Assembly: GCA_025997215.1 (NCBI GenBank)
Contig: BNUH01000017.1
Location: forward strand, 1-50,862
Length of the DNA stretch: 50,862 nt
From: Clostridia bacterium
Lineage (GTDB): Bacteria; Bacillota_A; Clostridia; Christensenellales; Aristaeellaceae
Reading direction: 5' to 3'
Positions 1 through 50,862 of this stretch are shown piece by piece; within the stretch, counting starts at the first letter, position 1, and each line of letters opens with the position of its first letter. The translations under genes were made by a program, and so were the position numbers. The notes beneath the pieces were generated by a model. It did no database searches, had not been told where the DNA came from, and saw only the letters and a program-made list of their open reading frames with translations.

Positions 1-111
1 TTCCACCAGCTCCAAGTCTATGGGCTTGACGCCTAACGCTTCCGCGAGCTTGTACTGGCTTACGCCGTACTGTTCGCGCAGGGCTTTGAGTTCCTTACCA
101 TATTTTGACAT
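1..111 (-). CDS. XRE-family HTH regulator (3' part outside window)
   Basis: Only the first 37 codons lie in the window; the gene runs off the left edge. It starts at an ATG at 111, preceded by AAGGAGA at good spacing. The visible part (MSKYGKELKALREQYGVSQ, then KLAEALGV) is the first half of a Cro/C1-type helix-turn-helix: helix 1, the turn at GVSQYKLAE, and the start of the recognition region. It lies 20 bp downstream of a second XRE gene on the same strand, so the two are probably cotranscribed from the promoter at 401-429. Paired small XRE regulators are typical of prophages and integrative elements. The C-terminal part and its target are unknown. Confidence 0.7.
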   Translation of the reverse strand, partial: MSKYGKELKALREQYGVSQYKLAEALGVKPIDLELVE

Positions 112-131
112 GGCTGTCTCCTTTTGTGCGG

Positions 132-356
132 TCAAGCCGCGTCCGGCGGGGTTCGCAGGGTGACTAGCGGCTTGTGGTCGATCAGCTCGTCTACGGTTAC
201 GCCGTAGTAGTCGGCCATGCGCATCAGGAACGGAAGTGGGGCCTTGCGGCTTTCACATTCGTACCCAACATAAGTTTGTCGAGGCATATTCAGTTCACGC
301 GCTATGGCGTAGGTGGACAGTTTCTTTTGTAGACGGTAGCGTTTTAGTTTCAGCAT
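132..356 (-). CDS. Small XRE-family transcriptional regulator
   Basis: A 74-residue protein that is essentially one helix-turn-helix domain: KLKRYRLQKKLSTYAIAREL, then NMPRQTYVGYE, ending in YYGVTVDELI, the usual end of the Cro/C1 fold. The open frame extends upstream to 413, but I place the start at 356, where AAAGGCGGTG precedes the ATG; the longer form would overlap the operator and promoter. Its promoter (401-429) is interlaced with two near-palindromic 14-16-bp sites, as expected for an autoregulated repressor. No other domain is visible. Probably a repressor of the small accessory element at the window's left edge. Confidence 0.75.
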   Translation of the reverse strand: MLKLKRYRLQKKLSTYAIARELNMPRQTYVGYECESRKAPLPFLMRMADYYGVTVDELIDHKPLVTLRTPPDAA

Positions 357-380
357 GGTTGCACCGCCTTTCATAACTAA

Positions 381-429
381 ACGCAAATTGCGTCTAGAAG
401 AGTATAGACGCAATCTGCGGTTATGTCAA
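381..429 (-). promoter_or_regulatory. Sigma-A promoter with two operator-like palindromes
   Basis: Read on the minus strand: -35 TTGACA (429-424), a 17-bp spacer, and -10 TATACT (406-401). Two related sites flank the -10: ACGCAAATTGCGTCTA at 381-396 and TAGACGCAATCTGCGG at 405-420. They are inverted copies of each other (14 of 16 identical), and each is itself close to a palindrome. One fills the spacer and the other covers the start region, so a bound dimer would block RNA polymerase. The likely ligand is the XRE protein encoded just downstream. Confidence 0.8.
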
Positions 430-516
430 TAAGCTGGTAAAAAAAAGCCGCTGTGTGGTTCACGGCGGCTTGAAGAGAAATGGTGGATAATTTGTCGTCC
501 ACGTTCGATAAACAAA

Positions 517-1344
517 TCAAACTGAATGGTCCTCAATTAAATCATTACGGAACGTAGAAAATTTATATGCTTTCATTTCTTTACTATCGACACTTATACC
601 ACGCCAATCTGACATCTTTATTTGTGTTGGGCTGGGGAAACCAACGAATAAGACCGTGCCATAAAGAAAACCTAGCATTACAAGTGCAGCCGAATCAGTA
701 ACAGGAGTGACATCCCTTAACCTTTTTTCTACAGCTTTAACCCAATGACGCGAAGAAGTGCGCAGTTTTGTAAGAGTTTGATCCTTAATTGGTGTTAGCG
801 ATTCTTTCCCTTCCCATAACCAAAATATCGCATTATCATAATCTTTCTTTTTTATACTGTCAAATGAATGCCATTCAGCCAAGCTTCGCATTTCATAAAG
901 GGAACGAATATAACTATAAGACAATTTTGTAGGATAATAGTACATTGACTCACCAAGGAACGATGCTATTATCTCTTGAGAGAGATTCGCGTTGATATAT
1001 TTAACTATTTCCTGCTTTGTACCACTTACTTTTATATTTTGTTGTTGTAACCAGCTTTTTATCTGTGCTAATGAAAAATGATCAAAAGTACGTTGGCCGG
1101 TAATAAATCGCAAAAATCCAAGGCGTTCGAGCCGAATAATATCCTCTAATGCATTTGGATGTAGCGACTGCATAATTCCGTTAAGCATGTGCCGCGCATC
1201 GTCATGTTTTTCTACGCCAGCGAGATGTATTATTAGCCATATATCTGACAGTAACAGTTGGTCTTTTGTCCAATCTACATCATGAGAATCAAAATCCCAC
1301 ATTGAGGCCAGTTCACGAATGCGCGGCGAACGAAGATCAAGCAT
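517..1344 (-). CDS. Uncharacterised SAP-domain-like protein, AT-rich
   Basis: A 275-residue protein of unknown function. The start at 1344 is chosen because AAGGAGGAG lies just upstream; the frame is open to 1383. Around residues 98-125, FSLAQIKSWLQQQNIKVSG followed by TKQEIVKYI resembles a SAP motif, a helix-gap-helix nucleic-acid-binding fold. The rest is mostly helical with many aromatic residues, and no membrane segment or signal peptide is evident. Base composition is clearly more AT-rich than the chromosome to the right, which suggests horizontal acquisition. It follows an XRE gene on the same strand after a short gap and is probably its partner in a two-gene operon. Such regulator-plus-unknown pairs occur on phages and defence islands, but no specific role can be assigned. 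Confidence 0.6.
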   Translation of the reverse strand: MLDLRSPRIRELASMWDFDSHDVDWTKDQLLLSDIWLIIHLAGVEKHDDARHMLNGIMQSLHPNALEDIIRLERLGFLRFITGQRTFDHFSLAQIKSWLQQQNIKVSGTKQEIVKYINANLSQEIIASFLGESMYYYPTKLSYSYIRSLYEMRSLAEWHSFDSIKKKDYDNAIFWLWEGKESLTPIKDQTLTKLRTSSRHWVKAVEKRLRDVTPVTDSAALVMLGFLYGTVLFVGFPSPTQIKMSDWRGISVDSKEMKAYKFSTFRNDLIEDHSV

Positions 1345-1360
1345 AGTATTCTCCTCCTTT

Positions 1361-1377
1361 ATTACCATGTTGGTAAT
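1361..1377. promoter_or_regulatory. 17-bp perfect inverted repeat, possible operator
   Basis: ATTACCA-TGT-TGGTAAT, a perfect 7+3+7 palindrome between the stop of the XRE gene and the ribosome binding site of the SAP-like gene. It could be an operator for the neighbouring XRE protein or a small hairpin controlling translation of the downstream gene. No promoter with good spacing is visible beside it. Confidence 0.4.
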
Positions 1378-1379
1378 GT

Positions 1380-1640
1380 TCAAGATATATCAGAAAAACC
1401 AAGAATATACTCTACTGGTACATTATAGTATCTCGATAGCGTGAACAACATGTCATAAGGAAGTTTACGCATGCTGTTTTCATAACCATTATATGTCGTA
1501 TAGGGCATTTTCAGAATGCGTGCCAATTCATGCTGACTCACACCAGACGCCTCCCGCAACTCTTTGAGGCGCAACTTATACCGCCCCGTCGAAGCGGCAG
1601 GCGTGGCAGAGGTAACGGTGTCCGGGTTGCGCTGGGCCAT
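1380..1640 (-). CDS. XRE-family HTH regulator
   Basis: An 86-residue protein. After about 20 polar residues comes a Cro/C1 helix-turn-helix: LRLKELREASGVSQHELARI, then LKMPYTTYNGYEN, ending YYNVPVEYILGF. The ATG at 1640 follows AAGGAGG at correct spacing. It is the first gene of a probable two-gene unit with the AT-rich SAP-like gene. It resembles the regulator at 132-356 in its second half (MP-x-x-TY-x-GYE), so the two may be distant paralogues. No effector domain is visible. Confidence 0.75.
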   Translation of the reverse strand: MAQRNPDTVTSATPAASTGRYKLRLKELREASGVSQHELARILKMPYTTYNGYENSMRKLPYDMLFTLSRYYNVPVEYILGFSDIS

Positions 1641-1779
1641 TGCAAGGGCCTCCTTATGTGATATACTGTTTATGTAGTCGCAGGTTCTAAGGCGCGGTAG
1701 TGGTGTTACGCGATCTTCTCACCTACATTCCGCCCGTTTCAGAAAATCGGTGAGCAGCAATGGTTACGCCGGGAATCCG

Positions 1780-1828
1780 TGACTGCATAAGAGCTATTCG
1801 ATGCAACCGCTCTGTGCAGTCAGGTTGC
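1780..1828 (+). promoter_or_regulatory. Structured 5' leader with possible pseudoknot
   Basis: TGACTGCA (1780-1787) pairs perfectly with TGCAGTCA (1815-1822), and inside it AGAGC (1790-1794) pairs with GCTCT (1809-1813). The loop contains GCAACC (1803-1808), complementary to GGTTGC (1823-1828) directly after the stem, so an H-type pseudoknot or alternative fold is possible. The structure ends just before AGGAGG of the gene starting at 1844. Confidence 0.45.
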
Positions 1829-1843
1829 GTTAGGAGGATGACT

Positions 1844-2029
1844 ATGGCACAACTAGGCGACATGACCGTAAACCTCACCGTCGAAGTCGATACCAAGGCC
1901 GCAAAACTGTTAATGCGGATACTCGAAACCACGCAAAAACAAGCCAATGACCTTATAGAGCTTGCGGGTTACGTCGGGGTCAAAGTCGAATCGAGGGAGA
2001 GTACAGACGATGACAACATCCAACCATAA
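1844..2029 (+). CDS. Small hypothetical protein
   Basis: A 61-residue protein (MAQLGDMTVNLTVEVDTKAA...) of unknown function. The start at 1844 is fixed by TTAGGAGGATGACT; the frame is open further upstream, but the earlier start has no ribosome binding site. The N-terminal half looks like two beta strands followed by a helix (KAAKLLMRILETTQKQANDLI), with an acidic tail. Its end overlaps the next small gene by 20 bp. It is divergent from the XRE operon. Size, spacing and place beside a tRNA gene suggest a phage or integrative-element gene. Confidence 0.5.
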   Translation: MAQLGDMTVNLTVEVDTKAAKLLMRILETTQKQANDLIELAGYVGVKVESRESTDDDNIQP

Positions 2030-2216
2030 CGATGAATCGCCTGTCGTTGGGCGTGCCTCTTTCGCGCCTTACAACGACAAGTGGCCGAAGCCTATTCGTT
2101 GGCTTGATCAAGCTGTCCAACGTCTCCATCACGAGGAACCGGATGTCATTGAACGCGCTAAACGCGTTAACGACGAGTTCGTAGAGAGTTTCTGGGCTGC
2201 CAATCCCGCCGCCTAA
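2010..2216 (+). CDS. Small hypothetical protein
   Basis: A 68-residue acidic protein with no recognised domain. I place the start at 2010, after GAGGGAGAG, inside the end of the preceding gene; that 20-bp overlap points to translational coupling. The middle (KPIRWLDQAVQRLHHEEPDV) is probably helical. It is the last gene of the left-hand island before the tRNA-Lys gene. Confidence 0.45.
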   Translation: MTTSNHNDESPVVGRASFAPYNDKWPKPIRWLDQAVQRLHHEEPDVIERAKRVNDEFVESFWAANPAA

Positions 2217-2346
2217 ACGCACCGGGATACGGGGAGGTAAGCGGCGACCGCTGACAGCACCTTGACTACGTTCTACAGTGCATTAAGTTACTATATTCAC
2301 TACGGTAACATTATGCACGGTCATTGAGCCTCCCTTAAATTTGTGA

Positions 2347-2376
2347 GCCGTTAAGGTATATAGATACCTCAACGGC
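2347..2376. terminator. Hairpin 3' of tRNA-Lys, probable terminator
   Basis: GCCGTT-A-AGGTAT, a 4-nt loop, then ATACCT-C-AACGGC: a stem of 12 paired bases with one internal mismatch. It lies directly beyond the 3' end of tRNA-Lys. T-runs are weak on both sides (TTTCTC on plus; a delayed ATTT on minus). It may end tRNA transcription and shield it from the rightward small genes. Confidence 0.5.
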
Positions 2377-2383
2377 TTTCTCG

Positions 2384-2459
2384 TGGTGCGCCATCAGGGA
2401 CTCGAACCCGGGACACCCTGATTAAGAGTCAGGTGCTCTACCAACTGAGCTAATGGCGC
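2384..2459 (-). tRNA. tRNA-Lys (anticodon CTT)
   Basis: A full cloverleaf on the minus strand: acceptor stem GCGCCAT/ATGGCGC, D-arm TAGCTCAGTTGGTAGAGCA, anticodon loop CTCTTAA with anticodon CTT, T-loop GGTTCGAGTCC, discriminator A and an encoded CCA (76 nt with CCA). The 3' end faces the accessory island, the usual geometry for integrases that use tRNA 3' ends as attachment sites. A strong promoter lies at 2491-2519. Confidence 0.96.
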
Positions 2460-2490
2460 GTATCTACCCGACCAACTTCGAACGAGTAAA

Positions 2491-2519
2491 AGGATAGCAC
2501 GTCCAAGGCTCCTTGTCAA
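2491..2519 (-). promoter_or_regulatory. Sigma-A promoter of tRNA-Lys
   Basis: Minus strand: -35 TTGACA (2519-2514), a 17-bp spacer, -10 TATCCT (2496-2491), about 30 bp before the mature tRNA 5' end. A near-consensus stable-RNA promoter. Confidence 0.8.
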
Positions 2520-2577
2520 GCGAAATTCAAGATCCTCGACAGAAAATTCGATTATCGGTTCAAGTATTACCGCTCAC

Positions 2578-2604
2578 CTGCCGCCGTCAGAGAACAGCGG
2601 CAGG
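2578..2604 (-). terminator. GC-rich hairpin after ypeB
   Basis: CCTGCCGC and GCGGCAGG form an 8-bp stem with an 11-nt loop, 16 bp beyond the ypeB stop codon. There is no T-tract, so it may be only a weak terminator or a 3'-end stabiliser. Confidence 0.35.
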
Positions 2605-2620
2605 CCGCAGTATCAGCACG

Positions 2621-3979
2621 TCAGACCGTCAGCACCCCATTCTCCGCATCTACAATCTTTAGTATCTGCAGCTCGGCCCCAGTCAGCGCGTCGATGTATA
2701 TCAAGAACTCGCTGTCGGACCAGGTGCCTATGAACTCGAATGCGAGTTTCTCTCCATTATCCCTAGGGATCATGCACAGCCGATCGTGTGTCACGGTCAG
2801 CCGATCGCTGACCATGTCGCGCGCCTGTTCGACGTTGAGCACCGTCTCGGGCAGCACACGCTCGGTGTGGTTCATGAGGTAATTATTAGCCTCGAGGCCA
2901 ACAATGGCCCCGGTATCCATACGCACCTGCACCTTAACCAGGTCGGGATACATGACGACGCCATTCTGAACCCACGCGAAGTTCACCACGGCCAAACCGT
3001 TATACACCTGGAAGTAGTTTGATTCCATTGGACTGAAACCGCGCTCCGCCAGGAACGCCGCCGCCAACTCGATGCAATTCTGCATCGTCAATGTTTGAGT
3101 GTATTCGCCGTATTCCGGCATAATCCACAGCACCTTGCCGCCTTTTTGTGTAACGTGGACATTCAAACGGCCGTCGGTCGTATCCAACACAAACCCATAG
3201 CTGGCCATCGGTCCGCCCGTGTCGCTCGTGCGCGCAGTCAATTGCACCCGATCCTCACCCACGAACGCGATCGCCTGGCGCAGCGCCGCGTCAGCGTCCA
3301 CAGTCTCATTGCCCAGCGCTTTGGCCTCGCCCTCGTGTTTGCCGTCGGAGAACGGGCCGTCGTATATCAGCGACGGATACTCGGATGCGTTCTGGGTATC
3401 CATAGCGCGCACGAGTGGCGGCGGGCTGTCCTCGTTCGTCTGTACCCACCACTCGTTCGGGACGGTGGCCATCATCTCGGATAGCTGGCGGTTTAACGTG
3501 CTCGCGTGCGCCAGCAAACCCTGCAGCTGCAGCATATCCTGATCGGAGAATGGGATGCCTTCGGCCGCGTTAGCCGTCAGCGTCCGCGCGTAATCCGACA
3601 CCTGGTTGACAAACTTCATGCTAGCCTGGATCGGCTCGCCGCTAAGCGGCAGTTGCGACAGCGAACTCGACGCCTCGCCCGCCTGCATCGAGACCTTCGA
3701 CAATAATGTCGCGCCTTCGCTGGGCGTAGAACTGACCATGAGTTTGCTTAGGTTCAACTCGACGCTGTTCAGACCGTCGATGAGGCTGTAGAACGCCTGC
3801 TGGCGTGCGACCTCAACCTGGCGCTTCATCTTCTCGGCACGGGATGTCTGCCACGCGATCAACCCGATCGACACTGCCAGCAAAACAGCCAGTGCGATCG
3901 CGGTCTTGTTGATGTTCTTGCCGCGTGAGGAACTGAATTCATCGCGGCCTTTATAACGGCCCTTCCAACTCGCCTGCAT
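2621..3979 (-). CDS. ypeB: Germination protein YpeB
   Basis: A 452-residue protein matching YpeB, which in Bacillus is needed to localise and stabilise the cortex-lytic enzyme SleB in the dormant spore. One N-terminal membrane anchor (about residues 26-43, TAIALAVLLAVSIGLIAW) follows a basic stretch. Then comes a long helical region (about 50-190) and PepSY-like repeats in the C-terminal half, such as DAALRQAIAFVGEDRV and CIELAAAFLAERGF. AAGGAGGATAT precedes the ATG at 3979. It lies 30 bp downstream of sleB on the same strand, the conserved sleB-ypeB pair. Length is normal for the family. The encoded protein should sit at the inner forespore membrane facing the cortex. Confidence 0.93.
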   Translation of the reverse strand: MQASWKGRYKGRDEFSSSRGKNINKTAIALAVLLAVSIGLIAWQTSRAEKMKRQVEVARQQAFYSLIDGLNSVELNLSKLMVSSTPSEGATLLSKVSMQAGEASSSLSQLPLSGEPIQASMKFVNQVSDYARTLTANAAEGIPFSDQDMLQLQGLLAHASTLNRQLSEMMATVPNEWWVQTNEDSPPPLVRAMDTQNASEYPSLIYDGPFSDGKHEGEAKALGNETVDADAALRQAIAFVGEDRVQLTARTSDTGGPMASYGFVLDTTDGRLNVHVTQKGGKVLWIMPEYGEYTQTLTMQNCIELAAAFLAERGFSPMESNYFQVYNGLAVVNFAWVQNGVVMYPDLVKVQVRMDTGAIVGLEANNYLMNHTERVLPETVLNVEQARDMVSDRLTVTHDRLCMIPRDNGEKLAFEFIGTWSDSEFLIYIDALTGAELQILKIVDAENGVLTV

Positions 3980-4009
3980 ATATCCTCCTTAAACCCTGTG
4001 TTACCGACG

Positions 4010-4738
4010 TTATATTGCAAACCAATGCCGACCGATCTTCAGCCGAACTTCGCGGGTCCATATCCACGCGTTGGTGGCTGTCGTCGGGTTGAAGTAATAC
4101 AGGCAGCCGTATGTAGGATCCCAGCCGTTTAGCGCGTCGCGGGCGGCACGCCAGGATTCCTCGTCGGGCGTAATCCATATCTGACCGTCGGCCACCGCGT
4201 CGAACGCACCCGATTGATAACACACCCCGGCGACCGTATTCGGGAACGATGCGTTCCGCACACGGTTTAATACGACGGCGGCTACGGCGACTTTTCCAAT
4301 GTAAGGTTCGCCGCGTGCCTCGCCATGGACAATTCTGGCTAATATCTCCGTCTCGCTGGTGGAGTAGCCGCCGCTGGCAGACACAGAACCGCTCGATGAA
4401 CTGGACCCAAGCGTGATACCCATCGCCGCCGCCGTCGATGCGCCGACTACGCCGTCGGCCTTTAGCCCGTTCTTTTTCTGGAATGCTACGACCGCATTGT
4501 ATGTACTCTGGCCGTATACGCCGTCCACAGTTCCGGAGTAATAACCCCACTGCTTCAGCTTTTTCTGCACGGCGGTGACGTTGCTGCCTGTCGAACCCCA
4601 GGCGACGGCGGTTGCGGCTTGCGCCATAACGCCAACGAGCAGCGTAATGGCAATCACCACGGCGGCCAGTTGAACGCCCCAGATAATGGCACGCTTTCTG
4701 CCCATTTTGCTGAACCTGGAAACAACGCGTTGACGCAT
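4010..4738 (-). CDS. sleB: Spore cortex-lytic enzyme SleB
   Basis: A 242-residue lytic transglycosylase-type cortex hydrolase used in germination. Order of parts: basic N-terminus, membrane or signal segment (about 18-42), peptidoglycan-binding domain (about 48-110, with VTAVQKKLKQWGYYSGTVDG and VVAFQKKNGLKADGVVG), a Ser/Gly linker, then the SleB catalytic domain (about 128-242). The catalytic part includes EILARIVHGEARGEP, whose GEARGE glutamate is the expected acid, and AAVVLNRVRNASFPNTV. GGAGG precedes the ATG at 4738. It is preceded by spoIIR (13-bp gap) and followed by ypeB, so all three probably share a transcript. In other spore formers sleB and ypeB are forespore genes; I see no clear sigma-G promoter directly upstream. 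Confidence 0.95.
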   Translation of the reverse strand: MRQRVVSRFSKMGRKRAIIWGVQLAAVVIAITLLVGVMAQAATAVAWGSTGSNVTAVQKKLKQWGYYSGTVDGVYGQSTYNAVVAFQKKNGLKADGVVGASTAAAMGITLGSSSSSGSVSASGGYSTSETEILARIVHGEARGEPYIGKVAVAAVVLNRVRNASFPNTVAGVCYQSGAFDAVADGQIWITPDEESWRAARDALNGWDPTYGCLYYFNPTTATNAWIWTREVRLKIGRHWFAI

Positions 4739-4751
4739 GGGTATCCCTCCG

Positions 4752-5504
4752 TTATTTAGAAATCAATGCAAGGCACCAGCGCAGGATAACGCTCTGGAAT
4801 ACAGGCTGAGCGGCTTGCGCTTGGGGCTTACTAAGCATCGCTGCTCGAGGCAGCGAATAGCTTCCGACATAATTCACCCCGATCAACCCGACCACGTCGG
4901 TCGGGACAGGACGCACCGGGCTGGATATCGCCGTGACTGCGGCGGCATCGAGCGGCACCGGCCGCGCGGCTTCAGCAGCGGCCACCGTGTCAGGCGTTAG
5001 CAAGCACAGCGCCGGGTAGATCACGCACCACCAGTTGCGCCCAACGGCCTCGCCTATTCGAATTACCAGTGAATCATATGTGCCATCGGGTACAACCATC
5101 CCCGCATATTCGCGTTCGGGGAAATGTTCTTTTGCAAATGTGACCTCGATGGGCCTAATGATGTCGGCATCATCATATTGGGCGAGTGTGGATTCTGCGA
5201 CGGACTTAATGGCGGGCAGGTTCGAGAGTATTGTTTCACGAGCCATTTCAGGCGAGGACGCCGCAAGCCTTTCTGCGAACGCCGCCAAAACCGCGTCGCG
5301 TACACGCAGCTTCAGCGCTTGGTCGGCGTCGGAATCGCTGTTGGCGATCACGTGCAGACGGATCATGCTGCCGTCCTCAATCGCGGATTCCAACGCAACG
5401 CGGCTGGCCGTTACCGCCGCCGGTTCACGGTTAGCGCCGACGGCCACAAGCAGCACCGCCACCACAGCGACGCATGTCAAAAAATCCCTGCCAAACTTAC
5501 CCAT
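4752..5504 (-). CDS. spoIIR: Stage II sporulation protein R (SpoIIR)
   Basis: A 250-residue secreted signalling protein. In Bacillus it is made in the forespore and activates the SpoIIGA protease, which processes pro-sigma-E in the mother cell. A hydrophobic N-terminal segment (about 8-24) is followed by the family core: MIRLHVIANSDSDADQALKL, RVRDAVLA, and later EREYAGMVVPDGTYDSLVI and GRNWWCVIYPALC. I choose the ATG at 5504 because GGAGGATGATGGC lies before it; the open frame extends to 5534. The C-terminal 60 residues are Ala/Pro-rich and poorly conserved. It is first in a unit with sleB and ypeB, unusual in joining a mid-sporulation signal to germination enzymes. Confidence 0.92.
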   Translation of the reverse strand: MGKFGRDFLTCVAVVAVLLVAVGANREPAAVTASRVALESAIEDGSMIRLHVIANSDSDADQALKLRVRDAVLAAFAERLAASSPEMARETILSNLPAIKSVAESTLAQYDDADIIRPIEVTFAKEHFPEREYAGMVVPDGTYDSLVIRIGEAVGRNWWCVIYPALCLLTPDTVAAAEAARPVPLDAAAVTAISSPVRPVPTDVVGLIGVNYVGSYSLPRAAMLSKPQAQAAQPVFQSVILRWCLALISK

Positions 5505-5562
5505 GCCATCATCCTCCGTAAACTGGGAACACATGGCAGTAGCTTGTCTGGAAGGGAACAGA

Positions 5563-5591
5563 ATTATACGCTGTTTCTGATTCGGTTACAA
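5563..5591 (-). promoter_or_regulatory. Promoter upstream of spoIIR
   Basis: Minus strand: TTGTAA (5591-5586), a 17-bp spacer, TATAAT (5568-5563), about 60 bp before the spoIIR start. It looks like a sigma-A promoter; a forespore promoter is expected from Bacillus, but none is obvious. Confidence 0.5.
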
Positions 5592-5596
5592 AATAC

Positions 5597-6754
5597 TTAC
5601 AATAATCTTTCCGCAGCCGAGTACGCCGCCTCGACCAACGCGGCCACATCCAGCGGTTCCTCGGCCGTTTCGACAGCTTTCAACACCGGATGAGTTACGG
5701 GATGCTTGGGCGTGAATATGGAGCAGCAATCCTCGTACGGCAGTATAGATGTTTCATAAGTGCCGATATGTTCAGCGCGCCGGATTATTTCTATTTTATC
5801 CATCCCGATGAGCGGGCGGAACACGGGCATTGCCGCCACAGCGTCCGTACACACGAGTGACTCCATGGTCTGGCTGGCGACTTGCCCAACGCTTTCGCCC
5901 GTGATCAGCGCGCTCGCGCCTTCATGCCTCGCCAAGCGCTGCGCGATCCGCACCATGAACCGCCGCATCAGCACGGTCGTAAGCGGTTCCGGGCAGTTTT
6001 CGCGAATGGCTTCCTGCACAGGAGTGAACGGCACGGCGAATAGGCGGATTGGTCCGCACGATTCGACGAGAATCTTTGCCAGCGAGACGACCTTATCCTT
6101 TGCGCGCTCGCTCGTATACGGGAATCCGTCGAAGTAGACCGCGCACAGCGAGACGCCGCGCTTGGCGATCATGTAACCTGCGACGGGGCTGTCGATCCCG
6201 CCTGACAATAACAGGCAAGCCTTGCCGTTCGTACCGCGAGGCATACCGCCTGCGCCGGGCAGTATATCCGTATAAATATATACCTTGTCGCGAACCTCAA
6301 CGTTGAACGTCCAATCGGGGTTAGTAACATCCACCTTCAGCGCGGGATTCGCCTGGAGCATGCGGTGCCCCAGTTCACGGTTCATCTCCTGCGAATCGAT
6401 GGGGAAGCGTTTGTCGGATCGGCGCGCTTTTACCTTAAACGTGCCGGAACGCTGGCGTGCCGTATCCTCCGAATACGCGGCGATTGCGTCGAAATCCTTG
6501 GGCAGTTCCGCGGCAATGCTCAACGAGTGGATGCCGAACATCCGCTGAATCCGTTTGACGCACGCTTCGACATCATCCGCACCGCTGACGTATATGTGGC
6601 CGTCGGCCAGCCAGACGCTGCCGCCCCAAGGCCGGACGGCCTCGCGGATTTGCCCGACCAACTTATTCATGAAGAATGGGCGATTCTGACCCTTCAGGTA
6701 TACCTCGCCGAATCGGATAAGGATGGTTTCGCGGGTTTCTATCATAGCGATCAT
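5597..6754 (-). CDS. thiI: tRNA 4-thiouridine synthetase ThiI
   Basis: A 385-residue sulfurtransferase that makes 4-thiouridine at position 8 of tRNA and, in many bacteria, supplies sulfur for thiazole synthesis. N-terminal ferredoxin-like region (ILIRFGEVYLKGQNR), THUMP domain (about 60-165), then the PP-loop ATP pyrophosphatase domain starting at LLLSGGIDSPVAGYMIAKRG, with later ITGESVGQVASQT. It ends without the rhodanese domain of the E. coli protein, like the Bacillus form. CGAGG precedes the ATG at 6754; an in-frame ATG three codons later is also possible. No desulfurase partner gene is adjacent. Confidence 0.94.
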   Translation of the reverse strand: MIAMIETRETILIRFGEVYLKGQNRPFFMNKLVGQIREAVRPWGGSVWLADGHIYVSGADDVEACVKRIQRMFGIHSLSIAAELPKDFDAIAAYSEDTARQRSGTFKVKARRSDKRFPIDSQEMNRELGHRMLQANPALKVDVTNPDWTFNVEVRDKVYIYTDILPGAGGMPRGTNGKACLLLSGGIDSPVAGYMIAKRGVSLCAVYFDGFPYTSERAKDKVVSLAKILVESCGPIRLFAVPFTPVQEAIRENCPEPLTTVLMRRFMVRIAQRLARHEGASALITGESVGQVASQTMESLVCTDAVAAMPVFRPLIGMDKIEIIRRAEHIGTYETSILPYEDCCSIFTPKHPVTHPVLKAVETAEEPLDVAALVEAAYSAAERLL

Positions 6755-6813
6755 TGCGATACCTCGATAATATTTAAGTTGAAAGAAGGGAACGTGGGAA
6801 ACGGTTCAATCAA

Positions 6814-6844
6814 GGGTTTGCCGCACTTATGGGTGCGGCAACCC
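6814..6844. terminator. Strong hairpin between AEC gene and thiI
   Basis: GGGTT-T-GCCGCAC, a 6-nt loop, GTGCGGC-AACCC: a 12-bp stem with one bulged T. It is GC-rich and lies beyond the inverted-repeat element in the 470-bp gap between the AEC transporter gene and thiI. No T-run follows on minus (TTGATTGAACC), so it may be an incomplete terminator or part of the thiI leader. Confidence 0.4.
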
Positions 6845-6873
6845 GTCTTCCCATTTTGGTGTTGGCGGCGGGT

Positions 6874-7146
6874 CTGTCAAGGTCGGGTAGTATTTTCCCG
6901 CTCATCAGTTGTGAATCTTCCGAGCGTTACAGCGGGAAAATCTCCACCCTACCCTTGACAGACGCAGGTTAATGCTGCGAGTCCTGCATTCAACCCGCAA
7001 CTACCGTTCCATCCTGCATGCCGCCAGCTTGTACCAAGGTGGATAACCTGTCTAGTTGTCAAGGCGAAAGGGTGGAGATTTTCCCGCTGTTACGCCAGAA
7101 TGATCTCAAATCTTTGAGCGGGAAAATACTACCCGTGCCTTGACAA
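6874..7146. mobile_element. 273-bp non-autonomous inverted-repeat element (MITE-like)
   Basis: Two arms of about 90 bp (6874-6961 and 7056-7146) are imperfect inverted copies, each bounded by TGTCAAGG/CCTTGACA. Inside each arm GGGTAGTATTTTCCCGCTC and an oppositely oriented CAGCGGGAAAATCTCCACCC repeat the same core, so the element carries four copies of an ATTTTCCCGCT-type motif. The direct repeat CGGGT(C) at 6869 and 7147 flanks the whole unit, as a 5-6-bp target duplication would. Only about 94 bp without an ORF lie between the arms. Multiple sub-terminal repeats of this kind are known at IS21-type ends, so a deletion derivative of such an element is a plausible origin. Confidence 0.7.
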
Positions 7147-7173
7147 CGGGTCGCTTAAGGGAAGATGGAGAAC

Positions 7174-7202
7174 GGTCGTATGACATCCCATGTCATACGG
7201 CC
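7174..7202 (-). terminator. Terminator of the dapF-lysC-AEC operon
   Basis: A 13-bp stem with one mismatch (GGTCGTATGACAT against ATGTCATACGGCC) and a 3-nt loop, 24 bp beyond the AEC transporter stop. On the minus strand it is followed by pyrimidine-rich GTTCTCCATCTTCCC. It reads as an intrinsic terminator with a poor T-tract. Confidence 0.6.
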
Positions 7203-7225
7203 TTGATTGAAAACCTCCGTCGTCC

Positions 7226-8203
7226 TTATCCCAACAGCGGCAGCGCCAACGCGTATAATGGTAATACAACCATAAGGCTTATCGTAGATAACGCGATCCC
7301 CAGTGAAGCGTATTCGCTGTCAGCGCCATATCCGTGGGCGATAATAGCCACTTGCGTCATGGTGGCCATACCTGTCTGCAGCACAAATACCTGCGCCGGC
7401 AGCCCTTTGACCTGAAATATTAAGCAAGTTACCACCATCAACGCCGGAGCTAGCAGGTACCTTATGCCCAGCAGCGCGCCGAAACCGCGCTCCCACTTGA
7501 ATCCGCCGCGTATCACCCTGCACAGCATCGACCCGATGAATACCATCGACACCGGGGTTACAAGCGCGCCGATCGACGAGGCTGCGTTCATAATGGGCGC
7601 GGGTAAAGTTACGCCAAATAATACGAGGATGATTGAAACGAGCAGCGTTACAAATGGCGGGCTGCACAGCCGCTTCAGCGCGGACAGCAGAGTTTGTCCG
7701 GTGGATTCGCGCGGTTTGGAATCTCCTGATTCATTCAAATATTCCGGTGAATCCCGCTGAATTTGTCCCGCGCCGAGTATCCAGAACATGCTGGTATTCG
7801 CCAAATAGTACACCGTTGCATACGGGATTGCAATCTCACCTAACAGCGCGCGCACGACCGGGAACCCGATGAATACCGTATTGGAGAATACGCACAGCGC
7901 GGTGAATACGCCGCGCCGATTCTCCGGCACCTTGAACAGCCGCGCAAAGAACCGCGCCGCGTATATCCATACGAGCATATTCGACAGCGGGATCAGCAGC
8001 AATACCGCAACATCTGCCAGCTGCGCCCGCGTGAACGTTGTGAGCATAGTTGTCAGTATGGTTCCCGGCAGCGCGGTACGGATGACCAGCGCGGACAGCA
8101 GCCGATTCCCGTCCTCGTCCAGCCATCCCTTCCATGCGAACAGGAACCCTATGCCCATAAGTATAAGCATGGTCGCAACAGCGGTTAACGCGTTCTGGAA
8201 CAT
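7226..8203 (-). CDS. AEC (auxin efflux carrier) family transporter
   Basis: A 325-residue integral membrane protein with about ten hydrophobic segments in two halves split by a polar loop near residues 150-170. Family features: TALPGTILTTML in the first half, VFSNTVFIGFPVVRALLG, and TGMATMTQVAIIAHGYG near the C-terminus. AEC members export organic acids, amino acids or related small molecules. The ATG at 8203 is 3 bp past the aspartokinase stop, so translation is probably coupled. Its place after dapF and aspartokinase suggests a substrate tied to the aspartate/lysine/diaminopimelate pathway, but substrate cannot be read from sequence. Confidence 0.85.
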   Translation of the reverse strand: MFQNALTAVATMLILMGIGFLFAWKGWLDEDGNRLLSALVIRTALPGTILTTMLTTFTRAQLADVAVLLLIPLSNMLVWIYAARFFARLFKVPENRRGVFTALCVFSNTVFIGFPVVRALLGEIAIPYATVYYLANTSMFWILGAGQIQRDSPEYLNESGDSKPRESTGQTLLSALKRLCSPPFVTLLVSIILVLFGVTLPAPIMNAASSIGALVTPVSMVFIGSMLCRVIRGGFKWERGFGALLGIRYLLAPALMVVTCLIFQVKGLPAQVFVLQTGMATMTQVAIIAHGYGADSEYASLGIALSTISLMVVLPLYALALPLLG

Positions 8204-8206
8204 AGG

Positions 8207-9523
8207 TCAACCGTCGTCCTTTATGAACGCTGCGTAGATAGCCCTGACCGCCTTCTCAAAATCCTGGCTGCTCACACCCACGATGATATTAAGCTCGCTC
8301 GAACCTTGGTCGATCAACCGAACGTTAACCTGGGACTGGGTCAGCGCGTCGAATAACCGCGACGCCATACCGCGCTGGCGTACCATACCGCGGCCTACAG
8401 TGGCTATCAACGCCAGTTCCTCGTGGATTTCAATGGAGTCCGGCTCCGTCAGTTCATAAATCCTGGTAATCAGCCGTTCTCGCGCGGTATCCAGCGCATC
8501 CTGCTGCAGCACAACGCACATCGTATCGATGCCCGTGGGCAGATGCTCGAATGATATGCCGCATTCCTCGACCGCCTGCAGTACGCGCCGGCCGAAGCCC
8601 AGCTCCGCGTTCATCATTGCCTTCTCGATTACGATGATGGCAAAGCCCTTCCGTCCCGCGATGCCCGTGATCCCCGCCAGCGGTTCGCCCTGAGCGTGCG
8701 GCAGTATCAGCGTGCCCGGGTGATCCGGCTCGTTGGTGTTGCGGATGTTGATGGGAATCCCCGCCTTGCGCACGGGGAATATCGCGTCCTCATGCAGCAC
8801 GGTCGCGCCCATGTACGATAATTCGCGCAGCTCACGGTAGGTAATCTGCTCGATGCGCCTAGGATTCTTGACGATGCGCGGGTCGGCGGTTAAGAACCCC
8901 GACACGTCCGTCCAATTCTCATACAGATCCGCGTCGACGGCGCGTGCAACGATCGCCCCGGTGACGTCGCTGCCGCCGCGCGAGAATGTGCGGATCGATC
9001 CATCCGGCAGTTGTCCGTAGAACCCCGGAATCACCGCATACTCCCGATCCAACAGCGCATGTGCGGTATCCAGTTGGGTGCGTTCGCTGTCGAACGAGCC
9101 GTCCTCCCTGAACCACACGCATTCGGCAGGATCCACAAATTCCCAGCCCAGCAGCGCGGCCAGCAGCAGTCCATTCAAATATTCCCCGCGGCTGGCCGCG
9201 TAATCCGGCGTGGCCTCCAGCGGTATGCGCCGCTCGATGTCGTCCAGTATGGCATCCAAATCAATATTAATGGATAACGAGGCGGCTATTTCCTTAAAAC
9301 GATTCCGAATATCCTTGAATACGGCGGCGTATGCCAGCGCGTGCCGCGCCAGATCATGACAGCGGTATAATAAGTCCGTAATCTTCTGATCCGTCTCATA
9401 CCGACGCCCCGGTGCGGACGGAACCACAAACCGCCGCGCCGGATCGCTCAACAATATATCGCGGACCTTCAGGAATTGGTCGGCGTCCGACAGCGAACTG
9501 CCGCCAAACTTCGCGACGATCAA
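8207..9523 (-). CDS. Aspartokinase
   Basis: A 438-residue aspartate kinase, first step of the aspartate family pathway (lysine, threonine, methionine, diaminopimelate). Kinase domain about 1-285: KFGGSS at residues 5-10, ASRGEYLNGLLLAALL, TFSRGGSDVTGAIVARA and AVDADLYENWTDVSGF. Two ACT domains follow (about 300-438, ending RLIDQGSSELNIIVGV), so feedback control by an amino acid is expected. Of the known types it looks closest to the Bacillus YclM (aspartokinase III) kind. It starts with TTG at 9523: a stop codon lies just upstream in frame, and GGAGG is 8 bp before the TTG. The TTG overlaps the dapF stop as TTGA. Confidence 0.93.
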   Translation of the reverse strand: MIVAKFGGSSLSDADQFLKVRDILLSDPARRFVVPSAPGRRYETDQKITDLLYRCHDLARHALAYAAVFKDIRNRFKEIAASLSINIDLDAILDDIERRIPLEATPDYAASRGEYLNGLLLAALLGWEFVDPAECVWFREDGSFDSERTQLDTAHALLDREYAVIPGFYGQLPDGSIRTFSRGGSDVTGAIVARAVDADLYENWTDVSGFLTADPRIVKNPRRIEQITYRELRELSYMGATVLHEDAIFPVRKAGIPINIRNTNEPDHPGTLILPHAQGEPLAGITGIAGRKGFAIIVIEKAMMNAELGFGRRVLQAVEECGISFEHLPTGIDTMCVVLQQDALDTARERLITRIYELTEPDSIEIHEELALIATVGRGMVRQRGMASRLFDALTQSQVNVRLIDQGSSELNIIVGVSSQDFEKAVRAIYAAFIKDDG

Positions 9524-10395
9524 CTATAACACCTCCGGCAATCGCACCTGAACCATTCGCCATCGAATACGAACGCAGCGGGACCTGTCATCGATACCGG
9601 CTGGCCCATGCCCGGCCAGGCTATGCTCAACTCTCCGCCGCGCAGTGTGACCTTTGTCGAATCTCCGCGCACGCGTCCCGTTCGCTTGGCCGCCACCGCT
9701 GCCGCGCACGCACCCGTGCCGCATGCCAACGTTTCGCCTGAACCGCGCTCCCACACGCGCATTCGAATGTGTGAATCCGACACGCGCTGCACGAATTCCA
9801 CGTTCACTCGCTCCGGGAACCACTCATGATTCTCCAGCATTTTGCCGTACGCTTCGAATCCCTTCAGCGTGAAGGGATCTTCTTCAACGAATAATACGGC
9901 GTGCGGGTTGCCCATGGACAGACATGTCATCGGGAATGTGCGGCCGACCAATTCGATAGCGCGTTCGACGACGGCTTCGCCATCCAGCGCTGCCGGAATC
10001 TTCGACGGCGTCCAAACGGGTACACCCATGTCCACACGCACCGCTTTGACACGTTCGGGAGAATCCTCGTCGAGGATTATCTCCAGCTGCCTTATGCCGC
10101 CGCCCGTCTCCATCGTGAACGACGTCTTATCGATCAACCCGCGCTCATACGCATACCGCGCCACGCACCGCGCGCCGTTGCCGCACATCTGGGCCTCGCT
10201 GCCGTCGCTGTTGAACATGCGCATCCGCAGGTCGGCTGTGTCGCTGGGAAGGATCAGGATGATCCCGTCGGCACCGACGCCCGTGTGGTACGCGCTCATC
10301 TTGACCGCCAGCGCGCTGGGATCGTCGACCGTTTCCGCGAAACCGTTGATGTAAATATAATCGTTACCGATGCCGTGCATCTTCGTAAATTTCAT
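9520..10395 (-). CDS. dapF: Diaminopimelate epimerase
   Basis: A 291-residue enzyme converting LL- to meso-diaminopimelate for lysine and peptidoglycan synthesis. Family marks: KMHGIGNDYIYI at the N-terminus, catalytic Cys71 in QMCGNGARC, GNPHAVLFVE, and the second catalytic Cys in ACGTGACAAAVA. The start at 10395 is set by GGGAGGTTCGCC; the 11 extra upstream codons have no ribosome binding site. It overlaps aspartokinase by 4 bp, so dapF, aspartokinase and the AEC transporter form one operon. A possible -10 (TATACT) lies near 10441-10446, but its -35 is weak. Confidence 0.96.
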   Translation of the reverse strand: MKFTKMHGIGNDYIYINGFAETVDDPSALAVKMSAYHTGVGADGIILILPSDTADLRMRMFNSDGSEAQMCGNGARCVARYAYERGLIDKTSFTMETGGGIRQLEIILDEDSPERVKAVRVDMGVPVWTPSKIPAALDGEAVVERAIELVGRTFPMTCLSMGNPHAVLFVEEDPFTLKGFEAYGKMLENHEWFPERVNVEFVQRVSDSHIRMRVWERGSGETLACGTGACAAAVAAKRTGRVRGDSTKVTLRGGELSIAWPGMGQPVSMTGPAAFVFDGEWFRCDCRRCYS

Positions 10396-10456
10396 GGCGA
10401 ACCTCCCGCAGCGTTCAGAATCAAACATTAGGCGAATAATAGTATATCACGCCGCC

Positions 10457-10485
10457 TTGCGCTTTACCAGAATCCGGTGTAAAAT
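10457..10485 (+). promoter_or_regulatory. Promoter of the GNAT gene
   Basis: TTGCGC (10457-10462), a 17-bp spacer, TAAAAT (10480-10485), about 35 bp before the GNAT start. It lies back to back with the leftward dapF operon. Confidence 0.55.
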
Positions 10486-10519
10486 TATGAGTAATAGTTT
10501 TCGGGAGGAGTAACCCACC

Positions 10520-11131
10520 ATGAACGAGCCGCAGCCGCTAACCCGCTACATAGGCATGGATTCTATGGAAACGCCGCGCCTTATCATCCGTCCGTTTGAA
10601 CTGACGGACGCCGAGGCGATGTATCGCAACTGGGCGGGCGATCCAGAGGTGACGCGGTTCATGACATGGGAACCTTATGAAAACGCGGAGGGAACCCTTG
10701 AGCGAATCAGTTTGTGGATAGAAGGCTATGCAAAGCAAGAGGAGATCAACTGGGCGATTGTCCTCAAGGAAATAGATGAACCCATCGGTTCGATAGGGAT
10801 GCTGACCGACAAACTGGCGGACGCGTTCGACTTTGGCTACTGCATCGGCAAGAAGTGGTGGCATAAGGGAATAGTCGCCGAGGCTGCAAAGGCCGTGGTT
10901 GACTTGGCGTTTCAAAACGGGGCGTACCGTATGCAAGCCTACCATCACCCCGACAACCCCAACTCGGGCCACGTGATGCAGAAGGTTGGGCTTCAACTTG
11001 AAGGAAAATTGCGCGGAGCCGCGTATACCAAGGTTCAAGGGCGGTATGATAGGGTGGTATACGCCATGCTGCGCGAGGATTGGGAGAAATTCCGCTCCGA
11101 CGCCGGGGCAGTGAGGGATATACGAATGTGA
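10520..11131 (+). CDS. GNAT-family N-acetyltransferase (RimJ/RimL type)
   Basis: A 203-residue protein. TPRLIIRPFELTDAEAMY at residues 18-35 is the RimJ/RimL-type start, followed by WAIVLKEIDEPIGSIGM and the acetyl-CoA region YCIGKKWWHKGIVAEAAKAVVDLAF (about 111-135), then HPDNPNSGHVMQKVGLQLEG. Such enzymes acetylate protein N-termini, amino acids or small molecules; the acceptor is unknown. GGGAGGAG precedes the ATG at 10520. A second ATG at residue 16 matches the usual family start but has no better ribosome binding site. Confidence 0.9.
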   Translation: MNEPQPLTRYIGMDSMETPRLIIRPFELTDAEAMYRNWAGDPEVTRFMTWEPYENAEGTLERISLWIEGYAKQEEINWAIVLKEIDEPIGSIGMLTDKLADAFDFGYCIGKKWWHKGIVAEAAKAVVDLAFQNGAYRMQAYHHPDNPNSGHVMQKVGLQLEGKLRGAAYTKVQGRYDRVVYAMLREDWEKFRSDAGAVRDIRM

Positions 11132-11174
11132 TCGTCTGGTATGGTTCATATTATAATTATTAAGGAGGATCATT

Positions 11175-12767
11175 ATGCCAGACGCGACAAACAAGACCTA
11201 CTACATCACCACGCCCATATATTACCCCAGCGACAACCTGCACATCGGCCACAGTTACTGTTCGACGGCGGCGGATACGCTGGCGCGGTTCAAGAAGCTG
11301 ACGGGCTACGACGTGTACTTCCTGACCGGACTGGATGAACACGGCCAGAAGATTGCCGAGAAGGCCGCCGAGCACGGCAAAGACCCGCAGTCGTATGTGG
11401 ACGCCATCGCCGCGAATACTAAGGAATTGTGGCGGATCATGGACATCCAGTACGACGACTTCATCCGCACGACCGAGCCGCGCCATACCCAGTTAGTCCA
11501 GCGGATCTATGAGAAACTGCTGGCCGCGGGCGATTTGTACAAGAGCGAATACGAGGGCTGGTACTGCACGCCCGACGAATCCTTCTGGACGGAGACGCAG
11601 GTCAAGGACGGCCTATGCCCCGACTGCGGCCGCCCGGTTCATAAGGAGAAGGAGGAGTCGTACTTCCTGAAGATAAGCAAGTATCAGGACTGGCTGATTG
11701 AGTACATCGAGTCGAACCCCGAATTCCTCCAGCCAAAGACCCGTGTCAACGAGATGCTGACCTTCCTGCGAGGCGGCCTGAACGACCTATGCGTCAGCCG
11801 CACATCGTTCAGTTGGGGCGTGCCGCTGCCGTTCGACCCGAGGCATGTGGCGTATGTGTGGATCGACGCGCTGTCCAATTACATCACCGCGCTGGGGTAT
11901 GACACGGATCACGACGAGTTGTACCAGCGATATTGGCCCGCCGACGTGCACTTGGTCGGCAAGGAGATCGTCCGATTCCACGCGATATATTGGCCGATCA
12001 TGTTGAAGATGCTGGATCTGCCGCTGCCCAAGCGGATATTCGGCCACGGCTGGCTGATCATCGACGGCCAGAAGATGAGCAAGTCGCTGGGCAACGTGAT
12101 CGACCCGATGACGTTGAGCGCGCGCTATACCTCCGACGCCATCCGCTACTTCCTGATGAGGGAAATGCCCTTCGGCGCGGACGGGAACTACACGCACCAG
12201 GCGTTGCTGACACGCATGAACGCCGACCTGTCCAACGACCTGGGCAATCTGGTCAGCCGTACGGCGGCGATGATCGAGAAATATTTCGACGGCATTCTGC
12301 CCGAACCGACCGATAAGACCGAGCTGGAAGAGAAGCTGGGCGAGCATCTGCTGGCCTTGCCCGCCGAGGTGGAATCCAGCATGGACTCGCTGCAATTCTC
12401 GACGGCGTTGGCTGCGATTTGGCGTGTCGTGGGGGAGTGTAACAAGTATATCGATGCGACCGCGCCATGGATTTTAGCGAAGAGTTACGATCAACGCGGA
12501 CGGCTGGCGACGGTGCTGTATTATCTGGCGGAAGCAGCGCGCTTCGTGGCCGTGCTGATCGGGCCGTTCATGCCGCGCACACCCGCGAGGATATTCGAGC
12601 AGCTGGGTATTGCCGAGCCGGAACTGCAGGACTGGGCGTCGCTTAGTGCATTATCCACAAAGACCGTCGGCCATATTGTACACAAGGGCGAAGCGCTATT
12701 CCCGCGATTCGACATCAAGAAGGAACTGGAAGATTTAGCTGCGGATTCAAAACCGGACGTCGGATGA
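11175..12767 (+). CDS. metG: Methionyl-tRNA synthetase
   Basis: A 530-residue class I synthetase charging tRNA-Met. The HIGH signature is at residues 23-26 (LHIGHSY) and KMSKS at 300-304. A zinc-knuckle region with CPDCGRP lies near residue 150, and the anticodon-binding helical domain fills about 360-500. The C-terminal tRNA-binding (EMAP/Trbp111-type) domain of longer MetG proteins is absent. AAGGAGGATCATT precedes the ATG. Its stop overlaps the tatD start as ATGA, giving a metG-tatD-ksgA operon similar to the Bacillus order. Confidence 0.97.
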   Translation: MPDATNKTYYITTPIYYPSDNLHIGHSYCSTAADTLARFKKLTGYDVYFLTGLDEHGQKIAEKAAEHGKDPQSYVDAIAANTKELWRIMDIQYDDFIRTTEPRHTQLVQRIYEKLLAAGDLYKSEYEGWYCTPDESFWTETQVKDGLCPDCGRPVHKEKEESYFLKISKYQDWLIEYIESNPEFLQPKTRVNEMLTFLRGGLNDLCVSRTSFSWGVPLPFDPRHVAYVWIDALSNYITALGYDTDHDELYQRYWPADVHLVGKEIVRFHAIYWPIMLKMLDLPLPKRIFGHGWLIIDGQKMSKSLGNVIDPMTLSARYTSDAIRYFLMREMPFGADGNYTHQALLTRMNADLSNDLGNLVSRTAAMIEKYFDGILPEPTDKTELEEKLGEHLLALPAEVESSMDSLQFSTALAAIWRVVGECNKYIDATAPWILAKSYDQRGRLATVLYYLAEAARFVAVLIGPFMPRTPARIFEQLGIAEPELQDWASLSALSTKTVGHIVHKGEALFPRFDIKKELEDLAADSKPDVG

Positions 12768-13552
12768 TCGAATTGCTTAATCTGTTCGATACACACGCGC
12801 ATCTGGACGACGAGCGGTTCGACACGGACCGCTCGGATGTCCTGCGGAGAATGGTAGATGCTGGCGTTACCCGTTGCAACTGTATAGGCGCGGATCGCGC
12901 GTCCTCGGAGGCGGCGGTTAGGCTGGCTGAATCGCATGACGGGCTGTATGCCGTGGTGGGGATTCATCCGCAAGCCGCCGCCGAATTCTCCCCATCTGAC
13001 GAAACATGGCTGCGCGAACTGTCACGCCATCCGAAGGTTGTGGCCATCGGGGAGATTGGGCTGGACTATCATTATGATGAACCAATAAAAGAGTTGCAGC
13101 GCGAGGCTTTTCACAACCAAATGGACTGGGCGGTAAAGTGGGGCAAGCCCGTCCAGCTGCACATTCGCGACGCCCACGACGAGGTGATCGACTACCTGCG
13201 TTTGCGAAAGGATGCCTCGCCAAAGGCGGTGATACTCCACTGCTTCAGCGGCAGCTGGGATTATGCAAAGGCGTACCTGTCGCTGGGATGTACAATATCG
13301 TTAAGCGGCTCCGTAACATTCAAGAATGCCAGGGATCTACACGAGGTAGCGCGCAACGTACCGCTCGACCGCTTGCTCATCGAGACGGACTGCCCGTACC
13401 TCGCGCCAGAACCCAAGCGCGGCAAGCGATGTGAGCCAGCCTTCGTCGCACACACGGCGGCGCGCATCGCCGACCTGCGCGGCATCCCATTGGAGGAACT
13501 GGCCCGCGCGACTACCCAGAATGCGCTGCGTGTATTCGGTATTTCAGAATGA
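12764..13552 (+). CDS. tatD: TatD-family metal-dependent hydrolase
   Basis: A 262-residue TIM-barrel hydrolase; family members act as 3'-5' DNA/RNA exonucleases. Metal ligands visible: FDTHAHLD (residues 8-15), the glutamate in AIGEIGLDYHYD, QLHIRDA, ILHCFSGSW, and the aspartate in IETDCPYLAPEP. Starts at 12764 with a 4-bp overlap with metG and ends with a 4-bp overlap with ksgA. It is called YabD in Bacillus at the same locus; the rnmV (ribonuclease M5) gene usually between tatD and ksgA is missing here. Confidence 0.95.
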   Translation: MIELLNLFDTHAHLDDERFDTDRSDVLRRMVDAGVTRCNCIGADRASSEAAVRLAESHDGLYAVVGIHPQAAAEFSPSDETWLRELSRHPKVVAIGEIGLDYHYDEPIKELQREAFHNQMDWAVKWGKPVQLHIRDAHDEVIDYLRLRKDASPKAVILHCFSGSWDYAKAYLSLGCTISLSGSVTFKNARDLHEVARNVPLDRLLIETDCPYLAPEPKRGKRCEPAFVAHTAARIADLRGIPLEELARATTQNALRVFGISE

Positions 13553-14355
13553 TTATTAATCATAACTCACAGCGCAGCAAATCCCTCGGGCAGAACTTCC
13601 TGACCGACCCGGCGTTGTTGGATCAGCTAGCCGAAGCCGCTGACGTGACTGCGGGCGATTCTGTGTTAGAGATTGGCGCTGGTTTGGGCGGCCTGACCGT
13701 TGCGCTGGCGAAGCGCGCGCGTGCCGTCGCCGCCGTCGAGATCGACGCTGCTCTTGAATCCCCTCTGCGCGAGACCCTCAAACCCTATCCCAACGTAACG
13801 CTGCATATAATGGACGGCATGAAACTCGACTGGTCCGCATGGGCGCGCGAGCAATCCGGCCCGGTGCGATTCGTGTCGAACCTGCCTTATTATTTAACGA
13901 CACCTTTGCTGATGCGCGCGTTTCGACAAGACCCGCCGTTCGTGGGCATAGCGTGCATGGTTCAAAAGGAAGTCGCGGATAAACTGTTGGCCGCGCCGGG
14001 CGAGGATGGGTACGGGCCGCTGGCGGTATGGGCGAGCGTGAATTATATTCCGAGCGTGGCGATGGAGCTGCCCGCCGCAGCGTTCACACCGCCGCCGAAT
14101 GTGGATTCGAGCTTCGTGATCTGTGATCCGCTGCGGGAACCGTTGCTGACGCCGAAAGATTACGCGCCGTTTGGACGGCTGATCGACGCTGCATTCGCGG
14201 CGCGCCGCAAGACGCTCCGGAATAATCTGCGCGCGGGATTCGGGTTAACGGGCGAACAGGCGGAAGCGTTGCTGGATCGGGCTGGGCTGGATGGGTTCGT
14301 CCGGGCGGAGGATATGAAGGTGGGGGAGTTCGTGAGACTTTACCAACAATTATAG
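13549..14355 (+). CDS. rsmA: 16S rRNA dimethyladenosine transferase (KsgA/RsmA)
   Basis: A 268-residue SAM-dependent methyltransferase that dimethylates the two adjacent adenines in the 3' hairpin of 16S rRNA. Signatures: SLGQNFLTDPALLDQ near the N-terminus, SAM site VLEIGAGLGGLTVAL (about 39-53), catalytic NLPYYLTTPLL, and the C-terminal helical domain with RRKTLRNNLRAGFG. Starts at 13549 overlapping tatD (ATGA). Its stop is 2 bp from the convergent permease stop, so there is no room for a terminator between them. Confidence 0.96.
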   Translation: MIINHNSQRSKSLGQNFLTDPALLDQLAEAADVTAGDSVLEIGAGLGGLTVALAKRARAVAAVEIDAALESPLRETLKPYPNVTLHIMDGMKLDWSAWAREQSGPVRFVSNLPYYLTTPLLMRAFRQDPPFVGIACMVQKEVADKLLAAPGEDGYGPLAVWASVNYIPSVAMELPAAAFTPPPNVDSSFVICDPLREPLLTPKDYAPFGRLIDAAFAARRKTLRNNLRAGFGLTGEQAEALLDRAGLDGFVRAEDMKVGEFVRLYQQL

Positions 14356-14357
14356 CA

Positions 14358-15416
14358 TTATTTCCGCCTAGTTTTATAGAAAATATACACAAATACCACC
14401 GAACCGATCAGCGAGGTGAGCACACCTATCGGCAGTTCCAGCGGTCTTAACAGAATCCGCGACAGCAGATCCGTCAGCATCAGGAACACCGCCCCGCCGA
14501 ATAAACTCGCGGGCAGCAGCCGACTATGATTTGGCCCCGTTATCATACGCATAATGTGGGGTATGACTAGCCCAACAAACCCAATCGTCCCGCCTATCGA
14601 CACGCACACCCCAATCAACGCCGATACCGATATGAGCAGGGTCAGTTTGACGCGCTTCACGTTTACGCCAACGCCGCGCGCGTTGTCCTCGCCGATGGCG
14701 AACGCGTTCAGCTCACGTGCGCAACGGAGGATTACCGCGCCGCAGATTATCAGCGCGGTTAGCAATGCCTTTACATTAGTATAATTACTACCGGATAATG
14801 AACCCATCGTCCAAAACAATATAGATTTGATACGTTCACCAGCAAAGGCCGTGATCAAACTGATGATGCTATTGGCGAACATGGAGAATATCACGCCGAT
14901 AAGTAGTATTGTATTCGTGGATAATGTGTGATCCAATCGGTACGCCAGCGATAGTATCAGCGTCAGCGACACAAACGCGAACACCATCGCCATTCCCATA
15001 CTGCCCGCTATCCGCAGCCCCGGAATCGACGCGCCGAACGCGATGGCGATAACTGCACCCAGCGACGCGCCCGCCGACACGCCCATCGTTGAACCGTCCG
15101 CCAGCGGGTTGCGCAGCAGCCCTTGCATGGCAGCCCCACACAGCGACAGCGAAGCGCCCGTCAGCGCGACGCACAGCACGCGTGGCAGTCGCACGGTCAG
15201 TATGATCGGTTTGGCCGCCGTGTCTGGGATGGGCAGACGCAGCGCCGCCTTCCACAATATGGAGAGCGCTTCCGCAGGACTTATGCGCACGCTGCCCAGG
15301 CACGCGCACACCAACAGCGCCGCGAACGTCGCCGCGATGAATAGCGCGTACCGGGCAGCTAGAGACAGAGCCGCCGCGCCGTGATCAGGCCGCCGGAGCC
15401 AGCTCGTCCGCGCCAT
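14358..15416 (-). CDS. btuC: FecCD/BtuC-type ABC permease, probably cobalamin uptake
   Basis: A 352-residue permease with about ten transmembrane segments. Family marks: LRLPIPDTAAKPIILTVRLP, RVLCVALTGASLSLCGAAMQ, GLLRNPLADGSTMGVSAGA, and the coupling region GFVGLVIPHIMRMITG near residue 280. Partner of the binding protein just upstream. Both follow a cobalamin riboswitch, so a corrinoid is the likely substrate. The frame opens at 15416 and overlaps the binding-protein gene by 32 bp; there is no good ribosome binding site, so the exact start is uncertain and coupling is likely. No ATPase gene follows, so it must use an ATPase encoded elsewhere. Confidence 0.88.
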   Translation of the reverse strand: MARTSWLRRPDHGAAALSLAARYALFIAATFAALLVCACLGSVRISPAEALSILWKAALRLPIPDTAAKPIILTVRLPRVLCVALTGASLSLCGAAMQGLLRNPLADGSTMGVSAGASLGAVIAIAFGASIPGLRIAGSMGMAMVFAFVSLTLILSLAYRLDHTLSTNTILLIGVIFSMFANSIISLITAFAGERIKSILFWTMGSLSGSNYTNVKALLTALIICGAVILRCARELNAFAIGEDNARGVGVNVKRVKLTLLISVSALIGVCVSIGGTIGFVGLVIPHIMRMITGPNHSRLLPASLFGGAVFLMLTDLLSRILLRPLELPIGVLTSLIGSVVFVYIFYKTRRK

Positions 15417-16317
15417 AGATGAAGTCGTACAGCGCCCATACCGCGTCCATAAGCCTCGGTCCAGGCCGCGATATTTCGTCAGAATTAGCGTTGAATACCC
15501 CGCCGTTCTTGACAGCCTTCAACCCCAGCCAACTCTCGCGGCTTAGAATTTCCTCAACAGGCGTCAACCCCTGGCCAAAGTACATGCCGACCGTCACGAT
15601 GTAATCCGGATCGCGCGCCAACACCTGTTCCTCGGATATCTCGCCCCAGCCTTGAACATCCTCGAACGCGTTCCTAACCCCCACCATCGCGGCCAGCTCG
15701 TTCATGAACGTGCCGCTGCCAGCCGTCCATAATCCCCACTCCAGCGGCGACACCTCAAAGTAGACGCTCTTGCTTAAATCCCCCGCCGCCTTAGCCGCAA
15801 CCTCCGCGAACGCGCTTTGCATATCCGCCACCAGCGTTTCGGCCTCGACACTCTTCCCAGCGACCGCGCCTATCAGTCGGATGGATTCGTACGTCCCGGC
15901 GATATCCGCAGCGTTGCTGACAACCACCGTAATCCCCGCCGCCGTGAGCAGTTCGGATTGCTCGATCGTCTGGGCCATGGTATTCATCAGTACTACCTGC
16001 GGCTGTAGCGCTATGATTTCCTCATAATTGGTTTCCGCGCCGGACTGCACGACGGGCACGCTCGACACCTCGGCGGGATAGTCGCAGTATGCGCCGCGCC
16101 CGACCAGCTTGTCGCCAGCCCCCAGTGCGTAGAGTATCTCCACATCCGACGCGGTCAGCGCGACAATGCGTGCCGCCGGAGCATCCAGGTGCACGGCGCG
16201 ACCCATCATGTCCGCGATGTCGATGGAACCTTCCGCCCTCGCGAATGGCACGCTGAAGATTAACAGCATCACCAGTGTAACCAGAAGCGAGAGCGCGGTA
16301 GCCTTCTTGAGTTGCAT
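15385..16317 (-). CDS. btuF: BtuF-type periplasmic binding protein
   Basis: A 310-residue extracytoplasmic binding protein. N-terminal signal (about 1-28: basic MQLKK, hydrophobic core, ending PFARA), then the helical-backbone fold of the FecB/BtuF group: RIVALTASDVEILYALGAGD, IIALQPQVVLMN, LARDPDYIVTVG. There is no lipobox cysteine, so anchoring is unclear. I choose the ATG at 16317, 9 bp after AAGGAGG; the ATG at 16323 is too close to it. The upstream leader holds a cobalamin riboswitch and a terminator, so expression should fall when corrinoid is plentiful. Confidence 0.88.
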   Translation of the reverse strand: MQLKKATALSLLVTLVMLLIFSVPFARAEGSIDIADMMGRAVHLDAPAARIVALTASDVEILYALGAGDKLVGRGAYCDYPAEVSSVPVVQSGAETNYEEIIALQPQVVLMNTMAQTIEQSELLTAAGITVVVSNAADIAGTYESIRLIGAVAGKSVEAETLVADMQSAFAEVAAKAAGDLSKSVYFEVSPLEWGLWTAGSGTFMNELAAMVGVRNAFEDVQGWGEISEEQVLARDPDYIVTVGMYFGQGLTPVEEILSRESWLGLKAVKNGGVFNANSDEISRPGPRLMDAVWALYDFIYGADELAPAA

Positions 16318-16349
16318 AAACATTCTCCTCCTTAACAGTTATTCTCCAT

Positions 16350-16380
16350 AAAAAAATACCCTCTTGCCCATGGCAAGGGG
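16350..16380 (-). terminator. Riboswitch-controlled intrinsic terminator
   Basis: Minus strand: CCCCTTGCC (16380-16372), short loop, GGCAAGAGGG (16369-16360), then TA and seven Ts (16356-16350). Upstream in the RNA, GGCAAGGGGG (16430-16421) can pair with the same CCCCTTGCC arm, giving an antiterminator that excludes the terminator. Confidence 0.88.
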
Positions 16381-16445
16381 ATAACACGTAGCATAAATCT
16401 ACAGAATTCGGCGGGACGTTCCCCCTTGCCCAGGAACCGCCAAAT

Positions 16446-16640
16446 AGAATAACAGCAGGTCTCCTGGCTTATGACTGGGATTTATAACAATCCCCACGGA
16501 AGCCCTTCTCAGGCAATCGCCCAATGGTTAACGCTTCCGGTTAAGTCAATCACAGTAATGGCTGTTGCGCCGGATTCACACCGACTTCCCTTTTCACCCG
16601 CGCCAGATGCCCGGCGCGGAAACTGCGCAATATTTAGTTG
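16446..16640 (-). ncRNA. Cobalamin riboswitch
   Basis: The minus-strand RNA carries the cobalamin aptamer marks: GGGAAGTCGGTGTGAATCCG, then GCAACAGCCATTACTGTGA (B12-box variant), and the 3' closing element GCCAGGAGACCTGC (16468-16455). It lies between a sigma-A promoter (16650-16678) and the terminator before btuF. Boundaries are approximate. With promoter, riboswitch and terminator it accounts for nearly all of the 366-bp gap 16318-16683. Confidence 0.92.
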
Positions 16641-16649
16641 TCAGGGACG

Positions 16650-16678
16650 AGTATACACGCAATATATCGGATTGTCAA
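16650..16678 (-). promoter_or_regulatory. Sigma-A promoter of the riboswitch-btuFC unit
   Basis: Minus strand: TTGACA (16678-16673), a 17-bp spacer, TATACT (16655-16650). It starts right after the ylbJ-like stop codon, so btuFC is a separate transcription unit. Confidence 0.85.
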
Positions 16679-16683
16679 TATTA

Positions 16684-17697
16684 TTACGTCGGCAGAATTC
16701 GACGATATTCAGCGCGGACACAGCTTGCGGCAACCAATATTCCAGACGCCGCCACCCAACCCCAACGATTGCCCAGCATGCCGGAGCACAGCGCCCACGC
16801 CAGTGCGCCCGCGACCACCCGCGCCGCTAACTGCACCTCAATCCTCACGCCAGCCTTCGACAAAAATGACGCGTTCTGCGCGAATACCGAGCAACCGCCG
16901 AATGTTACCACCGCGCAGATTATGGGTGCAGATATAACGATCGGCCAACCTAAGGCGGCAATCCGCGCGGAACCGCCAGCCATTTCCAATATAGCAGCCA
17001 GGATTGCCGCAGACGATTCAGGCAGCGACAGCCGCTTTACTGCCACGGCTACCGCCGCGCTGAATATCATCATGCATCCGCAAACGGTCAGCATGGCGCT
17101 CGCGGCCTGTGTTACCGCTTCACCCAGCGAAAGCGGTTTGGATTTTGTCATTTGGATAGCATGATCGGCGGATTTGGTGGTAGAATTATGATTAAGGTTA
17201 GAATTGGCAGGGATAACGTCCGGCCAGCGGCGCGTCCAGCTAAGGCAAACGGCTCCGGTTAGGAGCGCGGCCAATTCATGTGCGGCGAGCATCGTCAGTC
17301 CGATGCTTCGGCCGCCGCCCAGCCAGTTGGTCAACGCTGCCAGTATGAACATAGGGCTGGCGGTCGTGATGCACGCGGCGGCGCACTGGGCCGTGCGGCG
17401 GGATAGCCGCCCATCGGCGGCGCGTTGGGCCAGCAGCCGTGCGCCGGACGGCGATCCGCCCAGCATCCCTAGCGCTATGGTAAGCCCGGTCAGCAGAGCG
17501 TCCGCGCCGTCCCACGCGTTCAGCGACGATACGAGCAGCAGACTCAACGTCACGAATGGGAATAGCGCGGGCATTACCGATTCCGCCCAGACGCGGCACG
17601 CCTGGCGTGCGGCGGCCGTGACTGCGGCGGGTTCCAGCAGCGCCAGCGCGATCAGTCCGGCGAGCATTATGGCGCGGACGACGTTCCGTTTCATCAT
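16684..17697 (-). CDS. ylbJ: YlbJ-like sporulation integral membrane protein
   Basis: A 337-residue polytopic membrane protein with about eight hydrophobic segments. It matches the YlbJ/nucleoside-recognition Gate-domain group: AESVMPALFPFVTLSLLL, LGGSPSGARLLAQRAADG, and later MAGGSARIAALGWPIV and FGGCSVFAQN. In Bacillus YlbJ is a sporulation membrane protein. The open frame reaches 17730, overlapping the divergent patatin start; the first internal methionines at 17697/17694 are more likely, though none has a clear ribosome binding site. The neighbouring patatin parallels the Bacillus ylbJ-ylbK pair, here in divergent orientation. Confidence 0.75.
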   Translation of the reverse strand: MMKRNVVRAIMLAGLIALALLEPAAVTAAARQACRVWAESVMPALFPFVTLSLLLVSSLNAWDGADALLTGLTIALGMLGGSPSGARLLAQRAADGRLSRRTAQCAAACITTASPMFILAALTNWLGGGRSIGLTMLAAHELAALLTGAVCLSWTRRWPDVIPANSNLNHNSTTKSADHAIQMTKSKPLSLGEAVTQAASAMLTVCGCMMIFSAAVAVAVKRLSLPESSAAILAAILEMAGGSARIAALGWPIVISAPIICAVVTFGGCSVFAQNASFLSKAGVRIEVQLAARVVAGALAWALCSGMLGNRWGWVAASGILVAASCVRAEYRRILPT

Positions 17698-17728
17698 AAC
17701 CAGTACATATGCGGGGAGGTACACGTCC

Positions 17729-18583
17729 ATGAGTCAGCCTGTAGAATCCCAGCCGTCCTGTAAATCCGCCGAGGATCGCCCCGTGATCGGCCTGGCGCTG
17801 GGCGCTGGAGCGATGCGCGGCCTGGCGCACATAGGAGTGCTGCAGGTATTGGAGCGCGAACACATCCCCATCGACGTTGTGACGGGCACCAGCATCGGTG
17901 CGATCGTAGCTGGCGCGCATGCAGTCCGGCGTACTGGGCTGGAGATGGAGCGCATCGTTACGGAATTGCAGGAGTTGAGCTACTTCGACCTCGCGCTGCC
18001 GCACAAGGGTATGCTGGCAGGCAAGCGCGTACAGAAACTCTGCGGACAGATCGTGCGGAATATGTCGTTTGAAGATACCGCCAAACCCTGCGCGGTCGTG
18101 GCGTGCGCGCTCGACACGGGCGAGGAAGTTGTATTCGACTCCGGGCTGATGGAGGATGCCATTCGCGCGAGCATATCGATTCCGGGGGTATTTGTGCCGT
18201 ATGAGATCGACGGCCGCCAGTACATGGATGGCGGACTGGTCAACCGCGTGCCGGTCACGACCGCGCGCGCGCTGGGCGCAACCAAGGTAATCGGCGTGGA
18301 CGTCGGCTACAGGGGCGAACCGATGCAGCCCAAAGGGTTGCTGAGCATCATGCTCCAGGCGTTTGACATAATGGAGTGGCATATCGCGAGGTTGAAATTC
18401 TCCACAGCGGATCTGATGATCGTGCCCGATGTGCGCGACCTGAATCCCACACACATGAACCACGCGGCGCAGGCCATAGCCAAAGGCCGCGAGGCCGCGC
18501 GCGCAGCCCTGCCGCAGATTAGGAAGCTGATTGGTAATATTGATGGAAATGTTGATGAAAAAAAAGTTATGCTTACCCATTGA
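17729..18583 (+). CDS. Patatin-like phospholipase (YlbK/RssA type)
   Basis: A 284-residue serine acylhydrolase. Oxyanion-hole motif GAGAMRGLAHIG (residues 25-36), nucleophile Ser55 in GTSIG, and catalytic Asp167 in DGGLVNRVP. The ATG at 17729 follows GGGGAGG at good spacing; the frame is open much further upstream, but only as the shadow of ylbJ. The length and lack of a signal peptide fit cytoplasmic bacterial patatins such as YlbK. Substrate unknown. A promoter-like TTGACA begins inside its stop codon, probably for the downstream genes. Confidence 0.9.
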   Translation: MSQPVESQPSCKSAEDRPVIGLALGAGAMRGLAHIGVLQVLEREHIPIDVVTGTSIGAIVAGAHAVRRTGLEMERIVTELQELSYFDLALPHKGMLAGKRVQKLCGQIVRNMSFEDTAKPCAVVACALDTGEEVVFDSGLMEDAIRASISIPGVFVPYEIDGRQYMDGGLVNRVPVTTARALGATKVIGVDVGYRGEPMQPKGLLSIMLQAFDIMEWHIARLKFSTADLMIVPDVRDLNPTHMNHAAQAIAKGREAARAALPQIRKLIGNIDGNVDEKKVMLTH

Positions 18584-18608
18584 CAACATCGTAAAGTTGT
18601 GATAATAT
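18580..18608 (+). promoter_or_regulatory. Upstream promoter (P1) of the hydratase operon
   Basis: TTGACA (18580-18585), a 17-bp spacer, TAATAT (18603-18608). The -35 overlaps the patatin stop codon. A transcript from here would include the hairpin TGAGGGG/CCCCTCA near 18641-18668. Confidence 0.55.
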
Positions 18609-18693
18609 GATATTGCGTTAGAGGTGGGACGGTACTGTGGGGTGAGGGGAGCGGTATCGCCCCCCTCATCAAATCATTGGTTCGTCGGGAAAG

Positions 18694-18722
18694 TTTACAA
18701 TATCAGCGTTTTGTGATATGCT
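18694..18722 (+). promoter_or_regulatory. Downstream promoter (P2) of the hydratase operon
   Basis: TTTACA (18694-18699), a 17-bp spacer, TATGCT (18717-18722), about 55 bp before the hydratase start. Confidence 0.55.
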
Positions 18723-18776
18723 GGGGGCGTTGGGTAATTATGAATAATATATAGAATGATAAATGAGGTCTGCCCC

Positions 18777-21062
18777 ATGATCCGAGTCATTAACAAACCC
18801 TGCGCGCTGATGGGCGGCAAGCCCGTGCTGCTCGGCCCCTGGCAGCAGCAGACGGGGCCGACGGGCACGATTACCGAGGCCGTGCTGCACGCGCACGGCG
18901 GTCGCAGCATTCGATTCGACAGCCTGATCTCGCACGACATAACGTACGTGGGCATACTGCAGACGGCGCGCGCGAGCGGCCTGACGCGCTTCCCGGTGCC
19001 GTACGCGCTGACCAATTGCCACAACTCTTTGTGTGCAGTCGGCGGGACTATCAACGAGGACGATCACCGCTTCGGGTTGTCGGCTGCGAAAAAATACGGC
19101 GGGATATACGTTCCGCCGAACATGGCCGTTATCCATCAATATGCAAGGGAAGCGCTGGCCGGCGGCGGCCGGATGATCCTGGGATCCGACAGCCATACAC
19201 GGTTTGGTCCGTTTGGTTGTATGGGCATAGGCGAGGGCGGTGGCGAACTGGTCAAACAACTGTTAAGTGTGCCATACGATATGCCTGAAGCGCCAGTCGT
19301 GCTCGTTTACTTAACGGGCGCGCTGCGTGTGGGCGTCGGACCGATGGATGTCGCGCTGGCGTTGTGCGCTCAAGTTTACACGCAGGGTACAGTTCGCAAT
19401 AAAATATTGGAATTCACGGGGCCTGGGATCGGATCGCTGACGATGGACGACCGCATCGCGCTGGACGTGATGACCACCGAGACCGCGTGCCTGTCGTCGG
19501 TGTGGGAGACGGACGAGCTGGTGGAGCAGTGGCTGGCAAAACGCGGGCGGCTGGACGCGTTCCGCGACATGCGGCCGCGAGATGGCGCGCGCTATGACGC
19601 GCTGATCGAGATCGACCTGGATTCGATCGAACCGATGATCGCGCTGCCATTCCATCCGTCGAACGCTATAACCATAGATTCATTCTTGGGCAATCCGACG
19701 GATTATTTAACGAAAATCGAGGAAGAAGCGCTAAGTCTGACCGACGGGAAGGTGTCGCTGGATCTACAATCCAAGCTGAAACACGGCGGCTTCTGGGTGG
19801 ATCAGGGGATCATCGCGGGGTGCGCCGGAGGACTGTCGGGCAACCTGATCGCCGCCGCCGCGATTATGAGCGTCGGGTCGATGGGCGACGGGGCTTTCAA
19901 CATGTCGGTGTACCCGGCCAGCATTCAGATAGCGCTGGCATTGGATAAGATCGGCGTGATGTCAGAACTGACAGCCGAAGGTTGTATAATCAAGCCGTGT
20001 TTCTGCGGGCCGTGCTTCGGCGCGGGCGACGTGCCCTCGCACGGCGCGTTCTCCATACGGCATACGACGCGGAATTTCCCGAATCGGGAGGGCTCGAAGC
20101 CGGGCGATGGACAACTTTCATGCGTAGCGCTGATGGACGCGCGGTCGATCGCGATGACGGCTCGCAACGGCGGACGCCTGACGCCCGCGACGGCTGCCGG
20201 CACGCTGTATCCGCTAGATTTGGAACAGGAATTCATCGAACTGCTGGACGATGAGTGGGATGGCACGATATACGAACGAAGGGTGTATAACGGCTGGGGA
20301 CGGCCGCATCCTGACACGGAATTGGAGTATGGACCCAACATAGCGGATTGGCCGGCGATACCGCCGCTTAGCGCGCATCTGTTGATGGAATTCGCATCGG
20401 TAATACTGGACGAGGTGACCACAACCGATGAGCTTATACCGTCGGGCGAGACATCAAGCTATCGATCCAACCCGATGAGGCTGGCGGAGTTCACACTTTC
20501 TAGGCGTGATCCGGATTATGTCGATCGGGCGAAGGCTATCCAATCCATCGAACGTGAGCGGGTTTCAGGCGTCAAGTCGCTGTCGCTGATGGATTCACTC
20601 AAGAAAGTTGTCGAACGCGAGACGGGTTACACGGTGTCGGAGTTATTCAAAACGACGCAGTTTGGTTCGGCTGTGTTTGCACGGCGGCCGGGGGATGGTT
20701 CCGCGCGCGAGCAGGCCGCGTCGTGCCAGCGCGTGCTCGGCGGCGTCGCGAATCTCTGCGAGGCCTACGCGACCAAGCGTTATAAGGGTAATTGCGTCAA
20801 TTGGGGCCTCCTGCCGTTCACGCTCGCCGAGGATATTACGCTGAATCTGCAGCCAGGCGACCGACTATTCGTGCCGGATGTCCGCGCGGGTGTGCTGGAT
20901 GGGCGGGAAACGTTCATCGGGCTGTTATTAAAGAATAACTCTATTAGCCCGGCTGAAACGGTATCGCTAAAACTGGAAGGATTAAATCAACGCGAACGCG
21001 ATGTGTTGGCAGCGGGTTGTCTGATGAATTATATGCGCAGTGCTAATCAGAAAAATGTATAA
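18777..21062 (+). CDS. Aconitase-family hydratase (YbhJ-like)
   Basis: A 761-residue member of the aconitase superfamily, closest in kind to the E. coli YbhJ hydratases. Early motifs include FDSLISHDITYVGILQTA, MILGSDSHTRFGPFGCMGIGEGG and IIAGCAGGLSGN. A cysteine-rich segment CIIKPCFCGPCFGAGD (about residues 410-425) probably supplies Fe-S cluster ligands, and the C-terminal swivel domain contains RYKGNCVNWGLLPF. GAGG sits 8 bp before the ATG at 18777; the frame opens at 18756. In several Clostridia a gene of this type lies beside isocitrate dehydrogenase, as here, suggesting that it interconverts citrate and isocitrate. Direct activity is unproven from sequence. Confidence 0.85.
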   Translation: MIRVINKPCALMGGKPVLLGPWQQQTGPTGTITEAVLHAHGGRSIRFDSLISHDITYVGILQTARASGLTRFPVPYALTNCHNSLCAVGGTINEDDHRFGLSAAKKYGGIYVPPNMAVIHQYAREALAGGGRMILGSDSHTRFGPFGCMGIGEGGGELVKQLLSVPYDMPEAPVVLVYLTGALRVGVGPMDVALALCAQVYTQGTVRNKILEFTGPGIGSLTMDDRIALDVMTTETACLSSVWETDELVEQWLAKRGRLDAFRDMRPRDGARYDALIEIDLDSIEPMIALPFHPSNAITIDSFLGNPTDYLTKIEEEALSLTDGKVSLDLQSKLKHGGFWVDQGIIAGCAGGLSGNLIAAAAIMSVGSMGDGAFNMSVYPASIQIALALDKIGVMSELTAEGCIIKPCFCGPCFGAGDVPSHGAFSIRHTTRNFPNREGSKPGDGQLSCVALMDARSIAMTARNGGRLTPATAAGTLYPLDLEQEFIELLDDEWDGTIYERRVYNGWGRPHPDTELEYGPNIADWPAIPPLSAHLLMEFASVILDEVTTTDELIPSGETSSYRSNPMRLAEFTLSRRDPDYVDRAKAIQSIERERVSGVKSLSLMDSLKKVVERETGYTVSELFKTTQFGSAVFARRPGDGSAREQAASCQRVLGGVANLCEAYATKRYKGNCVNWGLLPFTLAEDITLNLQPGDRLFVPDVRAGVLDGRETFIGLLLKNNSISPAETVSLKLEGLNQRERDVLAAGCLMNYMRSANQKNV

Positions 21063-21094
21063 ATATGCATTCTCAACACGGAAAGGTTGTTACG

Positions 21095-22306
21095 ATGTCT
21101 GAGAATCTGATCATTATGAGCCGTCCTATCGTTGAGATGGATGGCGACGAGATGACGCGAGTGCTCTGGCGGAAGATCAAGGAAACACTATTGGAGCCGT
21201 TCATTAAGCTCAATACGGAATACTACGATCTGGGTTTGCCAGAGCGCGACCGCACCGACGATGTGGTGACGCACGAAGCCGCAGCCGCGATAAAGCGGCT
21301 CGGTGTGGGGGTCAAGTGCGCGACAATTACGCCGAATTCCCAGCGAGTGGAGGAGTACGGTCTCAAACAGATGTGGCCAAGTCCGAATGCGACCCTGCGC
21401 GCGGCGCTGGATGGCACCGTATTCCGCGCGCCTATCGCGGTCAAGAACATCATCCCATCGGTGCGGACGTGGAAAAAGCCGATCGTTATAGCGCGTCACG
21501 CTTATGGCGATATATATAAAGGTGTCGAGATGCGTGTGCCCAGCGCGGGTAAGGCAGAGTTGGTGTTCACCAGTGATGATGGAATCAGAACGGTTCTGCC
21601 TGTACATACATTTGATGGATCGGGGATTCTGCAGGCCGTTCACAATACCGATGTTTCCATTGAGGCGTTTGCGCGCTCGTGCTTTACGTTTGCGTTGGCC
21701 AGCATTCAAGATTTGTGGTTCGGGGCAAAGGATACGATCAGCAAAAAGTACGATCATCATTTCAAAGATATTTTTGAACGGATATATGAGGTGGAGTTTA
21801 GCGAAGCGTTTAAGGCCGCTGGGATTCACTACTATTATATGTTAATCGACGACGCTGTGGCGCGCGTGATGCGTTCGGAGGGCGGATTTATCTGGGCATG
21901 TAAGAACTATGATGGCGATGTAATGAGCGATATGGTGTCGGCTGCATTCGGCTCGTTGGCAATGATGACCAGTGTTTTGGTCAGTCCCGATGGCAAGTTT
22001 GAATATGAGGCTGCGCACGGTACGGTTACGCGGCACTACCGCCGGTTTTTAGCAGGGGAAACGACGTCCACGAATCCTATTGCGACTATTTTCGCCTGGA
22101 GCGGCGCGCTTCGCAAATCTGGTGAGATGGAGGGGAATGCTGCGCTCGTTAACTTCTCAAGGTTGTTAGAACAAGCGTGCCTCGATACGATAGAAGGCGG
22201 GCAGGCGACGAAGGATCTCGCGCCGTTGAGCGTGGAACCCATGGAGGGGCTGTCGACGGATGAGTTCCTCGCGGCCATTGCGGAGCGCTTGCGCGGGATG
22301 ATGTGA
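21095..22306 (+). CDS. icd: NADP-type isocitrate dehydrogenase
   Basis: A 403-residue enzyme of the short homodimeric (eukaryote-like) class, oxidising isocitrate to 2-oxoglutarate. Marks: PIVEMDGDEMTRVLW, the substrate region CATITPNSQRVEEYGLKQ and MWPSPNATLR, YKGVEMRVP, DDAVARVMRSEGGFIWACKN, and the coenzyme end region EAAHGTVTRHYR. I choose the ATG at 21095 after GGAAAGG; the frame opens 30 bp earlier. It follows the hydratase by 32 bp, consistent with an oxidative branch to 2-oxoglutarate. Its stop overlaps the topB start (TGATG). Confidence 0.95.
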   Translation: MSENLIIMSRPIVEMDGDEMTRVLWRKIKETLLEPFIKLNTEYYDLGLPERDRTDDVVTHEAAAAIKRLGVGVKCATITPNSQRVEEYGLKQMWPSPNATLRAALDGTVFRAPIAVKNIIPSVRTWKKPIVIARHAYGDIYKGVEMRVPSAGKAELVFTSDDGIRTVLPVHTFDGSGILQAVHNTDVSIEAFARSCFTFALASIQDLWFGAKDTISKKYDHHFKDIFERIYEVEFSEAFKAAGIHYYYMLIDDAVARVMRSEGGFIWACKNYDGDVMSDMVSAAFGSLAMMTSVLVSPDGKFEYEAAHGTVTRHYRRFLAGETTSTNPIATIFAWSGALRKSGEMEGNAALVNFSRLLEQACLDTIEGGQATKDLAPLSVEPMEGLSTDEFLAAIAERLRGMM

Positions 22307-24249
22307 TGGCTACTACTGCCCGGCGTACCGCGGTGAATAATTATGCAGTTGAACGCCAGTCGAGTCAACTCGTATTGGTTGTTGCGGAGAAACCGTCGGT
22401 TGCACGTGATCTAGCGCGCGTCCTCAACGCTAACGCAAAGGGTGATGGCTGTTTAACGGGCGGCGGGTATGTCGTCACATGGGCGGTCGGGCATTTAGTT
22501 ACACTTCAAGAACCAGATGAGATAAATCCGCAGTGGAAACGCTGGCGGGATGTGGATTTACCCATGCTTCCCACAACGATTCCGCTTAAAGTGATACCTC
22601 AAACGCGATCGCAGTTCGCTATTGTCAAAAAATGGATGAATGATTCGGCGGTCAGCCGGATCATTTGCGCGACGGATGCGGGCCGCGAAGGTGAGCTGAT
22701 ATTTCGATACATCTATCAGTTGGCAGGATCGCACAAACAATTCGATCGGTTGTGGATATCAAGCATGACCGACGAGGCGATTCGGGAGGGGTTCGCGCGG
22801 CTCAAGCCTGGTTCGGCATATGACACGCTTTACGAAAGCGCGCGTTGCCGCGCCGAAGCGGACTGGCTGGTTGGTATGAACGCCAGCCGCGCGTTTACGT
22901 TGCGTTACAATGTTTTGTTGTCAATCGGGCGGGTACAGACGCCGACTCTGGCTTTGTTAGTAAGGCGTCGCAAGGCTATTGACTCGTTCGTGCCTAAACC
23001 CTATTGGGTTGTAACGGCTGACTTTGGCGACTACACAGGGGTGTATGTCGATGCGGAGACCAATGAGTCGCATCAATTCGACGAGGCTAAAGCGCGAGCC
23101 GTGGCGGATGCCGTACGCGGCAAACCTGCGCGTGTGGATTCCGTTGAGAAAACAAGAAAGACGGATCTGCCGCCACAACTGTTGGATTTGACAAGTCTGC
23201 AGCGCGAGGCCAATCGGCTGCTCGGATTGACCGCTCAGCAAACCCTTGAAGCGGCACAATCGTTATACGAAAAGCACAAACTCATCACCTATCCGCGTAC
23301 AGACAGCCGGTATTTGTCGGATGATTTGCGGGATAAGCTGCCCGCAGCAATGCGCGGCGCTTCTGGTATTTTTGGCGAATTACAACAATATGTCGAGCCA
23401 ATTCTCGCCAAAGGATTAGCAAAATCAGCCAGAATTTTCGACACTGCAAAAGTGACGGACCACCATGCCATAATGCCCACGGGTAAAGCGGGCGGATTGG
23501 ATCGGCTGAATCCTGCAGAGCGCGGGGTATTTGGGATTATTTGTAAAAACCTGGTAGCGGCATTCTCACCGAATCATGTGTATGAACAGACAAAGGTGAG
23601 GACAGTTAGTGAAGGCTTCGCATTCGCCAGCCTGGGACGTATAATTATGCAAAACGGTTGGAAGGCGATATACAAGCGTGCCGACGATGCGCAAGACGAA
23701 CAGTTGTTGCCCGCGCTTGCCGTCGGGGACAAGCGGACTGTTCAGGATGTTTCGGTAAAGGAGGACAAAACAAAGCCGCCGCCGCCGCTGACTGACGCCA
23801 GTTTGTTGTCGGCGATGGAACATGCGGGGCGTGAGGTGGAGGACGAGGCGCTGCGGGAGGCCATGCGCGCGGGGGGATTAGGTACGCCAGCGACACGTGC
23901 GGCGACGATCGAGCGGCTGATCCATGTGGGATACGCGCTGCGGCGGGGCAAGGCGATCGCGGCCACGGACAAGGGGATGCGATTGATCGAAGTGGTGCCA
24001 GGCGTCGTCGCCGAGCCTGAATTGACGGGCAAGTGGGAGAAAGCGCTCAACGACATAGCCAAAGGCAGTGGTTCAGTGGGGAAGTTCAGGGAAGCAGCGC
24101 GCAAGTTATCCACGAGGTTGGTCGAACAGGCGCGCGAATCCCATACAACCGTTGTTTTTGATGTTGAACCTCGTAATGAGCGGAAAGCTGCAAGTCGCGG
24201 TAAGAGTTCAACTAGATCGAAAGGTTTTCCACACCGTCTCAAACCATAG
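22306..24249 (+). CDS. topB: DNA topoisomerase III
   Basis: A 647-residue type IA topoisomerase. TOPRIM domain about 20-160 (LVVAEKPSVARDLA, then ICATDAGREGELIFRYIY), catalytic Tyr329 in ITYPRTDSRYL, and C-terminal region GGLGTPATRAATIERLIHVGY. There are no C-terminal zinc fingers; the tail is short and basic (KAASRGKSSTRSKG). An ATG at 22306 overlaps the isocitrate dehydrogenase stop by one base, indicating coupling, although the two functions are unrelated. The last 42 bp overlap the convergent flavoprotein gene, so transcription termination must occur inside coding sequence. Confidence 0.95.
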   Translation: MATTARRTAVNNYAVERQSSQLVLVVAEKPSVARDLARVLNANAKGDGCLTGGGYVVTWAVGHLVTLQEPDEINPQWKRWRDVDLPMLPTTIPLKVIPQTRSQFAIVKKWMNDSAVSRIICATDAGREGELIFRYIYQLAGSHKQFDRLWISSMTDEAIREGFARLKPGSAYDTLYESARCRAEADWLVGMNASRAFTLRYNVLLSIGRVQTPTLALLVRRRKAIDSFVPKPYWVVTADFGDYTGVYVDAETNESHQFDEAKARAVADAVRGKPARVDSVEKTRKTDLPPQLLDLTSLQREANRLLGLTAQQTLEAAQSLYEKHKLITYPRTDSRYLSDDLRDKLPAAMRGASGIFGELQQYVEPILAKGLAKSARIFDTAKVTDHHAIMPTGKAGGLDRLNPAERGVFGIICKNLVAAFSPNHVYEQTKVRTVSEGFAFASLGRIIMQNGWKAIYKRADDAQDEQLLPALAVGDKRTVQDVSVKEDKTKPPPPLTDASLLSAMEHAGREVEDEALREAMRAGGLGTPATRAATIERLIHVGYALRRGKAIAATDKGMRLIEVVPGVVAEPELTGKWEKALNDIAKGSGSVGKFREAARKLSTRLVEQARESHTTVVFDVEPRNERKAASRGKSSTRSKGFPHRLKP

Positions 24250-26070
24250 GTCGCGCTCCGGGAATGGTCGGACAGGAATGGCTGACGACGTAAAGTTGTG
24301 ATCATGGCAGTCCGAGGAATCATTGATTTTCGTTTCGATTACGCAATTAGGTTTTTCATCGCGATGAGGGCGAATACCGTTGCTAGTGACAACCAACCCA
24401 GCGCCAGTACTGCCATAAAACTTAGCGGAGTACAACATTGCATCGATAACTGCGTCAAGGGTTGTTAGCATATCGTTCAGCTTAATATGCTTGATGAGTT
24501 CAGAACCACTCATTTTACGTAATAAAGTCGGATCATCTACATCGGTATATTGTAATTGCTCACGACGATACTGTTTGATTAGCTCATGTAATTGTCGTAA
24601 ACCTACATCAACATCACGTGCGTGTGCGCCAAATTCACTCATCTTGCTCTGAAAAGTTGTTAGCGCTGCATCAACATCGCCTGAAAATATCGGGACGGTT
24701 GTAGATTCTGTAGCGGATTCTACAACTTTAACTTCATTATTATGTCGGAAATTCCTAGCAATATGTTGTGCTGCGCGCATTGAACCTACCTGCGTGGAAT
24801 TTAACGCGGAACCACCCGGCCTGTACGCTCCGAATGTACCCGCAACCTCACCCACCGCGTATAAACCACGTATGGTTGTTTGCCAATTGGTATCTACACT
24901 AAGGCCGCCGTTGCAGTGTTGAGCGCATATATCAATACGCAATGGGGTTGTATATAAATCAATCCCGTGTGAGCTATACAGCTCAACAGCGGGGTGATTC
25001 ATGTGTTCAAGACGCGCGATCGGCGTCGATTGTGTTGCATCGGATCGCTCCAAATACTCGCGTAGCTCGTCGTCGAGTGATTGCAGATCACTCGTCCATC
25101 CCGCAGGATTATGTCGAAAATCCATAAAAACATTGCGCTTCAATGTGTGAATTTGGTGATGAACGAGCAAATCAATTTGTGAAGATTCATCAATTTTTCG
25201 TGTGTCGAATGGCCATTGATATCCTTTGAGAAACGTCAGCCGCAGCGCCTCCTGCGGGGACAGTTTATCCAGCAAAAATTCCCGCTCTATTCCACTATCA
25301 TCAACGGAAACATAGCGCGGCAGCGCTTGCTGGTAACTGCCCGACACATTCCATCGAAAATCAGTTGACGCAAGACCGTATTGCCACTGATGAAGATTCG
25401 AGGCTGCAGCCCCGGCAACCAGGGCCATTCCCGTCATGCCCGTGTGCCCCATTGGGTAAACCGACGACGAATAGATGTATGCTGGGCCTCCAGTTGCTAA
25501 GACGACATATTTACAGCAAAGATGATGAAACTCATTGGCTGTTTTGTCAAAACAAATTATACCAGTAACACGCCCGTCATGTGTGATAATCTTGAATGCG
25601 ACGAAATAATCTAGTATGGATAAACCTTTACGGCGTGCTGATGCCTCGAGCATCTCGGTCATGTAGCGCGAGGTGAGAGGACCTGCGGACGTTGCGCGCG
25701 CTCGTGAGTCGTGGTCCGTTTGGTAGCCGACATACTCTCCAAAGTTGTTGTGCGGAAACAGCACGCCAAGGCTGACTAGTTTGAAGAACGCCTGCGCCGA
25801 GCCTGCGGCTTCTGCCAACGCCGTATCAGCGTTAACACCCTCGGATAGTAAATCGTTCGCCATAGCTTCAGGCGAATCACCAACCCGTCCGGATAACGAC
25901 AGTTTGTAGTAAGTCTGCTTATCACTGCCAGTGTTGCGCGACGTACCCAGGTTCATCGATTCTGTTACCATAACGACTTCAGGCACACCTAAATCGAGTA
26001 ACCAGTCTGCCGCGTTCAGGCCCGCGCAGCCCGAACCAATTACAACCACATTGGAATCAGAATGCCGCAT
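24208..26070 (-). CDS. FAD-dependent oxidoreductase (fumarate reductase flavoprotein type)
   Basis: A 620-residue flavoprotein of the succinate dehydrogenase/fumarate reductase/aspartate oxidase fold. Dinucleotide site VVVIGSGCAGLNAADWLLD (residues 8-26). Further marks: TGGPAYIYSSSVYPMGHTG (about 195-213), the capping domain, and the FAD end motif GLYAVGEVAGTFGAYRPGGS followed by ALNSTQVGSMRAAQ. The C-terminal third is helical (RREQLQYTDVDDPTLLRK). No Fe-S subunit or membrane anchor is encoded nearby, so it may be a soluble reductase or dehydrogenase. Start at ATG 26070, 8 bp after AGGAGG; a GTG at 26076 is too close. Last gene of a leftward three-gene operon. Substrate unknown. Confidence 0.87.
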   Translation of the reverse strand: MRHSDSNVVVIGSGCAGLNAADWLLDLGVPEVVMVTESMNLGTSRNTGSDKQTYYKLSLSGRVGDSPEAMANDLLSEGVNADTALAEAAGSAQAFFKLVSLGVLFPHNNFGEYVGYQTDHDSRARATSAGPLTSRYMTEMLEASARRKGLSILDYFVAFKIITHDGRVTGIICFDKTANEFHHLCCKYVVLATGGPAYIYSSSVYPMGHTGMTGMALVAGAAASNLHQWQYGLASTDFRWNVSGSYQQALPRYVSVDDSGIEREFLLDKLSPQEALRLTFLKGYQWPFDTRKIDESSQIDLLVHHQIHTLKRNVFMDFRHNPAGWTSDLQSLDDELREYLERSDATQSTPIARLEHMNHPAVELYSSHGIDLYTTPLRIDICAQHCNGGLSVDTNWQTTIRGLYAVGEVAGTFGAYRPGGSALNSTQVGSMRAAQHIARNFRHNNEVKVVESATESTTVPIFSGDVDAALTTFQSKMSEFGAHARDVDVGLRQLHELIKQYRREQLQYTDVDDPTLLRKMSGSELIKHIKLNDMLTTLDAVIDAMLYSAKFYGSTGAGLVVTSNGIRPHRDEKPNCVIETKINDSSDCHDHNFTSSAIPVRPFPERDLWFETVWKTFRSS

Positions 26071-26072
26071 TA

Positions 26073-26876
26073 TCACAACCTCCTAATGTGGAAGCCTCCG
26101 TCGACGTTGAGCACCTGGCCAGTTGTGAAGTCTAACAACCCGGAGCATGCCGCTTTTACCATCATCGCCACATCTTTAGGTTCACCCATACGCTTGATAG
26201 GTGTCAAGCCATCGGCGATCATTGCATCATACTTGGTTTGAACGCCGCGCGTCATATCGGTGGCGATGATGCCGGGGCGTATCTCAAACACGGGGATGCT
26301 TAACTCGGCAAGGCGTGCCGCGAATAATTGCACAACCATTGATAGTCCCGCTTTGGCTATGCAATACTCCGCGCGGTTGGTCGAGGCGGCGTACGCGGAG
26401 ATAGATGTCACAAAAATTAGGCGTGGTGCATATTTAGGGAGATTAGCTTGCTTGAGCACAACCATTTCGCGTGCCGCGCGCTGGCTAACAAAAAACGTTC
26501 CACGCAGGTTAATGTCCATCACCCTGTCAAAACTCTCTACGGTTGTTTCAAGCACATCCATACGTATGGTTGGAGCGACGCCTGCATTGCTCACGAATAC
26601 ATCCAAACGTTTGTAATGATCTATTGCGAACTGGACGAGGGCTTCACGCTGTTCAGCGTTGCTTACATCGCACGGTTGGTATGGACGTTGTAACGGCAAA
26701 TCTGCCGGACGCTCAGGATGCGTTCCGCTATAGATGACAATATAACCATCATCCCATAGCATGTCTGCAATTGCGCGGCCTATGCCGCGGGTAGAACCTG
26801 TTACGATAGCTATTTTTGATATTTTTTCCGACGGAGTATTGTCAACTATCTCCGATTTTTGCTGATTATCGATCAT
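26073..26876 (-). CDS. Short-chain dehydrogenase/reductase
   Basis: A 267-residue classical SDR. Nucleotide site IAIVTGSTRGIGRAIADML (about 21-39), NAG motif VFVSNAGVAPTI, catalytic Ser-Tyr-Lys in VTSISAYAAS...RAEYCIAKAG, and C-terminal GQVLNVDGGFHIRRL as in FabG-like 3-oxoacyl reductases. The ATG at 26876 overlaps the preceding gene by 4 bp and follows AAAAGGAG; the frame is open 96 bp further upstream only as an overlap. Substrate unknown; the neighbours suggest paired redox steps on one compound. Confidence 0.9.
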   Translation of the reverse strand: MIDNQQKSEIVDNTPSEKISKIAIVTGSTRGIGRAIADMLWDDGYIVIYSGTHPERPADLPLQRPYQPCDVSNAEQREALVQFAIDHYKRLDVFVSNAGVAPTIRMDVLETTVESFDRVMDINLRGTFFVSQRAAREMVVLKQANLPKYAPRLIFVTSISAYAASTNRAEYCIAKAGLSMVVQLFAARLAELSIPVFEIRPGIIATDMTRGVQTKYDAMIADGLTPIKRMGEPKDVAMMVKAACSGLLDFTTGQVLNVDGGFHIRRL

Positions 26877-28192
26877 GATGCGGCTCCTTTTCTGTACGCA
26901 GGATCGCGAACTGCACAACCTGCGGGTTGCCCCTGGCGCAGAAGAGCCGCGCATTGTCCGCATGTGAGGCACACCTTACTGGCGTTGATGCCGCCTGTTT
27001 TAATAATGTCGTTTGCGAAATCAGGATAGGCGAAAGCCATGCGGCCAAAGCCAGCCATTTGGCAATGTTTACCAGAAATCATAGCTGCAGCCAGGTTCGG
27101 CGCATGTTGGCGCGGGTATGAAAAGGCAGAACCAATAACCGGAAGTTGTTGGAACGCGTTCTGAATGGCAGACACGCTGCGCATCATGCGCGATAACCCA
27201 ACCAACGGGTGTTCGTCGGGAATGTAGCCGCCGTTGTCGTACGGACGATTGACATGAGGATTTTTGTAAGGATTGCCAATCGTCACATTGATTATTGGTA
27301 AATTGGACCTATTGACTAACCGAGTGATCAGTTCGATTGGTTCGGTCAGGTCTGGGGTCAGTTCATCACCAGGTGTAGCGTTCGGATTCACACCAAACCC
27401 ATATGGATAGGGGAAACCGTCATAAACATTCAAGCGCGTGGATAGAATCATGTTGGCGGACAGGTTGGAACGCGCGGATTCGAATGCATTAAATAGGAAG
27501 CGCGAGCGATTTGTAAGGTCGCCGCCGTATGAACCAGGACGGTTGTATGCCGACAACAATTCGTTGATCAGGTAGCGATGGCAGGCTTTCACATCGACGC
27601 CGTCGAACCCTGCGCGTTCGGCAAGAGCAGCGGTTGTGCCATAAGCCGATTCGGTTTGGCGCAGCTCGTCGTCCGAAATGATGGTAGAAGCGGGCAGAGG
27701 GGTTTCCTCAAACAATGGATTGTTGTAAGCGATCCGAGGATGCGGTGTGCCGTCCGGCTTGGAGTAGCGGCCGGAATGCGTTGCTTGCATTATTATTAAC
27801 GGTGCGTAACCATTATGGCGCGTACCAGTTTCACGGATGGTGTCGGTCAAACGATGAAACGCATCCAGGTTGTCATCGGTTAACATCAATTGGTGTGGAT
27901 TTGCGCGCGCTTCGTTAGACACCGAAACAGCCTCAAACCAAATCAATGAAGCACCGCCTGCGGCAAAGCGCTCATAGCGGCGGGTTGTGAGATCACTAGG
28001 TGCGCCATTGGGCAGGCTATCAGCGCCTTCCATGGGCTGGATGGCGATGCGATTTGACAACGTGTGATTGTTGATATGTAGCGGTGAAGATAGCGTGCTC
28101 AGGTCGTCGCTTAGGGGCAGCCACGCCGATTCGCGCTCGGCGGTCTCGCGCAGGTTGTTTAATGAATCATAATGAAAACGCTCATGTGGCAT
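26873..28192 (-). CDS. NADH:flavin oxidoreductase (Old Yellow Enzyme family)
   Basis: A 439-residue FMN TIM-barrel enzyme. LHINNHTLSNRIAIQPMEGA opens the barrel, followed by QATHSGRYSKP, GFDGVDVKACHRYLINELLSA, YNRPGSYGGDLTNRSRF, and IGSAFSYPRQHAPNLAAAMI near the phosphate site. Close to the C-terminus CLTCGQC plus a fourth Cys 11 residues on resembles the 4Fe-4S cluster of the 2,4-dienoyl-CoA reductase branch, but the C-terminal FAD/NAD domain of that branch is missing. That role may fall to the flavoprotein two genes downstream. First gene of the leftward operon; GGAGG precedes the ATG at 28192. Likely activity: reduction of an activated C=C bond, or the reverse. Confidence 0.88.
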   Translation of the reverse strand: MPHERFHYDSLNNLRETAERESAWLPLSDDLSTLSSPLHINNHTLSNRIAIQPMEGADSLPNGAPSDLTTRRYERFAAGGASLIWFEAVSVSNEARANPHQLMLTDDNLDAFHRLTDTIRETGTRHNGYAPLIIMQATHSGRYSKPDGTPHPRIAYNNPLFEETPLPASTIISDDELRQTESAYGTTAALAERAGFDGVDVKACHRYLINELLSAYNRPGSYGGDLTNRSRFLFNAFESARSNLSANMILSTRLNVYDGFPYPYGFGVNPNATPGDELTPDLTEPIELITRLVNRSNLPIINVTIGNPYKNPHVNRPYDNGGYIPDEHPLVGLSRMMRSVSAIQNAFQQLPVIGSAFSYPRQHAPNLAAAMISGKHCQMAGFGRMAFAYPDFANDIIKTGGINASKVCLTCGQCAALLRQGQPAGCAVRDPAYRKGAAS

Positions 28193-28247
28193 AACGCACG
28201 CCTCCGTATCGGATTTTTCGCGGAGATCTTACTTTCTCGACGAAATA

Positions 28248-28276
28248 ATAATAGCGGGAATGCTGTACTATGTCAA
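28248..28276 (-). promoter_or_regulatory. Sigma-A promoter of the OYE-SDR-flavoprotein operon
   Basis: Minus strand: TTGACA (28276-28271), a 17-bp spacer, TATTAT (28253-28248), 55 bp before the OYE start. Confidence 0.8.
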
Positions 28277-28320
28277 GGCTGCGGTGTGGCGATGTTGGTT
28301 TTTGTGAGATTGTGCGTGAA

Positions 28321-28365
28321 TGTTTGGGATTGATGGTTGTTTTATAGGCCCAAACATGGTATAAT
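28321..28365 (+). promoter_or_regulatory. Promoter with inverted repeat for the E2-E3-E1 operon
   Basis: TTGTTT (28337-28342), a 17-bp spacer, TATAAT (28360-28365), about 40 bp before the E2 start. TGTTTGGG (28321-28328) and CCCAAACA (28349-28356) are perfect inverted repeats; the right arm falls in the spacer, so they could form an operator. The weak -35 would fit activator control. Confidence 0.6.
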
Positions 28366-28406
28366 GTCCGCATTGAGGTCGCTATCATGGTGTATGGAGG
28401 ACTGTT

Positions 28407-29714
28407 ATGGCACAACATATATTATTACCACAGTTGGGAATCGCGGATGAAAGCGCGGTGGTTTCATCCTTCCGTGTGAAAAAGGGCGATGTGGTCGCGG
28501 TGGGAACGCCGCTGTTCGCTATCGAGACGGGGAAAAGCGTGTTCGAGGTAGCAAGTGAATACGAAGGAACGGTGTTAGCATTGCTTTGCGGCGAGGGTGA
28601 CGAATTGCCGATTAAAGCGCCGGTGATGGTGATCGGACAACCGGGAGAAGTGTTCAACACGGGTACCGAAGTTGATCTATCACAAGTACAAGTCGTTGAT
28701 ACCAATACTGAAGGTGGTAAAAAACGAGTTACTGCTGGTTCAACGTTACCAACATTGATCGAAAGTACGACACAAAACAACGGGAACGTGTTAGCATCTC
28801 CTCGAGCGCGCGCGCTTGCAGAGAAGGCTGGCTCGGATGTGTCGTTCGCAGAGGCTACGGGGCCGGAAGGTTTGATAATCGAGCGAGACGTTAGAAAGTT
28901 GTTAGACGAAGGTGGGGCTATAAGTAGAACAGCACCCGAAGTTGTAGCGGCAGGGCACACGACGGCTGTTCCGGAGTCTAAGCTGACACAAACTACAGTT
29001 GTGCCAATTGCTCCTGCTACCGATAGTTATACCGACATACCCATGACTCAGATGCGCAAGGTAATCGCTAAAAATATGAGCGCATCGCTCACGAATTCAG
29101 CGCAATTGACCCACTCTAGCAGCTTTGACGCGAGCGAAATCCTCGCGTATCGGGCACGCTGTAAGGCTGATACAACCATGAGTGGTGTAACGCTTGGCGA
29201 CATGGTGCTGTTTGCGGTGAGCCGTACATTGCTGCAGTTCCCTGATATGAACGCTCATGTTGTTGGTGAAACGGCTCGCAGGTTCAGCAGAGTACAACTG
29301 GCGGTTGCTATCGACATACCGGGCGGGTTAGTGGTGCCCGTGATCAAAGACGCCCACCGGAAGAGTTTGTTGGACATATCAGACGACTGTAAGTTGTTAG
29401 CCAAACAGGCGCGCGACGGCACGCTGCCGCCCGAGCTGCTATCCGGCGGGACGTTCACGGTATCCAACCTCGGTAGCCTAGGCGTCGAGCACTTCACCCC
29501 CATCCTAAACCCGCCGCAAGTGGGGATACTGGGCGTCAACTGCGCGATGCTGCGGCCGCGCAGGAAAGCGGATGGGTCGATCGAGTTCTACGACGCCATC
29601 GGGTTGTCACTGACATACGACCATCGGGCTGTAGACGGCGCTCCCGCCAGCCGATTCTTGAAGGCACTGTGCGACAACCTGGCGGCGTTTACGTTGCTGC
29701 TGGGAAGATGGTAG
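28407..29714 (+). CDS. 2-oxoacid dehydrogenase E2 (dihydrolipoyl acyltransferase)
   Basis: A 435-residue E2 core protein. A single lipoyl domain (about 1-77) with the lipoyl-lysine at Lys43 (ETGKSVFEV; the usual Asp before Lys is Gly). A linker and peripheral subunit-binding domain follow (about 130-168, LASPRARALAEKAG). The catalytic acyltransferase domain occupies about 210-435, with His406 and Asp410 in DHRAVDGAP. It transfers an acyl group from E1 to CoA. GGAGG precedes the ATG. First gene of an operon running E2, E3, fused E1, an order unlike the usual E1-E2-E3. The acyl specificity (pyruvate, branched-chain or acetoin type) cannot be decided. Confidence 0.93.
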   Translation: MAQHILLPQLGIADESAVVSSFRVKKGDVVAVGTPLFAIETGKSVFEVASEYEGTVLALLCGEGDELPIKAPVMVIGQPGEVFNTGTEVDLSQVQVVDTNTEGGKKRVTAGSTLPTLIESTTQNNGNVLASPRARALAEKAGSDVSFAEATGPEGLIIERDVRKLLDEGGAISRTAPEVVAAGHTTAVPESKLTQTTVVPIAPATDSYTDIPMTQMRKVIAKNMSASLTNSAQLTHSSSFDASEILAYRARCKADTTMSGVTLGDMVLFAVSRTLLQFPDMNAHVVGETARRFSRVQLAVAIDIPGGLVVPVIKDAHRKSLLDISDDCKLLAKQARDGTLPPELLSGGTFTVSNLGSLGVEHFTPILNPPQVGILGVNCAMLRPRRKADGSIEFYDAIGLSLTYDHRAVDGAPASRFLKALCDNLAAFTLLLGRW

Positions 29715-29726
29715 TGGAGGATAATC

Positions 29727-31091
29727 ATGGCGGATAAATATGATTTGATAATATTAGGTGGCGGACCTGCTGGTTATCGTGCGGCTGAACGCGCGGCTGC
29801 TAGCGGGTTAAAGACGTTATTATTTGAGAAACGTGCGTTGGGTGGAGTTTGTCTGAACGAAGGTTGCATCCCATCGAAAGCTCTGCTATACTCCGCAAAG
29901 TTGTACGATTACGCCAAAGGTTCTTCCAGTAAGTATGGCGTGAGCTGTGAAAACGCAAATCTGGATCACAAAGTAGTCGTCCAGCGAAAGAATAAAGTTG
30001 TAAAAAAACTTACGTTAGGTGTTGGAGCCGCACTGAAAGCGGCGGGCGTCGAGGTTGTAAAGGAAAACGCTGCAATTGTTAACCGAAATGATGATGGATA
30101 CGCTGTTTCGGCGGGTGGACAACTGTTTGTTGGTTCACGTTTGTTGATTGCTACGGGTTCGGAGCCAGTGCTGCCGCCGATTGAGGGCTTGAAGGATTCG
30201 CTTGAAAACGGATTCGCGTTGACAAATAGGGAAGCCTTAGATTTAGCGGCGATACCCACATCGATGGTGATCGTCGGCGGTGGTGTGATTGGCTTGGAGA
30301 TGGCCAGCTATTTCGCTTCGGCAGGTTCACAAGTAACGGTTGTCGAGATGCTGGGCGCCGTAGGTGGGCAGATCGATCACGAGATTGCCCAGGCTTTACA
30401 AAAGGCTTACGAAAAGAAAGGCGTTAAGTTTCTGTTACAGACAGCGGCGGTTAGGTTCGCGCCAGGTGAAGTTACCGTTCGTACTGGTGGATCGTTAACA
30501 ACTATAGCGTGTGACAAGACGCTGGTCAGTATTGGTCGAAAACCTGTATTGCCAGAAGGTCTTGACAAGCTAGGGTTGTCGTTGAATCGAGGTGCGATTG
30601 TAACGGACGAACACATGTTGACCAATGCGCTGAATGTGTATGCGGCGGGCGATGTGAACGGCCGGAGTATGCTCGCGCATACCGCATACCGCGAGGCAGA
30701 GGTTGCGGTAAACCATATGGTTGGGATCAGCGATATGATGGACTACTCCGCTATTCCGGCGGTTATCTACACAAACCCTGAGGTGGCGATATGCGGCGAA
30801 ACGTTGTCGTCAGCACAAGCAAAGGGTGTGGATGCTATCGAACGGAAGGTGTCGCTGCAGCATGCAGGACGGTTCGTGGCTGAAAACGAGGGCAGCGACG
30901 GCATATTCAAGATGGTGCTGGATCGCGCCGGAAGGATTTTAGGCGTTGCGATATTGGGTAATTCTGCCAGCGAGATAATATTTGGTGCCTCTTTGATGAT
31001 AGGACGGGGGATGAACGCACGCGATATCGAGCGGGTTGTGTTCCCACATCCTACGGTTAGCGAAATATTCAGAGAGACCGTGTTCCAATGA
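29727..31091 (+). CDS. lpdA: Dihydrolipoyl dehydrogenase (E3)
   Basis: A 454-residue flavoprotein disulfide reductase. FAD site IILGGGPAGYRAAERAA (about 8-24), redox pair Cys42/Cys47 in GGVCLNEGCIPSKALL, NAD site MVIVGGGVIGLEMASYFASAG, second FAD motif ALNVYAAGDVNG, and catalytic His in FPHPTVSEIF near the C-terminus. It reoxidises the E2 lipoyl group. Ribosome binding site GTGGAGG; 12 bp after E2. No lipoyl domain is attached. Followed by three tandem palindromes before E1. Confidence 0.96.
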   Translation: MADKYDLIILGGGPAGYRAAERAAASGLKTLLFEKRALGGVCLNEGCIPSKALLYSAKLYDYAKGSSSKYGVSCENANLDHKVVVQRKNKVVKKLTLGVGAALKAAGVEVVKENAAIVNRNDDGYAVSAGGQLFVGSRLLIATGSEPVLPPIEGLKDSLENGFALTNREALDLAAIPTSMVIVGGGVIGLEMASYFASAGSQVTVVEMLGAVGGQIDHEIAQALQKAYEKKGVKFLLQTAAVRFAPGEVTVRTGGSLTTIACDKTLVSIGRKPVLPEGLDKLGLSLNRGAIVTDEHMLTNALNVYAAGDVNGRSMLAHTAYREAEVAVNHMVGISDMMDYSAIPAVIYTNPEVAICGETLSSAQAKGVDAIERKVSLQHAGRFVAENEGSDGIFKMVLDRAGRILGVAILGNSASEIIFGASLMIGRGMNARDIERVVFPHPTVSEIFRETVFQ

Positions 31092-31093
31092 AA

Positions 31094-31151
31094 CAGACTC
31101 GCGGTCTGCATAAAACAGACCACGGTCTGATATTTACAGACTCGTGGTCTG
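31094..31151. repeat. Three tandem CAGAC-N4/5-GTCTG palindromes
   Basis: Copies at 31094-31108, 31116-31129 and 31137-31151 with 7-bp AT-rich spacers (CATAAAA, ATATTTA). Each is a perfect CAGAC/GTCTG inverted repeat with a CG-containing centre. They begin 3 bp after the lpd stop and end 38 bp before the E1 start. They could be tandem operators, RNA hairpins, or an mRNA processing or stability element within the operon. Confidence 0.85.
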
Positions 31152-31189
31152 ATTAGGTGACAAACTACTGAAAAACAGGAGGCGATTTT

Positions 31190-33658
31190 ATGCCACAATC
31201 CCAATTCATCGATCCGACACGTGTGCGCGCCAAAGGCGAACTGGCGTTCCCCGCAATACCGCTCAACCAGTATGATAAGACACTGGCAGATGAACGTGCT
31301 AACTATACCAACAGCCAAATGGTTTCTATTTACCATGACATGAAGGTCATCCGCGAGTTTGAGACGATGCTTTACTCCGTACGGACTACCAAGCAATACA
31401 ACGGAGTGGATTACGTATACACCGGACCGGCGCATCTGTACACCGGACAGGAAGCGGCAGCAGTTGGCATGGCGTTCACGCTGAATAAGGACGACGCGAT
31501 ATTCGGTTCTCATCGCAGTCACGGCGAGGTGCTGGCGCGCGGTTACAGCATGATCCGACAGCTACCGGACGACGAATTGATGAGTATAATGAAGGCGTTC
31601 AACAACGGAAAGACGTTAGCTGCCATAGAGTCGAGCGGTCGGCCCGGCGAGGTTAAGGACCTGGCGCGAGACTTCCTATTATATGGATTCATGGCGGAAC
31701 TGTTTGGGCGCGAGAATGGGTTCACAAAGGGTTTGGGCAATTCGATGCATGTATTCTTCACGCCTTTAGGGATATATCCCAATAATGCGATCGTCGGCGG
31801 CAGCGCGCCGATCACAGTCGGCGCAGCATTATACAAGAAGATAATGCGCGAGCCCGGTATGGTCGTGTGCAACATCGGCGATGGCTCCTTTGGCTGCGGC
31901 CCTGTGTGGGAAGCGTTGAACTACGCGGCGATGAATCAATATGATAAGCTGTGGGATGAACCGCATAAAGGCGGTTTGCCTCTGATATTCAACGTATTTA
32001 ATAATGGTTATGGGATGGGCGGACAAACCGATGGCGAGACGATGGCGTATGGCGTGCTGGCGAGGGTTGGCGCGGGGATCCGTGAGGACGCGCTGCATGC
32101 GGAGCGCGTGGATGGGTACAACCCGCTGGCTGTCATCGACGCATACCGCCGCAAACGACAGATTATTGAGGAGAAAAAAGGCCCCGTACTCCTTGACGTT
32201 GTTACATATCGTTACGCCGGACATTCCGCGACGGACGCCTCCACATACCGGACGCGGGAAGAGATCGATGCATGGCAAGCTGCGGACTCGATTCAAGCAT
32301 TCCGCAACGAGTTAATACAAAACGGTGTGTCAAATGACGACGCGCTCACAAGCATCGACCAATCCATAAAGGACGACATCACGCGGGTGATGCGAATAGC
32401 GATCGATCTAGATAAGTCGCCACGACTGGATTTTGTGAGCGATCCCGATGTGGTACGCCATTTCATTTTCTCCAATGAAAGGATCGCGAAACGCGGCAAC
32501 GGTACACCGGAGACACTCAAGCCGCTGGAAGAGAACAGCCGCGTCCAGAAGCTGAAGTCGAAAGAGCGGTTTGCCTTCGATAAGGATGGTAAACCCGTCA
32601 GCAAGTTGAAACAGTTCACAATAAGAGACGCGCTTTTCGAGGCGATTATTGGTAAATTTTATGAAGATCCGACGTTGATTGCATTCGGCGAGGACAATAG
32701 GGATTGGGGCGGCGCGTTCGGCGTGTACGGAGGGCTGACTGAATCGCTGCCATACCATAGATTCTTTAATTCTCCGATAAGCGAGAGCACGATCGTATCT
32801 AGCGCGGTCGGGTACGCTATGATGGGCGGGCGCGCGCTGCCGGAACTGATGTACTGCGACTTCCTGGGGCGTGCGGGCGATGAGGTGTTCAACCAAATGG
32901 CGAAGTGGCAGGCGATGAGCGCAGGCGCGTTAAAAATCCCGGTTGTGCTGCGGGTGTCGGTCGGCAGCAAATATGGCGCGCAGCATGCACAGGATTGGTC
33001 GAGCCTATGCACCCACATCCCCGGCCTGAAGGTGTGCTACCCGGTGACGCCATACGACGCGAAGGGCCTGATGAACACAGCGCTGTCGGGCAGCGACCCG
33101 GTGGTGTTCTTTGAAAGCCAGAAGTTGTACGACATGGGCGAATTATTCCATGAAGGCGGTGTGCCAGAGGAGTATTACGAAATTCCGTTGGGAGAGCCGG
33201 ACATAAAGCGACAAGGGAAAGATGTGACGATACTATCTATTGGCGCCACGCTGTACGCGGCAATGGACGCAGCCAAGGAGTTGGAGAGCTACGGGGTAAG
33301 CGCGGAGGTTGTTGACGCTCGGAGCTTGGTACCGTTCAACTACGATTTGGTTGTTGAATCGGTGAAAAAGACGGGCCGGCTTGTGCTGATCAGCGATGCG
33401 TGCGAACGTGGGAGCCACCTCAATGACATGGCGCGTAACATCACGGAGTTTTGCTTCGGCTGGCTGGACGCACCGCCGGTTGTGGTAGGCGCACCGAATG
33501 TGATCAGCCCATGTCCTGAATTGGAGCAGTACTACTATCCGCAAGCCAGTTGGTTGTTATCGGCAATCCACGCAAAACTGCTGCCGTTGAATGGCTATGT
33601 GCCGACAATGAATTACCAAACCCTGGAAAAGATACGCAGGGAGAAGCTGGGCGTATGA
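31190..33658 (+). CDS. Fused E1 alpha-beta of a 2-oxoacid dehydrogenase complex
   Basis: An 822-residue thiamine-diphosphate enzyme with both E1 subunits in one chain. Alpha part about 40-400: REFETMLYSV, SHRSHGEVLARGYS, and the thiamine-diphosphate motif from GDGSFG (230-235) to NVFNNGYGMGGQ (about 268-279). Beta part about 465-822: IRDALFEAIIGKFYEDPTLI, FGEDNRDWGGAFGVYGGL, FFNSPISESTIVSSAVGYAM, and C-terminal VVDARSLVPFNYDLVVESV. CAGGAGG precedes the ATG. Fused E1 proteins exist in several lineages, with varied substrates (pyruvate, branched-chain oxoacids, acetoin-like compounds). Its partners E2 and E3 lie directly upstream; the next gene starts inside its stop codon. Confidence 0.92.
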   Translation: MPQSQFIDPTRVRAKGELAFPAIPLNQYDKTLADERANYTNSQMVSIYHDMKVIREFETMLYSVRTTKQYNGVDYVYTGPAHLYTGQEAAAVGMAFTLNKDDAIFGSHRSHGEVLARGYSMIRQLPDDELMSIMKAFNNGKTLAAIESSGRPGEVKDLARDFLLYGFMAELFGRENGFTKGLGNSMHVFFTPLGIYPNNAIVGGSAPITVGAALYKKIMREPGMVVCNIGDGSFGCGPVWEALNYAAMNQYDKLWDEPHKGGLPLIFNVFNNGYGMGGQTDGETMAYGVLARVGAGIREDALHAERVDGYNPLAVIDAYRRKRQIIEEKKGPVLLDVVTYRYAGHSATDASTYRTREEIDAWQAADSIQAFRNELIQNGVSNDDALTSIDQSIKDDITRVMRIAIDLDKSPRLDFVSDPDVVRHFIFSNERIAKRGNGTPETLKPLEENSRVQKLKSKERFAFDKDGKPVSKLKQFTIRDALFEAIIGKFYEDPTLIAFGEDNRDWGGAFGVYGGLTESLPYHRFFNSPISESTIVSSAVGYAMMGGRALPELMYCDFLGRAGDEVFNQMAKWQAMSAGALKIPVVLRVSVGSKYGAQHAQDWSSLCTHIPGLKVCYPVTPYDAKGLMNTALSGSDPVVFFESQKLYDMGELFHEGGVPEEYYEIPLGEPDIKRQGKDVTILSIGATLYAAMDAAKELESYGVSAEVVDARSLVPFNYDLVVESVKKTGRLVLISDACERGSHLNDMARNITEFCFGWLDAPPVVVGAPNVISPCPELEQYYYPQASWLLSAIHAKLLPLNGYVPTMNYQTLEKIRREKLGV

Positions 33659-35658
33659 CATGTATAATGAAGGAACTCATCGAATTCAGCAACCGTTACG
33701 GCGGGGATTCGCGGTATGTGCTGGCCGGAGGCGGCAATACTTCGGCCAAAGACAACGGCGTGATGTGGGTCAAAGCGTCCGGAACGCGGCTGGCTGACAT
33801 CGGCGAGGCCGGATTCGTGGCGATGGATCGGCCTGCGCTGATGGCCATGTTTGATAAGGATTATCCGACGGATGATGCGCAGCGGGAGGCCGCCGCGCTT
33901 GCGGACATGATGGCCTCCGTATTGCCCGGTGCCGCTGGCCGTCCCAGCGTCGAATGCATGCTCCACGCGCTGTTTCCACAACGATATGTATTGCATCTGC
34001 ATCCGGCGTTGGTGAATGGGATGACGTGCGGGCGTGAAGGGCAACAGGCGTGCGGCGAGTTATTCGGCAGCGATGCCGTGTGGATTCCGCTGACAAAACC
34101 AGGGTACACGCTGGCGAAAGTGTGTGCCGACGCCTTTAAGTTGTCGAATGCTAAGACGGGTTATACACCAAACTTACTATTTATGCAAAACCACGGCGTG
34201 ATTGTCGCGGCGGACACCGTCGCGGAACTGGATGCCTTGATGGACAGGGTGATGCGAACGATCGGCGAGCGGGTCGCGTCGCACGCGGATGCGTCCGCGG
34301 CCGACGCCGATATCCCGTTGGAATCGTTCGATATTCCGTTGAAAATAGCGCCGCAGCTGCGTATGCTTTACGCAAAAAAATTGTCGGGATCTGAAAATAG
34401 CAGCGCTATCGTGGCCTTCCGCGCTCGCGGTGCGACGGAGCGTTTCATCCGAACCGACTGCCCTCTTGAGACCATCGACCCCTTGCGCCGCCCGTTCAAC
34501 CCGGATCAGATCGTGTACTGCAAGGCACAACCCATGATTGTTGACGCTGACACGGAACTGTCGGCAGCGTTTGATTCGTTCATTGAGGATAATGATTATC
34601 TCCCTAAGATAGTCGTCGTGTTGGGCGTTTGCGTGTTCGCGATGGGGCGGACAAAAAAAGAGGCTGATACGGCGCTCGACCTGTTTGACGATGCGGCACG
34701 GATCGCCCGGTATGCGGAGGCATTCGGCGGTTATCTCCCGCTAACTGCGGAATTCACGGAATTCATTCTCAATTGGGAAGTGGAAAACTACCGCCAGAAG
34801 GTGTCGTTTACGGGTGGCACAACCAAACGGATGGAAGGCAAGGTCTGCATTGTCACCGGAGCGGCGCAGGGTTTCGGCGAAGGGATAGCGCGCGCCATCG
34901 CGCAGGAAGGCGGTTATGTCACCATAGCCGATATGAATGCTGAAGGGGCCGCGCAGGTCGCCGATTCGATCAACGCACAATATGGTGCCGGCACAGCCTT
35001 CAGCATACACGGAATGGGTGTGAACGTTGCCGATGAGGATTCGGTAAGCCGGATGGTTGGCGAGACCGTGCTCACATACGGCGGGCTGGATGTGATGATC
35101 TCCTGCGCGGGCATCGCCATCGCTGGCGGTCTGGATACCATGACATTGGATAAGTTAAACAAAGTTACTGCCGTGAATTATAGCGGATATTACCTATGCG
35201 CGAAGTTCGCCTCTGAAGTCATGAAGCGGCAGCGCTTGGTTTCACCATCCAGAATGTTTGATATAATTGAGATTAACAGCAAAAGCGGGTTGGAAGGGAG
35301 CAAGGCCAACTTCGCGTACGCGGGCAGCAAGTTCGGCGGGATCGGGTTGACGCAGAGTTTTGCGCTGGAGTTGGCAGAATTTGGGATAAAGGTCAACGCC
35401 ATCTGCCCGGGCAATCTGCTGGACGGGCCACTATGGAGCGATCCGGAGAAGGGGCTGTTTGTACAGTATTTGAAGGCGGGCAAGGTGCCTGGCGCGCGGA
35501 CGGTCGAGGATGTGCGGCGCTTCTACGAATCCAAGGTGCCGCTGGGCCGTGGCTGCACAATACAGGATGTTGTGCGCGCGGTGTTTTACATCGTCGAGCA
35601 GGAATATGAGACGGGCCAGGCGCTGCCCGTGACGGGCGGTCAGGTTATGCTAAACTAG
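33655..35658 (+). CDS. Bifunctional class II aldolase / short-chain dehydrogenase
   Basis: A 667-residue fusion. N-terminal class II aldolase/adducin domain (about 1-390): LAGGGNTSAKD, WVKASGTRLADI, the zinc-binding HLHPALVNGM, and QNHGVIVAADT. C-terminal SDR domain (about 400-667): VCIVTGAAQGFGEGIARAIA, NAG-equivalent SCAGIAIAGG, and the INSKSG...FAYAGSKFG catalytic Ser-Tyr-Lys. The architecture is that of rhamnulose-1-phosphate aldolase/alcohol dehydrogenase-type enzymes, with an SDR resembling sorbitol-6-phosphate dehydrogenase. Cleavage of a keto-sugar or oxidation of a polyol is likely, but the substrate is unknown. The ATG at 33655 overlaps the E1 stop (ATGA), indicating strict co-expression. 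Confidence 0.88.
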   Translation: MTCIMKELIEFSNRYGGDSRYVLAGGGNTSAKDNGVMWVKASGTRLADIGEAGFVAMDRPALMAMFDKDYPTDDAQREAAALADMMASVLPGAAGRPSVECMLHALFPQRYVLHLHPALVNGMTCGREGQQACGELFGSDAVWIPLTKPGYTLAKVCADAFKLSNAKTGYTPNLLFMQNHGVIVAADTVAELDALMDRVMRTIGERVASHADASAADADIPLESFDIPLKIAPQLRMLYAKKLSGSENSSAIVAFRARGATERFIRTDCPLETIDPLRRPFNPDQIVYCKAQPMIVDADTELSAAFDSFIEDNDYLPKIVVVLGVCVFAMGRTKKEADTALDLFDDAARIARYAEAFGGYLPLTAEFTEFILNWEVENYRQKVSFTGGTTKRMEGKVCIVTGAAQGFGEGIARAIAQEGGYVTIADMNAEGAAQVADSINAQYGAGTAFSIHGMGVNVADEDSVSRMVGETVLTYGGLDVMISCAGIAIAGGLDTMTLDKLNKVTAVNYSGYYLCAKFASEVMKRQRLVSPSRMFDIIEINSKSGLEGSKANFAYAGSKFGGIGLTQSFALELAEFGIKVNAICPGNLLDGPLWSDPEKGLFVQYLKAGKVPGARTVEDVRRFYESKVPLGRGCTIQDVVRAVFYIVEQEYETGQALPVTGGQVMLN

Positions 35659-35669
35659 GAGATCGATAA

Positions 35670-36881
35670 ATGTCAGATAATACATTTTATGTCAACAATC
35701 ACATCCACACGGCGTACTCCTTCTCACCGTTCACTCCGGCTGAAGCCGCTCGGCAAGCCCAGCGTGCCGGGCTTGTGACGGCGGGGATAATGGATCACGA
35801 CAGCGTGTCGGGCGCGGAGGAATTCTTGCGCGCGTGCGCGGAGGTTGGCATCGCCGGGACCGTTGGGTTCGAGTGCCGCTGCCGGATGACTGGCACACCG
35901 TTTGAGTGTCGGCGGCTGAATAATCCAGACCAATCGGGCGTGGCGTATGTGGCGTGCCACGGCATACCCAGGCGCAGCTTCGAGGCGGCGGATAAGTGGC
36001 TAGCGCCATTCCGGGCGCATCGTGAACAGCGCGACCGCCGGATGGTCGAACGGCTGAATGCGGTCTGTTCCGATGCAAGCCTCCATATATCGTATGACGA
36101 GGATGTGCGGCCACTATCTATGGTGGTTAAGGGCGGCTCGGTCACGGAACGCCACATACTGTTTGCGCTGACGAAGCGGCTGATCGATCGTCACGGCAAG
36201 GGGCACAAACTGATCGGCGTGCTTGAATCCGCGTTCAATTTGGAAATAGATTACAAAAACGCCGCAATCCTAAGCGCTGACAACGATCCGTATTATGACT
36301 ACCGAACGCTCGGGATACTGAAGAGTTCGCTGGTTGAAAAGTTCTACGTTGACGCTGAAGAAGAGTGCCCGCACATCCAAGAGTTTGTGGATTTTGCGAA
36401 TAGTATCGGCGCGGTGCCCGCATATCCATACCTGGGGGATGTGGGCGAATCGGTGACGGGCGACAAGAAAGCGCAGGCCTTCGAGGATGCGTTCCTCGGA
36501 GAGCTGATCAAGTATATAAAACAAATCGGTTTCCAGGCCGTGACATACATGCCCACGCGCAACACAATGGCACAACTAACGCGATTGATGAAGCTATGCG
36601 ATGACAACGATATGTTCCAGATATCCGGCGAGGACATCAACACGCCTTTCCAGTCGTTCGTATGCGAGAAGCTGGCGCTGCCGGAATTCTCACAACTAAT
36701 CGATGCGGCGTGGGCATTGATTGGCCACGAGCGCGCGTCGGATATGGATGCCTCGATGGGCATGTTCGCGCAGCGGGCGACCGAGGCGGTTCCAACGCTG
36801 TCGAAGCGTGTCGAATTATACGCCGTGATGGGCAAGTTGTCTACTGGGTCATTCCTCAATAATTCCAACCGGAAGGGGTGA
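35670..36881 (+). CDS. PHP-domain phosphoesterase-like protein
   Basis: A 403-residue protein beginning with the PHP signature NNHIHTAYSFSPFTPAEAAR (residues 9-28) and GIMDHDSVSGAEEFL, the metal-binding histidines and aspartates of the polymerase-and-histidinol-phosphatase fold. A large insert about 95-230 contains a conserved-looking ERHILFALTKRLIDRHGKG. The C-terminal half (TYMPTRNTMAQLTRLM, FQISGEDINTPFQSF) closes the barrel. Activity may be phosphate-ester hydrolysis on a sugar phosphate, given the neighbours, but PHP proteins are diverse. TAGGAGATC precedes the ATG. Confidence 0.82.
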   Translation: MSDNTFYVNNHIHTAYSFSPFTPAEAARQAQRAGLVTAGIMDHDSVSGAEEFLRACAEVGIAGTVGFECRCRMTGTPFECRRLNNPDQSGVAYVACHGIPRRSFEAADKWLAPFRAHREQRDRRMVERLNAVCSDASLHISYDEDVRPLSMVVKGGSVTERHILFALTKRLIDRHGKGHKLIGVLESAFNLEIDYKNAAILSADNDPYYDYRTLGILKSSLVEKFYVDAEEECPHIQEFVDFANSIGAVPAYPYLGDVGESVTGDKKAQAFEDAFLGELIKYIKQIGFQAVTYMPTRNTMAQLTRLMKLCDDNDMFQISGEDINTPFQSFVCEKLALPEFSQLIDAAWALIGHERASDMDASMGMFAQRATEAVPTLSKRVELYAVMGKLSTGSFLNNSNRKG

Positions 36882-36886
36882 TGGGT

Positions 36887-38161
36887 ATGCGTACAACCGC
36901 CTTGCGTCTGTATGGCGCTGGGGATTTGAGGCTTGAAACGTTCGAGCTGCCGCCGATCGGTGAGGATGAGATCCTCATAAAGATTATATCCGATAGCCTT
37001 TGTATGTCCAGTTACAAGGCCGCCTCACAAGGTACGGCGCATAAGCGCGTGCCTAAGGACGCAGGGACACACCCTATAGTAGTGGGGCACGAATTCAGCG
37101 CGGAAGTGTTGGAGGTTGGCGCTAAGTGGGCGGATCGTTATCATCCCGGCCAGCGCGCGTCGCTGCAGCCCACGCTGGTCGGCACGTATGACGCCGCCGG
37201 ATATTCCTTCCAATTTTTGGGCGGGGATATGACGTACGCCATCATGCCCGCACGGTATATCCAGGAGGGGAACCTGCTGCCGTTCGAAGGCGAGGCGTTT
37301 TTCCATGGCTCGCTGGCTGAACCGCTGTCGTGCGTGATCGGCGCGACGCACGCGTGTTACCACACGGTGCACGGCGATTACAACCATCGGATGGATATCA
37401 AAGCGGGCGGGCGTATTGCGGCGCTGGCGGCCACTGGACCGATGGGTCTGGCGCAGATCGATTACCTGATGCACAGGGATCGCAGGCCGTCGATGATGGT
37501 CGTGACGGACATCGATCCGGCGCGGCTGGCACGCGCGGAGCAGGTGTTGTCCGTGGATGAGGCGGCGCGCAACGGCATCACGTTAACATACGTGAATACC
37601 AAGGATGTACCGGATCCGGCCGCTTACCTGCGCGGACTGACCGGGGGCGAAGGTTATGACGATGTATTCGTGTTCGCTCCGGTGGCGTCGGTGGTGGAGC
37701 AGGCGGATGCGATTCTCGCGTACGACGGTTGCTTGAATTTCTTTGCCGGACCGACCGATACGGCGTTCTCTGCGAAGTATAACTTTTATAATGTGCATTA
37801 CAATGCGACGCACGTGGTCGGCACGTCGGGCGGGAACACGGACGACATGCGCGAAGCGCTCGACATCGCATCGCGCGGCCTGATCAACCCTGCCCTGTTG
37901 GTCACGCACGTTGGTGGCCTGAACGCAGCCAGGGAAGCTACGCTGCATCTACCGCAAATTCCCGGTGGGAAAAAATTGATATACAACCATATCGAACTGC
38001 CGCTGACCGCCATCAGCGACTTTGCGGAATTAGGCAAGAAGGATCCGCTGTTCGCGAAACTGGACGAATTGTGCGAAGCGGCGGGCGGTCTGTGGAATCT
38101 GGATGCAGAGCGTTATCTGCTGGGGAACGCGCCGCCGCTCAACGCGGATCAGAACGCATAA
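36887..38161 (+). CDS. Zinc-type polyol/sorbose-1-phosphate dehydrogenase-like protein
   Basis: A 424-residue medium-chain dehydrogenase/reductase. GroES-like N-terminal domain with LCMSSYKAASQGT and HPIVVGHEFSAEVLEVG (catalytic-zinc region), Rossmann region RIAALAATGPMGLAQIDYL, and a long C-terminal part. It resembles the L-sorbose-1-phosphate reductase (SorE) group rather than short alcohol dehydrogenases (about 350 residues). The four-cysteine structural zinc loop is not evident. Start chosen at 36887, 8 bp after GGAAGGGG; an ATG at 36881 overlaps the PHP stop. Last gene of the operon; a strong terminator follows. Confidence 0.83.
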   Translation: MRTTALRLYGAGDLRLETFELPPIGEDEILIKIISDSLCMSSYKAASQGTAHKRVPKDAGTHPIVVGHEFSAEVLEVGAKWADRYHPGQRASLQPTLVGTYDAAGYSFQFLGGDMTYAIMPARYIQEGNLLPFEGEAFFHGSLAEPLSCVIGATHACYHTVHGDYNHRMDIKAGGRIAALAATGPMGLAQIDYLMHRDRRPSMMVVTDIDPARLARAEQVLSVDEAARNGITLTYVNTKDVPDPAAYLRGLTGGEGYDDVFVFAPVASVVEQADAILAYDGCLNFFAGPTDTAFSAKYNFYNVHYNATHVVGTSGGNTDDMREALDIASRGLINPALLVTHVGGLNAAREATLHLPQIPGGKKLIYNHIELPLTAISDFAELGKKDPLFAKLDELCEAAGGLWNLDAERYLLGNAPPLNADQNA

Positions 38162-38180
38162 TCGTTATGGGTTAGTAATA

Positions 38181-38206
38181 GCAGGGCTGCCGTATGGCAG
38201 CCCTGC
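38181..38206. terminator. Intrinsic terminator of the E2-to-dehydrogenase operon
   Basis: A perfect 11-bp stem GCAGGGCTGCC/GGCAGCCCTGC with GTAT loop, followed on plus by TTTGCTTATATT. It may also serve the convergent gene ending at 38239. Confidence 0.88.
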
Positions 38207-38238
38207 TTTGCTTATATTCCTATCGGATTATCGACCGA

Positions 38239-39264
38239 TCACGGTTCTTCAGGTGGAGCGGGCGGGCCAGTTGTAACGGCATCGACCGTATACGGGTCGA
38301 CGTCGTAACTATCCTCCGGGTCGTCGGGGTCATACGTGAACTCGGAGGTTCCATTGACGAGGACCTTATATGCCTCGCCGCTGGCTAGGCGGAATGTTGT
38401 GGCGCCGGTTGCATTGGTCTTGCCATTCTCGCAGATATCCCACTCCTCGCCTTCAGGACTGCCGAGTGAGGTGACACTGATGGGGATATTCGGCTGATTG
38501 GTGACAACGCGCGTTGATTCTTCACCGCCGCCACCAGCTTCGGGTACATCGCTTGAGACTGTGAACGCAACCGTCGTATCGGCCGTCGCGGTTTTGATGT
38601 AGTTGAACGAGCTGGGCAGATTACCCAGCGTCTTGCCGTCGATCGTGTATGTACTGCCGCGCACCTCGATCTCGTAGGTGTGGCACATCGCGGTATGGTT
38701 CGGGCCACCCTTTACAACGCGCAGTTGGTATTTACCGGGCTTGAGCTGATAATGCACATAACCCGAGCCGTCCGAAGTGGATTCCTGCGAGATGAATAGC
38801 GGCATCCTCGGCTGCCTCGAGCTGTTGGGGGTGAATACGGCGTCCGGCATGCCCGTCAGGAGCGTCGTTACGCCGGTTACCAAATTGCCGTTGGAATCAC
38901 GTATGGGCAGATTCACGTTCACCAGCGTCGGCGGGGAGGTGTACGGGTTGATGAAGTTGAGGACCGAGTTGAATTTGCTGCGCAGTATATTCTCCAGGTC
39001 CGACACTCTATCAACCATATCGTTGACCGAGTCGTTGACGAGCAGCAGATCGCTCAGCGCGGCCTCCGGGTCGTCTTGATACATAGGCAGCTGCAAATCG
39101 CTTTCCTTATCCGTCAGCTGCACGGCCAGCTGCAGCTTTTCACCGTCGGCGTTAAGTATATGGGACAGCGCCGCCTCGGATAACGCGATGGAGCCGATGA
39201 CGCTGTTGAGCGCCTGCTCGCGGTCAATATCCTGTATGTAGGGGGATATGGTCGGCATCGACAT
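38239..39264 (-). CDS. Hypothetical protein with N-terminal helical domain and Ig/prealbumin-like domains; putative spore surface protein
   Basis: A 341-residue protein with no signal peptide or membrane anchor. Residues 1-110 are helical and contain REQALNSVIGSIALSEAALS followed by HILNADGEKLQ, shared with the 103-residue protein at 39424-39735. Residues about 113-245 look like a beta-sandwich (prealbumin/carboxypeptidase-regulatory type) with TLVNVNLPIRDSNGNLV and YVHYQLKPGKYQLRVVKG. A second beta region ends in a Pro/Asp/Glu-rich tail. AAGGAGG precedes the ATG at 39264. A sigma-K-like promoter lies upstream. I infer a coat or exosporium role; no enzymatic motif is visible. Confidence 0.65.
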   Translation of the reverse strand: MSMPTISPYIQDIDREQALNSVIGSIALSEAALSHILNADGEKLQLAVQLTDKESDLQLPMYQDDPEAALSDLLLVNDSVNDMVDRVSDLENILRSKFNSVLNFINPYTSPPTLVNVNLPIRDSNGNLVTGVTTLLTGMPDAVFTPNSSRQPRMPLFISQESTSDGSGYVHYQLKPGKYQLRVVKGGPNHTAMCHTYEIEVRGSTYTIDGKTLGNLPSSFNYIKTATADTTVAFTVSSDVPEAGGGGEESTRVVTNQPNIPISVTSLGSPEGEEWDICENGKTNATGATTFRLASGEAYKVLVNGTSEFTYDPDDPEDSYDVDPYTVDAVTTGPPAPPEEP

Positions 39265-39328
39265 AAAGGCTCCTCCTTGCGTTGAGGCGTTAGCAATCGG
39301 CGGACGCTTTCACGCCAGCCTGACAGCC

Positions 39329-39356
39329 TAACCTATGCCGACGGTTCCTAATTTGT
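39329..39356 (-). promoter_or_regulatory. Sigma-K-like promoter
   Basis: Minus strand: AC (39356-39355), a 17-bp spacer, CATAGGTTA (39337-39329), matching the Bacillus sigma-K pattern AC-N16/17-CATANNNTA. It lies about 65 bp before the 341-residue gene. The motif is short, so chance occurrence is possible. Confidence 0.45.
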
Positions 39357-39423
39357 GCATTTCGAGTGCAAGTCCAGTGGGTTTATGACAATTTTGGGAC
39401 AAAGATGGGGGATAATTAGCATA

Positions 39424-39735
39424 TCATGTACCGCGCTGGGCGTTGAGGAAACGCATCGTCCGCTTGAGCCTCGCGTGCAGATTCGCCTCGACGTCGGCCA
39501 CCGTGTAGAGCATGTCGCGCACCGAGTCCTCGGTCTTGAGCGCCAGGCACAGCGCGTCCGCCTTCTCGCGGTCGGTTGTGGCGCGGTGGATGCCCGCCGT
39601 GACCGCTTGCAGCTTCTCGCCGTCCGCGTTGATGATATGCGCAAGGGCAGCCTCTTCCAGCGCGATACCCGCCAGGAGGTTGTTCAGCGCTTGATCGCGG
39701 TCTACGTGCGGCAGGCTAATGCTTGGCATCGACAT
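39424..39735 (-). CDS. Small protein sharing the INADGEKLQ helical domain
   Basis: A 103-residue, almost entirely helical protein: RDQALNNLLAGIALEEAALA followed by HIINADGEKLQAVTAG, then EDSVRDMLYTVADVEANLHA. The N-terminus MSMPSIS matches MSMPTIS of the 341-residue neighbour, so this is a free-standing copy of its N-terminal domain. I start it at the ATG at 39735 by this homology; a TTG at 39741 is also possible, and neither has a good ribosome binding site. No signal peptide. Lies between the 341- and 746-residue genes. Possibly a scaffold or oligomerisation module of the same surface structure. Confidence 0.6.
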   Translation of the reverse strand: MSMPSISLPHVDRDQALNNLLAGIALEEAALAHIINADGEKLQAVTAGIHRATTDREKADALCLALKTEDSVRDMLYTVADVEANLHARLKRTMRFLNAQRGT

Positions 39736-39813
39736 GTCCAAAGGTATGCCCGTCTTGTCGCGGACATGCGTGAGAAACGTACGAAATTCTAGATATACTT
39801 AATGGATTATGGA

Positions 39814-39821
39814 CATACAAT
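39814..39821 (+). promoter_or_regulatory. Possible sporulation (sigma-E-like) -10 element
   Basis: CATACAAT fits the Bacillus sigma-E -10 pattern. The -35 region (ATAT at about 39793-39796) is only a partial match at 16-17-bp spacing. It lies 77 bp before the 746-residue gene. Confidence 0.25.
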
Positions 39822-39897
39822 GCCTTGACCGTTGAGGTTCAACCCGAACGGTTATCCAAAAAGGTTATATCAAATGAACATATAAGGAGCGATGCGC

Positions 39898-42138
39898 ATG
39901 CCTGGCAACGTTAAGACGGATAAGGCTACGGTCAAGATTCATACCGCCGCTGACATGGCGGCGATCACGAGCGGCACGGAGTATGAACTGGCGGGCGATA
40001 TTACGCTGCCATCGCGCTGGCGCACGCTGGAAGGCTTGAGCGGCGTATCGCTGTACGGCAACGGGCACTTGATCCGCGGCCTGCAAGCGCCGCTATTCGG
40101 CAGCCTGACCCAGTCCAAGATAATGCATATGCGGGTGGAGGCGAACATCACCCAGCAGGTTGAACGGTATACGGGCGCGCTGGTGCGCACTGGAATCCGC
40201 GTGACGATTTCGGGATGTTCCGTCAATGGCGCGATCAGCGGCACCGAGTACGTCGGCGGCCTGGCCGGGGACTTGAGCCAATCCACCATCACCAACAGCG
40301 CCAGCGTCGCCACCATCAGCGGCGAGCAATACGTGGGCGGCTTGGCAGGGTGCGTATCCCATTCTAGCGTGACGGGCAACACAAATAGCGGGCAGCTCAA
40401 AGCCGTCGGCCGCGCCATGTATGGCGGCGGCATCGTCGGCTACGCCCAGGATGAATCCTACATCGCCGACAACATCAATACGGGTGCGTTGGTGGGGTAT
40501 AGTTTCCACGGTCTGGGCGGGATAGCGGGTGGAATCAAAGATATCCGTGTATTTTCAGGCAATGTAAACAAAGGGCTGGTTCAGGGGCGGCGATTCACGG
40601 GCGGCATAACGGGCATGGCCGATTCGTCCGCGATCGAATCCAACCATAACCTCGCGCCCGTGGGCTGCACGCTGGATAACGTGGGCGGCATTGTAGGATA
40701 CGCCTTCAAGGAACCCGTGCTGATACGAGGCAACGCGTCGGCCGGGACGGTCGAAGGCCAGGCGGATTATGTCGGCGGCATATGCGGCTATGCGGCGTCC
40801 GGTTCGACAATTCTCGACAATACCGTATCCTGTCCGCAGTTAAAGGGTAAAGGCAGCATCGGCCGTGTGCTGGGCGGCGGCGAGGCGCTGTTATCCAATA
40901 GCCGCGTGAACGGGCAGTGCATCGTGACGGGTCCGACGCCGCCGCTGATGTATTTTAAGGAATCCATCATTACGGCGGATAACCCGGAGTTGGGCGTCAA
41001 CGGTCGGCACGGTGAATCATTCATCTGTCCGGAAGGCATGACCGCTACCGGCATCTGGATGCACTGCGTGCCCAAGTCCGCCGTCGCTATTTCCGGCAAC
41101 GAGATGGAGGCCGCCGCGATCGAAGACAACTCCATATTGATTGAAACGCCAGAGCCAGTGGATCCCGAGGTGCAGGCGGTCAACGAAATCGAAGCGGGGA
41201 TCGCCGTGTTGAGCCGCTCCTTTGAACAGATCGTAACCTCGCTGGGGTTGGGTGTCACCGCCCTGTCGCGCGTATTTCAAACCGAACTGGATCTGCTTCA
41301 GCCCGTGCTGGGTCGCGACCGCGAGTCGCTGCGGACGCTGAAGCTGCTGCAGAGCACGCTGAACGCGTACATGGAATATTGCGACAACATCGATCCAGGC
41401 GATGGCGGGGAGCAGACCGCCGCGCCGATCCAGGCTGACACGGCGGCGGTATTGAGCGCGAAGGTCGAGCGCATCGTGCTCAAGCTGGTCTCCGATACAA
41501 CCCAGATGCCGCTGGAAGACGTTCCCATTACCGTGACGGGTAAGGCATCCGGCGCGGGATTCAGCCGAACGTTCTACTCGGACGTCGAAGGCCAGGCGAC
41601 CATCGAAGGCTTGCCAGCGGGCGCTTACAGCGTGCATGAACAGACTGCGCCAACATTATACCTGCGCGACAGCGAGGTTCACAATCTGACAGTATCCGAC
41701 AGCGGGGAATACGAATGGGATGGGCGGCTGGGGCTGCACTGGGGGAACCTCATATTGGTGACGATACCGCATACCCGCGACGAGTCGGCGCTGTTCCTGC
41801 ATGGCGAGACATGGGCAGCGCATCCTGAAAAGCCAGCCGCCGACGCCGACATACCCGCGCGTGTTAGTGATCAGGATATAATTAAACCAAAGCTGAAGGT
41901 TGGCGTGGATCAAACTGGACGCAAGACGAGGATCCCGCACTTCGATGTAGGCGGCATGCCGTTGCCGGACGACAGCGCGCGAGCCGCCGCTCAAGATATG
42001 TTGGAATCGGTGCTAGGGAGTAACGCTCGGCCGGGCGCTGGCGATCCGATTACGGAGGATGACGGCGGCGCGCCTCGGCTGGAATTGGCGGCGGTTGCTG
42101 CAAGTGCGTCACCAATCGAAGGGCGTGATTCACAATGA
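39898..42138 (+). CDS. GLUG-repeat beta-helix protein with SpaA-like domain, no signal peptide
   Basis: A 746-residue protein. Residues about 50-330 hold GLUG-type repeats (YVGGLAGDLSQSTITNSASV, YVGGLAGCVSHSSVTGNTNS, GGIVGYAQDESYIADNINTG and so on), expected to form a beta-helix. About 420-500 is a helical segment (VQAVNEIEAGIAVLSRSFEQ, then TALSRVFQTELDLLQ) resembling the neighbours' N-terminal domain. About 520-610 is a SpaA/prealbumin-like fold (DVPITVTGKASG...FYSDVEGQATIEGLPAGAYS). The tail is charged and disordered. GLUG proteins are normally secreted, but here there is no signal peptide, membrane segment or LPXTG. The start at 39898 follows AAGGAGC. Cytoplasmic synthesis followed by deposition on the spore would fit. 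Confidence 0.7.
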   Translation: MPGNVKTDKATVKIHTAADMAAITSGTEYELAGDITLPSRWRTLEGLSGVSLYGNGHLIRGLQAPLFGSLTQSKIMHMRVEANITQQVERYTGALVRTGIRVTISGCSVNGAISGTEYVGGLAGDLSQSTITNSASVATISGEQYVGGLAGCVSHSSVTGNTNSGQLKAVGRAMYGGGIVGYAQDESYIADNINTGALVGYSFHGLGGIAGGIKDIRVFSGNVNKGLVQGRRFTGGITGMADSSAIESNHNLAPVGCTLDNVGGIVGYAFKEPVLIRGNASAGTVEGQADYVGGICGYAASGSTILDNTVSCPQLKGKGSIGRVLGGGEALLSNSRVNGQCIVTGPTPPLMYFKESIITADNPELGVNGRHGESFICPEGMTATGIWMHCVPKSAVAISGNEMEAAAIEDNSILIETPEPVDPEVQAVNEIEAGIAVLSRSFEQIVTSLGLGVTALSRVFQTELDLLQPVLGRDRESLRTLKLLQSTLNAYMEYCDNIDPGDGGEQTAAPIQADTAAVLSAKVERIVLKLVSDTTQMPLEDVPITVTGKASGAGFSRTFYSDVEGQATIEGLPAGAYSVHEQTAPTLYLRDSEVHNLTVSDSGEYEWDGRLGLHWGNLILVTIPHTRDESALFLHGETWAAHPEKPAADADIPARVSDQDIIKPKLKVGVDQTGRKTRIPHFDVGGMPLPDDSARAAAQDMLESVLGSNARPGAGDPITEDDGGAPRLELAAVAASASPIEGRDSQ

Positions 42139-42497
42139 CTTGCAATCCCAAACAATGCATAATGGGCAGCCGATGCGACGGCTGCCCGCTGGCCGAGAAG
42201 CGAATTGACCCGGCGCTGGTCAACGAGATGGATTCGCGCATCCGGTATTGGCGGCCGGGGCCGTTCGCGCCGCCCATCGAGGCGCGCTGGGTTAAGCCGC
42301 GCACTCACCGCAAGTCCGCCGAGATGGTGGTGTGGACCGATCCGCGCCACCGCGTGCCGCTGAACCTGCGCCGCTTCGAATCGCCCATGGGGGAACCCAG
42401 TTGCATGCGTTGTCCCGCGCGCCAATGGCGGACAAACGTTGACGCGCCGGAAGGCGAAGGCGAATCTGAAGTGACGGCAGATTCCACAAATGAATAA
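42135..42497 (+). CDS. Cys-rich hypothetical protein
   Basis: A 120-residue protein with N-terminal cysteines at CNPKQCIMGSRCDGC and a later CMRC, possibly a metal-binding knuckle. The middle is rich in Pro, Arg and Trp (RYWRPGPFAPPIEARWVKPR) and the tail is acidic. The ATG overlaps the stop of the GLUG-protein gene by 4 bp, so the two are co-translated. No family recognised; by context it may belong to the same putative spore-surface set. Confidence 0.6.
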   Translation: MTCNPKQCIMGSRCDGCPLAEKRIDPALVNEMDSRIRYWRPGPFAPPIEARWVKPRTHRKSAEMVVWTDPRHRVPLNLRRFESPMGEPSCMRCPARQWRTNVDAPEGEGESEVTADSTNE

Positions 42498-42524
42498 CCG
42501 GAGCGGATGCAGCGGCCGCTCCGG
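42498..42524. terminator. Bidirectional terminator between convergent genes
   Basis: CCGGAGCGG and CCGCTCCGG form a perfect 9-bp stem with a 9-nt loop. It lies between the Cys-rich gene (plus) and the 57-residue gene (minus). The minus side is more T-rich (TTATTCATTTG). Confidence 0.6.
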
Positions 42525-42542
42525 TCAAGCCCGACAGATAAT

Positions 42543-42716
42543 TTAGTTATCCCCGGCGAGGTAATTATCCAGGAAGGTGCGCAGCTCGGTCCAGGAGCGG
42601 ATGTCGCGGGCGTGTTCGCGGACGCTGTCCTTGGCGTAGTCGGGCAGCTTGTCGTAGTAGTCGCGTGCGCGCGAATCGCGCGAGAGCAGGGCGTCCAGAT
42701 TCTGGTAAATGGACAT
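42543..42716 (-). CDS. Small hypothetical helical protein
   Basis: A 57-residue protein (MSIYQNLDALLSRDSRARDY, then YDKLPDYAKDSVREHARDI...). AAGGAGG is 6 bp before the ATG at 42716; the frame is open to 42761. The sequence has the look of short clostridial proteins in which a LP-x-x-A/V-K-x-S-V-R/M helix-turn recurs. Function unknown. It reads toward the Cys-rich gene and shares the terminator with it. Confidence 0.6.
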   Translation of the reverse strand: MSIYQNLDALLSRDSRARDYYDKLPDYAKDSVREHARDIRSWTELRTFLDNYLAGDN

Positions 42717-42845
42717 GCAAGGCCTCCTTTGTTCGGTAGGGTTGGATAAGTTGGCAAACATAGATGGTGTTATCAGCCATAGTATGTGACACAGGAGGGT
42801 TTTGCATCCAAAAGACTAGGACTATTTGCTAAGACGCATAAACGT

Positions 42846-42878
42846 TTGCAATTGCCATACAATAGTGGTACAATACCA
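42846..42878 (+). promoter_or_regulatory. Promoter and operator of the toxin-antitoxin pair
   Basis: TTGCAA (42846-42851), a 17-bp spacer, TACAAT (42869-42874). The -10 lies inside a perfect palindrome TGGTA-CAA-TACCA (42866-42878), a likely binding site for the antitoxin, which autorepresses in this family. Confidence 0.75.
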
Positions 42879-42896
42879 TACAGAGGGGTGATAAGC

Positions 42897-43172
42897 ATGG
42901 CATCGACAAGTGTAACCATCCGACTGGACGAGGATTTGAAGCAAAGAGCCGAACGTTTTCTTGATGACATTGGAATGAACATGACGACAGCCGTAACAGT
43001 TTTTTTGAAGGCGGCGTTACGCAAGGGACGCATCCCGTTTCAGCTGGAAGCTGATCCGTTCTGGTCGGAAGAGAATCAAGCGTATTTGCGGCATGCCGCC
43101 GTGCTGATGGATTCGGGCGGACACGCCGTGATAAAAACTCTGGATGAGCTTGAGGCGATGGAGAATGATTAA
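42897..43172 (+). CDS. RelB/DinJ-family antitoxin
   Basis: A 91-residue antitoxin. N-terminal ribbon-helix-helix (STSVTIRLDEDLKQRAERFL, then DDIGMNMTTAVTVFLKAAL) is diagnostic for RelB/DinJ; the C-terminal half (WSEENQAYLRHAAVLMDSGG) should wrap the toxin. I place the start at 42897 after AGAGGGGTG; the longer open frame begins before the promoter. Its end overlaps the toxin gene by 8 bp. Confidence 0.92.
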   Translation: MASTSVTIRLDEDLKQRAERFLDDIGMNMTTAVTVFLKAALRKGRIPFQLEADPFWSEENQAYLRHAAVLMDSGGHAVIKTLDELEAMEND

Positions 43173-43431
43173 GGTAACATTCTTCGAGTCAGCGTTTGAT
43201 GAATATATGTCGTGGCAAGAAGAGGACAAGAGAACGCTTAAGCGCATTAATCGTCTTATAAAAGATATACAACGTAACGGATACGATGGTATAGGCAAGC
43301 CGGAACCGCTCAAAGGCGACTTGCAAGGATGGTGGTCAAGGCGAATTGATGATAGTAATCGCCTTGTTTATCGGTTGAGTGACGATGGAATCGAAATCCT
43401 GCAATGCAGCACGCACTACCACGATGAATAA
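43165..43431 (+). CDS. yoeB: YoeB-family mRNA interferase toxin
   Basis: An 88-residue toxin closely following E. coli YoeB: WQEEDKRTLKRINRLIKDI, KPEPLKGDLQGWWSRRID, NRLVYRL. The YoeB catalytic set appears intact: Glu47 in KPEPL, Arg66 in NRLVY and His84 near the C-terminus. YoeB cuts mRNA on the ribosome. The start at 43165 overlaps the antitoxin. In most systems YoeB pairs with a YefM antitoxin; here the antitoxin is of RelB/DinJ type, a hybrid pairing. Confidence 0.92.
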   Translation: MIKVTFFESAFDEYMSWQEEDKRTLKRINRLIKDIQRNGYDGIGKPEPLKGDLQGWWSRRIDDSNRLVYRLSDDGIEILQCSTHYHDE

Positions 43432-43451
43432 TAATTATAACACGCTTTAGA

Positions 43452-43510
43452 TTGACAGGCTGGCGGTTGAGATGGTATACTTACCTCATCGTGAATGTGT
43501 ATCATGATAC
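43452..43510 (+). promoter_or_regulatory. Strong promoter with palindromic operator before the leader ORF
   Basis: TTGACA (43452-43457), an 18-bp spacer, extended -10 TGG-TATACT (TATACT 43476-43481). A perfect 12-bp palindrome GTATCATGATAC (43499-43510) lies at about +12 to +23, where a repressor would block elongation or open-complex escape. Confidence 0.75.
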
Positions 43511-43546
43511 TAACATAATTAGTAAGTTAGAAAGGAGGTGAGCGGG

Positions 43547-43750
43547 ATGAATCGCACGTGCTTTATGAGCGGCGGTACGGTGTTTGAGCATCTGGAATGT
43601 ATCCAGGGCTACGCGTTCAACGCGGCCATTGTTGGGGAGAAGTCTGCCCTTTTGTCGGTTCGCTGTGCGGATTATGCGGCTGAAGGGGAGAAGTCTGCCC
43701 ATTTTTACCGTGTCGGATGCCGCTCGCCTCGTAAGGTTATAACCGTGTGA
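43547..43750 (+). CDS. Small leader ORF upstream of the ABC transporter
   Basis: A 67-residue ORF starting MNRTCFMSGGTVFEHLECIQ, with an excellent ribosome binding site (AAAGGAGGTGAGCGGG). It includes an in-frame direct repeat: the 16-bp GGGGAGAAGTCTGCCC occurs at 43634-43649 and 43685-43700, encoding GEKSA twice. Four Cys are present (positions 5, 21, 40 and 57). There is no signal peptide or known family. The stop codon TGA (43748-43750) lies at the tip of a hairpin (43731-43763) and is followed by an intrinsic terminator. It may be a regulatory leader peptide or a small functional peptide; translation looks likely, function unknown. Confidence 0.55.
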   Translation: MNRTCFMSGGTVFEHLECIQGYAFNAAIVGEKSALLSVRCADYAAEGEKSAHFYRVGCRSPRKVITV

Positions 43751-43763
43751 CGGTTTAACTTAC
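43731..43763 (+). promoter_or_regulatory. Hairpin enclosing the leader-ORF stop codon
   Basis: GTAAG-g-TTA-t-AACCGT, GTG loop, ACGGTT-TAA-CTTAC: a 14-bp stem with two bulges whose loop and closing base hold the TGA stop. A terminating ribosome would melt it, so it could couple translation to the terminator 8 bp downstream. Confidence 0.55.
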
Positions 43764-43771
43764 GTTTGACG

Positions 43772-43800
43772 CCGGGCATTCGGACGGATGCCCGGTTTTC
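43772..43800 (+). terminator. Intrinsic terminator between leader ORF and ABC genes
   Basis: CCGGGCAT/ATGCCCGG 8-bp stem with 8-nt loop followed by TTTTCGTTT. Since no promoter is seen between it and the ABC genes, read-through here would set their expression. Confidence 0.82.
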
Positions 43801-43833
43801 GTTTGCCCATTTATCTATAAAGGGGTGACTCCT

Positions 43834-44601
43834 TTGGTCAAATATTACCAATCGGCGCGCATGATGTGCCTGGCAAAACTCAACGGCGGCATATTAGGTA
43901 TGCTGCCCGACCTATTCATCAAGGCGTGCACGTTGATCGCACAGATATACGTTTGGCGCAGCGTCATGATGTCCGGCGTCGATGTGGACATGACGATGCC
44001 GCAGATGCTTAGTTACGCATACTTAAGCGTCATGCTCTCCGACCTGATGGTCGTGGAAACGCAAGCGTCCGGCTGGCTGTCCGAGGGTGTGCTGATGAAG
44101 ATGTACGGCCGGCCGCTCTCCGTACTCGGTCAGTTGGCTGCTGAGACCGTCGGCCGCTGGATACCGACGCTGCTGCTGTTCTCGCTGCCCATGGCGCTCG
44201 TGTCGCCATGGATCGGCGTGAGTTTGGTTCCGGCGACATATTGGTTCTGGGTTAGCTTGGTTCTATGCGTATCATTAGGATTCGCGATGGACTTCATGTT
44301 CGCTTGCCTCTCTATCAAGCTGCGCAACATGAATTGGCTGGTAAGCCGCATCCGGCTCGGCATTACCGCGCTATTTTCCGGCGCTGTCATACCCATCCAG
44401 CTATTGCCGGAAGGGGTAGGCCGCGTGATGCTGTACCAGCCGTTCGCGAGCATGGGCGGCGCACCGCTGTCGCTGTTTGTCGGATCGATGGATCCTGGGC
44501 GGATTATCCCGTTACAATTATTATGGAACATAGTGCTGTGGCCAGCCGCACTGCTCATCTGCAAAAAATCGCAGGAAGGGATGGTCAGTTATGGAGGCTA
44601 A
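43834..44601 (+). CDS. ABC-2-type transporter permease (first subunit)
   Basis: A 255-residue membrane protein with about six transmembrane segments and no ATPase domain. The sequence FACLSIKLRNMNWLVSRIRL followed by ITALFSGAVIPIQLLPEGV and GRVMLYQPFASMGGAPLSLFVG matches the two-permease exporter family in which one subunit is of the ABC-2 membrane class. I favour the TTG at 43834, 8 bp after AAAGGGG; a GTG at 43825 has no room for a ribosome binding site. It overlaps the second permease gene by 11 bp. Export substrate unknown. Confidence 0.82.
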   Translation: MVKYYQSARMMCLAKLNGGILGMLPDLFIKACTLIAQIYVWRSVMMSGVDVDMTMPQMLSYAYLSVMLSDLMVVETQASGWLSEGVLMKMYGRPLSVLGQLAAETVGRWIPTLLLFSLPMALVSPWIGVSLVPATYWFWVSLVLCVSLGFAMDFMFACLSIKLRNMNWLVSRIRLGITALFSGAVIPIQLLPEGVGRVMLYQPFASMGGAPLSLFVGSMDPGRIIPLQLLWNIVLWPAALLICKKSQEGMVSYGG

Positions 44602-45463
44602 CGTTTCACATTTCAAAACGTTATATAAGACTATACGCCGCATAATCGGACTGCTTGGCATGTCTGCGCGGATGGATTTGGCTTGGCTGCTGCGCGATAC
44701 GAAGTTCGCGCTGGTCGGCATCACGGGCGACTTCATATTCAACATCAGCACGTTGTCCAGCATTTACCTGATCGCGCTGCGATTCGGCGGGATCGGCGGC
44801 ATGAGTACGGACGAGGTGCTGTTCATGCTGGGTTTTTCGACATTAACCACGGGGTTGTTTATACTGTTCGGTGCGTCGAACAACTTCTACATCAGCCGGA
44901 TTATCGGGCGTGGGCAGCTCGATCACCTGTGGATGCAGCCGCTTCCGCTGTGGATGCAGCTGTTTACGAGCGGGTTTATACCATTCACGGGCGGTGGGAA
45001 TTTCCTCGCAGGCATAGGAGTGATCGTCTACTCAACCAGGCGCTTGGGGCTTGCGGTAACTCCGCAGTGGCTCGTTATGCTGGCTGCGTATGCCCTATGC
45101 TCGGTGGCGATAGTTGTAGCACGGTCGTACCTGGTTTCCACCGCCGCGTTCTACGCGCCCGTCGCCGCGGAGGAGATCGCAACGACGGCCATCAACGGCA
45201 CGTGGATGCTAAGCACATTCCCGTTATCCGGCGTACCGCGCTGGCTGCAATGGTCGCTCATCACCATACTGCCCGAGGGTTTGATGGCCTGGTTCCCGTC
45301 GCTGGCGTTGCTGGGCAAGCCGCCGATGGGCTTGACAGCCGTGTACCCATTCGCGTATGCGTTAATAATTACATTAGCATCATACTTTGTATTTCAGAAA
45401 GGAATGAGGCACTATGTCCGCACGGGTTCAAATAGATATGTCCCATTTGGATTCCGCCGTTGA
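44591..45463 (+). CDS. ABC-2-type transporter permease (second subunit, DUF990-like)
   Basis: A 290-residue membrane protein with about six segments. ARMDLAWLLRDTKFALVG near the N-terminus, then RIIGRGQLDHLWMQPLPLWM and LSGVPRWLQWSLITILPEGL, are typical of the DUF990-like permease that pairs with a shorter ABC-2 subunit. The ATG at 44591 lies within the end of the first permease gene, and its own end overlaps the ATPase gene by 50 bp, so the three proteins are made in a tight stoichiometric unit. Confidence 0.85.
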   Translation: MEANVSHFKTLYKTIRRIIGLLGMSARMDLAWLLRDTKFALVGITGDFIFNISTLSSIYLIALRFGGIGGMSTDEVLFMLGFSTLTTGLFILFGASNNFYISRIIGRGQLDHLWMQPLPLWMQLFTSGFIPFTGGGNFLAGIGVIVYSTRRLGLAVTPQWLVMLAAYALCSVAIVVARSYLVSTAAFYAPVAAEEIATTAINGTWMLSTFPLSGVPRWLQWSLITILPEGLMAWFPSLALLGKPPMGLTAVYPFAYALIITLASYFVFQKGMRHYVRTGSNRYVPFGFRR

Positions 45464-46430
45464 GGTTAAGGATTTGACGAAAACCTTCCTGCAATGGCAG
45501 CGCGACCAGACGGCGAAGGGGATACTGCGCAACCTGATCCACCCTGAAAAGAAAACCGTCGCCGCGCTGTCGAACGTATCCTTCAGCATCAAGAAGGGCG
45601 AGTTCGTGGCCTACGCCGGGCCGAACGGCGCTGGCAAATCCACCACGATGAAACTGCTGGGCGGAATGTTATTGCCGAATAATGGTAATATAACCGTACT
45701 GGATTACGAGCCGCACCGCCAGCGCGCCGAGCTGATGAAGCGGCTGGGCATACTGTTCGGCAACCGCACCGAGCTGTGGTGGGATCATCCCGTGCGCCAA
45801 TCCTTCGAGTGGAAGCGGGTGGTGTGGGATATACCTGCCGATACGTACCGCCGGAATCTCGACATGACCGTGGAATTGCTGGATATCGGCGGGCTGCTCA
45901 AGACCTTCGCACGGGAATTGAGCCTAGGCCAGCGGATGCGGTGCGACCTGGCGATGCTGCTGCTGCACAGCCCGGAATTGTTATTGCTGGATGAGCCGAC
46001 CCTGGGTCTGGACGTGGTGGCCAAACGGCAGATGATCGAATTCCTCAAGAAAATCAACCGCGAGGATGGCGTGACGATCATGGTCACCAGCCACGACATG
46101 GACGATCTGGAGGAGATGGCGCGGCGCGTGCTCATGATTGCCGACGGGAAGATCGCGTTTGATGGGGATTTCGACGGGCTTCGACGGATTACGGGGAATC
46201 TGTCGCGAGTACGGGTGAGTCTGGCGGATGGTGTGAGCACGCCCAATATTGACGGAGGATCGCTGATATCCAGCGAACGCGGGGTATTCGAATATGAAGT
46301 GGACTTTGAAAAAACCTCCGTGACATCGATGCTGGCGCGGCTGTCACAAACGGGAGGCGTGCGCGACCTGGAGATCCAGAAAGCGCCGATTGAACAGGTG
46401 ATTGCGCAACTATACAAGCGCTGGGCGTGA
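45414..46430 (+). CDS. ABC transporter ATP-binding protein
   Basis: A 338-residue ATPase. Walker A GPNGAGKST at residues 69-77, signature ELSLGQRMRCDLAMLLLHSP, Walker B LLLLDEPTLGLD, and the switch His in VTSHDMDDLEEMARR. The sequence before Walker A (FLQWQRDQTAKGILRNLIHP) is a long insert typical of ATPases that serve the paired ABC-2/DUF990 exporters. A C-terminal domain of about 80 residues follows the ATPase core. It energises the two permeases encoded just upstream. The ATG at 45414 follows AGAAAGGAATGAGG. Confidence 0.92.
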   Translation: MSARVQIDMSHLDSAVEVKDLTKTFLQWQRDQTAKGILRNLIHPEKKTVAALSNVSFSIKKGEFVAYAGPNGAGKSTTMKLLGGMLLPNNGNITVLDYEPHRQRAELMKRLGILFGNRTELWWDHPVRQSFEWKRVVWDIPADTYRRNLDMTVELLDIGGLLKTFARELSLGQRMRCDLAMLLLHSPELLLLDEPTLGLDVVAKRQMIEFLKKINREDGVTIMVTSHDMDDLEEMARRVLMIADGKIAFDGDFDGLRRITGNLSRVRVSLADGVSTPNIDGGSLISSERGVFEYEVDFEKTSVTSMLARLSQTGGVRDLEIQKAPIEQVIAQLYKRWA

Positions 46431-46476
46431 CAGCCGCCCTTTGTCGAACGATTGGCGTGAATTGACAAAATAATCG

Positions 46477-46505
46477 GCAGGAGAATCCGCGTGGCGAGCG
46501 AATTA
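46477..46505 (+). promoter_or_regulatory. Sigma-H-like promoter of the spoIIA operon
   Basis: GCAGGAGAA (46477-46485), an 11-bp spacer, AGCGAATTA (46497-46505), close to the Bacillus sigma-H pattern RNAGGAWWW-N11/12-RNNGAATWW (one mismatch). The spoIIA operon is a sigma-H/Spo0A target in Bacillus. Confidence 0.65.
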
Positions 46506-46536
46506 TTACAACTCACCTTTGTACGGAGGATGTAAC

Positions 46537-46842
46537 ATGCTCAAGCACGCGCGCCAAGGCAACACGCTGACGGTCCGGCTGGACGGCGAGCTGGATCAGG
46601 ACAGCGCCACGCGTATCCGCCAGGAGCTGGACGACCTGATAGCGGATACGCGTGTGAAACACCTGGTACTGGATATGCAGGGGCTTACGTTCATGGATAG
46701 CTCGGGGATCGGTGTCGTGATCGGGCGGTACCGCACACTGGCCACGCGCGGAGGCGGCGTGGCTGTGCGCGGCGAGAGCGCGCATGTCGAGCGGATCATG
46801 AAGCTGTCCGGGCTGTATTCCATATTGGAGCAGGCCCGATAA
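46537..46842 (+). CDS. spoIIAA: Anti-sigma F factor antagonist SpoIIAA
   Basis: A 101-residue STAS-domain protein. The phosphorylated serine motif is FMDSSGIGVVIGRYR, with Ser55 equivalent to Bacillus Ser58. Unphosphorylated SpoIIAA frees sigma-F from SpoIIAB in the forespore. The start at 46537 follows GGAGGATGTAAC; the frame opens at 46519. First gene of the classic spoIIAA-spoIIAB-sigF operon. Confidence 0.96.
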   Translation: MLKHARQGNTLTVRLDGELDQDSATRIRQELDDLIADTRVKHLVLDMQGLTFMDSSGIGVVIGRYRTLATRGGGVAVRGESAHVERIMKLSGLYSILEQAR

Positions 46843-46873
46843 TCATTCTGGCATTATATAGGAGGTCGGCGGC

Positions 46874-47362
46874 ATGCTTGGTAGGCCGGAGATGACGAAC
46901 CGGATCGGCAACCGGATGAAGGTCCGAAACCATATGCGGCTGGTATTTGACAGCCGCAGCGAGAATGAGTCGTTCGCCAGAGTGGTGGTGAGCGCATTCA
47001 TGGCGCAGCTCTCGCCCACCATCGAGGAGCTGAACGACGTTAAGACGGCTGTCAGCGAGGCGGTAACAAACGCGATCGTGCACGGTTATCGCGGATCGTT
47101 CGGGGATGTGGAGATCGAAACAGCGCTGACGGACGATGGTTATGTTGTTATAGAGGTTTCGGACGCGGGCTGCGGCATTGAGGATGTGGAGCAGGCAATG
47201 ACGCCGTTCTTTACATCCCAGCCGGAGATGGAGCGGGCCGGGATGGGGTTCGCGGTCATGCAGACGTTCATGGATGAGCTGAACGTGGAGTCGCACGTCG
47301 GAGAAGGCACGCGCGTCACGATGCGCAAGCGGATCAGCCATGGCACTGACGGCGACAAATGA
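46874..47362 (+). CDS. spoIIAB: Anti-sigma F factor SpoIIAB
   Basis: A 162-residue GHKL-type serine kinase that binds sigma-F and phosphorylates SpoIIAA. N-box EAVTNAIVHGY, G1 box VSDAGCGIEDV, and GMGFAVMQTFMDEL for ATP binding. AGGAGG precedes the ATG at 46874. It overlaps sigF by 23 bp. The extra N-terminal residues (about 14) before KVRNHMRLVF are unusual, and a start at residue 15 cannot be excluded. Confidence 0.96.
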   Translation: MLGRPEMTNRIGNRMKVRNHMRLVFDSRSENESFARVVVSAFMAQLSPTIEELNDVKTAVSEAVTNAIVHGYRGSFGDVEIETALTDDGYVVIEVSDAGCGIEDVEQAMTPFFTSQPEMERAGMGFAVMQTFMDELNVESHVGEGTRVTMRKRISHGTDGDK

Positions 47363-48101
47363 CGGGCTGGCCAGCCCGGATACCGCCGATTATGCGCTGG
47401 GGGATCAGAACGCGCTGATCCTGGCGGCGCAGTCGGGCGACGCCGCTGCGATGGCCGAGTTGGTGGAGCGGCACATCAAGCTGGTGCATGCCGCCGCGAA
47501 GCGTTTTAAGGGCGCGGACGCCAGCGAGGTCACGCAGTCGGGATGCGTCGGCTTGGTCGAGGCGATCCGGCGATTCGACACAGGACGCGGGGTGAGGTTT
47601 TCCACCTACGCGGTGCCGTATATTTTGGGGGAGATACGGCATTATCTGCGGACGGACCACGCGATGCACATTCCTAGGCGTTTGCAGGATGCCAGCCGCG
47701 AGGCCGCGCGAGCATCGGCGATGCTGACGGCACGGCTAGGCCGAGAGCCGACGGTGCCAGAGATCGCGGCGGAACTGAACATGTCGCCGGAAGAATTAGC
47801 GCTGGCGCTGGAAAGCCGGGCGGCACCCGTGTCGCTGGACGCGCCAATAGGCATGGAGGACGACACGCCGATGCATGAGTCATTGGGCGACGCGGCGTCG
47901 GGGATGTCGTTCGAGCGGGTTGACGTGCGGGATATATTGGAACGCTGCGAACCAGAGGAACGCGCGCTGCTGACGATGCGATTCTTCCGGGGCATGAGCC
48001 AGTCGGACGCGGCGCGGGTGCTGGGCATCAGCCAGCCCCAGGCTAGCCGCATGGAGAAACGCATCCTGGCCAGGCTGCGCAAGGAGGCGGAGAGCGCGTG
48101 A
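47340..48101 (+). CDS. sigF: Forespore sigma factor SigF
   Basis: A 253-residue sigma-70 family protein, the first forespore-specific sigma factor. Region 2: SGCVGLVEAIRRFDTGRGVR followed by FSTYAVPYILGEIRHYLR. Region 3: EPTVPEIAAELNMSPEELAL. Region 4: EERALLTMRFFRGMSQSDAA followed by RVLGISQPQASRMEKRIL. Position after spoIIAA-spoIIAB separates it from sigma-G. Translation starts inside spoIIAB. A terminator-like hairpin follows. Confidence 0.95.
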   Translation: MALTATNDGLASPDTADYALGDQNALILAAQSGDAAAMAELVERHIKLVHAAAKRFKGADASEVTQSGCVGLVEAIRRFDTGRGVRFSTYAVPYILGEIRHYLRTDHAMHIPRRLQDASREAARASAMLTARLGREPTVPEIAAELNMSPEELALALESRAAPVSLDAPIGMEDDTPMHESLGDAASGMSFERVDVRDILERCEPEERALLTMRFFRGMSQSDAARVLGISQPQASRMEKRILARLRKEAESA

Positions 48102-48129
48102 GGCAGCCAGTATAATCACCCTTCCCGCC

Positions 48130-48158
48130 AGCCCGCATACTCTGTAACAAGGCGGGCT
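48130..48158 (+). terminator. Intrinsic terminator of the spoIIA operon
   Basis: AGCCCGC/GCGGGCT 7-bp stem with 15-nt loop followed by TTGCGTTGTTGTT, 28 bp after the sigF stop. Confidence 0.65.
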
Positions 48159-48199
48159 TTGCGTTGTTGTTATGGCCTGCGCGTCAGGGGGGAATCGGT

Positions 48200-50041
48200 A
48201 TGTGTTCAATATGCGGCGTGGTGGATTCAACGCTTAATTTATCATCATTATCAAGCAATCAGAAGGAAAATGCCCAAGCGATGGGCCTTACCATGGGCAA
48301 GCGGGGGCCGGATCAGTCAGGCTTATACACGGTCGGCGGTGCAGTGCTGCAGCACAACCGCCTGGCCATCATAGACCTGGAGAACGGTCTGCAGCCGATG
48401 ACAGCCGAGCATGAAGGCTTCTCATACACAATCGTATACAATGGAGAATTGTACAACACTCCTGAATTGACCAACGAATTGCGAGCGCTGGGTGCGCGGT
48501 TCAAGACGCGGTGTGATACCGAGGTAGTTCTGTGGGCGTATATATTATGGGGTGAGGAATGTCCGGCGCATCTGAATGGGATATTCGCGTTCGGTGTGCT
48601 GGATGGCAAGCGGAACCAGCTTTTCCTGGCGCGCGACCGATTCGGGATCAAACCGCTGTACTATGCGCAGCGGAATGGGCGGCTGCTGTTCGCGTCGGAG
48701 TTGAAGGCGATCCTTGCACACCCGGACGTTAAGCCCATCCTTGACCACGAAGGGTTGTGGGAGCTGCTATTCCTGGCTCCAGCCAGCCGGATCGGTTCAG
48801 GATTATTCAAGGATGTGCATTCGCTGGAACCGGCGCATATTCTCATATGGGAAAACAAGATAATCAAGACCCGCGCCTATTGGGAGTTGCGCGCCGAACC
48901 GTTCACGGGCACCGAGTCGGACGCCGTCAACACGACGCGCATGATTCTGTCGGACGCGATACAGCGGCAGCTGGTGTCGGATGTACCGCTGGCGACATTC
49001 CTGTCGGGCGGGCTGGATTCATCTGTCGTGACGGCGGTCGCTGCGCGCTCTTATCGCCAGGATGGGCGGCGGCTTCACACATACTCATTCGAGTATGCGG
49101 GCAACCGCGAGTTCTTCCACAAATCCCTATTCCAGCCGCAGAGTGACGATGAATATGCGGCGTGGCTGGCCCGTGAGCTGGGCACGGAGCACCACATCCT
49201 GACCGTGACGCCTGAACAGGTGGCTGACGCGCTGATCCCGGCCATGCGGCTGCGGGACTTTCCGGGGCAAGCGGATATAGATTCATCACTGTTCTTGTAT
49301 TGTTTGCAGGTAAAGCAGCTGCACACGGTCGCGCTGTCGGGCGAGTGCGCGGACGAGATATTCGGCGGGTATCCGTGGTTTTATCGGCCGGAGATGTTGG
49401 AGAAGCCATTCTTTCCGTGGCTGCATGATCCGTTTATACGGGTGAAATTATTCAATGAGGAAATGGTTCAACCGAATAAAGGTTATGAATGGCTGTCGGA
49501 TGAATACCGCTCCGACCTGATGAAGTGCCCCGTATTGCCGGACGACACGCCGGATATGGTAACGGCGCGGCGGGCGACGTGGCTATCCACGCGGCATTTC
49601 ATGTATTCGTTATTAGAACGCAAAGACCGCATGAGCATGGGAGCGAGCCTGGAAGTGCGCGTGCCATTCAGCGATCATCGCGTGCTGGAATATGTATTCA
49701 ACGTGCCCTGGTCGATCAAGCGCAAGAATGATGTCGAAAAGTCGCTGCTGCGCGAGGCGATGGGCGATTACCTGCCCGAGCGCATCCGCAATCGCAAGAA
49801 AAGCCCATACCCGAAGGTGCATAACCCGGAGTACGAGCGGATCGTGCGTGAGCGGTTGGATTCGGTACTGTCGGACCCGGCGTCGCCACTGCGCGGGATG
49901 ATTGATCGTGTTGCGCTGTCTAGGACGCTTGAAGATTCTGACGGCACTTGGTATGGCCAGTTGATGGGTCGGCCGCAGTTGATAGCGTGGCTGCTGCAGT
50001 TGGATGGTTGGTTGTCGGAGTATAAGGTTATTATTAAGTAA
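48200..50041 (+). CDS. asnB: Asparagine synthase (glutamine-hydrolysing)
   Basis: A 613-residue enzyme making asparagine from aspartate, glutamine and ATP. Class II glutaminase domain (1-about 210) begins with MCSICGVVD, with the catalytic Cys at residue 2, plus RGPDQSG, LQHNRLAIIDL and YNGELYN. The synthetase domain has the PP-loop LSGGLDSS at 268-275 and ECADEIFGGYPWFYRPEM, RMSMGASLEVRVPFSDHRVLE. Start at 48200 because Cys2 must be at the N-terminus; GGGGGG precedes it. The length fits the family. Not obviously linked to the upstream sporulation operon. Confidence 0.96.
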   Translation: MCSICGVVDSTLNLSSLSSNQKENAQAMGLTMGKRGPDQSGLYTVGGAVLQHNRLAIIDLENGLQPMTAEHEGFSYTIVYNGELYNTPELTNELRALGARFKTRCDTEVVLWAYILWGEECPAHLNGIFAFGVLDGKRNQLFLARDRFGIKPLYYAQRNGRLLFASELKAILAHPDVKPILDHEGLWELLFLAPASRIGSGLFKDVHSLEPAHILIWENKIIKTRAYWELRAEPFTGTESDAVNTTRMILSDAIQRQLVSDVPLATFLSGGLDSSVVTAVAARSYRQDGRRLHTYSFEYAGNREFFHKSLFQPQSDDEYAAWLARELGTEHHILTVTPEQVADALIPAMRLRDFPGQADIDSSLFLYCLQVKQLHTVALSGECADEIFGGYPWFYRPEMLEKPFFPWLHDPFIRVKLFNEEMVQPNKGYEWLSDEYRSDLMKCPVLPDDTPDMVTARRATWLSTRHFMYSLLERKDRMSMGASLEVRVPFSDHRVLEYVFNVPWSIKRKNDVEKSLLREAMGDYLPERIRNRKKSPYPKVHNPEYERIVRERLDSVLSDPASPLRGMIDRVALSRTLEDSDGTWYGQLMGRPQLIAWLLQLDGWLSEYKVIIK

Positions 50042-50094
50042 TTTTTTATTCTGTTTCCCTCCGGGGGTTTTGGGTTCGTCCTCTGCCGAGGGGT

Positions 50095-50644
50095 TGCCCT
50101 CACTGCGGTGAGGGACTTGTTACTTTTCCCGTCCGTGGGAAAAGTAACCAAAAGGACGGCCAAAGGAGAGAGGCGCTATGGCGCCCTCTCTCCTCTGGAC
50201 TCCTTTCTCCAGCCATGTTGCACCCGCACCTTGGTCTATGACCAACGTTCCGATTGATTTACAAGCACTGTGTTGCAGGGTTCTCGCGGCTTCGCGGCGA
50301 GGTAGTCGCATTGGCGAGGCGTGGCATTATCATTATATAATCGTAACGCGCCCCTGCTATCAACTTCGGATCATCTAAGCACGTATACAAACAATACGAA
50401 ATCATAACAGACCAACGCCGCCATCTTTAGATTATCTAGGATTTCAAGTAAACAATATGATGCCAAAGACCTGCAACACTGTGCTACTCTGGATGTAGTT
50501 TGTTTGGTTTCATGCAGCAGGTGCAATATTGAGGAGGGAGAGTCCAGAGAGGGAGGGCACAGCTGCCCTCCCTCTTTGGCCGTCCTTTTGGTTACTTTTC
50601 CCACGGACGGGAAAAGTAACAAGTCCCTCACCACAGTGAGGGCA
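50095..50644. repeat. 550-bp inverted-repeat structure with nested hairpins
   Basis: Arms 50095-50210 and 50534-50644 are inverted copies over about 110 bp, nearly identical for 70 bp. Each arm encodes three hairpins: CCCTCAC/GTGAGGG, GTTACTTTTCCC/GGGAAAAGTAAC, and a GGAGAGAGG-type or GGGAGGGCA-type stem. The interior (50211-50533) carries an inner inverted pair GCACTGTGTTGCAGG (50265-50279) and CCTGCAACACTGTGC (50470-50484; one mismatch) and no convincing ORF. No clear target duplication was found. With the next feature it fills most of the non-coding stretch 50042-50862. Confidence 0.8.
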
Positions 50645-50690
50645 GTCCGCCCGCAGGCGATGGGATTCGCATATTGTCAATAACAAGTGA

Positions 50691-50740
50691 TTATGTCACC
50701 CCTCAAGCGAGTTAATTCACACGTGAAAATGTCAGCCCTG
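50691..50740. repeat. Paired ATGTCA repeats, possible insertion-sequence end
   Basis: ATGTCACCCCT and ATGTCAGCCCT are direct repeats 35-36 bp apart around a TTCAC-AC-GTGAA inverted repeat. Closely spaced sub-terminal repeats like this are common at transposon ends; the body would lie beyond the right edge of the window. Confidence 0.35.
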
Positions 50741-50760
50741 GGAAGGTGCGAAAAGAGCAG

Positions 50761-50815
50761 CTGTGGATATATGGACAACGTCCATGCGAATAGGACGTTG
50801 CCCACATACCCACAG
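50761..50815 (-). repeat. 23-bp stem-loop, fully paired only as minus-strand RNA
   Basis: CTGTGGATATATGGACAACGTCC (given here as positions 50761-50783, key core GGACAACGTCC) pairs with 50793-50815 across a 9-nt loop. The three mismatches are A-C on plus but G-U wobbles on minus, so a minus-strand transcript would be fully paired. No ORF lies in the last 220 bp. Confidence 0.6.
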
Positions 50816-50862
50816 CACTACTACTGCTGGGATACGATCATCCGCAGCTTACGTCCACAGTG

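Follow-up and report, generated by a model that had tools for sequence, protein, structure and literature searches.

A candidate ribosome-responsive attenuator leader upstream of ABC exporter and ABC-F-type genes in Clostridia

The exporter locus and its leader

The window, i.e., the whole stretch of 50,862 nucleotides analysed in the present study (contig BNUH01000017.1 of a Clostridia bacterium), harbors an ABC exporter operon encoding two permeases and an ATPase, preceded by a leader whose elements are collected in Table 1. The class of the exporter was assigned by Pfam, and it may be a drug-type exporter. With its TTG start, permease 1 has 255 aa, the length of most relatives among the matches listed; for permease 2, a search for solved relatives gave none that was significant. 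Genes for a RelB-type antitoxin and a YoeB-type toxin (Pfam matches) lie directly 5' of the leader at 42897-43431, and the three genes 3' of the exporter (46519-48101) are, from their translations, presumably similar to spoIIAA, spoIIAB, and sigF. Elsewhere in the window, a cobalamin riboswitch over the Rfam gathering score was found on the - strand at 16437-16639, and an 83-nt inverted repeat (50083-50165 / 50574-50656, 93% complementary) near the right end may, at a guess, be a small mobile element.

Table 1. Features of the leader and the exporter operon (positions within the window)
Feature	Position	Strand	Basis or remark
Promoter, extended -10 (TTGACA-18-TATACT, TG present)	43452..43481	+	11/12 consensus matches in scan
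12-bp palindrome GTATCATGATAC	43499..43510	.	formerly "operator"; no conservation
Shine-Dalgarno (SD) AAAGGAGGTGA of leader ORF	43531..43541	+	most columns (near-)invariant in 20 leaders
P1 5' arm, RBS side, putative anti-antiterminator	43535..43545	+	pairs with 43720-43730
Leader ORF, 67 codons	43547..43750	+	open frame, relatives, weak purifying selection
Repeat copy M1, GGGGAGAAGTCTGCCC then TTTT	43634..43649	+	small hairpin and U run
Repeat copy M2	43685..43700	+	in frame with M1
Antiterminator 5' arm, within ORF	43708..43721	+	pairs with 43775-43787
P1 3' arm, anti-RBS	43720..43730	+	2-nt overlap with antiterminator 5' arm
Stop-codon hairpin, TGA at tip	43730..43764	+	stop touches hairpin loop in 22/27 leaders
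Intrinsic terminator and U run	43771..43799	+	stem 43771-43796
Antiterminator 3' arm = terminator 5' arm and loop	43775..43787	+	
SD of permease 1	43819-43828	+	
ABC exporter permease 1, ABC2_membrane_6-like, TTG start	43834..44601	+	21.4 bits, cut-off 22
ABC exporter permease 2, PF06182 ABC2_membrane_6	44591..45463	+	Pfam
ABC exporter ATPase, PF00005	45414..46430	+	top NCBIfam match drrA, under its cut-off

All parts named in the original prediction were recovered in the sequence, among them the strong extended -10 promoter, the 67-codon ORF with its strong RBS, the 16-bp direct repeat within it, and the hairpin carrying the ORF stop codon at its tip. The ABC genes were also said to have no promoter of their own, in agreement with a + strand scan that stayed empty from 43482 to the exporter start, the next + strand promoter-like site (44837) falling inside coding sequence. 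Promoter-like sites with at least 10/12 matches occur in 13 of 19 related leaders, all ending 17-23 nt 5' of the RBS motif; in the window the promoter ends about 51 nt 5' of it. Such scanning is weak alone, as positions 42500-46500 gave 8 promoter-like sites (4.0 in shuffles) and 2 terminator-like sites (likewise 4.0 in shuffles). Since the latter count is not above chance, the case for the terminator rests on the relatives, where it is conserved with two-sided changes; it was correctly placed after the hairpin, except that the gap is 6 nt, not 8. Contact between stop codon and hairpin loop was seen in 22/27 leaders at the true position, in 25 at a shift of +5, and in 0-5 at the remaining shifts. 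As a whole, the 316-nt leader folds better than 100/100 shuffles (z -5.6).

The proposed palindromic operator fared differently: the palindrome exists, but palindromic 12-mers of this sort number 16 in the window, and a 10-bp palindrome within 75 nt upstream was present in only 1/19 related leaders, there differing from GTATCATGATAC. For want of conservation among the relatives, we discarded the operator.

Allowing up to 3 mismatches, GGGGAGAAGTCTGCCC occurs in the window at the two repeat sites only, against 0.26 expected, and at least 2 sites were reached in 3/100 shuffles. M1 and M2 are identical at 20/22 positions in the window and at 10-18/22 in 19 relatives, so that the perfect 16 bp appear as the local extreme of an old duplication. 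The repeats stay in one reading frame, with a motif like [CS]A[LH][LF] by eye. The M1 segment folds below shuffles (z below -1) in 16/20 leaders and M2 in 12/20, and M1 is a possible RNA polymerase pause site. A dispersed repeat was rejected as well, as GGGATAACTGCGCCCATTT was found, at up to 2 mismatches, at most once per genome, in 6/15 genomes. The exact double repeat was absent from the viral contigs searched; one contig of the viral collection (L032) carries an exact GGGATAACTGCGCCCATTTT at L032:5711-5730. It shares M2 and a few residues, and what comes next is, by eye, a terminator-like repeat and then another gene.

Distribution of the leader family

Through the alignment of permease 1 relatives we collected 25 genome loci, all of them MAG records according to their titles. 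Permease 1, permease 2, and ATPase are consecutive in 22 of them; L002 and L003 end early, and L025, with a partial permease only, was left out of the leader count. Window excluded, the leader (RBS motif and ORF) is present in 19 of the 24 exporter loci examined, and promoter, ORF with RBS, the helices P1 and antiterminator described below, terminator, and exporter operon follow one another in a fixed order common to the relatives. The RBS motif is missing from L006, L010, L020, L021, and L024. By eye, remnants of a leader persist in L010, and that of L024 (L024:2541-2783) is divergent, resembling the ABC-F subtype described below. The latter precedes an exporter permease 46% identical to that of the window, a case which hints at leaders being exchanged between targets.

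An ORF of 42-67 codons starts from the RBS in 20/20 exporter-type leaders (42-76 codons across 27 leaders), and its frame into the P1 arm is intact in 16/20. The peptide consensus, drawn by eye, reads MNIxxFxSxGxVFxNCECIKGYAFKNAAxWVKCALLPVICAxFGLLRDNCAHFxRIECLLPHxxPA. The earlier statement that this peptide belongs to no known family stands for Pfam, Rfam, and the single-sequence search, which returned only the window's own peptide from 5.8 billion proteins. A profile was thus needed, and one built from 20 peptides does find relatives, namely 78 proteins (the window and 77 relatives), with 66 of the 77 relatives spanning 63-69 residues in a search that admits only 0.55-1.75x the query length. 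One of them, Sgly_2657 of Syntrophobotulus glycolicus, is the same peptide as that of L087, whose leader precedes an exporter. The peptide found no match in viral contigs, the plasmid search gave none, and among phages a single short match, to a tail gene, turned up in two records of the same phage. Rfam returned nothing for the window leader even at E 5, and nothing in the 12 exporter loci (of 25) that were scanned.

The leader is sparse among the genomes searched, being found in 9/295, 4/391, 5/18, 2/3, 2/58, 5/196, and 3/398 genomes of overlapping sets, where the 9/295 include L041, a match (E 1.9e-4) taken as chance. Judged by record titles, it occurs in several families of Clostridia, mostly uncultured. 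Three copies, L044, L052, and L089, lack the usual target in the stretch examined, and that of L089 is broken by a stop codon.

With a codon alignment built through the ORF frame, dN/dS is about 0.5 in frame, while pN/pS is near 1 in the other frames. The close pair L008/L011, with 12 synonymous vs 15 non-synonymous differences, looks selected, and the pair L002/L003, with 4 vs 13, looks neutral; together these values suggest weak purifying selection on the leader peptide. Near the ORF end, frameshifts were found in L008, L009, L011, and L018, and also in L056 of the other subtype. As the frameshifted leaders preserve most nucleotides of both RNA arms, not the residues, what is conserved at the 3' end of the ORF seems to be the RNA, with a looser hold on the peptide. 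The reading frame survives large deletions in L005, L012, and L055.

Two long-range helices

Beyond the parts listed in the original prediction, the leader contains two long-range helices. P1 pairs the RBS side with the end of the ORF, and the antiterminator pairs a segment within the ORF with the 5' arm and loop of the terminator. In 20 leaders, 95.0% of 220 cells are paired for P1 (41-71% in slid controls) and 85.7% of 252 cells for the antiterminator (28-47% slid), comparisons biased in favour of the helices over their slid versions, as both were spotted by inspecting these same sequences. The pairing level of P1 was reached by 6/500 shuffles; the window has a two-sided change there from A-U to C-G, and one pair is broken in 6/20 leaders. 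For the antiterminator, 0/500 shuffles equalled the pairing and 2/500 the covariation score, while neither the number of two-sided changes nor that of pair types stood out from shuffles (195/500 and 181/500). In L008 and L011 the alignment columns miss pairing that is visible by eye, and these leaders were counted unaltered.

The antiterminator also accounts for the sequence of the terminator loop, for which no other role is evident: it reads TTCAAACGG in 9/19 relatives and TTCGGACGG in the window, where the 5' arm is altered to match. The duplex with its own partner beats the mean of same-type partners in 19/20 leaders (the exception being L017) and other-type partners in 20/20. With shuffled partners as reference, z averages -3.1 over the 20 exporter leaders, although seven of these, including the window, lie above -2, and in the window 27/300 shuffled partners pair equally well. 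As in leader-peptide attenuators, an ORF with its RBS stands upstream of an intrinsic terminator, and the antiterminator reuses terminator sequence. P1 and the antiterminator overlap by only 2 nt, which counts against the attenuator model proposed below.

Folding with ribosome footprints

Each RNA was folded up to and including the antiterminator 3' arm, i.e., without the terminator 3' arm, holding 31-nt ribosome footprints unpaired. These folds are at equilibrium, and as a footprint on the start site removes P1 by construction, they are compatible with a ribosome-controlled switch and no proof of it. In the 20 exporter-type leaders, the mean antiterminator probability went from 0.18 with no ribosome to 0.51 with a ribosome on the start codon, rising by more than 0.05 in 15/20 leaders and falling in none; in the window it went from 0.00 to 0.64, the gain being lost from codon 7 on. 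The seven leaders of the second subtype behaved alike (0.03 to 0.65, up in 6/7 and down in 0, with no rise in L088). A ribosome on the antiterminator arm brought the mean to 0.00, and one on the stop codon gave 0.20 in exporter-type leaders. In contrast to the original prediction, the candidate switch sets P1 vs the antiterminator, and among the ribosome positions folded the start site mattered most, rather than the stop hairpin.

The behavior is not uniform. In L001-L003 and L014 the antiterminator dominates even without a ribosome; there was no rise with a start-site ribosome in L001, L005, L008, L011, and L016, and in L013, L017, and L023 the antiterminator rose only slightly, staying at or below about 0.1. 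Moreover, the full-length RNA at equilibrium gives an antiterminator probability of 0.00 in 20/20 leaders, the terminator winning regardless, so that the model needs kinetic capture, in which the antiterminator forms first and holds.

Related leaders before ABC-F-type genes

Divergent leaders were found before an ABC-F-type gene in six genomes (L038, L039, L054, L055, L056, and L088). The full-length protein of L057, the same gene as that of L038, scores 489 (cut-off 380) as 'ribosomal protection-like ABC-F' of NCBIfam. Among four partial proteins, those of L055 and L088 pass, and those of L054 (377.9) and L056 (355.8) fall short of 380; the protein of L039 is 75% identical over 212 residues. 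The scanned proteins pass or approach the broad NF000355 model, and the named resistance subfamilies listed for L057 score far under their cut-offs.

The antiterminator of this subtype departs from that of the exporter type in its arm sequences as well as its register, with GATTGTTTTGA opposite loops resembling TCAAAACAATC, and 94.8% of 77 cells are paired in the six leaders and the orphan L052, vs 29-52% when slid; as its 5' arm is invariant, shuffles cannot test it. Against shuffled partners, the duplex reaches a mean z of -5.2 (7 leaders), with the own pairing above the same-type mean in only 4/7. P1 is paired in 66/77 cells, L054 and L088 pairing where the other five mismatch.

In one genome (G015) both types share a contig, the exporter-type leader lying about 19 kb from the ABC-F-type one. 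Of 30 ABC-F loci, a leader was seen only at L057 (the same place as L038); L058-L086 gave no match to the leader profile, including the locus of a 65% identical ABC-F in G062, which ties the leader to one ABC-F clade and not to ABC-F at large.

Discussion

We propose, with fair confidence and from sequence comparison, that the leader is a ribosome-mediated transcription attenuator, which probably senses translation arrest at or near initiation. When the RBS is free of ribosomes, P1 would disfavour the antiterminator and transcription would end at the terminator. When translation is unimpeded, the leading ribosome would cross the antiterminator arm, and the terminator would form too. Upon an arrest at or near the start codon, or when ribosomes queue behind a later stall, the RBS would be occupied and P1 could not form; the antiterminator would then arise ahead of the terminator 3' arm, and the exporter would be transcribed. 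As trigger one would expect a ribosome inhibitor that interferes with initiation or early elongation; the exporter would presumably remove it, while the ABC-F protein of related genomes would presumably act on the ribosome. The translation-sensitive attenuation originally predicted is supported in its core by the conservation of the family, by an antiterminator, and by a helix that sequesters the RBS and competes with this antiterminator in the folding runs, and it changes in its details. The accompanying idea of a ribosome-targeting compound as signal gains support from the related leaders before ABC-F-type genes.

The kind of switch is a known one. The systems below are described as far as excerpts of the cited papers go, and their common logic is that arrest on an upstream ORF (uORF) favours an antiterminator or frees the gene. 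The bmrB leader of bmrCD in Bacillus subtilis comprises a 162-nt ORF with a predicted terminator, antiterminator, and anti-antiterminator, and its response to lincomycin is ribosome-dependent (PMC4191407). Like the present leader, it precedes an ABC exporter, in that case one for drugs; its terminator, however, lies inside the ORF, whereas that of the window is 3' of the stop-codon hairpin, and BmrCD is described as a heterodimeric exporter, in contrast to the window, where two permeases and an ATPase each have their own gene. For the ABC-F gene vmlR of B. subtilis, uORF arrest blocks an anti-antiterminator so that the antiterminator forms, the uORF having three codons within the anti-antiterminator hairpin (PMC9226507); in the window, by contrast, the RBS has its partner about 185 nt downstream, where the 67-codon ORF draws to its end. 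The ABC-F gene cplR of Clostridioides difficile, induced by retapamulin or lincomycin, has a three-codon uORF (consensus MR[I/M]) and a terminator whose hairpin also hides the cplR SD (PMC10201436). In Listeria monocytogenes, rli80/hflXr places a small ORF, an anti-antiterminator, an antiterminator, and a terminator before a ribosome-recycling resistance gene (PMC6310831); this ORF has 14 codons and an RLR motif, none of which is seen by eye in the window peptide. In Streptomyces, uORFs of 3 and 9 residues precede the ABC-F genes are5sc and tiaA, their RBSs overlap antiterminator hairpins, lincosamide-type drugs stall ribosomes at their start codons, and a tiaA transcription reporter was constitutive (PMC12421871). 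A collection of 205 ABC-transporter attenuator candidates has also been reported (PMC2965389, seen in excerpt), and it may include the present family. Among mostly open papers, judged by title and abstract opening, none was recognised as describing the leader; the family, found named nowhere, would on that ground be new.

An elongation-stall sensor is plausible, though we lean against it. Here a drug, or arrest by the nascent peptide, would halt ribosomes within the ORF (e.g., at the CALL or CAHF repeats), leaving the antiterminator arm exposed and a queue reaching back to the RBS. This is the same kind of switch with another stall site, and our confidence in arrest at the start site does not exclude it. 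It would suit the length of the ORF across the 27 leaders, as opposed to the three codons described for vmlR and cplR in the excerpts, and the in-frame repeats; covering the start site and M1 together brought the mean antiterminator probability to 0.60 in the exporter type and 0.69 in the second subtype. With just one ribosome, placed near M1 and about 70 nt 5' of the antiterminator arm, the values were only 0.27 and 0.05, and L005, L012, L055, and L056, short by roughly 14-24 codons (in L056 with the loss of a repeat), retain their RNA arms.

Quite improbable, in our view, is a functional small protein whose terminator ends its own transcript, the exporter living on constitutive read-through. 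The peptide length shared by most relatives, within the range that the search admits, would fit, yet the five frameshifted leaders alter the last residues with the RNA arms largely staying, and the antiterminator complementarity would be left without a role. A metabolite riboswitch, with P1 closing an aptamer and the ORF incidental, appears slightly less probable still: a structured domain closed by P1, and a leader that folds better than shuffles, would allow it, against which stand the lack of an Rfam match in the window leader, a weakly conserved interior where deletions of about 42-72 nt are tolerated, and the RBS, start codon, and ORF of at least 42 codons in all 20 leaders with the frame mostly running into the P1 arm. 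Least probable is an amino-acid attenuator, which would most likely respond to cysteine starvation. Although cysteine makes up 6.9% of 20 exporter-type leader peptides, no single-codon run is seen, Cys and Ser interchange at the repeats, five ABC-F-type leaders have only 2-3 cysteines, and neither target is an amino-acid gene.

Returning to the proposed attenuator that would sense arrest near initiation, a wider and rather speculative picture, which we hold unlikely as a whole, would have one attenuator family, its leader peptide long and conserved, wiring two unrelated defences, ABC exporter and ABC-F, to the same natural ribosome inhibitor of presumed anaerobic communities, with RBS occupancy read directly through the helix between the RBS and the distant ORF end, and the two in-frame repeats serving either to pause the polymerase or as motifs for peptide arrest. 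More immediately, one type of leader stands before two kinds of candidate ribosome-drug defence. As a marker, the leader may therefore guide searches for more defence genes, and it lends itself to reporter tests of which compound these bacteria sense.
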